Of a DNA stretch of 39,968 nt, positions 1 to 39,968 are shown piece after piece (the first letter of the stretch is position 1; every line of letters starts with the position of its first letter). The DNA is taken from assembly GCA_013203625.1 (NCBI GenBank), contig JABMPX010000016.1, positions 1 to 39,968 on the forward strand, written 5' to 3'. The position numbers and the translations under genes were made by a program. The DNA is from Parcubacteria group bacterium. GTDB taxonomy: Bacteria > Patescibacteriota > Minisyncoccia > Portnoybacterales > UBA2143. The notes under the pieces were generated by a model. It was not told the origin of the DNA. It saw only the letters and a program-made list of their open reading frames with translations, and did not search any database.

Positions 1-1
1 T

Positions 2-2771
2 GCTACTACTACAGGAAGCCATTATATTGGCGCTGACCTTGGAGTATTAGGCAATGCTTCAACAACTGGATGGTTAAATATTGACCAGTATTTAGTAGTT
101 AGCCAATATGGTCAGTTTAACAATGTTACAACCACAGATTCTATCTTTTCAGGCGGTTATACCACTTCTACAGGAGGCTTTTATACACAGGCAGACATTG
201 AAGCAGGCAACAATCTGCTTATCAGAGGAAACTCAACTACTACTGGTTCATATTACATAGGAGGAACCGCCTCAACAACAGAATTATTTGTTCAAGGAGA
301 CGGGCATATTGGAGGCAATCTGACCTCTGACGGAACTCTTGATATTTTAGGAATAACAACATTAGCAAGTAACCTTCAAGTAAACGCTAGCGCAACAACA
401 ACTGGTTCATTAAACATAAATGGCGACTTCTTAACAGATGGAACAGGAAGTTTTGCCAGCGCAAAACTCTTTATTGACTCATCAGGCAACCTTACAACCA
501 CAGGATACGCATCATCCACAACCGGTCTATTTACGCAGGCAAACATTGAAGCAGGCAGTGATCTGCTTATTAGAGGAAACTCAACAACTACTGGTTCATA
601 TTACATCGAAGGAACTGCCTCAACAACAGAACTATTTGTCCAGGGGATAGGTCATTTTGGAGGCAATCTTACAATAGATGGAACAATGTTCATAAACAAC
701 AATGCCACAACAACAGGAAGCTTCTCCATAGGAACATCAACACAATACTCTGTATTCACAATAGGTGATGATGGAGGATTAATGATAGATCTAAATGCAG
801 CTAATGCAACAACTACATTTGCAGATAATGTAGAAATAACAGGTAATCTTTCAGGAACATCTCCATTAAATATAACAGGAGGAGCTAATATTACAGGAGG
901 TAACGTTGGCATAGGAACAACCACTCCATTATCATTGTTTTCTTTACAAGGAACAGCAGGGAATTCAGATATCTTCACTATTGCAAGTTCAACCGGCGCC
1001 AACTTATTAACAATTAGCCATGACGGTAATATTGGCATTGGAACAACCAGCCCAGGAGCTTTATTAGATATTTACAGAGAATCAGGAGGAACAGAGAATT
1101 TATTCCAAATTGGAACATCTACTGATACAGATATATTTGTAATTAAGAGCGATGGTAAATTAGGAATAGGTACAACCTCTCCTTTATCAACATTGTCAAT
1201 CCAGGGAATATCCGGCTCTTCTGACATATTCACTATTGCCAGTTCAACAGGCACTAATTTATTGACAGTTAGCCATGGCGGCAACATCGGAATCGGGAAC
1301 AACAAGTCCAAGTGCCTTGCTTGACATTTACAGGGACGCAGGAGGTACAGAAACATTATTCCAAGTCGGAACATCAACAGACACTGATACATTTGTAATC
1401 AAGAGCAATGGCATGCTTGGAATAGGCACAACCTCTCCTTTATCAACATTGTCTATTCAAGGAATATCCGGCTCTTCTGATATATTTGCTATTGCCAGTT
1501 CAACCGGCGCCAACTTATTGACAGTTAGCCATGGCGGCAACGTCGGCATTGGTACAACAACACCAAAATACAATTTAGTTATCAATGGAACAACTGATAG
1601 TTTGTTTCAAATAGCTACTTCTACTAATCAGAAAATAATGATTATTGATAGCAATGGGAATATCGGAATTGGGACAGCATCGCCAAGTTCAAAGTTAGAA
1701 GTCGTTGGTGATATTAAAGCTTCTGGAGATATAACTGGAAGTTTACAAGGCAATAGAAACGCTATTATAAATGGTGACTTCAACATCTGGCAGCGGGGGA
1801 CGAGCTTTGCTGCGATGGCAGATAATATATACCATACTGACAGGTTCAAATATAGTAAAGTTGGTACTATGGTTCATACTGTTTCAAAGGATACAGATGT
1901 TCCAACCCAGGCCGAATCAGATCATTTGAGCAATTATTCACTCAAATATGATGTAACTACTGCTGATGCAGATATTGCAGCAACAGATGAGCTACATATT
2001 TTTCATGTTATAGAAGGATACAATTTTGCACCTTTTATGGGCAAGACCGCAACTCTAAGTTTTTGGGTAAAAGCAGTAAAAACTGGAATTTACTGTGTAA
2101 CGTTTCGAAATAGTGGATTAGATAGGAGCTACCTGGTTGAATATACGATAAATTCGGCAAGTACTTGGGAAAAGAAAACTATTACACTAACCTTCTCTGA
2201 TTCAGGAGGAACGTGGAATTATACAAATGGAATAGGACTTAAAATAGGGTGGACTTTAGCTATTGGTTCAAATCATCATGATTCCGCAGATACCTGGTTG
2301 TCTGCCAGCAAAATGGGAACCTCCAACCAAGTAAACGGAGCAGACTCTACTGACAACAACTTCTGGCTAGCCCAGGTACAGTTTGAACTTGGAAGCGTAG
2401 CTACTGACTTTGAGTATAGGCAGTTCCAAGATGAACTGGCAAAGTGTCAGAGGTATTTCTTCAAGTCTTATGACTACGATGTTGCTCCTGGAACGGCTGA
2501 TGCAAATGGGATGACAATGACAGGTATTTTAGCTTTAGGAGCGATAGTACATGAAAGATATCATAGTGCACATTATCCAGAAATGAGAACTAATCCAACG
2601 ATTGTATTATATGATGCGGCAGGGAATTCTGGAAAGGTATCTACAGGAGCAGGGGATAATCAGGCAGGAACGTCACACAGCATAGGGTGCAAAGGATTTT
2701 ATGTGAGTGCCAGTGACGCAGACACCAATGTTATTTTACGGTTTCATTACACAGCATCAGCAGGACTATAA
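2..2771 (+). CDS. Repetitive phage-tail-fibre-like / adhesin protein, 5' truncated, with an apparent frameshift near 1295-1297
   Basis: Frame 2 is open from position 2 to the stop at 1322-1324 (...TTTGSHYIGADLGVLG...); the homologous repeat continues in the 1275-2771 frame. Repeated GNVGIGTTSP and STTGSYYIGGTASTTELFVQG motifs; C-terminal AIINGDFNIWQRGTSF...TDRF motif typical of phage tail-fibre-like proteins. Confidence 0.75.
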
Positions 2772-2808
2772 AGGAGAACAAATGCATAAACTAACAAAAA
2801 AATAAAAA

Positions 2809-3042
2809 ATGAAAAAAATAATAAAAAATCACAAAAAGATCTATTACTCAATACTTACTGTTAGTATTTTATCAGCAGTTTTGTTTTTTTCTTTTTCTAT
2901 TCTTGATGTTCGAGCTTCTTCTGATTACCAGACATCTGCGGCTAATGCTGTGGCAGGCGTGGGGGAAGGATTGATTGATTCTATAACTAAAAAAGTTGAT
3001 ACAGCAACAGCAAATATATCAGATTCAATAAGCAATTATTAA
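2809..3042 (+). CDS. Small secreted/membrane protein, possibly C-terminally frameshifted
   Basis: 77-aa ORF with N-terminal signal/TM segment; the -1 frame downstream continues as ...LLKRIFGIEEEPITEEPLPTEEEPTTTE to a stop at 3120-3122. Confidence 0.5.
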   Translation: MKKIIKNHKKIYYSILTVSILSAVLFFSFSILDVRASSDYQTSAANAVAGVGEGLIDSITKKVDTATANISDSISNY

Positions 3043-3150
3043 AAAGAATATTCGGAATTGAGGAAGAACCAATAACAGAAGAACCATTACCAACTGAAGA
3101 GGAACCAACTACCACAGAATAAAAAAAATATCATGAAAATGTATTTTAAT

Positions 3151-3170
3151 AAAGGGACAATAAAGTCCCT
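3151..3170 (+). terminator. Hairpin AAGGGAC-AATAAA-GTCCCTT
   Basis: Perfect 7-bp stem after the 2809 ORF; weak U tract. Confidence 0.4.
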
Positions 3171-3343
3171 TAGATAAAATAGGATAGAGTTATGAAAAAA
3201 AACACTAAGAAACTGCCTATTAACTTGTCCTTATTAATTTTAAACTATCCCACTATGCCACTTGGCTTAAATGAGCTGAAAATAGCGGGGTTTTGTTATT
3301 AAAGCTTGACCATTATAAGCAATTGGAATAAAATGAGAGAGAT

Positions 3344-4348
3344 ATGAATAAGAAAAAACCAGAGGAGGAAAAAGACAAAAAAATCAAGATTTTAGAGGCA
3401 ACAGTTGATGAAATAAAAGGCCGTTTTGGCGATGGCGCAATTATGAAATTAGGCGATGCAAAACATGTTGATGTTGACGCTATTCCTACTGGTTCTATTT
3501 CTCTGGACTTGGCTTTAGGAGTAGGAGGAATGCCTAAAGGACGAGTTATTGAAATTTTTGGGCCTGAATCAGGAGGCAAAACAACTTTGGCTCTTCATAT
3601 TGTTGCTGAAGCGCAAAAAAGAGGCGGTTTAGCCGCTTTTATTGACGCAGAACATGCTTTAGATCCGGAATATGCCCAAAAAATAGGTGTAAAAATTAAT
3701 GACTTGTTTATTTCCCAGCCAGATACTGGAGAACAGGCATTAGAAATTTTGGAAAGCTTGGTTAAATCAAGCGCGATTGATGTAGTGGTTATTGATTCAG
3801 TAGCTGCTTTGACTCCAAGAGCGGAAATTGAAGGCGAAATGGGACAGCATCATATTGGTTTGCAGGCGCGTTTAATGAGCCAGGCATTAAGAAAGCTCAC
3901 CGCTATTGTTGCCAAAAGCAATACCACAGTTATTTTTATTAACCAGATTAGGATTAAAATTGGCGTAATGTTTGGGAACCCAGAAGATACGCCGGGTGGC
4001 AAGGCATTAAAGTTTTATTCATCTGTTCGGCTGGAGCTGCGGCGTTCTGCGCAGATTAAACAAGGAGACCAGATTATTGGCAATAGGATAAAGGCAAAAG
4101 TTGTTAAGAATAAAGTGGCAGCGCCGTTTAGACAGACCGAATTTGATATTTTTTACAATGAAGGCATTTCTCGATTGGCTGATATTATAAATACTGGGTT
4201 GAATATGGGGATTGTTAGCAGGTCTGGGGCGTGGTTTAATTATAAGAAGGAAAAACTTGGACAGGGTATAGAGGGAGCTAAAAAATACTTAAAAGAAAAT
4301 CCCCGTTTAACAACGGAGATTATTAAGGAGATTAAGAAAGTGGTCTAA
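3344..4348 (+). CDS. recA: Recombinase RecA
   Basis: [13 protein letters not shown] Walker [42 protein letters not shown]. Confidence 0.97.
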
Positions 4349-4430
4349 TATTGAATTTAAAGCTTCGAAAACAAATTTTAAAATCGCTTATCCCTACCCT
4401 CGCTTTGCTCGGGCGCGCGCCCACACCTAC

Positions 4431-4524
4431 GATTTAAAAATTTATTTTCTTCGCTTTTTTAATCGTTCGCTTCTAACAAAATCTAAAAATTTATTTTCTT
4501 CGTTTTTTTAAGCGCTCGCTTCTA
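4431..4524. repeat. Two-copy imperfect tandem repeat, period about 49 bp
   Basis: AAAAATTTATTTTCTTCG[C/T]TTTTTTAA..CG.TCGCTTCTA occurs twice between convergent recA and rpsR. Confidence 0.7.
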
Positions 4525-4534
4525 TTTACTTTCT

Positions 4535-4735
4535 TTACTTCCTAGTAAATGCTAGAAGGCCCATAACACGGGCTTTTTTTATTGCTTTAGATAGCTTTCG
4601 TTGATGCTTAGCGCAAACATTAGTTCTTCTTGGCGAGATTATTTTTGCCTGGCCAGAAATAAACTGATTCAGTAAATCAGTATTTTGGTAATCAATTTCT
4701 TGTATTTTTTGCTGGCAAAAGTAACAAGGTTTCAT
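4535..4735 (-). CDS. rpsR: Ribosomal protein bS18
   Basis: 66 aa; CYFC...IDYQNTDLLNQFISGQAKIISPRRTNVCAKHQRKLSKAIKKARVMGLLAF. Confidence 0.95.
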   Translation of the reverse strand: MKPCYFCQQKIQEIDYQNTDLLNQFISGQAKIISPRRTNVCAKHQRKLSKAIKKARVMGLLAFTRK

Positions 4736-4850
4736 ATTAATTTGAAATTTACAATTTAAAATTTGAATTGAATTTTTAATGAATTAATTATCTAATTTTA
4801 AATTAAAAGATTAAAAATTGATTAAAAATTTCAAATTTCAAATTTCAAAT

Positions 4851-5396
4851 TTAGAAGGGTATATTCTTCACGTCAACTCCTGGTTTTTCTTCAGAAGATG
4901 TATTTTTTTCTGGAGTTTCTGCTTCTTGATTTTCAATTAATTCTTCAGCTTCAATAATTGGAATTTCCCCGACGTCTTTTGAGTCGGGATCCCGACCTCC
5001 GATGCTTTGATCGGAGTCCGCACCAGAGCGTCGGACTTGCGTTGGGGCTTCTTGATCCTGTCTGGAGCCGGCTCTTGGCCCCATTTGCATAGATTCCATA
5101 ATTATTTCAGTCCTATATCTTTTAACACCGTCTTGTCCTTCCCAATTGCTGGTTTGGATGCGGCCTTCAACCAAGATTAGCGTGCCTTTTTTTAGGTATT
5201 TGGAACAGATATCAGCCAATTTGCCAAACGCAACAACATTATGAAATTCAGCTTTTTCTTGCTTATTGCCTTGCTGGTCAGTATAGTATCTATTACTGGC
5301 TACGCCAAAATTGGCTACTTGCTGGCCGCTTGGCAAGCTTCTAATTTCTGGATCTCGGGTTAAATTTCCTGCAATAATTGCTTTATTAAAATTCAT
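4851..5396 (-). CDS. ssb: Single-stranded DNA-binding protein
   Basis: MNFNKAIIAGNLTRDPEIRSLPSGQQVANFGVASNR...; C-terminal IPF; position between rpsF and rpsR. Confidence 0.95.
   Translation of the reverse strand: MNFNKAIIAGNLTRDPEIRSLPSGQQVANFGVASNRYYTDQQGNKQEKAEFHNVVAFGKLADICSKYLKKGTLILVEGRIQTSNWEGQDGVKRYRTEIIMESMQMGPRAGSRQDQEAPTQVRRSGADSDQSIGGRDPDSKDVGEIPIIEAEELIENQEAETPEKNTSSEEKPGVDVKNIPF
4967..5047. repeat. GC-rich multi-hairpin palindromic element inside ssb
   Basis: CCCGAC/GTCGGG, CCGAT/ATCGG and GTCCG/CGGAC hairpins with an outer CCCCGACG/CGTTGGGG pairing; read in frame as QVRRSGADSDQSIGGRDPDSKDVGE. Confidence 0.7.
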
Positions 5397-5404
5397 AATT
5401 ATTA

Positions 5405-5470
5405 TGTCATCCTGAACGAAGTGAAGGATCTAAAAGATAGAGATTCTTCGCCTGCTGGCTCAGAATGACA
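5405..5470. repeat. Interspersed element TGTCATCCTGAACGAAGTGAAGGATCT...CTGGCTCAGAATGACA
   Basis: Terminal inverted repeats TGTCAT(C/T)CTGA..; of a type common in many bacterial genomes; intergenic between ssb and rpsF. Confidence 0.7.
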
Positions 5471-5475
5471 ATGGG

Positions 5476-5958
5476 CTATTCGTTTAATATTTCGTCTAAT
5501 TTTTTGTCTAATTCTTTTATTTTAACTTTTCTTTCTTTTTCTGGAGCTTTTTCTTTTGTATATCTGAATACTAATGGTTCAATTTTATCAATCATTTTAG
5601 GATCAATAGCTTCTTTAGTTAGTTTGGATTTTATTTTTTCTTTATTTTCCTTAGGTTGTTTTTGAATAGTAATTAAATAACGGATGATGTTTTTTTTCAG
5701 ATTTAATTGCTGGCAAAGTTTATTCGTTTCTGAAACAGGCAAAAGGAAATTTAAATTCAAATAAAAGGCCTCTTGGTGTTTTTTAATTTTATAAGGCAAA
5801 GTCTTTTTAATAGGACCGCTTAATGTTCCTTCTTGAACAGATCCATTGTTATCAATGATTATCTGTTTTAATTTCTGTATAAATTCGTCTAGTTTTTCCT
5901 GTTTAAGCAGAGGAGAAAGAAAACAAGTTAATTGGTATGATTTATTTTCTTTATTCAT
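5476..5958 (-). CDS. rpsF: Ribosomal protein bS6 with extended C-terminus
   Basis: YQLTCFLSPLL...GSVQEGTLSGPIKKTLPYKIKKHQEAFYLNLNF; operon with ssb-rpsR. Confidence 0.88.
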   Translation of the reverse strand: MNKENKSYQLTCFLSPLLKQEKLDEFIQKLKQIIIDNNGSVQEGTLSGPIKKTLPYKIKKHQEAFYLNLNFLLPVSETNKLCQQLNLKKNIIRYLITIQKQPKENKEKIKSKLTKEAIDPKMIDKIEPLVFRYTKEKAPEKERKVKIKELDKKLDEILNE

Positions 5959-6033
5959 GCTAATAGATTAGCAGAGGAGGCAGAAGAGGTCAAGAGATAG
6001 AAGTTATAAGGTAAAGCAATTGCTTTTACCTTA

Positions 6034-6909
6034 TTAAAGATACCCTCTGGCGAATTCCTGGCCAGTCATTGGTTTTTTGCCTGCTGGTTGAACTAATTCT
6101 AAAAGTAAATAACCCTTTTTAGTTTTAATTGCTGCTTTATCTTGCTGATTAACTGCCTTAGCTTTTAGAATTTTCACTCTTTTTTCATTAAAGATAGCCC
6201 ATGTTCCTGGCCAAGGATAAAAAGCTCTAATCATTCTTTCTATTTGTTTGGCATTTTGCTTCCAATCAATTTGACCGTCTTGCCTGGTGAATATTTTTGT
6301 ATAAGTTGCCTTATTATGGTCTTGAGAGATTGGCTTAATTTTGCTTTGGACATACTGTGGCAGGGTTTTAATAAGCAAGTTAGATGTTTTTTCAGATAAT
6401 TTTTCTTCTAAAGTTTGGCAATTATCATTATTGTCAATTGGAATTTGTTCTTGAACAATGATTGGGCCATGATCCATTTTTTCATCCATAAGCATAATAG
6501 TTATGCCAGTTAGTTCTTCTCCTTTTAAAATAGCGGTTTGAATAGGCGAAGGTCCGCGATATTTAGGCAGAAGAGATGGATGGAGATTAAGACATCCAAG
6601 TTTGGGAATATCTAGTATATTTTTAGGAATTATTTGGCTGTAATCTGCAGTAATTATTAAATCAGGAAATAAATCTGCAATCTGAGATTCAAAATTAGAA
6701 ATTTTTTCTGGCTGGGAAACAGATAGATTATATTTAATAGCGATTTGTTTAATTGGCGGAGGAGTTATTTCTTGTTTCCGGCCAGCTGGTTTGTCTGGCG
6801 CAGTAATAACAGTGATTATTTTATAATCACTGTTAATTAATTTCTCTAGAATTGGAACAGCAAATTGGCCAGTGCCTATGAAGATTATTTTAGGGTTTAA
6901 ATTGGTCAT
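6034..6909 (-). CDS. fmt: Methionyl-tRNA formyltransferase
   Basis: IIFIGTGQFAVPILEKL..., LNLHPSLLPKYRGPSPIQTAILKGEELTGITIMLMDEKMDHGPI. Confidence 0.95.
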   Translation of the reverse strand: MTNLNPKIIFIGTGQFAVPILEKLINSDYKIITVITAPDKPAGRKQEITPPPIKQIAIKYNLSVSQPEKISNFESQIADLFPDLIITADYSQIIPKNILDIPKLGCLNLHPSLLPKYRGPSPIQTAILKGEELTGITIMLMDEKMDHGPIIVQEQIPIDNNDNCQTLEEKLSEKTSNLLIKTLPQYVQSKIKPISQDHNKATYTKIFTRQDGQIDWKQNAKQIERMIRAFYPWPGTWAIFNEKRVKILKAKAVNQQDKAAIKTKKGYLLLELVQPAGKKPMTGQEFARGYL

Positions 6910-6923
6910 AATTATAAGTAATT

Positions 6924-6987
6924 ATAAGGACAGTCCTTGAAATGACATCCTTTTGCATAAGGATGTAATTTCAAGGACTGTCCTTAT
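6924..6987. repeat. 64-bp REPIN-like nested palindrome, copy 1
   Basis: ATAAGGACAGTCCTTGAAATGACATCCTTTTGCATAAGGATGTAATTTCAAGGACTGTCCTTAT; near-perfect inverted repeat, ends carry the sub-palindrome AAGGAC-A-GTCCTT; contains the def stop codon. Confidence 0.9.
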
Positions 6988-7432
6988 GATCCCTATGGTC
7001 TATAATCAAAATGCCGTTTAAATGGTCAATTTCGTGCTGGATAACACGCGCAAAAACGTCCTTTGCTTTTATCTTAACAACTTTGCCAATAATGTTTATT
7101 GCTTGAGCTGTTATTTTAACGGATCGTTCAACTGGAACGATTGTATTGGGCAAGCTTAAGCATCCTTCCTGCGTTGTTTCTTTTTTTCGGGAAAATTTTT
7201 TTATTTCAGGATTGATTAAGGCAAAAGCTTTTTCATTTTCATTTGGCTGAACAACAATGATGCGAAGCGATTTATTCACTTGAGGCGCTGCCAAGCCAAT
7301 ATTAGTTGGATCTGATTCCACTATCTGCCTCATATCCAAAATTAGCTGTTTGATTTCAGCGTTTATTTTATTGACTTTTTTAGCTTTTTGTCTTAGAATT
7401 GGATTATCTTGACCGGTTTGAATTAGAAGCAT
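6971..7432 (-). CDS. def: Peptide deformylase
   Basis: IGLAAPQVNKSLRIIVV, EGCLSLP, HEIDHLNGILIIDH motifs. Confidence 0.95.
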   Translation of the reverse strand: MLLIQTGQDNPILRQKAKKVNKINAEIKQLILDMRQIVESDPTNIGLAAPQVNKSLRIIVVQPNENEKAFALINPEIKKFSRKKETTQEGCLSLPNTIVPVERSVKITAQAINIIGKVVKIKAKDVFARVIQHEIDHLNGILIIDHRDHKDSP

Positions 7433-7475
7433 ATGTTTGTTTTTTAAAAATCATTTAATAAAGGAGGGTAGGATA

Positions 7476-7670
7476 ATGGAAGAAAAAATGATGGCATTGA
7501 TTGATTTGAAATGCGGCTGTCGTGGCAAATGCATAGAAGGGAAAGAAACAGGGCAATTATTGCCTATAGGCGGGAAGAATCAAGTTGATTTTAATTGTCG
7601 TGGTTGTCTTTCTCTGACAATAGGAAAAATAATTCATTTTGGTGATAATTTGAAGGTTAGCGTGGATTAG
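7476..7670 (+). CDS. Small Cys-rich (putative zinc-binding) protein
   Basis: AGGAGGGTAGGATA before ATG 7476; CGCRGKC...CRGC motif. Confidence 0.6.
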   Translation: MEEKMMALIDLKCGCRGKCIEGKETGQLLPIGGKNQVDFNCRGCLSLTIGKIIHFGDNLKVSVD

Positions 7671-7686
7671 AAAGGAGGTGAGATAA

Positions 7687-7965
7687 ATGGAATGGCAAGC
7701 AATTTGGCAAGTAATTACATCACTCTATCCGGTAGTTGTTATTTTTATTGTAATATTTTACTTATTTGTAGGAGGCACTTACGGACTTAGGCAAATAAGC
7801 AAAGACAAAGAAAGATATGGATATCGCTATGTTGGGAGAGTCAAGTTCATAAGCTGTTGTCAGGCATTCTTCATTATAATTACCTGGCTTCCAGCAGAAT
7901 CTATGAATCATTTTCTTTGTGGATTGTCTGGAGGAGAAAGTCCTTTTTTCGGAATAGATCTTTAA
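7687..7965 (+). CDS. Hypothetical membrane protein
   Basis: Strong SD AAAGGAGGTGAGATAAATG; one TM segment; followed by a hairpin terminator. Confidence 0.55.
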   Translation: MEWQAIWQVITSLYPVVVIFIVIFYLFVGGTYGLRQISKDKERYGYRYVGRVKFISCCQAFFIIITWLPAESMNHFLCGLSGGESPFFGIDL

Positions 7966-7972
7966 ACAAATC

Positions 7973-8010
7973 AGCTTCTGCGGAACAATTAGTTCTGCGG
8001 AAGCTTTTAT
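7973..8010 (+). terminator. Rho-independent terminator
   Basis: AGCTTCTGCGGAAC-AATTA-GTTCTGCGGAAGCT followed by TTTTATTTTAT. Confidence 0.75.
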
Positions 8011-8438
8011 TTTATAATCTTCCATTTTATATCTGTTTCTTTGCCAGCAAATTCTTTCCATTCGTTATCTTCTGCAATAACATACCATTTTTTTCGACTT
8101 CTTGACCAAATCATTGGTTGATTTCGGAAAAAAGGTTTTTTTACTATTTCTTTAGGTTTGAGCCGGTCCAATTCCAGCCATTTTTTAAACACTGTTTCAA
8201 TAGCATAATCCAGATTCCGCGATTTAGCCCATTTAGCCACTTTAGTAATGGCTTTTTTAGCTTCTTGGAGAGAACCAGCCAATTCTAAAAGCTGTTTGGC
8301 TGGTCTGGTGTATCTGGAATAAACTATTTTTCTTTTTTTAGCGTCATTTTTAATTTTATCCAAACTTAAACCTTTGGTTTTGAAATAATGATTAACAATT
8401 TTCTGAATTTCTGTTTCTTTTGTTTGTTTTTTAGGCAT
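8007..8438 (-). CDS. Conserved-looking hypothetical protein
   Basis: 143-aa ORF directly downstream of the radical SAM ORF, same strand. Confidence 0.6.
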   Translation of the reverse strand: MPKKQTKETEIQKIVNHYFKTKGLSLDKIKNDAKKRKIVYSRYTRPAKQLLELAGSLQEAKKAITKVAKWAKSRNLDYAIETVFKKWLELDRLKPKEIVKKPFFRNQPMIWSRSRKKWYVIAEDNEWKEFAGKETDIKWKIIK

Positions 8439-8440
8439 AA

Positions 8441-9322
8441 TTATATATTTCCTTTGTAAACATGTTTTAATCCGGTTTTTAAGCCGATTTGCTCGGCGTT
8501 TTCCAATTTTTCTAAAGAAGTGACTGGCAGATTTTTAAGTTTCCAGGATATTTCTGGAGAAAACCTGGAAATATGCCAAGGTGTTTCTGCGCCCAATTCT
8601 TTTTTAATAAATTGGGCGATTTTTTTCAGCATTTCTGTTTTATCAGTTAATCCAGGAATAATCAAGGTAGTTATTTCCAGCCAAATATTTTTTCTTTTTA
8701 GTTCTTTCAGATTTTCTAAGATTGGTTTTAGTTTGCCCCCACAGTATTTTTGATAAAAATTTTCTTCAAATGATTTTAAATCTACATTAGCTGCGTCAAG
8801 CTCGGGGATTATTAAATCTAGAGTTTGAGGACTCATAAATCCATTTGTCACCCAGATATTTTTTAGGCCCTTCTCTTTAGCTAATTTCATTGTTTTTAGG
8901 GCGTATTCTAAAAAAATTGTTGGTTCTGTGTATGTGTAGGAAATGCTTGGGCAATTATTATCTAATGCATTTTGGACAATTTTTTCTGGAGATAAAGTTT
9001 GTCCTAGGATTGGTTTATTGAGCTTTGGCGATTGTGAAATATCCCAATTCTGGCAGTTTTGACAAACAAAGTTGCAGCCAACTGTGGCTAAAGAAAGGGA
9101 ATAAGTGCCAGGCAAGAAATGATAAAGCGGTTTTTTTTCAATTGGATCAATATGCAAGGCAATTATTTTATCATAGACCAAAGAATAGAGTTTTCCGTTC
9201 TGATTTTCTTTAACTCCGCAAAGACCTCGTTGGTCTGGTAGTATAACGCAATAATGAGCGCAAGCTTGGCATTGCGCCTTTTTATCTGATAGTTTTTTAT
9301 AAAGAAGCGCTTGTTCCATCAC
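8441..9322 (-). CDS. AmmeMemoRadiSam-type radical SAM enzyme (AmrS-like)
   Basis: CQACAHYCVILPDQRGLCGVKENQNGKLYSLVY...GCNFVCQNCQNWDISQ. Confidence 0.88.
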   Translation of the reverse strand: MMEQALLYKKLSDKKAQCQACAHYCVILPDQRGLCGVKENQNGKLYSLVYDKIIALHIDPIEKKPLYHFLPGTYSLSLATVGCNFVCQNCQNWDISQSPKLNKPILGQTLSPEKIVQNALDNNCPSISYTYTEPTIFLEYALKTMKLAKEKGLKNIWVTNGFMSPQTLDLIIPELDAANVDLKSFEENFYQKYCGGKLKPILENLKELKRKNIWLEITTLIIPGLTDKTEMLKKIAQFIKKELGAETPWHISRFSPEISWKLKNLPVTSLEKLENAEQIGLKTGLKHVYKGNI

Positions 9323-9357
9323 TTTTAATTATACTCTTGCTTTGATATACTTCAAGT

Positions 9358-10080
9358 ATGAAGATTTTAGGAGTAAAAATAGATAATTTAACTATGAATG
9401 AAGTCCTTTGGAAAATAAAAGGTTTTTTAGAAGATGGCAAACAGCATTATATTGTTACGCCTAATCCAGAGTTTTTAGTTAAAGCGCAGGAAGATAAAGA
9501 ATTTAAAAAAATTCTTAATAAAGCAGACTTAGCAGTTCCAGATGGCATTGGTTTGGTTTTTGCTTCTTGGTTTTTAGGTGAACCCATTAAAGAACGTATA
9601 ACAGGAGTGGATTTAATGGAAGAAATTTGCAAGAAAGCGGCTCAAGAAAAATGGCAAGTTTTTTTATTAGGCGCTGAGGAAGGAGTAGCAAAAAAAGCAG
9701 CAGAAAATTTGAGGAGGAAGTATGAGGGGTTGCAAGTAGTAGACATAAGGACAGTCCTTGAAATGACGTCCTTTTGCATAAGGACGTCATTTCAAGGACT
9801 GTCCTTATTATTTGTCGCTTTAGGGATGCCTAAACAAGAAAAATGGATTGTCCATAATTTAAAAAAAATGCCTTCAGTTAAATTGGCTATTGGCATAGGC
9901 GGGGCTTTTGATTTCATAGCCGGCCGGATTAAAAGGGCGCCTAAATTTATACGCTCAATTGGAATGGAATGGCTTTGGCGGTTAATTCTTCAGCCATGGA
10001 GAATTAGGCGTATTTTTAAAGCAGTAATTAAATTCCCTTTATCAGTTTTGTTTTATAAATTTCACAAGAACAGTTCTTAA
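9358..10080 (+). CDS. WecG/TagA/CpsF-family glycosyltransferase carrying an in-frame palindrome insertion
   Basis: HYIVTPNPEFLVKAQEDKEFKKILNKADLAVPDGIGLVFAS, LLFVALGMPKQEKWI, GIGGAFDFIAGRIKRAPKFIRSIGMEWLWRL. Confidence 0.9.
   Translation: MKILGVKIDNLTMNEVLWKIKGFLEDGKQHYIVTPNPEFLVKAQEDKEFKKILNKADLAVPDGIGLVFASWFLGEPIKERITGVDLMEEICKKAAQEKWQVFLLGAEEGVAKKAAENLRRKYEGLQVVDIRTVLEMTSFCIRTSFQGLSLLFVALGMPKQEKWIVHNLKKMPSVKLAIGIGGAFDFIAGRIKRAPKFIRSIGMEWLWRLILQPWRIRRIFKAVIKFPLSVLFYKFHKNSS
9745..9808. repeat. 64-bp REPIN-like nested palindrome, copy 2
   Basis: ATAAGGACAGTCCTTGAAATGACGTCCTTTTGCATAAGGACGTCATTTCAAGGACTGTCCTTAT; nearly identical to 6924-6987; within the wecG/tagA ORF. Confidence 0.92.
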
Positions 10081-10170
10081 ATGGGTTTATCCACAGTCAA
10101 CACTTTCTATTTTATAAAAAATGTTGTATTATTATAGTAAGTAAATAATTAAAAGAAAGGAGATAAAATT

Positions 10171-10362
10171 ATGAGTATATGGATATGGATAATAATTGCT
10201 TTAGTTGCTATTGTTATTTTATTCTTTGCTTTTAAGCCAAAGAAGAAAGAAACAGGAACAGAAGACATTTCTACTCCTGAAGCTCCTGAACCAGTTGAAA
10301 TGCCAGCTGAGACACCAGAAGATTCTTCTGATTCTTCTGAAGAAGAAAAGCCAATGCAATAA
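10171..10362 (+). CDS. Small membrane protein with acidic tail
   Basis: 63 aa, SD GAAAGGAG, N-terminal TM, Glu/Ser-rich C-terminus. Confidence 0.6.
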   Translation: MSIWIWIIIALVAIVILFFAFKPKKKETGTEDISTPEAPEPVEMPAETPEDSSDSSEEEKPMQ

Positions 10363-10390
10363 ATCGTAAAACCAAATTCTAAGTGGATAA

Positions 10391-10428
10391 AAATCTGACT
10401 GCTTTTAAAGTTTGTCAGATTTTTGTTT
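10391..10428 (+). terminator. Rho-independent terminator
   Basis: AAATCTGAC...GTCAGATTTTTG. Confidence 0.65.
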
Positions 10429-10457
10429 TATGACAGTAGTTGTGCTAATATAAATTC

Positions 10458-11252
10458 ATGAAAAAGATTTTTAAGCATCCTTTAATTTTATCATTATTAG
10501 TAATAGTAGTTTTGTTTTTTTTGAATTACCAAGGATTATTAAAAAGACCTCAAGATATTTTTTTTCGATTATTTGCTCCAGCGCAAAAAATAATTTACAA
10601 GGGCTCTTTAAAAGCTAGTAATTTTTTTGATTCTATTAATTCAATTAATAATCTTAATCAGGAGAATGCCAAATTAAAGCAGGAAAACGCAGATTTTTTA
10701 AACAGAATTATCCAGCTAAAAGAAGTGGCCTTAGAAAATGAATTTCTTCGCGAGCAAATGGATTTGCCAGATTCAGGAACAAAACAGCTTGTTTTAGCTG
10801 ATGTTGTTGGGCAGGATTCATCTGGCTCAGGAAAATATATTTTAATCAACAAAGGAGAAAAACACGGGGTTAAAAAAAAGGCAGCTGTTATTACAGCTGG
10901 CGATATCTTAGTTGGACAAATAATTGAATTAACTGATTCTTTTTCAAAGGTTCAACTAATTACTGATTCTAATAGCAGGATTAATGCTTTAATCCAAGAA
11001 TCAAGAATAACAGGTTTAGTTAAAGGCAATCAAGGATTGAGTTTGATTATTGATTTATTGCCGCAAGGACAAAATATTAAAGATGGAGAAATAGTAATTA
11101 CTTCTGGATTGGCTGAATTATTTCCAAAGGGATTGCTTATTGGCCAGATTCAACAAGTTCTCTTTTCTGATGTTCAGATTTCTCAAAAAGCTAAAATTAA
11201 GCCAGCTGCAGATTTTAATAAACTGGAAAAAGTTTTTGTGATAATTAATTAA
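10458..11252 (+). CDS. mreC: Rod shape-determining protein MreC
   Basis: Single TM, coiled coil, ...VGQIIELTDSFSKVQLITDSNSRINALI...GLVKG; followed by mreD and PBP2. Confidence 0.9.
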   Translation: MKKIFKHPLILSLLVIVVLFFLNYQGLLKRPQDIFFRLFAPAQKIIYKGSLKASNFFDSINSINNLNQENAKLKQENADFLNRIIQLKEVALENEFLREQMDLPDSGTKQLVLADVVGQDSSGSGKYILINKGEKHGVKKKAAVITAGDILVGQIIELTDSFSKVQLITDSNSRINALIQESRITGLVKGNQGLSLIIDLLPQGQNIKDGEIVITSGLAELFPKGLLIGQIQQVLFSDVQISQKAKIKPAADFNKLEKVFVIIN

Positions 11253-11254
11253 TC

Positions 11255-11273
11255 AAGGACAGTCCTTGAAATT
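11255..11273. repeat. Partial REPIN-like end
   Basis: AAGGACAGTCCTTGAAATT matches the end of the 64-bp family. Confidence 0.7.
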
Positions 11274-11382
11274 AACTTTTTGCTCTTGCTTTACTTTTTG
11301 TTCGCGCTTTACCCTAAAGGGCTCCGACGCGTCTCACAAAAAGCAAAGCAATCGCTTTAGATTAAAAACTATCTTTATAGCC

Positions 11383-11862
11383 ATGAAACCTTTTTTGATT
11401 ATTTTAATTTTGTTGTTAGCAATAATTCTACAGACAACTGCTGCTCCTTTTTTATCTATTTCAGGGAATAGCCCTAATTTGGTCTTAGTCCTGATTTTGA
11501 TTTTAGTTACTTTTAAGGATTTTAAGGAAATATGGTGGAACGTTGTTCTGGCCGGCTTGTTTTTAGAATTATTTTCAGGACTTATTTTCGGTCTAATCAG
11601 TTTGAGCTTGATTGGGTCTGTTTATTTAATTGATTGGCTTAAGAAAAACTTTTCAACAATTAAATTTTGGCTCAGAACTGGTTTTATCGGTTTAGGCATT
11701 TTGGCTTACAACTTGCTTTTAATCAGTTTAGGCAGATTATTCCATATTGATTTGTTTTTTAATTTAAAATATTTGTTTATTAATATAATTTATAATCTAT
11801 TAATAATGATTATATTTTTCTTTTTAGGATATGTCGCGAAAAAAGTATTTTATCAAAAATAA
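11383..11862 (+). CDS. mreD: MreD-like membrane protein
   Basis: Hydrophobic ORF between mreC and PBP2; start revised from 11266 because the N-terminal extension is repeat-derived. Confidence 0.75.
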   Translation: MKPFLIILILLLAIILQTTAAPFLSISGNSPNLVLVLILILVTFKDFKEIWWNVVLAGLFLELFSGLIFGLISLSLIGSVYLIDWLKKNFSTIKFWLRTGFIGLGILAYNLLLISLGRLFHIDLFFNLKYLFINIIYNLLIMIIFFFLGYVAKKVFYQK

Positions 11863-13768
11863 AGTTAAGGAGAATGTTGAAGCAGAGGAGATTTTTTTGG
11901 ATGCAGAAGCAATTCGCTCTTTAGAAGAAAAAGGAAAATTAGAAAAACCAATTAAGCGCCGTAATTTTATTTTATTTTACATTGTTATTATCTTCGGCTT
12001 ATTGATTTTGCTTTCCAGAGCAGGTTATTTGCAAATTATTAAGGGAGAGTATTATCAGAATCTGGCCCAAGGAAATAAATTAAGAATTTATTCCATATTT
12101 GCCCCGCGAGGAATTATTTATGATTATTCCGGCAAAGCCTTAGTCCGCAATATTCCAAGATTTGATTTAGTGGTTAATTTAGTTGATTTTTTAGATAATT
12201 CAGATTTAATTCAAGAAGAAATTTTAGAAAGAATAATTAATATTGTTAATCAGCAGGACTTAGGGACAAAAGAGGAATTAAAACAGGAAATAGAAGAAGC
12301 TCACAGCCAAATGAGCCAATTAGTTTTAATTAAAGGAGTTGAACGAACAGCAGCTTTAATTTTAGAAAGTTTAATTGATGATTGGCCAGGATTGCGAATA
12401 GAGAAAAATGCTCAGCGAGAATATATTTTCACTCCTTATTCCTCCCATATACTAGGATATACAGGGCAAGTTGATCCAGATGATTTAGATAATTATCCAG
12501 ATTATTCATCAAATGATCAAATCGGAAAAACAGGTTTAGAACGCCAATATGATAGCTTTTTACGGGGAGAATTAGGCCAAGACCAGATAGAAGTAGATCA
12601 TTTGGGCAAAACCCAGAAATTATTAGTTAGTAAATCAGCCCAGCCTGGCCAGGGCTTGCTTCTTTTTGTGAATCAGGATTTGCAGGAAAAACTCTATCAA
12701 GCATTAAATAAAATACTTGATAAGCTGTTTTATGAAGACAAATCAAAAAAAGCAGTTGGCTTGGTAATTGATCCTAATAATGGAGGGGTTTTAGCATTAG
12801 TTAGTTTACCTGATTTTGATAATAATCTTTTTGCCCAAGGAATATCCCAAGAGAATTTGAATTTTTTAGAAAATAGTTTAAGCTATCCTTTTTTAAACAG
12901 AGCTTTAGCTGGTCAGTATCCATCTGGGTCAATAATAAAGCCATTGATTGCAGCAGCAGCTTTAGAAGAAAAGATTATCAGTCCTAACAGACAAATTAAT
13001 TGCCAAGGGGCAATAAATATTGTTAATAAATATAATCCTCAGATAGTATATAACTTTCCTGACTGGAAAACCCATGGATTAACTGATATGATTAAAGCAA
13101 TTGCTGAATCTTGTAATATTTATTTTTATACTATTAGCGGCGGTCATGGGGGAATAGACGGGCTTGGAGATGAGAAAATTAAGGAATATTTGCAGTATTT
13201 TGGATTAGGCCAGGCAACTCAAATAGATCTGCCTCATGAAGAAATCGGTTTAATTCCAGACAGAAATTGGAAAGAAGAAAATAAGCCGGATGAAGAATGG
13301 TATCTTGGAGATACTTATCATTTGGCTATTGGCCAAGGAGATGTTTTAGTTACTCCTTTGCAAATGGCCATGGCTATAGCAAGTATTGCTAATAATGGCA
13401 TTCTATACAAACCACAAATAGTTGATAAAATTATTGATTTGGATAAGAATGTTTTGGAAGATATGCCCACACAAGTTATTAAAGAGAATTTTATTCAGTT
13501 GCAGAATATTAAAGTAGTCCAGGAAGGAATGAGACAAGCTGTTTTAAGCGGTTCAGCTCGGTCTTTATCTGATTTGTCTGTTGAAGTGGCTGGTAAAACA
13601 GGCACAGCCCAATTTGGAACAAAAGGAGAAACTCATGCTTGGTTTGTTGGATTTGCCCCTTATGACAATCCAGAAATTGTTTTGGTTATTTTAATAGAAG
13701 GCGGCGGCGGCGGAGACGAATCAGCTGTGCCAGTTGCCAAAGAAGTATTTAAGTGGTATTTTAGATAA
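11831..13768 (+). CDS. mrdA: Penicillin-binding protein 2
   Basis: APRGIIYDYSGKALVRN, YPSGSIIKPL, SCNIYFY, VAGKTGTAQ. Confidence 0.94.
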   Translation: MSRKKYFIKNKVKENVEAEEIFLDAEAIRSLEEKGKLEKPIKRRNFILFYIVIIFGLLILLSRAGYLQIIKGEYYQNLAQGNKLRIYSIFAPRGIIYDYSGKALVRNIPRFDLVVNLVDFLDNSDLIQEEILERIINIVNQQDLGTKEELKQEIEEAHSQMSQLVLIKGVERTAALILESLIDDWPGLRIEKNAQREYIFTPYSSHILGYTGQVDPDDLDNYPDYSSNDQIGKTGLERQYDSFLRGELGQDQIEVDHLGKTQKLLVSKSAQPGQGLLLFVNQDLQEKLYQALNKILDKLFYEDKSKKAVGLVIDPNNGGVLALVSLPDFDNNLFAQGISQENLNFLENSLSYPFLNRALAGQYPSGSIIKPLIAAAALEEKIISPNRQINCQGAINIVNKYNPQIVYNFPDWKTHGLTDMIKAIAESCNIYFYTISGGHGGIDGLGDEKIKEYLQYFGLGQATQIDLPHEEIGLIPDRNWKEENKPDEEWYLGDTYHLAIGQGDVLVTPLQMAMAIASIANNGILYKPQIVDKIIDLDKNVLEDMPTQVIKENFIQLQNIKVVQEGMRQAVLSGSARSLSDLSVEVAGKTGTAQFGTKGETHAWFVGFAPYDNPEIVLVILIEGGGGGDESAVPVAKEVFKWYFR

Positions 13769-13780
13769 TAAATTATACTT

Positions 13781-14263
13781 ATGAAATATATTTCTCCAGA
13801 AGGTTTTAAAAAATTAAAAGAAGAATTAGAAGAAAGAAAAACCATTAAACGACAGGAAATTGCTGAACGTCTTGGAGAAGCAAAATCTTTGGGCGATTTA
13901 AGCGAGAATGCTGAATATGCAGCAGCTAAAGATGACCAATCATTTAACGAAGGGAAAATTTTAGAATTAGAACAGATTACTAAAGAAGCAAATTTAATTA
14001 AACCAAGCCAGAGAGGCAAAAAGAAAATTCAAATGGGTTCAGTTGTCGAAGTAAAATTGATAAAAGGAAAAGCTAATAAAGCGATTCTTACTGGGAAACA
14101 GTCCTTTATGGTTGTCGGCTTTCATGAAGCAAATCCGTCTAATGGTAAAATTTCTAATGAATCGCCTTTGGGACAGGCCTTTTTTGGCCATGGGATTGGT
14201 GATATAATAGAAGTAGAAACGCCAAAAGGGAAAATGAAATATAAAATAGTTAGCATAAAGTAA
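13781..14263 (+). CDS. greA: Transcription elongation factor GreA
   Basis: ISPEGFKKLKEELEERKTIKRQEIAERLGEAKSLGDLSENAEYAAAKDDQSFNEGKILELE. Confidence 0.95.
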   Translation: MKYISPEGFKKLKEELEERKTIKRQEIAERLGEAKSLGDLSENAEYAAAKDDQSFNEGKILELEQITKEANLIKPSQRGKKKIQMGSVVEVKLIKGKANKAILTGKQSFMVVGFHEANPSNGKISNESPLGQAFFGHGIGDIIEVETPKGKMKYKIVSIK

Positions 14264-14265
14264 AA

Positions 14266-15552
14266 ATGTCTTCTATCCAATCAATAAAAAAGAATAGAAT
14301 TAAGAAATTGGAAAATATTCAGGAGCAGGGAATTAATCCTTATCCAGCTAAGGTTAATAGAACTTGTACTTGTGAAGAAGCAATTAATCAATTTGAAGAA
14401 TTGGCCAAGCAGGAGAAAGAACTGTTTTTAGTTGGAAGATTAAAAGCCATTCGCGTACATGGCGGTTCTGCTTTTGCTAATATTGAAGATAGTTCAGCTC
14501 AATTTCAAGCTTATTTTAAAAAGGATGAAATAGGGGATAAAAAATTCAGCTTTTTCCAGGATAATTTTGATATAGGAGATTTTATTGAAGTTAAAGGAAC
14601 GCTTTTCTTAACCAAAAAAGGAGAAAAAACATTATTAGTTAAAGATTATCGCATTCTAGCTAAAAGCCTATTGTCATTGCCAGAGAAATGGCATGGATTG
14701 AAAGACGTTGAAGAAAGATTCCGGAAAAGATATTTGGATTTGCTTATGAATGAAAAGATAAGAGATATTTTTAAGAAACGAAGCGAAATTATTAAGAATA
14801 TAAGAAGTTTTTTGGATGAGAATAAATTTATTGAAGTAGAAACACCAATCTTGCAATCATTGTATGGAGGAGCCAGTGCTCGACCTTTCAAGACGCATCT
14901 AAATGCTTTGGATATAGATTTGTATTTAAGAATCGCTCCAGAACTGTATTTAAAGAGATTGTTAGTAGGCGGCTATGAGCGTGTTTTTGAAATCGGCCGG
15001 TGCTTTAGAAACGAAGGCATGGATAGAGAGCATAATCCTGATTTTACGATGTTGGAATGTTATGCAGCTTATTGGGATTTGGAGAATTTAATAAAGTTTA
15101 TGGAAAAAATGATGAATTGTCTTGACCCAAAAGTTTTTCCAAAAAAATGGGCTCGAGTGGAATACGGAGAAATTGTTAAAAATGGCGATGAAAAAGAAAG
15201 CTTTTCTAAAATTAAAAAACCAACTTTTGTGCTGCATATACCAAACATTCCTCTCTGTAAAAAAGGAAAAGCGCTTCAAGGAATTGTTCACGGGATAGAA
15301 TTGATTAAGGCCTTTACTGAACAAAATAATCCATTAGAGCAAAGAGAATCCTTTGAAAAACAAGAGGCATTACACAAAAAAGGGAATAAAGAAGCGCAAA
15401 GATTGGATGAAGATTTTTTGGAAGCCATGGAATATGGCATGCCGCCAGCAGCTGGATTTGGCATGGGGCTGGATCGTTTAGTCGCTTTATTAACTGATTC
15501 ACACAGTTTAAGAGAAGCAATTTTGTTTCCTTTGATGAGACCGAAAAAATAA
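14266..15552 (+). CDS. lysS: Lysyl-tRNA synthetase, class II
   Basis: KRYLDLL, FIEVETPILQ, GGASARPFKTHLNALD, FEIGRCFRNEGMDREHNPDFTMLECYAAY, GFGMGLDRLVALLTDS. Confidence 0.95.
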   Translation: MSSIQSIKKNRIKKLENIQEQGINPYPAKVNRTCTCEEAINQFEELAKQEKELFLVGRLKAIRVHGGSAFANIEDSSAQFQAYFKKDEIGDKKFSFFQDNFDIGDFIEVKGTLFLTKKGEKTLLVKDYRILAKSLLSLPEKWHGLKDVEERFRKRYLDLLMNEKIRDIFKKRSEIIKNIRSFLDENKFIEVETPILQSLYGGASARPFKTHLNALDIDLYLRIAPELYLKRLLVGGYERVFEIGRCFRNEGMDREHNPDFTMLECYAAYWDLENLIKFMEKMMNCLDPKVFPKKWARVEYGEIVKNGDEKESFSKIKKPTFVLHIPNIPLCKKGKALQGIVHGIELIKAFTEQNNPLEQRESFEKQEALHKKGNKEAQRLDEDFLEAMEYGMPPAAGFGMGLDRLVALLTDSHSLREAILFPLMRPKK

Positions 15553-15569
15553 TTTTAAATTGATATTCT

Positions 15570-16859
15570 ATGTTAGACATAAAATTCATTAGAGAAAATC
15601 CGGATAAAGTTAAAGAGGGCTGTGAAAAAAAACAGGTCAAAGTTGACATTGACCGGCTTTTGGAGGTGGACAAAGAAAGGCGAGAATTATTACAGAAAAT
15701 AGAAGGATTAAAAGCAGAACAAAATAAAATCAGTGGAAAGGGTAAGGCTGACAAAGCTCAAATTGATAGAGCTAAAGAAATTAAAAATAAAATTAAAGAC
15801 ATCCAGCCTGCTTTGGATAAAGTTGAGAAAGAGTGCAATCAATTGCTTTACAAAGTTCCAAACATAACAGATCCAGAAATGCCAATTGGCAAAAGCGAAG
15901 ATGAAAACGTAGAAATTAAGAAGTGGGGAGAAATACCAAAGTTTGATTTCAAAGTTAAAAATCACATGGAGCTAGGCGTTAAGCTCGATATTATTGATAC
16001 AGAAAAAGCAGCAGAAGTTTCTGGTTCAAGATTTTTCTATCTTAAAAATGAAGCAGTATTACTACAATTTGCAATTATCCAATTTGTTTTTGAGACATTA
16101 ACAAATAAAAAAATTATTAAAAAGATAGTAGGGGAATTAGGTTTGAAAATTTCTACAAAAGCTTTTTCTGCAATGCTTCCTCCTGTAATGATCAGAGATA
16201 GTGTTCAAAAAAGCATCCATAGAGTTTTTGGAGACGAAACTTATCGTTTTGAGGACGAAAAGCTTAATTTAGTTGCTAGCGCTGAACATACAATGGCTCC
16301 ATATCATATGAATGAGGTAATAGATCAAAAAAAATTACCCCTTAGATATATTGGGTATTCTACTGCTTTTCGTAGAGAAGCGGGGACATATGGCAAAGAT
16401 ATGAGTGGTATTTTACGAACTCACCAATTTGATAAACTAGAAATGGAATCTTTTACAGATATTGAAACAGGGAAAGATGAACAGAAACTTATTGTGGGAT
16501 TACAAGAATATTTAGTTCAACAATTAGAGCTTCCTTATCGTTTGGTCCATATTTGCACAGGAGATACAGGAGGTCCTGACTACAATCAGTTTGATATTGA
16601 ATGTTGGATACCAAGCCAAAATAAATATAGAGAGACCCATACATCAGATTATATGACAGATTATCAAACAAGAGGAATAAAATCTTTTTATAAAGACAAA
16701 GATGGAAACAGGAGATTGCTTCATACAAATGACGCTACTGCTTTTGCATTGGGAAGAACTTTAGTTGCTATTATTGAAAATTATCAGCAGAAAGATGGTA
16801 GTATTAAAGTGCCAAAAGTTTTGCAGAAGTATATGGGCGGGATGAAGGAGATTAATTGA
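15570..16859 (+). CDS. serS: Seryl-tRNA synthetase
   Basis: MLDIKFIRENPDKVKEG, LVASAEHTMAPYH, AFRREAGTYGKDMSGILRTHQFDKLEM, LHTNDATAFALGRTLVAIIENYQ. Confidence 0.95.
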   Translation: MLDIKFIRENPDKVKEGCEKKQVKVDIDRLLEVDKERRELLQKIEGLKAEQNKISGKGKADKAQIDRAKEIKNKIKDIQPALDKVEKECNQLLYKVPNITDPEMPIGKSEDENVEIKKWGEIPKFDFKVKNHMELGVKLDIIDTEKAAEVSGSRFFYLKNEAVLLQFAIIQFVFETLTNKKIIKKIVGELGLKISTKAFSAMLPPVMIRDSVQKSIHRVFGDETYRFEDEKLNLVASAEHTMAPYHMNEVIDQKKLPLRYIGYSTAFRREAGTYGKDMSGILRTHQFDKLEMESFTDIETGKDEQKLIVGLQEYLVQQLELPYRLVHICTGDTGGPDYNQFDIECWIPSQNKYRETHTSDYMTDYQTRGIKSFYKDKDGNRRLLHTNDATAFALGRTLVAIIENYQQKDGSIKVPKVLQKYMGGMKEIN

Positions 16860-16862
16860 TCC

Positions 16863-16922
16863 AAGGTCAGACCTTTTTGATACACCCTTTTGTAAAAGGG
16901 TATGTCAAAAAGGTCTGACCTT
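16863..16922. repeat. 60-bp nested palindrome, second REPIN-like sequence family
   Basis: AAGGTCAGACCTTTTTGATACACCCTTTTGTAAAAGGGTATGTCAAAAAGGTCTGACCTT; ends carry AAGGTC-A-GACCTT. Confidence 0.9.
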
Positions 16923-16929
16923 AAAATTA

Positions 16930-17793
16930 ATGAAAAGAAATAAAAGGAAATTATCCCTAAAAAAAATAATTTTCGCAGGGTTGTTTTTTTGTTTGCTCGG
17001 AGGAGTAATGTATTTTGCTGTTTGGCATGATTTTTTTTGGATAGAAGAGGTTGAATTTAAAGACAGTAATTTTATTCCAGAAGAATTGTCTTCAATTATC
17101 CAAGAAAATTTAGAAAAAAAACTTTGGAGAATTATTCCTCAAAAAAGCATTATTTTAGCGCCGATTAAAAACATTAGAGATGATATTTTAAATAGTTTTC
17201 CAGAAATTAAAGAAGTTGTTATTCATAAAAAACTGCCTAATATTTTAGAAATAACAATAAAAGAAAGAAAAATGATTGGTGTTTGGTGCCAGATCAAAGA
17301 ACCAGAGCAAAAAGAAGAAGAAATTACTACATCAACAGAAGATATTATAATAAAAAATAAAGAGAGAAAAATTGACAAATGTTTTCATATAGACAAAGAA
17401 GGAGTTATTTTCAAAGAATCACCTTTGATTAAGGGCAGTTTGATTTTAAATATTTATGGCTTTAAAAATAGTCCAGCTGAATTAAGGGACAATGTAGCTT
17501 CTTCAGGAGTGATGGATTTTATTCTGAAAATTAATGATGGTTTGCCTAAAATAAAAACAGCAGAAGAGCTGTTTTTAGAAGTAAATGATTTTGAAATTGT
17601 TTCAATTGAGGATTTAAGAGTGACGAGTTCTAATAGTTGGCAAATTTATTTTAACCCAAGTTATTCAGCTGATTCGCAATTAGAAACATTAAAAACAGTT
17701 TTAGAGGAAGAGATTAAGGAAGATTATGTTTCCTTGGAATATATTGATTTAAGAATAGAAAGAAGAGCGTATTATAAAATTTACGGGATTTGA
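16930..17793 (+). CDS. FtsQ-like POTRA-domain protein
   Basis: N-terminal TM then VEFKDSNFIPEELSSII..., FPEIKEVVIHKKLPNILEITIKERK. Confidence 0.7.
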   Translation: MKRNKRKLSLKKIIFAGLFFCLLGGVMYFAVWHDFFWIEEVEFKDSNFIPEELSSIIQENLEKKLWRIIPQKSIILAPIKNIRDDILNSFPEIKEVVIHKKLPNILEITIKERKMIGVWCQIKEPEQKEEEITTSTEDIIIKNKERKIDKCFHIDKEGVIFKESPLIKGSLILNIYGFKNSPAELRDNVASSGVMDFILKINDGLPKIKTAEELFLEVNDFEIVSIEDLRVTSSNSWQIYFNPSYSADSQLETLKTVLEEEIKEDYVSLEYIDLRIERRAYYKIYGI

Positions 17794-19649
17794 TAAACAA
17801 AAATTGAATTGCCGACAACTGTAACCGGCTCATATTGATTTAGCCAATTATAATAGCCGGTTTTTTCATTGTATTCAGCGTCAGGTAAGCCGCGTCCTCC
17901 TTGTAAAAGAGTAGCTGAGATGGCAATCCAAGAATTAGGAGATAGCTCACTTGGATCGCGATCTCCCCACCAAGGATAATATTTTTCTTTTAATCGAAAT
18001 TCCGGCGAATCGCCTCCAAAATAATCTACATAGATTGTTTTAATATTATTTTCTTCAACGAATTCAGCTAATCGTTTTAGATCTTGGCCCCAGTCAAGAT
18101 TAGAATCAGCGACATATTTATAGCCCTGGCTTGGTCCGCCGACTAATTCGTTAAAATAAGTTATAAAATGAGGATAGATTGTGATTGTCCCAAAAGCATA
18201 CCATACAATTAGGATAATTATTACAAAGCATTTAAGAGTTGTTTTCAAATAGAAGGAAAAAGTCATTTTAATGCTTTTAAGAATACCCTGAGAGTTAATT
18301 TTTACTTTTTCTAGAATAGGCCCAGAAGGAAATTTTAACCATTTAATGATTTGGCCGCTTACTAATATGTAAAGGATAGGAAAAGTAGGCAGGACGTGCC
18401 TGACTCCAATATTAAGATTGCTTTTAATGCTTGTAATCCAATAGAAGAGGAAAAAACAGATTAGAGCAAATTCAGCAAAGTATTTTTTAATGAATAATAT
18501 TAATCGGTGACGGCCTCTGTTTCGCAGGGGACTGCCCTTGATATTTTTGAATATTCTTATTACAGCAAAGCATAAAGATATTAATATTAAAATTAGGAAA
18601 GAGAGCGGAACTTTAATTAAAAATGTGATTGGGAAATAATGAGGCCAGCCTGTTCTAGAAATTTCGCCTAAGAAATAAGTGGTATTGCCGCCAATAGTTC
18701 GTTGCATAACGCTGAAAAATCCAAAAAAGAATTGTCCATAAGGCCTAAGAATTGGCTTGTCAGCCATCCAAATAACAGGGTCAACCATCCATCTTCTGCC
18801 AAATGTTTGAAGAAGGGTTTCAGTATCAGCTAATTGTTTTTCTGCGGGATAATTTAAGATATGGAATTGATAAATGGGCCAGATTAAAGCCATGGCTATT
18901 AATCCGATAAGAAGGAGACCAAGTAAATTTTTAGCAAGACGAGGAAAACGTTTTTTTTCTAATAAACTCCAGACAATTACCAGGAAGATGAAATAGGGGA
19001 TAAGCATAACTAAAGAGAATTTAGTCAGAAGAGCTAACCCAAAAACTAAACCAGCAATAATTAAATTCTTTTTGCTGGGTTTTTGAATCCATTTAATTAA
19101 ATAATAAGCAGCAATAAAAAAGGCGGCTGCAGCAGGAACATCAGTGGTGACTAAACGGCCATGAGCTAAGAAAGCAGGCGATAAGGAATAAAGGAAAAGG
19201 GCTAAAAGTCCAGCCTTGTTCCCATATAATTCACGAGTCCATCTAAAAACATAGAATCCCAGCAAAAGCGTCATTAAAATCATAGGCAAACGAGAGAAGA
19301 GAATAATCTGATCAGTTTGATTATTGGAATTATAAAGAAATTCTCTGCCAAAATCCCATTGGCCATTAAGGTCTTCTTGCCAGCTTTTATGTTCAATAGG
19401 GAAATTAATTTTAGTATTAGTGATTTTTGAACCAAGCCAGACAGACAAACCAGCCATATCTTTTAACAAAGGCGGATGTTCATGATTTAATCGCATATCC
19501 TTCTGACTTATATACGAATAACCAGCCGGAGTATGAGCTAATTCATCCATAGTCAAAGAATCATTCTGTATGCTGAAGAAAGTCAAAAAAAGCATTAGCA
19601 TTAACAAGAAACCAGCCAAAATATTAGTTATTTTATTATCAAATTTCAT
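17781..19649 (-). CDS. Dolichyl-phosphate-mannose-protein mannosyltransferase-like (GT39/PMT) membrane protein
   Basis: DELAHTPAGYSYISQKDMRLNHEHPPLLKDMAG; many TMs; DSNLDWGQDLKRL. Confidence 0.85.
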   Translation of the reverse strand: MKFDNKITNILAGFLLMLMLFLTFFSIQNDSLTMDELAHTPAGYSYISQKDMRLNHEHPPLLKDMAGLSVWLGSKITNTKINFPIEHKSWQEDLNGQWDFGREFLYNSNNQTDQIILFSRLPMILMTLLLGFYVFRWTRELYGNKAGLLALFLYSLSPAFLAHGRLVTTDVPAAAAFFIAAYYLIKWIQKPSKKNLIIAGLVFGLALLTKFSLVMLIPYFIFLVIVWSLLEKKRFPRLAKNLLGLLLIGLIAMALIWPIYQFHILNYPAEKQLADTETLLQTFGRRWMVDPVIWMADKPILRPYGQFFFGFFSVMQRTIGGNTTYFLGEISRTGWPHYFPITFLIKVPLSFLILILISLCFAVIRIFKNIKGSPLRNRGRHRLILFIKKYFAEFALICFFLFYWITSIKSNLNIGVRHVLPTFPILYILVSGQIIKWLKFPSGPILEKVKINSQGILKSIKMTFSFYLKTTLKCFVIIILIVWYAFGTITIYPHFITYFNELVGGPSQGYKYVADSNLDWGQDLKRLAEFVEENNIKTIYVDYFGGDSPEFRLKEKYYPWWGDRDPSELSPNSWIAISATLLQGGRGLPDAEYNEKTGYYNWLNQYEPVTVVGNSIFVYQIP

Positions 19650-19710
19650 AAATGTTGAACTGTTAATATCTTTATTGATTTTAACATAAAATTAAAGGTA
19701 TAATCAATAT

Positions 19711-21126
19711 ATGGAACAAGTAAAAATAAAATCCATCTTATTATCCCTAATTATCTTAGGAACGGCTTTTAATGCTTTGGCAAGTAATGTTTATCTACCC
19801 AGGGTTGATTTGATTAAAGGGAATAGTCCAGAAGTATATGTTTTAGAGCTTGGAGTTAGGCATTGGATTCCTGACATAGAAACATTTAACCATTTTAATT
19901 TTAAATGGGGGAATATTAAAACTTATGCTGATTCTACTGTTAATAATTATTTGCAGGAAGAGGATTGGGACAAAAATAATGATTATCCCGAAGGAGCTTT
20001 GGTTAGAGGTTCTGGGGCAGAAGTTTATCTAATTGAATTAGGCAAACTGCGCTGGATTCCAAGTCCAAGCATTTTTGAAGGAAATAATTTTGGTTGGAAA
20101 TATATTTTTACTATTGACGATGATGATTTAGAAGATATTGATTTAGGAGAAAATTTGACTTTATCAGAATCCAATAGATATCCAGAAACAACAATTCTTA
20201 GCGGTCCAGAACAGGGAGAGGTTCTGGAAGTATCAGAAATTACTTTTAAGTATACAGGAACTAATCCTTTAGGAGAAACCAGTGATTTAGAATTTGAAAC
20301 TTTTTTGACTGGCGATGATGATAGATGGCGCGATCAAGGGACAAGCTATACAGAAACATACAATTTAGAACAGGGCGGGATATATACTTTTTATGTTCGA
20401 GCTAAAAATAAAGAGGGGTATTATGATCCTAGTCCGGCTTCTCGAAGTTTTCATGTAGGTCTTTCGTCTTATCATGAGAAAGTAGAGATTAGAAACGTTT
20501 CTTTTGAAGAAAGCGATTTTAAGAATGATTATTTAACTCTTCGCAATAGCAGCGACGAAACAATCAATATTACTGGCTGGATAATTGAGACCAAATTAGG
20601 AACAATTACTATCCCACAGGCAATTAAAAAATTAACATATCCTATTTGTAGCAGTTGCGGCAATAGCTCTGATATTGAGCTGGGCTATGGAGATGAGGTG
20701 ATTATTTCTGCTGGTACAAGTCCTAATGGAGTAAGTTTCAGGACTAATAAGTGCACTGGCTATTTAGACCAATCGTCTCAGCATTACCCTTCTTTAGAAG
20801 AAGACTGTCCTTATGCAGAATCATCAGAATATAGCCATTTATCAAATGACTGCCAGGATTTTATTGAAGATTTAGATCGTTGCGAGATACCGGATTATTC
20901 CAATGACTTTGCAGTTAGCACAGACAACCAATGCACAAGTTTTTTAAACGAGAAATTTAATTATAGTCAGTGTTATGCATCTTATTACCAAGATGCGGAT
21001 TTCCTTAAAGATGAATGGAGAGTTTTTCTTAGCAAGTCAATTGATCTTTTCGATAACACCAACGATACAATTATTTTAAAAGACAACAGCGGGTTAACAG
21101 CTGATGAGTATGAGTATAAGTATTAA
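19711..21126 (+). CDS. Secreted protein with two EVYxxELGxxxWIP repeats and a lamin-tail-like domain
   Basis: KGNSPEVYVLELGVRHWIP and RGSGAEVYLIELGKLRWIP; VEIRNVSFEESDFKNDYLTLRNSSDETINITGWII...DTIILKDNSGLTADEYEY. Confidence 0.7.
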   Translation: MEQVKIKSILLSLIILGTAFNALASNVYLPRVDLIKGNSPEVYVLELGVRHWIPDIETFNHFNFKWGNIKTYADSTVNNYLQEEDWDKNNDYPEGALVRGSGAEVYLIELGKLRWIPSPSIFEGNNFGWKYIFTIDDDDLEDIDLGENLTLSESNRYPETTILSGPEQGEVLEVSEITFKYTGTNPLGETSDLEFETFLTGDDDRWRDQGTSYTETYNLEQGGIYTFYVRAKNKEGYYDPSPASRSFHVGLSSYHEKVEIRNVSFEESDFKNDYLTLRNSSDETINITGWIIETKLGTITIPQAIKKLTYPICSSCGNSSDIELGYGDEVIISAGTSPNGVSFRTNKCTGYLDQSSQHYPSLEEDCPYAESSEYSHLSNDCQDFIEDLDRCEIPDYSNDFAVSTDNQCTSFLNEKFNYSQCYASYYQDADFLKDEWRVFLSKSIDLFDNTNDTIILKDNSGLTADEYEYKY

Positions 21127-21158
21127 TTAAGTTTTACTTTTGTGGTAAAATAAAAAAT

Positions 21159-23234
21159 ATGATTAAAGAGAATGAATCAAAAGCAAAAATAATAACTCCA
21201 GCAGAAGAGCAACCAAAAGAGGTTATTGATAGTGTTAAAAAAGCAAACAGAGAAAAAGAAAGAATGGATAATAATTCAGGAAACAATAAATTAGATAAAG
21301 AGAAACAAACAGAGCCATTAACAGAATCGCCAGAAGAATTAACATCAAAGGAAATTTTTGAGAAAGCCAATAAAAAATCTTTTAAAGATAAGGAAGAAGA
21401 AATAATAGAAGCAGAATTTACCGAAATAGTTAATTTATGTGATAAAGCGCGGGAGAAATTTATCAAAGCGGAAAAGGCATTTGAGAAATATAAGGCGCTG
21501 ACAGGAGATATTAGCAAAATATTTAAAAAAGGCGAAAAAGTGCAAGTTAAAGAGGAATATGAAAACGCTAAACAGGAATATGAACAGGCAAGAGCAGAAC
21601 ATGTAACAGAGCATTTGGATAAATTTATCAATGAAAGAATGGAATTGGCAGATTCTCGCGCAGAAAAATTTGAAAAAGGCAAATGGAAAAAAGTTTGGGA
21701 TTGGGCTGGCAAGGAATTAAGTGTATATAATTTTTTGGAAAAGAAATTTGATTGGAAAGTAGAGAATAAATTGGGCAGATTTTTAGCCAAAGGATTCAAC
21801 GCAAGAACTATTGTGAGTCTTGGCTTGCTTGGCACAGGTATTGGTTTTGGTATTGGTTCAGCAGTTGGAATAAGCGCTTTAGTTGGCAGGCGTGTTTATG
21901 CTGGATTAGCAACTGGCATGGGTTCTTATGAACTTCTTAGAATGTTTGGAGAAAAATATCCGCATTTAACAGAGAAAAAACTTGAATCAATGGATTACAA
22001 TGACGCAGAAGGAATGATGGCTAAATATGAAATACGGGCAAAATTAAAAGGAGAAAAAATAAGCGAGAATAAAAATTACCAAAAGTTAAAAGATAAATAT
22101 TTGGAACTTCTAATAGGAGAAAAAGACAAAGCAAACAAAAAAGCAGATGTTTTAATAAAAGCTGCTGATAAACAATTGGAAATAGCTGCCAAAGGAGCTA
22201 AAAGAAATGCCAACATAAGAAAAGTATTTGCTGTTAGCGCAGGCATTTTTATTGGAAGCGTAGGACTTAATAAATTAGCGGAACATTTTTCTGGCGGTTC
22301 TCCTGAACAAGCAGAAGAAATAGTTAATAAAGTAGTAGAAGAGCATAAAATAGGAATAGCTGGAGTTGGGGAAGAAGCAGAAGTTATTGGGGCAGAAGAT
22401 AAGATTGCCGTAACTGGCAAAGAAATAATTGAGAAAACAACAGAAAAACTGCCGGATAAATTTGAGCTTACTGTCCAGGCAAATGAAGGATATATCCATG
22501 AAGCGCGCAAGGCATTAACCATGTATATTCACGAGGCAGGCAAATCAGAATTAGGAGATTTAACCAAAGCTCAAAAAATTTGGGCAGAAGACAGATTATG
22601 GGATTTATACAGGGAAGCGCATCCTGATGCTGTAAATAAGGTCTTGCATGTTGGAGACAAGGTTGAGTTTGGCCGTGGACAAATTGAACAGGTTTTGAAT
22701 GAGGTCCAAGATAAATTTGGCGCACCTGAAAAAGCTGCCAATTTATCAGAAAATTTGAAGGGCTATGTTGATAATGTGAAATGGGATAGATATGATGCGA
22801 TTCCTTATTCAGACGGAGATGATGTTTATGGGTGGGAATTAGATGAAGGAGTAAAAGCAGTTGATTTGAAAACAGAAGTAGAGGCGTTAACAAAAACAGA
22901 AATACCCGAAGAAGTTATAGCAAAAAATCATTTAGAGTCATTTAAAATGCTTAGCGATAATGTTGTTAATAATAAAGTTTCTGAAATGTATAATTTATCA
23001 TCCGAGGAATATAAGGTTATAAAAGATATGCCAATAAACAGATTCGTAGATGAATATAGTTATTGGTTCCCGCCTAAAGACATGATTTATGGAGAACAGG
23101 ATCATTTAGAACTCTGGCATAAGCTAAAACTTAAGGATGCTATTATTAATCTTCTTTCAACTAAAAATCCAACAAGGACAGGCATGTCTATCCATGAATA
23201 TTTAAAAGAGTGTTGGTCTGCTGGAAAGGTATAA
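21159..23234 (+). CDS. Large hypothetical protein (charged N-terminus, internal hydrophobic segments)
   Basis: 691-aa ORF, same-strand cluster with the following ORFs. Confidence 0.75.
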   Translation: MIKENESKAKIITPAEEQPKEVIDSVKKANREKERMDNNSGNNKLDKEKQTEPLTESPEELTSKEIFEKANKKSFKDKEEEIIEAEFTEIVNLCDKAREKFIKAEKAFEKYKALTGDISKIFKKGEKVQVKEEYENAKQEYEQARAEHVTEHLDKFINERMELADSRAEKFEKGKWKKVWDWAGKELSVYNFLEKKFDWKVENKLGRFLAKGFNARTIVSLGLLGTGIGFGIGSAVGISALVGRRVYAGLATGMGSYELLRMFGEKYPHLTEKKLESMDYNDAEGMMAKYEIRAKLKGEKISENKNYQKLKDKYLELLIGEKDKANKKADVLIKAADKQLEIAAKGAKRNANIRKVFAVSAGIFIGSVGLNKLAEHFSGGSPEQAEEIVNKVVEEHKIGIAGVGEEAEVIGAEDKIAVTGKEIIEKTTEKLPDKFELTVQANEGYIHEARKALTMYIHEAGKSELGDLTKAQKIWAEDRLWDLYREAHPDAVNKVLHVGDKVEFGRGQIEQVLNEVQDKFGAPEKAANLSENLKGYVDNVKWDRYDAIPYSDGDDVYGWELDEGVKAVDLKTEVEALTKTEIPEEVIAKNHLESFKMLSDNVVNNKVSEMYNLSSEEYKVIKDMPINRFVDEYSYWFPPKDMIYGEQDHLELWHKLKLKDAIINLLSTKNPTRTGMSIHEYLKECWSAGKV

Positions 23235-23285
23235 ATTTTTTAAAAGCATAATTTATATTTTTTCTAAAACCAAGACATAAATTTA

Positions 23286-23591
23286 ATGAACAAAGATTTA
23301 CTCCAAAAAAATATTATTTCTCTTTTAGGCCTGGAATCTTTGCCTGAAGAGAAAAAGATCCAACTTTTAGAAAAATTAACTGATCTAGTTTTTAAACGAA
23401 CAATAATTAAAGTGATGGAACTGCTTTCTGAAGCTGATCAGGAAGAATTAGGCAAATTAATTGATGCTGGCGATTCAGAAAAAACCAATGCTTTTATTGC
23501 TGAAAAGGTGCCTAATTTTGAAGAAATAATGAATAAAGAAATTATATCGGTGAAAGAAGAGATGGCAGAAGAAGTAGAAAAAATAGAATAA
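23286..23591 (+). CDS. Small hypothetical protein (DUF5663-like)
   Basis: 101 aa; LEKLTDLVFKRTIIKVMELLSEADQEELGKLI. Confidence 0.6.
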   Translation: MNKDLLQKNIISLLGLESLPEEKKIQLLEKLTDLVFKRTIIKVMELLSEADQEELGKLIDAGDSEKTNAFIAEKVPNFEEIMNKEIISVKEEMAEEVEKIE

Positions 23592-23595
23592 AAAT

Positions 23596-23988
23596 ATGGA
23601 AGAGAAAATACAAAATAAATATCAAGAGTCAGTTGAGGAAAAGAATGAAGAAGTTGTAGAAAAACCAGTTGAAGCGGAACCAAACAAAGAAGTCCCGATG
23701 CAAGATCGGGATCCCGACCCAGAAGGCGTCGGGAAAGAGATTGTGTCAGCGCCAACAACGTCTTCTTCGTCAACTCAAGTCCAGCAGCAAGTTAAGCAGC
23801 TTAAGGGCTTGGATCATGAAAATCAAGTTAAGGCTTTGTGCAACTTGGCTTTACAAAAGGGATTAGATTTTGCTATTGAAATAGCTAAGAATTTAGACAA
23901 CGCTTATATTTTAGATGAGCTTCATGATTCTTTAGTGGACGAACTGCGAAAGAAGTTAATAGAAAAGGGAGAGTTAAAACAGTTATGA
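23596..23988 (+). CDS. Hypothetical protein with palindrome-derived segment
   Basis: 130-aa ORF overlapping the next by ATGA; contains QDRDPDPEGVGKE encoded by a palindromic element. Confidence 0.65.
   Translation: MEEKIQNKYQESVEEKNEEVVEKPVEAEPNKEVPMQDRDPDPEGVGKEIVSAPTTSSSSTQVQQQVKQLKGLDHENQVKALCNLALQKGLDFAIEIAKNLDNAYILDELHDSLVDELRKKLIEKGELKQL
23692..23734. repeat. GC-rich palindromic element in coding sequence, related to 4967-5047
   Basis: GTCCCGATGCAAGATCGGGATCCCGACCCAGAAGGCGTCGGGA; shares CGGGATCCCGAC..CA.A.G.CGTCGGG with the ssb coding strand. Confidence 0.75.
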
Positions 23989-26435
23989 GCTTTAATCAAA
24001 TTTTTTTATTGATAAGTATTTTTCTTGTTCTGGCTATTGTTTTTATAGGCGGGTTGATTTTTATTCGTCGGCTTAAAAATAAAGGGCGGATAACACGGGC
24101 TTTGAATATGAGCCTTTTTTTAATTTCTCTGCCTAAAAAAATTAAAAAAGGAGAAGGCGAAACGCCTAAAAGTGAAAAGGAAATTATTTCAGCAATGGAA
24201 CAGCTTTATAGCAGCTTGAGCAATATTAAAGAAACAAAAGATGTTTTTATTTACGGTCAGCCACATTTGGTTTTTGAAATAGCTACTCCTGAACAAGGCG
24301 AAGAAATATCTTTTTACTTAGCTTTGCCTACTCGTTATGAAAATATTATTGAAAAACAAATTCATGGCTTTTATCCAGAAGCATCAATTGAAAAAGTAGA
24401 AGATTACAATATTTTTAATCCAGAAGGAACAGTGGCCGGCGCTTATTTAAAATTAGCCAAAAATTATGTCCTGCCCTTTAAAACTTATCAGAATTTAGAG
24501 ATTGACCCGCTTAATGAGATTGTTAATACTTTAAGCAAATTAAAAGAAAGAGGCGAAGGCGCAGCCATTCAAATTGCGTTTTGCCCGATTTTGTCCAAAT
24601 CACAAAAAATAGGCCAGGATGTTGCCAAAGAAATGCAAAAAGGAAAAAGCTTTTCGCAGGCAATATCAGACAAAGGAGACAATTTTTTGATTCAATTAAT
24701 AAAAGATTTTAGGAAAAGCTCTAAATCATCACAAAAAGAAAATCAGCAATTAGAAGAAAAACAAACAACAATTACGCCAGGTCAAGAAGAAATTATTAAG
24801 GCATTAGAGAACAAAGCTAGTAAAATTGGTTTTAATGTTAATGTGAGATTATTGGTTTCAGCTGACAGCCCAACACAGGCAGAACAGCTTTTAAGCCATT
24901 TAGAAGGAGCTTTTGTCCAGTTTGGTTCGCCTAATTTGAATCAGTTGAAATCAGTTCGCGCTAAAGGCCGCACTTTGAAAAAACTGATTTATAATTTTTC
25001 TTTTCGGCTTTTTAATAAAAAACAGAAAATGCTTTTAAGTACAGAGGAATTAACTAGTATCTTTCATTTTCCTACAGCTGGCATTGAAACGCCTAAGGTT
25101 AAATTTCTTAAAGCAGAATCAGCTTCTACGCCGGCTAATTTGCCTAAACAGGGCATAATTCTAGGTAAAAATGTTTATCGCGGAGTAGAAACAGAGGTTC
25201 GCATACAAGAAGATGATCGCCGCCGCCATCTTTATGTTATTGGACAGACTGGAACAGGTAAATCCGTTTTTATGCGCAATATGATTATTCAAGACATTAA
25301 GAATGGCAAAGGAGTAGGAGTTCTTGACCCGCATGGCGATGTTGAGAAAATTTTAGGGTTAATTCCTAAAGAAAGGATAGAAGATGTGGTTTTAGTTGAT
25401 CCGTCTGATTTAGAACGGCCTTTGGGTTTAAATATGATGGATTATGACGCTAAATATCCAGAACAAAAAACCTTTGCTGTTAATGAATTAATGAGTATTT
25501 TTGACAAATTATATGATATGAAAATAGCTGGCGGACCAATGTTTGAGCAATATACTCGTAACGCGCTTTTGCTCTTGATGGATGACCCGAGCGAGAAGTT
25601 CACTTTAATGGAAGTGCCTAAGGTTATGTCTGATTCTGATTTTAGAAAACGCTTGTTAATTAAATGTAAAAACATAGTAGTTAAGGATTTTTGGGAGAAA
25701 GAAGCGGAAAAAGCCGGAGGTGAAGCTTCTTTGCAAAATATGGTTCCTTATATCACTTCTAAATTCAATGTTTTTATCGCTAATGACTATATGAGGCCTA
25801 TTATTGGGCAATCAGAAACTTCTCTTAATTTTAGACAAATCATGGATGAACAAAAAATTCTTTTAGTTAATTTAAGCAAAGGGCGATTAGGCGATATTAA
25901 CAGTTCTTTGCTGGGCCTGATTATTACAGGAAAGATATTAATGGCTGCTTTTTCCAGAGTTGATGTGCCAGAAGAAGAACGCAAGGACTTTTACCTTTAT
26001 ATGGATGAATTCCAGAATTTTTCTACAAATAGCATTTCAACAATATTGTCTGAAGCGCGAAAATACCGGCTTTCTTTGATTGCCGGGCATCAATTCATTG
26101 GACAATTGTCTGAAGATATTCGAAAAGCGGTCTTTGGCAATGTTGGTTCAATGGTTTCTTTCCGGGTTGGGGCTGAAGATGCTGAATTTTTAGTTAAACA
26201 GTTTGAACCAGTTTTTGATGCTAATGATTTGATTAATATAGATAACTTTAATGCCTATGTTAAATTAATGATTGATAATCAAACCTCTAAACCGTTTAAT
26301 TTAGCAGTATATCCGCCAGAAAAAGAAGATTTAGAAATCGCTAAATCCATAAAAGAGATTTCTCGTCTAAAATACGGCCGAGATAGAGCAGTGGTGGAAA
26401 AAGAAGTTATTGAACGCTGGAGGTCGTCTCAATGA
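23985..26435 (+). CDS. VirB4/HerA-like ATPase with N-terminal TM
   Basis: Walker A GQTGTGKSVFMRNMI, LDPHGDVEKIL, Walker B DFYLYMDEFQNF. Confidence 0.85.
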   Translation: MSFNQIFLLISIFLVLAIVFIGGLIFIRRLKNKGRITRALNMSLFLISLPKKIKKGEGETPKSEKEIISAMEQLYSSLSNIKETKDVFIYGQPHLVFEIATPEQGEEISFYLALPTRYENIIEKQIHGFYPEASIEKVEDYNIFNPEGTVAGAYLKLAKNYVLPFKTYQNLEIDPLNEIVNTLSKLKERGEGAAIQIAFCPILSKSQKIGQDVAKEMQKGKSFSQAISDKGDNFLIQLIKDFRKSSKSSQKENQQLEEKQTTITPGQEEIIKALENKASKIGFNVNVRLLVSADSPTQAEQLLSHLEGAFVQFGSPNLNQLKSVRAKGRTLKKLIYNFSFRLFNKKQKMLLSTEELTSIFHFPTAGIETPKVKFLKAESASTPANLPKQGIILGKNVYRGVETEVRIQEDDRRRHLYVIGQTGTGKSVFMRNMIIQDIKNGKGVGVLDPHGDVEKILGLIPKERIEDVVLVDPSDLERPLGLNMMDYDAKYPEQKTFAVNELMSIFDKLYDMKIAGGPMFEQYTRNALLLLMDDPSEKFTLMEVPKVMSDSDFRKRLLIKCKNIVVKDFWEKEAEKAGGEASLQNMVPYITSKFNVFIANDYMRPIIGQSETSLNFRQIMDEQKILLVNLSKGRLGDINSSLLGLIITGKILMAAFSRVDVPEEERKDFYLYMDEFQNFSTNSISTILSEARKYRLSLIAGHQFIGQLSEDIRKAVFGNVGSMVSFRVGAEDAEFLVKQFEPVFDANDLINIDNFNAYVKLMIDNQTSKPFNLAVYPPEKEDLEIAKSIKEISRLKYGRDRAVVEKEVIERWRSSQ

Positions 26436-26467
26436 CCACGTATAAATTATTTATTAAAGAATTTTTT

Positions 26468-26510
26468 TGTGGATAACTATTACTTGACAAAAAAATATAT
26501 TAGATATAAT
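26468..26510 (+). promoter_or_regulatory. DnaA-box-like TGTGGATAA plus sigma70-like promoter TTGACA-N15-TATAAT
   Basis: TGTGGATAA 26468-26476, TTGACA 26484-26489, TATAAT 26505-26510. Confidence 0.65.
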
Positions 26511-26527
26511 ATACAAACACTATAACC

Positions 26528-26561
26528 ACTACCTCTGTCTTCGGGCAAGGGTAGTTTTTTT
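26528..26561 (+). terminator. Rho-independent-like terminator just downstream of the promoter
   Basis: ACTACC...GGTAGT followed by T-run. Confidence 0.65.
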
Positions 26562-26599
26562 ATGGTAGATTTGAGTGAAAAATGATATAATTTTAGTAT

Positions 26600-27163
26600 A
26601 TGAAAGTTTTATCTAGTAAAAAAAGAGAAAAAGTTGTTATTTATATTGATGGTAGTAATTTCTATAAATATCTTAAAAATAAAGAAATAAATTTTCCCAA
26701 AGGAGTAAAATTTGATTTTAATAAATTTATCAGTTTTTTAATTGGAGAAAGAAAATTAATTTCCAAAAGATATTATATTGGTATTGCAAGAAATATTGAC
26801 AATAGTGAAGATAGTAAAAGAATTGTATCTGGCCAACAAAAATTTCTATCTAAAATAGAAAATGAAGGGTTTGTTATTAAAAGAGGTCGGATAATGTATG
26901 ATGATGGTAAAATTAGAGAAAAAGGTACAGATATTAAAATAGCAGTTGATCTAGTTATAGGAGCGGTAAATAACATATATGATACAGTGATTCTGGTTAG
27001 TTCTGATACAGATTTAATTCCAGCTATGAATTATGTTAAATATAGAAAGAAAAAAATAGAATATGTTGGTTTCTCTCATGCTCCTTCTCTTGGGATGCAA
27101 AAACATTCAGATTTTTCGATATTACTTCGTCCTGATGATATTAATAAATTTAAAAAAGAGTAG
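26600..27163 (+). CDS. NYN-domain (LabA/DUF88-like) protein
   Basis: VVIYIDGSNFYKYL..., KGTDIKIAVDLVIGAVNNIYDTVILVSSDTDLIPAMNYVK. Confidence 0.85.
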   Translation: MKVLSSKKREKVVIYIDGSNFYKYLKNKEINFPKGVKFDFNKFISFLIGERKLISKRYYIGIARNIDNSEDSKRIVSGQQKFLSKIENEGFVIKRGRIMYDDGKIREKGTDIKIAVDLVIGAVNNIYDTVILVSSDTDLIPAMNYVKYRKKKIEYVGFSHAPSLGMQKHSDFSILLRPDDINKFKKE

Positions 27164-27177
27164 AATATTTTATTAAA

Positions 27178-27528
27178 ATGACCACTTATAAATTATTTAT
27201 AAAAGATTTGTTTTTGGATATTGTTTTGGAGGTTTTGTATTTTCCTTTATGGTGGTATAGCCGCGGCTTAAAAAAAGCGGCTATTTTTTGCTGGAAAAGA
27301 ATAAAAGGCGGTTCACGCGCTTTGGCCTTGTTAATCCTTTTAAAAAACATCTTTAAGCCAATGTATGGTCAGCGCGGCTGGGATGTTTATGTTTTAAGCT
27401 TGTCTGTCCGCTTTTTCCAATTATTATACAGATTTTTTCTTATGGCTTTATGGACTCTTTTGTGGATTTGCGTTTTATTTGCTTGGTTAGCTTTGCCAGT
27501 TCTTGTTATTTGGAAATTTATATTTTAA
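27178..27528 (+). CDS. Small membrane protein
   Basis: 116 aa hydrophobic; overlaps the downstream Clp-like ORF; start duplicated at 26432. Confidence 0.7.
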   Translation: MTTYKLFIKDLFLDIVLEVLYFPLWWYSRGLKKAAIFCWKRIKGGSRALALLILLKNIFKPMYGQRGWDVYVLSLSVRFFQLLYRFFLMALWTLLWICVLFAWLALPVLVIWKFIF

Positions 27529-27532
27529 TATG

Positions 27533-30082
27533 CCTCAAGAAAAAGAAAACAATTTTACTTTTCAGCCAAACCTTAATCCCTTAAGGCTTATTCAAAGACG
27601 GTTAAAAATCATTTTGGGCTGGTTGGTTTTGCTTTTTTTGATTTTATTTGGCATCTATGGAATTTTTATTTTATTTGTTTTTCCAGAATCATCAGAAATC
27701 TTTTATTTTTCCCTACTAACTGATATGTTTATTCTTTATCTCTGGCAGAGAAAAGGAGAAAAAATAAAAAAGATTAATCCATTTGAATCAGGCAAAGAAA
27801 TAGAGGTCTCTTTATTTTTAAATAAATCAGCTCAAAAATCATTAGAAAAAGCATGGCTTATTGGCTATCAAAAAGGATATAATTTTTTGCGGCCAATCCA
27901 TCTTTTTGCTTGTTTTTTAAAAGAAAGAAATTTTGGGAAAATATTAAAACGGTTGGATTGTCAGTCGAAATTAGTTGCTGATAAAACCAAGAAAATTTTA
28001 TCCAGTCCGTCTTTTTTTTCAGAATCAGATAAGAAAAGAAATATTTTAGGACCGAAAATAACAGCTGATTTTAAAGAGATTTTTTATAAAGCATATTTGC
28101 TTTGTTTGGAGAATAATAAGGAACAAATTGGCTCTTTGGATATTCTTTGGGCGATTAGCCAACAGAAAAATCTTGTTGGCATGATTTTTGATGAATTCGG
28201 CGTTAGCCCAGAAGAAGTTGAAAGGGTTATTCAATGGGGGCAAATAGAAGAGAGAATCAAACAACAAGAAAAAGCATTTTTTTGGAAACGTCTTTTTAAG
28301 CCAAAAGGCAAATTAAATCGCGCTATGACAGCCGCTTTAACACCGCTTTTAGACAGGGTTAGCCAGGATATGACTTTTTTAGCAAGGCAAGGGGCATTTG
28401 AAATAATAATTAACAGGAATAAAGAAATTGAGAGAATCTTTAATTTCTTCAGCGCTGGACAGCCAGGAGTAATTTTAGTTGGTGAAAGTGAAATAGGCAA
28501 AAAAGCCATTTTAAAGAAAATTGCCCAATTAATGGTGTCTGAGAATGTGCCAGGATTTTTACAGGACAAAAGATTGATTTCTTTAGACTTAAGCAGTTTT
28601 GTTAGTTTGGCTCAATCTCAGCAAAAAGGAGAAGAGTATTTAAAGAAAATTCTTTTTGAAGTTAATAGAGCTGGCAATATTATTTTAGTTATTGAAAATG
28701 TTGATAATTTAGTTGGTTTAAAAAGCCAGGAAAGCGGTTTAGATTTTGCTGAAATTTTAGCTTCTTCTTTAGAAAATAAGGCATTCTATTTTATTAGCAC
28801 TGCTTCTTTAAAAAGTTTTTCTTCTAAAATTGAAGGGCAGATTTTAGGCCGGCTTTTAAACGAAATTAAAGTGGTCTTGCCGCCAATAGATTTAATCTGG
28901 CAAATTTTAATTACTAAGATTTTTATTATTGAACGAGAATTAAAAGTTTTCTTTTCAGCTGATGCTTTGGAACAGGCAGTTAATTTAGCTGACCAATATC
29001 TCTATGGCAAAGCATTGCCAGCCAAGGCAATGGACTTATTGGCTGAAGCAGCTTCTTTAATTAGAAGCCAAAGAGGAGCAAATAGCATGATTAAAGGAAG
29101 CGATATTATTGAACTCGTTTCCAAAAAAACAGAAATTCCCTTAGGCCAAATTCAGGAAACAGAAAAGGAAAAATTGCTTCAAATGGAGAAATTAATTCAT
29201 CAGAGAGTAATTGATCAGGAAGAAGGAATTAAGGCAATTGCGTCTGCTTTAAGAAGAAGCAGGCTTGAACTTCAAAACAAAGAAAAAACCATTTGTAATT
29301 TTCTCTTTGTTGGACCAACTGGAGTAGGGAAAACAGAATCAGCTAAGGCCTTGGCCAGAGTTTATTTTGGCAATGAAAAAAGAATGATTCGTTTGGATAT
29401 GTCTGAATACCAGGAAAAAAGAAGTTTGAGACGGTTAATTGGCATGCATTCTGACCAAGGCATAACCAAAGGTTATTTAACAGAAGCAGTTAAGCGTCAG
29501 CCATATTCGCTTTTACTTTTAGATGAAATAGAAAAAGCTCATCCTGATATTTTAAATTTATTCTTGCAAATAATGGATGATGGTCGTTTAACTGATGTTT
29601 CAGGCGAAGTAATTAATTTCACTAATATTATTTTAATTGCTACTTCTAATGCAGGAACTCAATTTATTCAGGAGGAAATAAAGCGTGAGGTTGAGTATAA
29701 GGAAATTGAGCAAAAATTAAAAGATAAAATTTTATTAGAACATTTTCGACCGGAATTTTTAAACCGTTTCGACAAAATTGTTTTATTTAAGGCATTGTCT
29801 ATGGAAAACATGGTTGAAATTACTAGATTGTTCTTGAAAGTAATTAAAGATAAATTAGAAGAAAAAGGAGTGAAGTTTGAAATAGAATATGACGCAGTTG
29901 AGGAATTAGCCCAATTAGGTTATGATCCTTTATATGGAGCGCGGCCTCTTAAAAGAGTTATCCAGGACAGAATAGAAAACTCTTTAGCCAAATTATTTTT
30001 AGAAGACAAAATTAACCGTCGTGATAAATTAATTTTAAAGAAAGGATTAGTTTTTGAAATTGAAAAAGCCCCAATGATTTAA
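27533..30082 (+). CDS. Membrane-anchored ClpA/B-like AAA+ ATPase
   Basis: AAA2 FVGPTGVGKTESAKALA and LLLLDEIEKAHPDI, NRFDKIVLFKAL; N-terminal hydrophobic helices. Start codon uncertain (27503 in track; ATGCCTCAAGAA at about 27531). Confidence 0.85.
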   Translation, partial: PQEKENNFTFQPNLNPLRLIQRRLKIILGWLVLLFLILFGIYGIFILFVFPESSEIFYFSLLTDMFILYLWQRKGEKIKKINPFESGKEIEVSLFLNKSAQKSLEKAWLIGYQKGYNFLRPIHLFACFLKERNFGKILKRLDCQSKLVADKTKKILSSPSFFSESDKKRNILGPKITADFKEIFYKAYLLCLENNKEQIGSLDILWAISQQKNLVGMIFDEFGVSPEEVERVIQWGQIEERIKQQEKAFFWKRLFKPKGKLNRAMTAALTPLLDRVSQDMTFLARQGAFEIIINRNKEIERIFNFFSAGQPGVILVGESEIGKKAILKKIAQLMVSENVPGFLQDKRLISLDLSSFVSLAQSQQKGEEYLKKILFEVNRAGNIILVIENVDNLVGLKSQESGLDFAEILASSLENKAFYFISTASLKSFSSKIEGQILGRLLNEIKVVLPPIDLIWQILITKIFIIERELKVFFSADALEQAVNLADQYLYGKALPAKAMDLLAEAASLIRSQRGANSMIKGSDIIELVSKKTEIPLGQIQETEKEKLLQMEKLIHQRVIDQEEGIKAIASALRRSRLELQNKEKTICNFLFVGPTGVGKTESAKALARVYFGNEKRMIRLDMSEYQEKRSLRRLIGMHSDQGITKGYLTEAVKRQPYSLLLLDEIEKAHPDILNLFLQIMDDGRLTDVSGEVINFTNIILIATSNAGTQFIQEEIKREVEYKEIEQKLKDKILLEHFRPEFLNRFDKIVLFKALSMENMVEITRLFLKVIKDKLEEKGVKFEIEYDAVEELAQLGYDPLYGARPLKRVIQDRIENSLAKLFLEDKINRRDKLILKKGLVFEIEKAPMI

Positions 30083-30092
30083 GGATAAATAT

Positions 30093-30725
30093 ATGAAAAT
30101 ATCTAAATCAGACATATTTATTGTTTTATGTATTGGCGAAGCAGCTGGTTTGCTTTTATTAGCGGTGCTTAATAATCTTAAATTAAGCTTGCCGCAAGTA
30201 GAGATAATTCCTTTTTGGTTTTTCCCAGTGCTTTTCCCAGTGTTTTGTCTAGTTTGGTATTATTTAGCAGTTTTTTTAAGCAAGAGATGGACTACTTTTA
30301 TTGAAATTGGCCGATTTGTTTTAGTTGGCGGTTTAAATTTTTTAGTTGATTTAGGCATTCTGAATTTGTTAATATTTTTAACAGGCATTGCTTTTGGTGG
30401 ACTTTATTCTGTTTTTAAGGCAATATCTTTTGCCGCGGCTGTGATTAACAGTTATTTTTTAAATAAGTTTTGGACATTTAAAGCTTCTGATGCTTCTGAT
30501 AAATCAGTAAAGAAAATAGGAAAAGAATTTTTTACTTTTATAATCATCAGTTTAATTGGGTTGGGGTTGAATAATCTGATGGCTTCTTTAATAGTTAATT
30601 GGGCAGGCCCTCAATGGGGCATTTCAGAAAATCTTTGGGCTAATATTGGAGCAATAACAGCTTCTTTTATAGCTATGTTTTGGAATTTTATGGGGTATAA
30701 GTTTATTGTTTTTAGGGAAAAATAA
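30093..30725 (+). CDS. GtrA-family membrane protein
   Basis: EIGRFVLVGGLNFLVDLGILNLLIFL...NSYFLNKFWTFK...NFMGYKFIVFR. Confidence 0.85.
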   Translation: MKISKSDIFIVLCIGEAAGLLLLAVLNNLKLSLPQVEIIPFWFFPVLFPVFCLVWYYLAVFLSKRWTTFIEIGRFVLVGGLNFLVDLGILNLLIFLTGIAFGGLYSVFKAISFAAAVINSYFLNKFWTFKASDASDKSVKKIGKEFFTFIIISLIGLGLNNLMASLIVNWAGPQWGISENLWANIGAITASFIAMFWNFMGYKFIVFREK

Positions 30726-30731
30726 TTTTTT

Positions 30732-31835
30732 ATGGAAAACCTTGTTTTATATCGCAAATATCGTCCTCAGAAATTTTCTGAGATAATTGGCCAGAAGCAT
30801 ATTGTTCAAACATTGACCAATGCTTTAGTTATGGGCAAGACAGCCCATGCTTATTTATTCACTGGTCCCAGAGGCACAGGAAAAACAACCATAGCCCGTT
30901 TATTAGCCAAGGCAGTTAATTGCCAAGAACGAAAAAGCAAAGATTTTGAACCATGCGATAAATGTTCAGCTTGCCAGGAAATTAGCCAGGGTAAATCCTT
31001 GGATTTAATTGAAATTGACGCAGCTTCTAATCGCGGGATTGATGAAATAAGGGAATTACGCGATGGCATTAAGTTCAGTCCTAATATTTTAAAGTACAAA
31101 GTATTTATCATTGATGAATGCCATCAATTAACAAAAGAAGCGTTTAATGCGCTGCTTAAAACATTAGAAGAGCCTCCTGCTCATGCTATTTTTATCTTAG
31201 CAACTACTGAAATTCATAAAGTTCCCCAAACCATTATTTCCCGCTGTCAAAAATTTGATTTTCATAAATTAACTTTAGATGAAATCATTGAACGGCTGGG
31301 TTGGATTGCTAAACAGGAAAAGGTGGATATAGAAAAGCCAGCATTGGAATTGATTGCTTTAAATGCAGACGGTTCAATTCGTGATGGGGAAAGCCTACTT
31401 GGTCAGATCATGTCTATGGAAGACAAGAAGATTACTTTAGAAGAAGTTCAAACGATTCTAGGCGTAACTGACATTAAGGCAGTTCAAGATTTAATTAATT
31501 ATTTAGCAGAAAAGAACAATGGAGCAGCTATTTCTCATATTAATCAAATTATTGCTCAAAGCCATGATTTAGTTCAGTTTGCCAAGTCATTAATCAATTA
31601 TTTAAGGAAAATGCTTATCTTAAAAGTTGATCCTGATTTATCTAAATTAGTTGCCATTGAGTTGACTAAAGAGCAATTAGACATCATAATCAGACAAGGC
31701 GATAAATTTTCTCAAGCGGATTTGATTAAAATTATCCGTCTTTTTATTCAAGCTGGCAACGAAGTCAAATTAGCTGATTTTCCACAACTGCCTTTGGAAT
31801 TAGTTGTTGTTGAATGTTGTGAAGAGAATTATTAA
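30732..31835 (+). CDS. dnaX: DNA polymerase III gamma/tau subunit
   Basis: YRKYRPQKFSEIIGQKHIVQTLTNAL, FTGPRGTGKTTIARLLAKAVNC, EIDAASNRGIDEIREL, LLKTLEEPP. Confidence 0.96.
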   Translation: MENLVLYRKYRPQKFSEIIGQKHIVQTLTNALVMGKTAHAYLFTGPRGTGKTTIARLLAKAVNCQERKSKDFEPCDKCSACQEISQGKSLDLIEIDAASNRGIDEIRELRDGIKFSPNILKYKVFIIDECHQLTKEAFNALLKTLEEPPAHAIFILATTEIHKVPQTIISRCQKFDFHKLTLDEIIERLGWIAKQEKVDIEKPALELIALNADGSIRDGESLLGQIMSMEDKKITLEEVQTILGVTDIKAVQDLINYLAEKNNGAAISHINQIIAQSHDLVQFAKSLINYLRKMLILKVDPDLSKLVAIELTKEQLDIIIRQGDKFSQADLIKIIRLFIQAGNEVKLADFPQLPLELVVVECCEENY

Positions 31836-31836
31836 T

Positions 31837-31910
31837 TGCCGGGTCGTCTAATGGTAGGACTGCAGATTTTGAATCTGTCTATCGGGGTTCGAATCCCTGC
31901 CCGGCAGCCA
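31837..31910 (+). tRNA. tRNA-Gln(TTG)
   Basis: TGCCGGG...CCCGGCA-G-CCA; anticodon loop TTTTGAA (TTG); T-loop GGTTCGAATCC. Confidence 0.95.
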
Positions 31911-31929
31911 TAAGACTTTTTTATCGAGG
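31906..31929 (+). repeat. att-like direct repeat, copy 1 (starts in tRNA-Gln 3' end)
   Basis: AGCCATAAGACTTTTTTATCGAGG, exact match to 35475-35498. Confidence 0.9.
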
Positions 31930-31998
31930 GACCGAGGGGTCAAAAAAAATGTTAAAGTGCTTGGTGTCGGTATTGAGATTTAATAAAATAAACAAAAC

Positions 31999-32694
31999 AT
32001 GAAAAAAATAAGATTTTATTTAAACAAAGATTTAGACAAATTTATGGCCGTGCAGTTTCTTAACGAGAAGGCTGCCGGCGTTGATTTTGGCAAGGGGATT
32101 GTTAAATTGCATCCCGATTTGGCGAATATCGTAGAAATGGATGAAAAACAGAAAAAATCGGTCATCAATAAATACTTTGACGAATATTATAAAAAAAATA
32201 GAAAAGACTTGCAGGAAAGACTATTATTATTCAGAAAAGAATGGAGGAAAATAGAAAAAAGCTTTTTTGGTATTTCAGAATCGTTATTTAATGGATTTTC
32301 TTTCCAAAAGGGCATGTACATCGCTTATCTTTCCATTATAGACTGCAATCCAAGGTTTCTTGAGTCAAAAACCTTCCAGGTTTTTTACAGAAAAAACATA
32401 AACGATGCTATCTATACGATCGCTCACGAACTTCTTCATTTTATTTTCTTTGATTTTTTGAACCAGAAGTTATCAAAAGAAAGCAAGATTTTGTCAGAAG
32501 AGAAAATATGGGATTTATCTGAAATCTTTAATGTCATACTTTTAAAGTCAGATGTATTTAAAGGACTTATTAATAAGAAAGTGATCAAACCGTATCCTGA
32601 TCACAAAAAATATTTGGTATCTTTCGAAAAAGCATACAGAGAATCTGTAAATACAAAAGATTTTATTCTGCGAGGTATTGATATCCTAAAGTAA
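31999..32694 (+). CDS. Putative zinc metalloprotease (HELLH motif)
   Basis: 231 aa; DAIYTIAHELLHFIFFDF; convergent with the radical SAM gene. Confidence 0.6.
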   Translation: MKKIRFYLNKDLDKFMAVQFLNEKAAGVDFGKGIVKLHPDLANIVEMDEKQKKSVINKYFDEYYKKNRKDLQERLLLFRKEWRKIEKSFFGISESLFNGFSFQKGMYIAYLSIIDCNPRFLESKTFQVFYRKNINDAIYTIAHELLHFIFFDFLNQKLSKESKILSEEKIWDLSEIFNVILLKSDVFKGLINKKVIKPYPDHKKYLVSFEKAYRESVNTKDFILRGIDILK

Positions 32695-32695
32695 A

Positions 32696-32722
32696 AATAG
32701 GAGAAGCATCGCTTCTCCTATT
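32696..32722 (-). terminator. Shared terminator between the convergent metalloprotease and radical SAM genes
   Basis: Perfect AATAGGAGAAGC-ATC-GCTTCTCCTATT; U tract on the minus transcript. Confidence 0.8.
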
Positions 32723-32737
32723 CAGAGTTGGTTTTGG

Positions 32738-34090
32738 TTATTGATTTTGTTTTTCCCAAAGATCTTTGATGAGAAATTCCACAGTTGTTTTGGCGTGGAC
32801 ACAGAATCTGTCGTCCAGTGACCAAAGCGTTCCGTGCCGTTTGTAAGCACTGTAGAGGCATCCGCCACCGCAATTTCCCAGGGCTATGCAGTTTTTACAT
32901 TCATCCATAGATAAGGGCGAGCGACTTCTCCATTCTTTCCAGAACTGATGTTTTTCCGGCTCGAATGTTTCAAATGGTTCGGAAACAAAGTATTCCTTTG
33001 ATCCGCAGAACGCTTGGCAAGTCCCGATTTTCCCGTCGGGACTGATGACAATTTGCAAGCCACAGCCGCCACAATCACTTAAAACAGGTTCTTTTTCAAC
33101 GAAGCATTTCACCCGGCGCATGATCCGATCTTCGTAAACGCCTTTTTCACGAGCGATTTTGAAGCATTCAATCAATTTTTTGGCAGCTAATCGGGAATAC
33201 TTGCCATAATCATCTTCTGTCATATTCTGACTGTTTTCAATCAGGATGTTGAATCCCATACCCTTGGCTTCGAGTTCATTAATAGTCCAGCGAACAACAT
33301 CTTCCAACTGGAAAATATTGTGCTGGTCTACGGTAATGCAGATTCCAAGTCTTGCTCCAGCAGATTTGGCCAGATTGTAGCCTTTGATAACATCATCGAA
33401 AGACCACTTGCCGGACTGATAAACCCTTTTTTTATCGTGGATCTCTTTCGGTCCGTCAATGGAAATAGCTATTACGGCCTTCGATTCCTTGGCCTGCTCA
33501 ATTATTTCGTCTTCGAGCAGAATTCCGTTGGTATTGATCGTTACTGAAACGTGGGCAGGCAGAATTTGTTTTTCCTTGGCCTTGTCAATATACCGCAAAA
33601 CCGTCAGTAATGTTTGCCTGTTAAGCAGCGGTTCTCCGCCGTATATCACTATCTGTTGGTCTTTACTGTCGCTTTTTGCTATGCATCTTCCGAACATATC
33701 AATAGCTGCTATGGCAGTCTCTTCCTTCATAAAAGAAAATTTGTATCCTTTATCCATGTTTGCCAGGAAATAGCAGTAGCCGCACCTCAGGTTGCAGGCA
33801 TCGGTCAGCAGAAGATAAAGAATGTTTATGGAGGGATATTCAAGAGTGGCTCGATACGAATTGAATAATTCCAAACCATCAGAATTTTTTTCAATTAATA
33901 GACCGATTTGGACAAGAGAATCTAGGACTGATTTCGACTCATTGTCGAAAGCAATAAAGTTATTTCCCGATTTGCAGCTTTCAAAGAGTTGTTTTTCCAC
34001 AAAAGCGATTTCTAGACTCAAGCTGTGATATAGAGCCAGATAGTCATCATTCATTTGTAGAATGTGTAAAAACGGACTTGCTTTTAGCAT
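32738..34090 (-). CDS. Radical SAM/SPASM peptide maturase
   Basis: LTDACNLRCGYCYF (CxxxCxxC); C-terminal DCGGCGLQIVISPDGKIGTCQAFCG...CKNCIALGNCGGGC. Start revised from 34228 to ATG 34088-34090 (MLKASPFLHILQMNDD...), preceded by AGGTGATAAAA. Confidence 0.9.
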   Translation of the reverse strand: MLKASPFLHILQMNDDYLALYHSLSLEIAFVEKQLFESCKSGNNFIAFDNESKSVLDSLVQIGLLIEKNSDGLELFNSYRATLEYPSINILYLLLTDACNLRCGYCYFLANMDKGYKFSFMKEETAIAAIDMFGRCIAKSDSKDQQIVIYGGEPLLNRQTLLTVLRYIDKAKEKQILPAHVSVTINTNGILLEDEIIEQAKESKAVIAISIDGPKEIHDKKRVYQSGKWSFDDVIKGYNLAKSAGARLGICITVDQHNIFQLEDVVRWTINELEAKGMGFNILIENSQNMTEDDYGKYSRLAAKKLIECFKIAREKGVYEDRIMRRVKCFVEKEPVLSDCGGCGLQIVISPDGKIGTCQAFCGSKEYFVSEPFETFEPEKHQFWKEWRSRSPLSMDECKNCIALGNCGGGCLYSAYKRHGTLWSLDDRFCVHAKTTVEFLIKDLWEKQNQ

Positions 34091-34107
34091 TTTTATCACC
34101 TCGCTAT

Positions 34108-34143
34108 AAAAAAACAAGGAGAAGCTCTTTGAACCCCTCCTTG
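34108..34143 (-). terminator. Hairpin with U-tract between peptide precursor and maturase (attenuating terminator)
   Basis: Minus strand CAAGGAG-GGGTTCAAAGAGCTT-CTCCTTG-TTTTTTT. Confidence 0.75.
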
Positions 34144-34154
34144 CAGAAAGTTGG

Positions 34155-34307
34155 TTACTTACACGGGGTACATCGGCATGAGCCACAGGCAGTGCAATCG
34201 CAGGGTCGTGCGTTGACGGAATCTTCAATCGTGATTTTTCCCATCAGTTTTTCCTTCTCGGATTTGGCAGGAATTATCACTACGGGTCTTTTCGTCTTAT
34301 CGTGCAT
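34155..34307 (-). CDS. Cys-rich RiPP precursor peptide candidate (50 aa)
   Basis: Minus-strand translation MHDKTKRPVVIIPAKSEKEKLMGKITIEDSVNARPCDCTACGSCRCTPCK; SD GGAGGTGATAATT-ATG; upstream of a radical SAM/SPASM gene. Below the ORF-track size cutoff. Confidence 0.87.
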   Translation of the reverse strand: MHDKTKRPVVIIPAKSEKEKLMGKITIEDSVNARPCDCTACGSCRCTPCK

Positions 34308-34367
34308 AATTATCACCTCCCTTCCAGTTAAAGTTTATTTTTGTTAAAGGGCCAATACAACAGTTAA

Positions 34368-34395
34368 ATGATAACATTTGGACACAAAAAAGCAA
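34368..34395 (-). promoter_or_regulatory. Possible promoter for the RiPP operon
   Basis: Minus strand TTGCTT-N16-TATCAT. Confidence 0.4.
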
Positions 34396-34626
34396 GCTAA
34401 GTCAACCTAAATTATAATTAATACGTCTGGACAGAGGATGAGACGCGTCATTGTCTTATTTGAGACACCGAAAAGTACGCAAATTGTGTCTTAAAGTGTC
34501 TCATAATTTAAGACCCAGAGGCCTAAAATTTCGCTCCAAATCAAGCCTTGAAAAAGCCCATGGATGCTTGTATAATTGAAGTACTAAACCCGAGTACACA
34601 GCCACATGATTTTTTTATCTAAGGAT

Positions 34627-34668
34627 TGTGGATAAAAAAACATTGACACTTATTATTTTTTTTATAAT
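34627..34668 (+). promoter_or_regulatory. DnaA-box-like TGTGGATAA plus TTGACA/TATAAT promoter
   Basis: TGTGGATAA 34627-34635, 7-nt gap, TTGACA 34643-34648, TATAAT 34663-34668 (or TAATAT 34665-34670). Confidence 0.6.
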
Positions 34669-34732
34669 ATTATAAGAATGTTATTCTAAAGATAAGAAAA
34701 TTAATTTGCTAGATTATTTTTAACACAACAAT

Positions 34733-35389
34733 ATGAAGAATAAAAATATAATCTTGCTGGCTTTGGTCCTGGTCTTGGGTTTGCTAATCGGCGGAGTGTT
34801 TGTAAAATATACAACGCTTCCTTGTGATAGCAACATTTCTAAAAACAATGATGTTCCCAATTCAACAAATTCGACCGCCACTGAAAATAATAACGACGAT
34901 AAACTTGAAGATACAGATATAACATATGCCACTTTTTCTTCCCATAAAGCGGATTTTACTTTTGAATATCCAGATACATGGGTATACGCTGAAAGGGAAT
35001 TTAATGATACGATGGTTTGGGGATTTTATCCAAACTTGGATAATAATTATGACAGCGTTCCGCCTTATCTTGAGGTTCATTCTCCAATCTATGATCCGGG
35101 AGCAGTTTCTTTTTACTCAGGCGGAGGACCAGATTCAGCAAAAGGAAGCCCCTTCAGCTTTACTCTCTCTGTTTTCCCAACAAATGATCCCATGACCTTT
35201 GTTACTTACGAGCGATACGGTGCAGGAGAAAATGGAGGCGGTTATATTTATTGGCAAAAAGGAGAATATTTTGCAAATGCTAGTTTCTTACTTGATTACG
35301 ACAAATACAACCTCATAAGATTTTATTCTGCTCCAGAGAACGGAAGAGAAATTGGGCAACATATAGCTCGAAGCATCAAGATAAAATAG
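34733..35389 (+). CDS. Secreted/lipoprotein-like, PsbP-like protein
   Basis: N-terminal hydrophobic segment, Asn/Thr-rich linker, ADFTFEYPDTWVYAEREF...QHIARSIKIK. Confidence 0.65.
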   Translation: MKNKNIILLALVLVLGLLIGGVFVKYTTLPCDSNISKNNDVPNSTNSTATENNNDDKLEDTDITYATFSSHKADFTFEYPDTWVYAEREFNDTMVWGFYPNLDNNYDSVPPYLEVHSPIYDPGAVSFYSGGGPDSAKGSPFSFTLSVFPTNDPMTFVTYERYGAGENGGGYIYWQKGEYFANASFLLDYDKYNLIRFYSAPENGREIGQHIARSIKIK

Positions 35390-35474
35390 TAGCGACCGAA
35401 TAGAATGGGGTCAGGATCCTTTTATTTTTGTTGATAATTACGTGAAAAGGTTCTAATTTCGTCCCATACAGCCA

Positions 35475-35498
35475 AGCCATAAGACTTTTTTATCGAGG
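35475..35498 (+). repeat. att-like direct repeat, copy 2
   Basis: AGCCATAAGACTTTTTTATCGAGG, identical to 31906-31929. Confidence 0.9.
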
Positions 35499-35561
35499 AG
35501 ACCCATTTCTTCGCTTAAATAAGTCAAAATAAGATGTTGCAGTTAATATTTTAATTAAAAT

Positions 35562-36434
35562 ATGATTATTCCAAAGATAATTATTGTAAAAACAGTTAAG
35601 GGACAAAGGTACGTAGATTTTATAGCTAAAGAAATAAATTTAGCTGGTTATCGTTGCGGCATAACGGATATAAAAAACTTAAAGGAGTATTTGAATAAAA
35701 ATAAATGTTCTTCTGAAGAAACTATTATTTATTCCCGGACAGCTCATCCAAATTATACGTATAAAGTTTTAAAAAATCTTGAAAAACAAGGTTATAAAAT
35801 TATAAATTCTCCAGAAGTAATAAGGCTGACAAGCGATAAATATCAATCCTGCATTTTTGCTCGAGAAAACGGTATTTCTTGCATTGACACTCTAAAAATA
35901 TCAAAAAAAGAAGCTTCATCTTTTATAAAAAGCAAGGCGAATAAATGGGAAAAAATTGTATTAAAACCAGTTACTAGTCAAGGGCAAGGTCAATATGCTT
36001 TCATGTTTGATGAAAATAATCTTTCGAAGATTGATGAAAAAATCTGCGCCATCCCGGCTAAAGAACTGATTGTTCAAAAATATCTCGATTATTCAAGGTT
36101 AAGTCGGGTAATTGTTATAGGTTTTAAGGCAATAAAAGAGGCTGTTTTTTATGATGAGCCGGAAAGCAATTGGAAATGTAGTGTTTGTCTTAATCCCGAG
36201 ATTAAGCTTTTCAAGAGTCCTCCTAAAGAGCTTTTGGAATTTGCTGAAGATGTTTCCAGAAAATTCAAAGCCGAAATTTGTTTTGTTGACATTTTCACAA
36301 CCGATAAGAAATATGTTTTGAACGAAATCAACACTGCCTGTAGTTTGATTATCCATGAAAGAATCAGCCGGTATAATATCTCAAAAGACATTGCTGGTTA
36401 TTTAATTAAAAAAATCAGAGAAGATTCAACTTAA
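35562..36434 (+). CDS. ATP-grasp (RimK-like) ligase
   Basis: SPEVIRLTSDKYQSCIFARENGI, WEKIVLKPVTSQGQGQYAFMF, AEICFVDIFTTDKKYVLNEINTACS. Confidence 0.75.
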   Translation: MIIPKIIIVKTVKGQRYVDFIAKEINLAGYRCGITDIKNLKEYLNKNKCSSEETIIYSRTAHPNYTYKVLKNLEKQGYKIINSPEVIRLTSDKYQSCIFARENGISCIDTLKISKKEASSFIKSKANKWEKIVLKPVTSQGQGQYAFMFDENNLSKIDEKICAIPAKELIVQKYLDYSRLSRVIVIGFKAIKEAVFYDEPESNWKCSVCLNPEIKLFKSPPKELLEFAEDVSRKFKAEICFVDIFTTDKKYVLNEINTACSLIIHERISRYNISKDIAGYLIKKIREDST

Positions 36435-36440
36435 GAAAAG

Positions 36441-36464
36441 GTTTGAATCCCTCCTCTCAGCCAA
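36441..36464 (+). other. tRNA 3'-end-like fragment
   Basis: GGTTTGAATCCCTCCTCTCAGCCA resembles a T-arm/acceptor/CCA end with no 5' half upstream. Confidence 0.45.
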
Positions 36465-36467
36465 ATT

Positions 36468-36989
36468 ATGAAAAATATTATTTATTCAATTATTATTTTA
36501 GGAGTAATTGTTTCAGGCTGTTATTTCCTATATCGTCTTACTCAAAATGATTCTTTTGAAGGAATTAGTTCTATTGAAGATCAGCAAGAATTAACATTGC
36601 CTGGCCAGACAAAAGAAGCAGAACAAACAGAACAAACAGCGCAACAAACTCAGCCGAATTTTGACGAATTAACAGCTCAGATACTAAAAGAAGGTACAGG
36701 CCAGATAGCTGAAAACGGGAACAACGTAACAGTTCATTATGTTGGTGTTTTAGAAGATGGAACTAAATTTGATTCAAGTTTGGACAGAGGACAGCCTTTT
36801 GATTTCACATTGGGGGCAGGCCAGGTAATCAGTGGATGGGATTTGGGAGTTGCTGGAATGAAAGTTGGAGAGATAAGGAGATTATACATTCCTTCGGAAT
36901 TCGGTTATGGAGAAACTGGTACGCCAGGCGGGCCAATTCCGCCTAATGCCAATCTTATCTTTGATGTTGAACTTTTGGGAATTAATTAG
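36468..36989 (+). CDS. FKBP-type peptidyl-prolyl isomerase, membrane-anchored or secreted
   Basis: [63 protein letters not shown]. Confidence 0.93.
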
Positions 36990-37040
36990 TAAAATAAATC
37001 AAAGGTCGTATTAGTAAAATAAATTAAAAACGTTAAAACT

Positions 37041-37742
37041 ATGTTCAAAAAAATTATTATTTGTTCGTTCGTTGCTGTATGTTTTGCTTTTTGTTTTTCT
37101 TTTGTTTTAGCTGAAGAAACAGAAACAGGAGAAGAATTAGAAATTACAGCTGAAGAATTGGATATTGAAGAATCGGGTATTTTTTCTTGGTTTAAGAATG
37201 CGGTTGATACTATCCAAATATGGATCACCCGCGATCCAATTAAAAAAGCTGGATTAGAACTTAAAAAAGCCAGCCGTCAGATAGTTAAAGCAAGAGAATT
37301 TGTTCAGAATAATGCTGATGATGAAAATTTGCAGAATAGATTCAATGAGATAGATGAAAAATACCAGGGGTTTATTAATAGAATTAATAATAGAATTGGG
37401 CAATTCGATGAAGAAAATCTTAATTCAGAAAAATTTAAGAATTTTTTTGATAAATATATAGATCATCAATTTAAACATCTGCAGATTTTAGAAAAACTAG
37501 AAAATCAAGTTCCAGAAACAGTTATGGAAAAAATACAAGAAAAAAGACAAGAACATTTGGAAAAATTTAACGGGGTCATGAATAAAATACAAGAAAAGAA
37601 AGAGAATAAGGAACAAGAAACAAACAAGAACAATAATGATAACGGAGATGATGATAATAATGAAGAAGAGGATGATAATAACAATGGAAACAGTCAAAAT
37701 AATTCTGGGAATGGACAACAAAATCAAAAAGGTAACAATTAA
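37041..37742 (+). CDS. Secreted helical protein with Asn/Asp/Gln-rich tail
   Basis: Signal peptide; KAGLELKKASRQIVKAREF; low-complexity C-terminus. Confidence 0.65.
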   Translation: MFKKIIICSFVAVCFAFCFSFVLAEETETGEELEITAEELDIEESGIFSWFKNAVDTIQIWITRDPIKKAGLELKKASRQIVKAREFVQNNADDENLQNRFNEIDEKYQGFINRINNRIGQFDEENLNSEKFKNFFDKYIDHQFKHLQILEKLENQVPETVMEKIQEKRQEHLEKFNGVMNKIQEKKENKEQETNKNNNDNGDDDNNEEEDDNNNGNSQNNSGNGQQNQKGNN

Positions 37743-38674
37743 TGTTTCCAAAAGTTTTTATTATCATCCTTAATTGGAATAATTGGCCGGATACTTTAGA
37801 ATGTTTAGAATCGCTTAAAAACAATGACTACCCTAATTATCAGGTAGTCATTGTTGATAATGGGTCAAAAGAGAAATTCCAAATTTCAGATTCTGGGATA
37901 AAGGTTATTTATAATAAAAAAAATCTTGGGTTTTCTGGCGGGAATAATGTTGGTATTAAATACGCATTAGAACATGAAGCTGATTATGTTTTGCTTTTAA
38001 ACAATGACACTATTGTTAGCCAAAGTTTTTTAAGTAAATTGATTGAAATAGGGGAAAGTGATAATGATTTTGGGATTTTGGGCCCCAAGATTTATTTTAC
38101 TGATGAGCCTAAAAGAATCTGGTTTGCCGGGGGCCAAATTAACTGGCTATATAACAGAGGGACAATGAAAGGGTATGGCGAAATAGATAAGGGGCAGTAT
38201 AATAGTTCGGAGATATCCGCCAAAGGCGGACCAGCCTCTGGCTGGCAACAAGCGGAATATATTACTGGTTGCTGTCTTTTAATTAAAAAAGAAGTTATAA
38301 AAAAAATTGGTTTAATGCCAGAAGAGTATTTTTTGTATTACGAAGATACTGATTGGTCTTTAAAAGCGCAGAAAGCTGGATTTAAATGTATTTTTGTCCC
38401 AGAGGCCAGAATCTGGCATAAATGTTCAAAAAGTTCTATTGAAGGCTCTTCTTCATATATTTATTATCATATTAGAAATGGTCTAATCATGGCTCGAAAA
38501 TACGCTCCTTGGTATATTAAGCCATTAGTCCATTTAAATGCTTGGCAGCGGATTATCAAACAGATGATTAAATTGATTTTTTTTCCAAAAAAGCGGATTT
38601 GGGCCAAGTATATTTTATTAGGCATAAAGGATTTTTATTTTAAAAAATACGATAAATATGAAAATTGGAATTAA
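37742..38674 (+). CDS. Family 2 glycosyltransferase
   Basis: VFIIILNWNNWPDTLECLESLKNNDYPNYQVVIVDNGSKE, LLLNNDTIV, YFLYYEDTDWSLKAQKAGF. Confidence 0.93.
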   Translation: MFPKVFIIILNWNNWPDTLECLESLKNNDYPNYQVVIVDNGSKEKFQISDSGIKVIYNKKNLGFSGGNNVGIKYALEHEADYVLLLNNDTIVSQSFLSKLIEIGESDNDFGILGPKIYFTDEPKRIWFAGGQINWLYNRGTMKGYGEIDKGQYNSSEISAKGGPASGWQQAEYITGCCLLIKKEVIKKIGLMPEEYFLYYEDTDWSLKAQKAGFKCIFVPEARIWHKCSKSSIEGSSSYIYYHIRNGLIMARKYAPWYIKPLVHLNAWQRIIKQMIKLIFFPKKRIWAKYILLGIKDFYFKKYDKYENWN

Positions 38675-39797
38675 TGCGCACAATTTAGAAGGAAAAAGAA
38701 CTGGAGTTGGCCGTTATTTAGTAAATTTGCTTGATAATTGGAATCAATTGGACATTCCAACTGATTTAGAATTTATTTTATACTTTAAATCAGAAATTCC
38801 CAAAGATATTGATTTATCTAATAAATTTCAGAAAAAACTTCTTAGCATTTCAAGTAATGCCTTGTTTATGCATTATGGATTGCCCAAAGCAGCAAAAAAA
38901 GATGAAGTTGATTGGCTTTTTTGTCCAGGATATATTGCCCCAATATTTTATCAAGGCAAGATTGCTCTTGCTTTGCATGATATTATTTATCAAGCGCATC
39001 CAGAATTATATAATTGGCCAAGTATTTGGGACAAGATTTTGCTTAAGAAATTCTCTAAAATTTCTGCTAAAAAGGCCAAAATTATTTTTACCCCTTCAGA
39101 ATTTAGTCGTCAAGAAGTTATTAAACATTATCAAACAGATCCAGCAAAAGTTTTTACAACACTTTTAGCAACTGATGATGATTTTAAGTTGATTAACAAT
39201 CAAGGGGAATTGGATAAAATTAAGGGGAAATATAAAGTTAAAAATAAATTTATTCTCTATATTGGTTCTATTTTTAATCGTCGCCATTTACCAGAAACAA
39301 TTAAGGCATTTAAAAAAATAGCCAAAGAATTAACAAATTATCAATTTTTAATTGTTGGCATTAATCATACATCTCCATTTATTGATATTAATGGATTAAT
39401 TAAACAAGTTAATCAAAAATTAAATAGAGAAGCAGTTTTACATCAGGATTATCTAAGCGGGAAAGATTTAGTTCTGCTTTATAACGCAGCTGATTCATTA
39501 ATTTGGCTTTCTGATTATGAAGGTTTTGGTTTGCCTGTTTTAGAAGCAATGGCCTGCGGTACACCGGTCATAACAAGCCCAATTGCTTCTATTCCAGAGG
39601 TGGCAGGAGATTCAGCGATTTATATTCAGGATAATTCTAATATTAATGAAATTTCAGAGGGGATTTATAAAGGATTAACTGATGAAAATTTAAGGCAAGA
39701 TTTAATTAATAAGGGATTAACTCAAGTCCAAAAATTTTCCTGGCGAAAATGCGCTCAGCAAACACTTGACGCTTTGTTAAATTGTGGAGTAAAATAA
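38658..39797 (+). CDS. Family 4 (GT-B) glycosyltransferase
   Basis: MKIGINAHNLEGKRTGVGRYLVNLL, LSDYEGFGLPVLEAMACGTPVITSPIASIPEVAGDSA. Confidence 0.93.
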   Translation: MKIGINAHNLEGKRTGVGRYLVNLLDNWNQLDIPTDLEFILYFKSEIPKDIDLSNKFQKKLLSISSNALFMHYGLPKAAKKDEVDWLFCPGYIAPIFYQGKIALALHDIIYQAHPELYNWPSIWDKILLKKFSKISAKKAKIIFTPSEFSRQEVIKHYQTDPAKVFTTLLATDDDFKLINNQGELDKIKGKYKVKNKFILYIGSIFNRRHLPETIKAFKKIAKELTNYQFLIVGINHTSPFIDINGLIKQVNQKLNREAVLHQDYLSGKDLVLLYNAADSLIWLSDYEGFGLPVLEAMACGTPVITSPIASIPEVAGDSAIYIQDNSNINEISEGIYKGLTDENLRQDLINKGLTQVQKFSWRKCAQQTLDALLNCGVK

Positions 39798-39843
39798 TAA
39801 TGTTATTCTGATTGCAAGCAGAATATTAACAATTAAATATTAT

Positions 39844-39877
39844 TCCGCGGTAGCTCAATGGTAGAGCAGTTGACTGT
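39844..39877 (+). tRNA. tRNA-Asn(GTT) 5' exon, interrupted in the anticodon (3' exon outside window)
   Basis: TCCGCGG-TA-GCTCAATGGTAGAGC-A-GTTGACTGT; tRNA-Asn-like 5' half ending after anticodon GT. Confidence 0.7.
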
Positions 39878-39968
39878 GAATAATTGCAGCTTTCCTAAGT
39901 AATTAGGATTGAAAAACGAGGTGAATTGCGGGAAGCCTAAGTTATATAATATGGTAATCCGCAGCCAA
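39878..39968 (+). ncRNA. Group I intron, 5' part (IC3-like), truncated by window end
   Basis: P element AATTGCGGGAAGCC (39924-39937) and Q element AATCCGCAGCC (39956-39966) with P4 TGCGG/CCGCA; P1 CTGT^...GCAG with U-G at the splice site; P2 CCTAA-GTAA-TTAGG. Confidence 0.85.

Follow-up and report, generated by a model that had tools for sequence, protein, structure and literature searches.

A group I intron in the anticodon of a tRNA-Asn gene at the edge of a Parcubacteria contig

A tRNA-Asn(GUU) gene at the right edge of contig C14 appears to be split between positions 35 and 36, within its anticodon, by a group I intron that continues off the contig end. Judging from sequence comparisons, we assign this reading a probability of approximately 0.96. 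The window, by which we mean the whole stretch of DNA that was analyzed, comprises all 39,968 bases of this contig and forms part of an assembly of 470 kb in 22 contigs that is 89% complete. At the sequence level the insertion, the identity of the exon and the structure of the core are established, while a two-step splicing chemistry would follow from membership in the group I family. The intron is real, but it is an element of an already known kind.

The 5′ exon and the intron core

The 5′ half of the tRNA lies exactly where the initial annotation had placed it, at positions 39844-39877 of the + strand. It corresponds to tRNA-Asn positions 1-35 and comprises the 5′ strand of the acceptor stem (UCCGCGG), the D-arm, the 5′ strand of the anticodon stem (GUUGA), the loop bases CU and the anticodon bases GU. 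An identical 34-nt 5′ half is found in the intronless tRNA-Asn gene of genome G001, and the D-stem pairs in 45 of 45 aligned homologues. When both strands of the window were considered, the second-best match to this half was of 20 out of 34 bases, at a tRNA-Gln; an intact tRNA-Gln(UUG) gene is present in the window at 31837-31910. Upstream of the tRNA, and outside the intron, an ORF at 38658-39797 (+ strand), named glycosyltransferase-like from a reading of its sequence alone, provides a syntenic marker.

The tRNA half is followed by the first 91 nt of the intron (39878-39968, + strand), at which point the contig stops. A group I core had been proposed here and a comparison with the RF00028 covariance model had been recommended. 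In our cmscan analysis, model positions 1-101 matched 39868-39968 with 45.1 bits (E-value 4.4e-10), the match being truncated at its 3′ side by the contig end. This score is below the gathering score of 50 bits, as expected given that 152 of the 253 positions of the model fall off the contig. The complete orthologues, which match model positions 1-253, reached 103.9, 87.7, and 87.1 bits, all above the gathering score. P3, P7 with its G-binding site, P8, and P9 would lie past the contig end in the window copy, and they are found in the orthologues. The closest intron-bearing relatives among those sampled are L108 (NYYU01000049.1, Parcubacteria group) and L057 (PFWG01000019.1, Candidatus Portnoybacteria), and the window intron is 90% identical to that of L108 (genome G005).

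We analyzed the pairing of the core in an alignment of 45 homologues. The predicted P1 helix, in which CUGU at the exon side (39874-39877, + strand) pairs with the intron guide sequence GCAG (39886-39889, + strand) and U35 forms a U.G pair at the 5′ splice site, was present in the window and in all 45 aligned sequences. Since neither strand ever varies, P1 yields no evidence of covariation, and the constancy of CTGT and of the P4 motif is partly built in because the search pattern used to collect the homologues fixed both. The GCAG guide, the terminal G of the intron, the UAA start of the 3′ exon and the stem pairing were all outside that pattern, the terminal G receiving a small bonus in the exon finder. 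The P2 hairpin UCCUAA-GUAA-UUAGGA (39893-39908, + strand) was paired in 94.8% of cells, and two-sided (compensatory) changes were found in six out of six of its pairs. The core motifs AATTGCGGGAAGCC (39924-39937) and AATCCGCAGCC (39956-39966) represent the two sides of P4/P5, an element spanning 39927-39963 (+ strand) with P4 as UGCGG...CCGCA and P5 as GCC...GGU, which shows covariation and matches the RF00028 consensus. P4 was paired in 100% of cells, with a two-sided switch between G-C and U-A (19 versus 26 sequences), and P5 in 87.4%; two-sided changes were thus abundant in P2 and in one pair of P4. Altogether, P1, P2, P4, P5, and the D-stem were paired in 96.9% of cells, compared to 82.2% (sd 0.8) when sequences were shuffled and at most 51.8% in controls made by sliding. 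The P4-P6 core of the window intron may resemble that of subgroup IC3.

Same-locus orthologues and alternative explanations

Within the same bacterial family, the glycosyltransferase-like ORF precedes a tRNA-Asn gene, with or without an intron, in genomes G001, G002, and G004 to G008 (55-71% amino acid identity). At this locus, an intron is present in G005, G006, and G002 and one with a different core type in G004, while the tRNA-Asn genes of G001, G007, and G008 are intronless; G002 and G008, which differ in this respect, are from the same genus. In G001, whose flank is 97% identical to the window, a nearly identical leader and the shared 5′ half are directly followed by UAAUCAAUUGG...CCGCGGAGC. 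The occurrence of genes with and without the intron at a single locus indicates an insertion/deletion polymorphism rather than an assembly artefact. In the complete orthologues (G005, G006, and G002) the sequence continues after the terminal G with TAAUC(A/C), which results in an uninterrupted tRNA-Asn once the exons are joined. They therefore carry the 3′ exon that had been anticipated, beginning with UAA and having the matching stem and acceptor strands, and the identity of the host as tRNA-Asn is strongly supported by these same-locus genes.

As the contig ends within the intron of the window, the 3′ part of the core and the 3′ exon would be located in an assembly gap. When the rest of the assembly was searched for the 3′ half, a pattern gave two unrelated matches, and BLAST with the orthologous 3′ half returned short tRNA T-arm matches only. 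Given this absence from the assembly, the 3′ core or exon may have decayed in this particular genome. A contig that ends 91 nt into an intron, together with a 3′ exon that was not found, could also reflect a dead tRNA fragment or a chimera, in which a tRNA-Asn 5′ half was misassembled onto unrelated intron-like sequence. We regard this as very improbable. The same junction and gene context occur in L108/G005, L057/G006, and L007/G002, which are independent assemblies with intact 3′ exons, and no intact tRNA-Asn that could serve as a replacement was found elsewhere in the genome. The initial annotation had advised looking for such an uninterrupted copy. ARAGORN called 34 intact tRNA genes in the parts of this genome that bear tRNAs, and the anticodon GTT was absent from all of them; the intact-Asn pattern likewise gave no matches in the genome, although a second copy may lie in a gap because the genome is 89% complete. 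At 39844-39968 ARAGORN calls no tRNA at all, which voids the earlier remark that an intact-gene reader would miscall the anticodon as GTG (His). Anticodon position 36 is outside the 5′ half, and a tRNA-Asp (GUC), tRNA-His (GUG) or tRNA-Tyr (GUA) could have the same bases before the cut. That the host is one of these is, in our estimation, next to impossible: the intronless tRNA-Asn of G001 has exactly this 5′ half, position 36 is U in all 56 complete homologues tested, and the assembly contains intact tRNA-Asp and tRNA-His genes while no intact tRNA-Asn was found.

A further alternative concerns the extent of the inserted DNA. The intron could be part of a larger integrative element, with a large serine recombinase acting at the tRNA-Asn 3′ end and integration bringing in the intron together with a 3′ exon, so that the tRNA is preserved. 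Convergent large serine recombinase ORFs do adjoin intron-bearing tRNA-Asn genes in nine loci. However, an adjacent recombinase was found at 9 of 40 intronless control loci and at 9 of the 59 loci with an intron, of which many have short flanks, and we dropped the link between intron and recombinase because these genes are at least as common at the intronless controls. In L098 (Taylorbacteria, reverse strand) the acceptor strands, UCCGGUG and CCGCGGA, are mismatched, as if the 3′ end were of foreign origin; its anticodon stem, in contrast, matches its own 5′ half, which places the exchange downstream of the intron. We consider an integrative origin very unlikely. The loci having a convergent large serine recombinase at or inside the tRNA-Asn 3′ end are L060, L062, L077, L082, L084, L086, L091, L098, and L119 with an intron, and L147, L153, L158, L166, L167, L179, L181, L182, and L185 without one. 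This suggests that elements with a serine recombinase often integrate at tRNA-Asn in these bacteria. The downstream flank of L098 resembles that of L007 (G002), as if an incoming element had replaced the 3′ end.

Distribution among bacterial genomes

We scanned 85,462 species-representative genomes with a pattern consisting of the tRNA 5′ half and the P4 motif. The resulting 70 loci comprised 59 with both exons, six truncated by the end of the sequence, and five chance matches. Matches in Fervidicola and Vreelandella were rejected because the tRNA-Asn gene there is uninterrupted and the core motif matches by chance, and those in Geomicrobium, a Bacillota MAG and a Granulicella MAG because inspection by eye showed no tRNA 5′ half before the motif. 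The exons were joined in 56 of the two-exon loci, and the remaining three (L076, L094, and L098) were read by eye. Joining restored the anticodon GUU in 56 out of 56 homologues, in agreement with the proposed tRNA-Asn identity, and the intron ended in G in 56 out of 56. The exon-intron boundary lay at GU^U in every homologue, as had been predicted for the window from the position of P1. Intron lengths in the 56 tested ranged from 194 to 345 nt (median 238 nt), and covariation was seen in both arms of the anticodon stem among the two-exon homologues.

The hosts are mostly Patescibacteria from many lineages. Seven loci, two of them truncated, are from Omnitrophota, and most of these have their own tRNA-Asn sequence type. 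One locus each is labelled Nitrospirae, Chloroflexi or Acidobacteria, and these bins are doubtful; at least one of L081 (Chloroflexi) and L120 (Acidobacteria) must be misbinned, because their tRNA halves and flanks are identical. Among 387 sampled genomes of the class, the intron pattern was detected in 6 and the intact pattern in 87, numbers that are lower bounds rather than estimates of prevalence since both patterns are strict. A second core type (GGGATAACGGTGAA-like rather than AATTGCGGGAA) was observed at the same tRNA-Asn site in L010 (G004), L015, L016, and L046.

Splicing, mobility and relation to known introns

If the intron behaves as other members of its family, the GCAG guide would pair with the exon sequence CUGU to form P1, in which the U.G pair would mark the 5′ splice site. 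Splicing would start with the attack of a guanosine cofactor after U35, and the 5′ exon released in this way would next attack after the terminal G. Ligation of CUGU to UAA would restore the anticodon loop CUGUUAA. All decoding of Asn codons in such a cell would rest on a ribozyme where an essential, single-copy tRNA is self-spliced inside its anticodon. An intron-split tRNA-Asn also explains why such genomes would seem to lack a tRNA-Asn in the output of annotation pipelines.

The 91 nt of intron in the window contain no homing endonuclease ORF, and none is expected, the intron of the closest orthologue being 220 nt long. The intron of L034 (G035), of 556 nt, has an HNH-like ORF with a PF01844 score of 21.5 bits (cutoff 21.4), and that of L046 (G040), which has the other core type, has an HNH-like ORF scoring below the cutoff. 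Both ORFs are short and lie in P1, separating the guide sequence from the 5′ splice site, in introns at the same GU^U site. Their presence suggests that these introns may be mobile, and HNH-type ORFs in some same-site introns are consistent with DNA homing. Given that intronless orthologues exist and that some same-site introns carry such ORFs, we presume the intron to be a selfish passenger that has been gained and lost at the GU^U site. A single family with intron-bearing and intronless orthologues, two core types and occasional HNH ORFs offers a natural series well suited to research on how group I introns are gained and lost in reduced genomes.

In cyanobacteria and proteobacteria, tRNA group I introns reside in Leu(UAA), fMet(CAU), Arg(CCU), and Ile(CAU) genes. 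They are small, interrupt the anticodon loop, and have a U.G pair in P1 and a terminal G. The intron described here differs from them in host tRNA and position, being in Asn between positions 35 and 36. In the portion available to us, a survey of bacterial tRNA introns names fMet and Ile2 as hosts (PMC8450103). The rRNA genes of CPR bacteria harbor well-described group I introns, with endonucleases that are mostly of the LAGLIDADG type (Tsurumaki et al., 2024, PMC11270868). These introns are similar to the tRNA-Asn introns in host clade, intron class and the presence of endonuclease ORFs, but they have rRNA hosts, and the ORFs in two of our tRNA-Asn introns are HNH-like. It was also noted during genome circularisation that some CPR tRNAs are hard to detect owing to group I introns (Lui et al., 2021, PMC8172020); the accessible part of that report gives no isotype or insertion site, in contrast to the tRNA-Asn GU^U site defined here. 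A preprint whose title claims a novel insertion site deals with group I introns of Patescibacteria tRNA genes (Nakagawa et al., 2025) and, as far as its title goes, shares with our study the phylum, the intron class and tRNA hosts. The initial annotation's view that an Asn host would be unusual is therefore only partly upheld, as the site is repeatedly occupied in Patescibacteria and tRNA group I introns of this phylum are already the topic of that 2025 preprint. Our literature search, with most subscription papers and preprints outside its reach, retrieved no mention of a group I intron in a bacterial tRNA-Asn gene. We tentatively raise the idea, which we hold to be more doubtful than probable, that GU^U of bacterial tRNA-Asn is an unreported group I site common to Patescibacteria and Omnitrophota. 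It would host at least two intron subtypes, with HNH ORFs inserted in the P1 of some introns, as a result of repeated horizontal spread into an essential and often single-copy tRNA gene.

Brute-force exon joining of all group I matches in the relatives was too permissive to provide a clean list of isotypes. Group I introns in L025, L029, L035, L026, and L039 appear to split tRNA-Phe(GAA) and tRNA-Met(CAU) genes.
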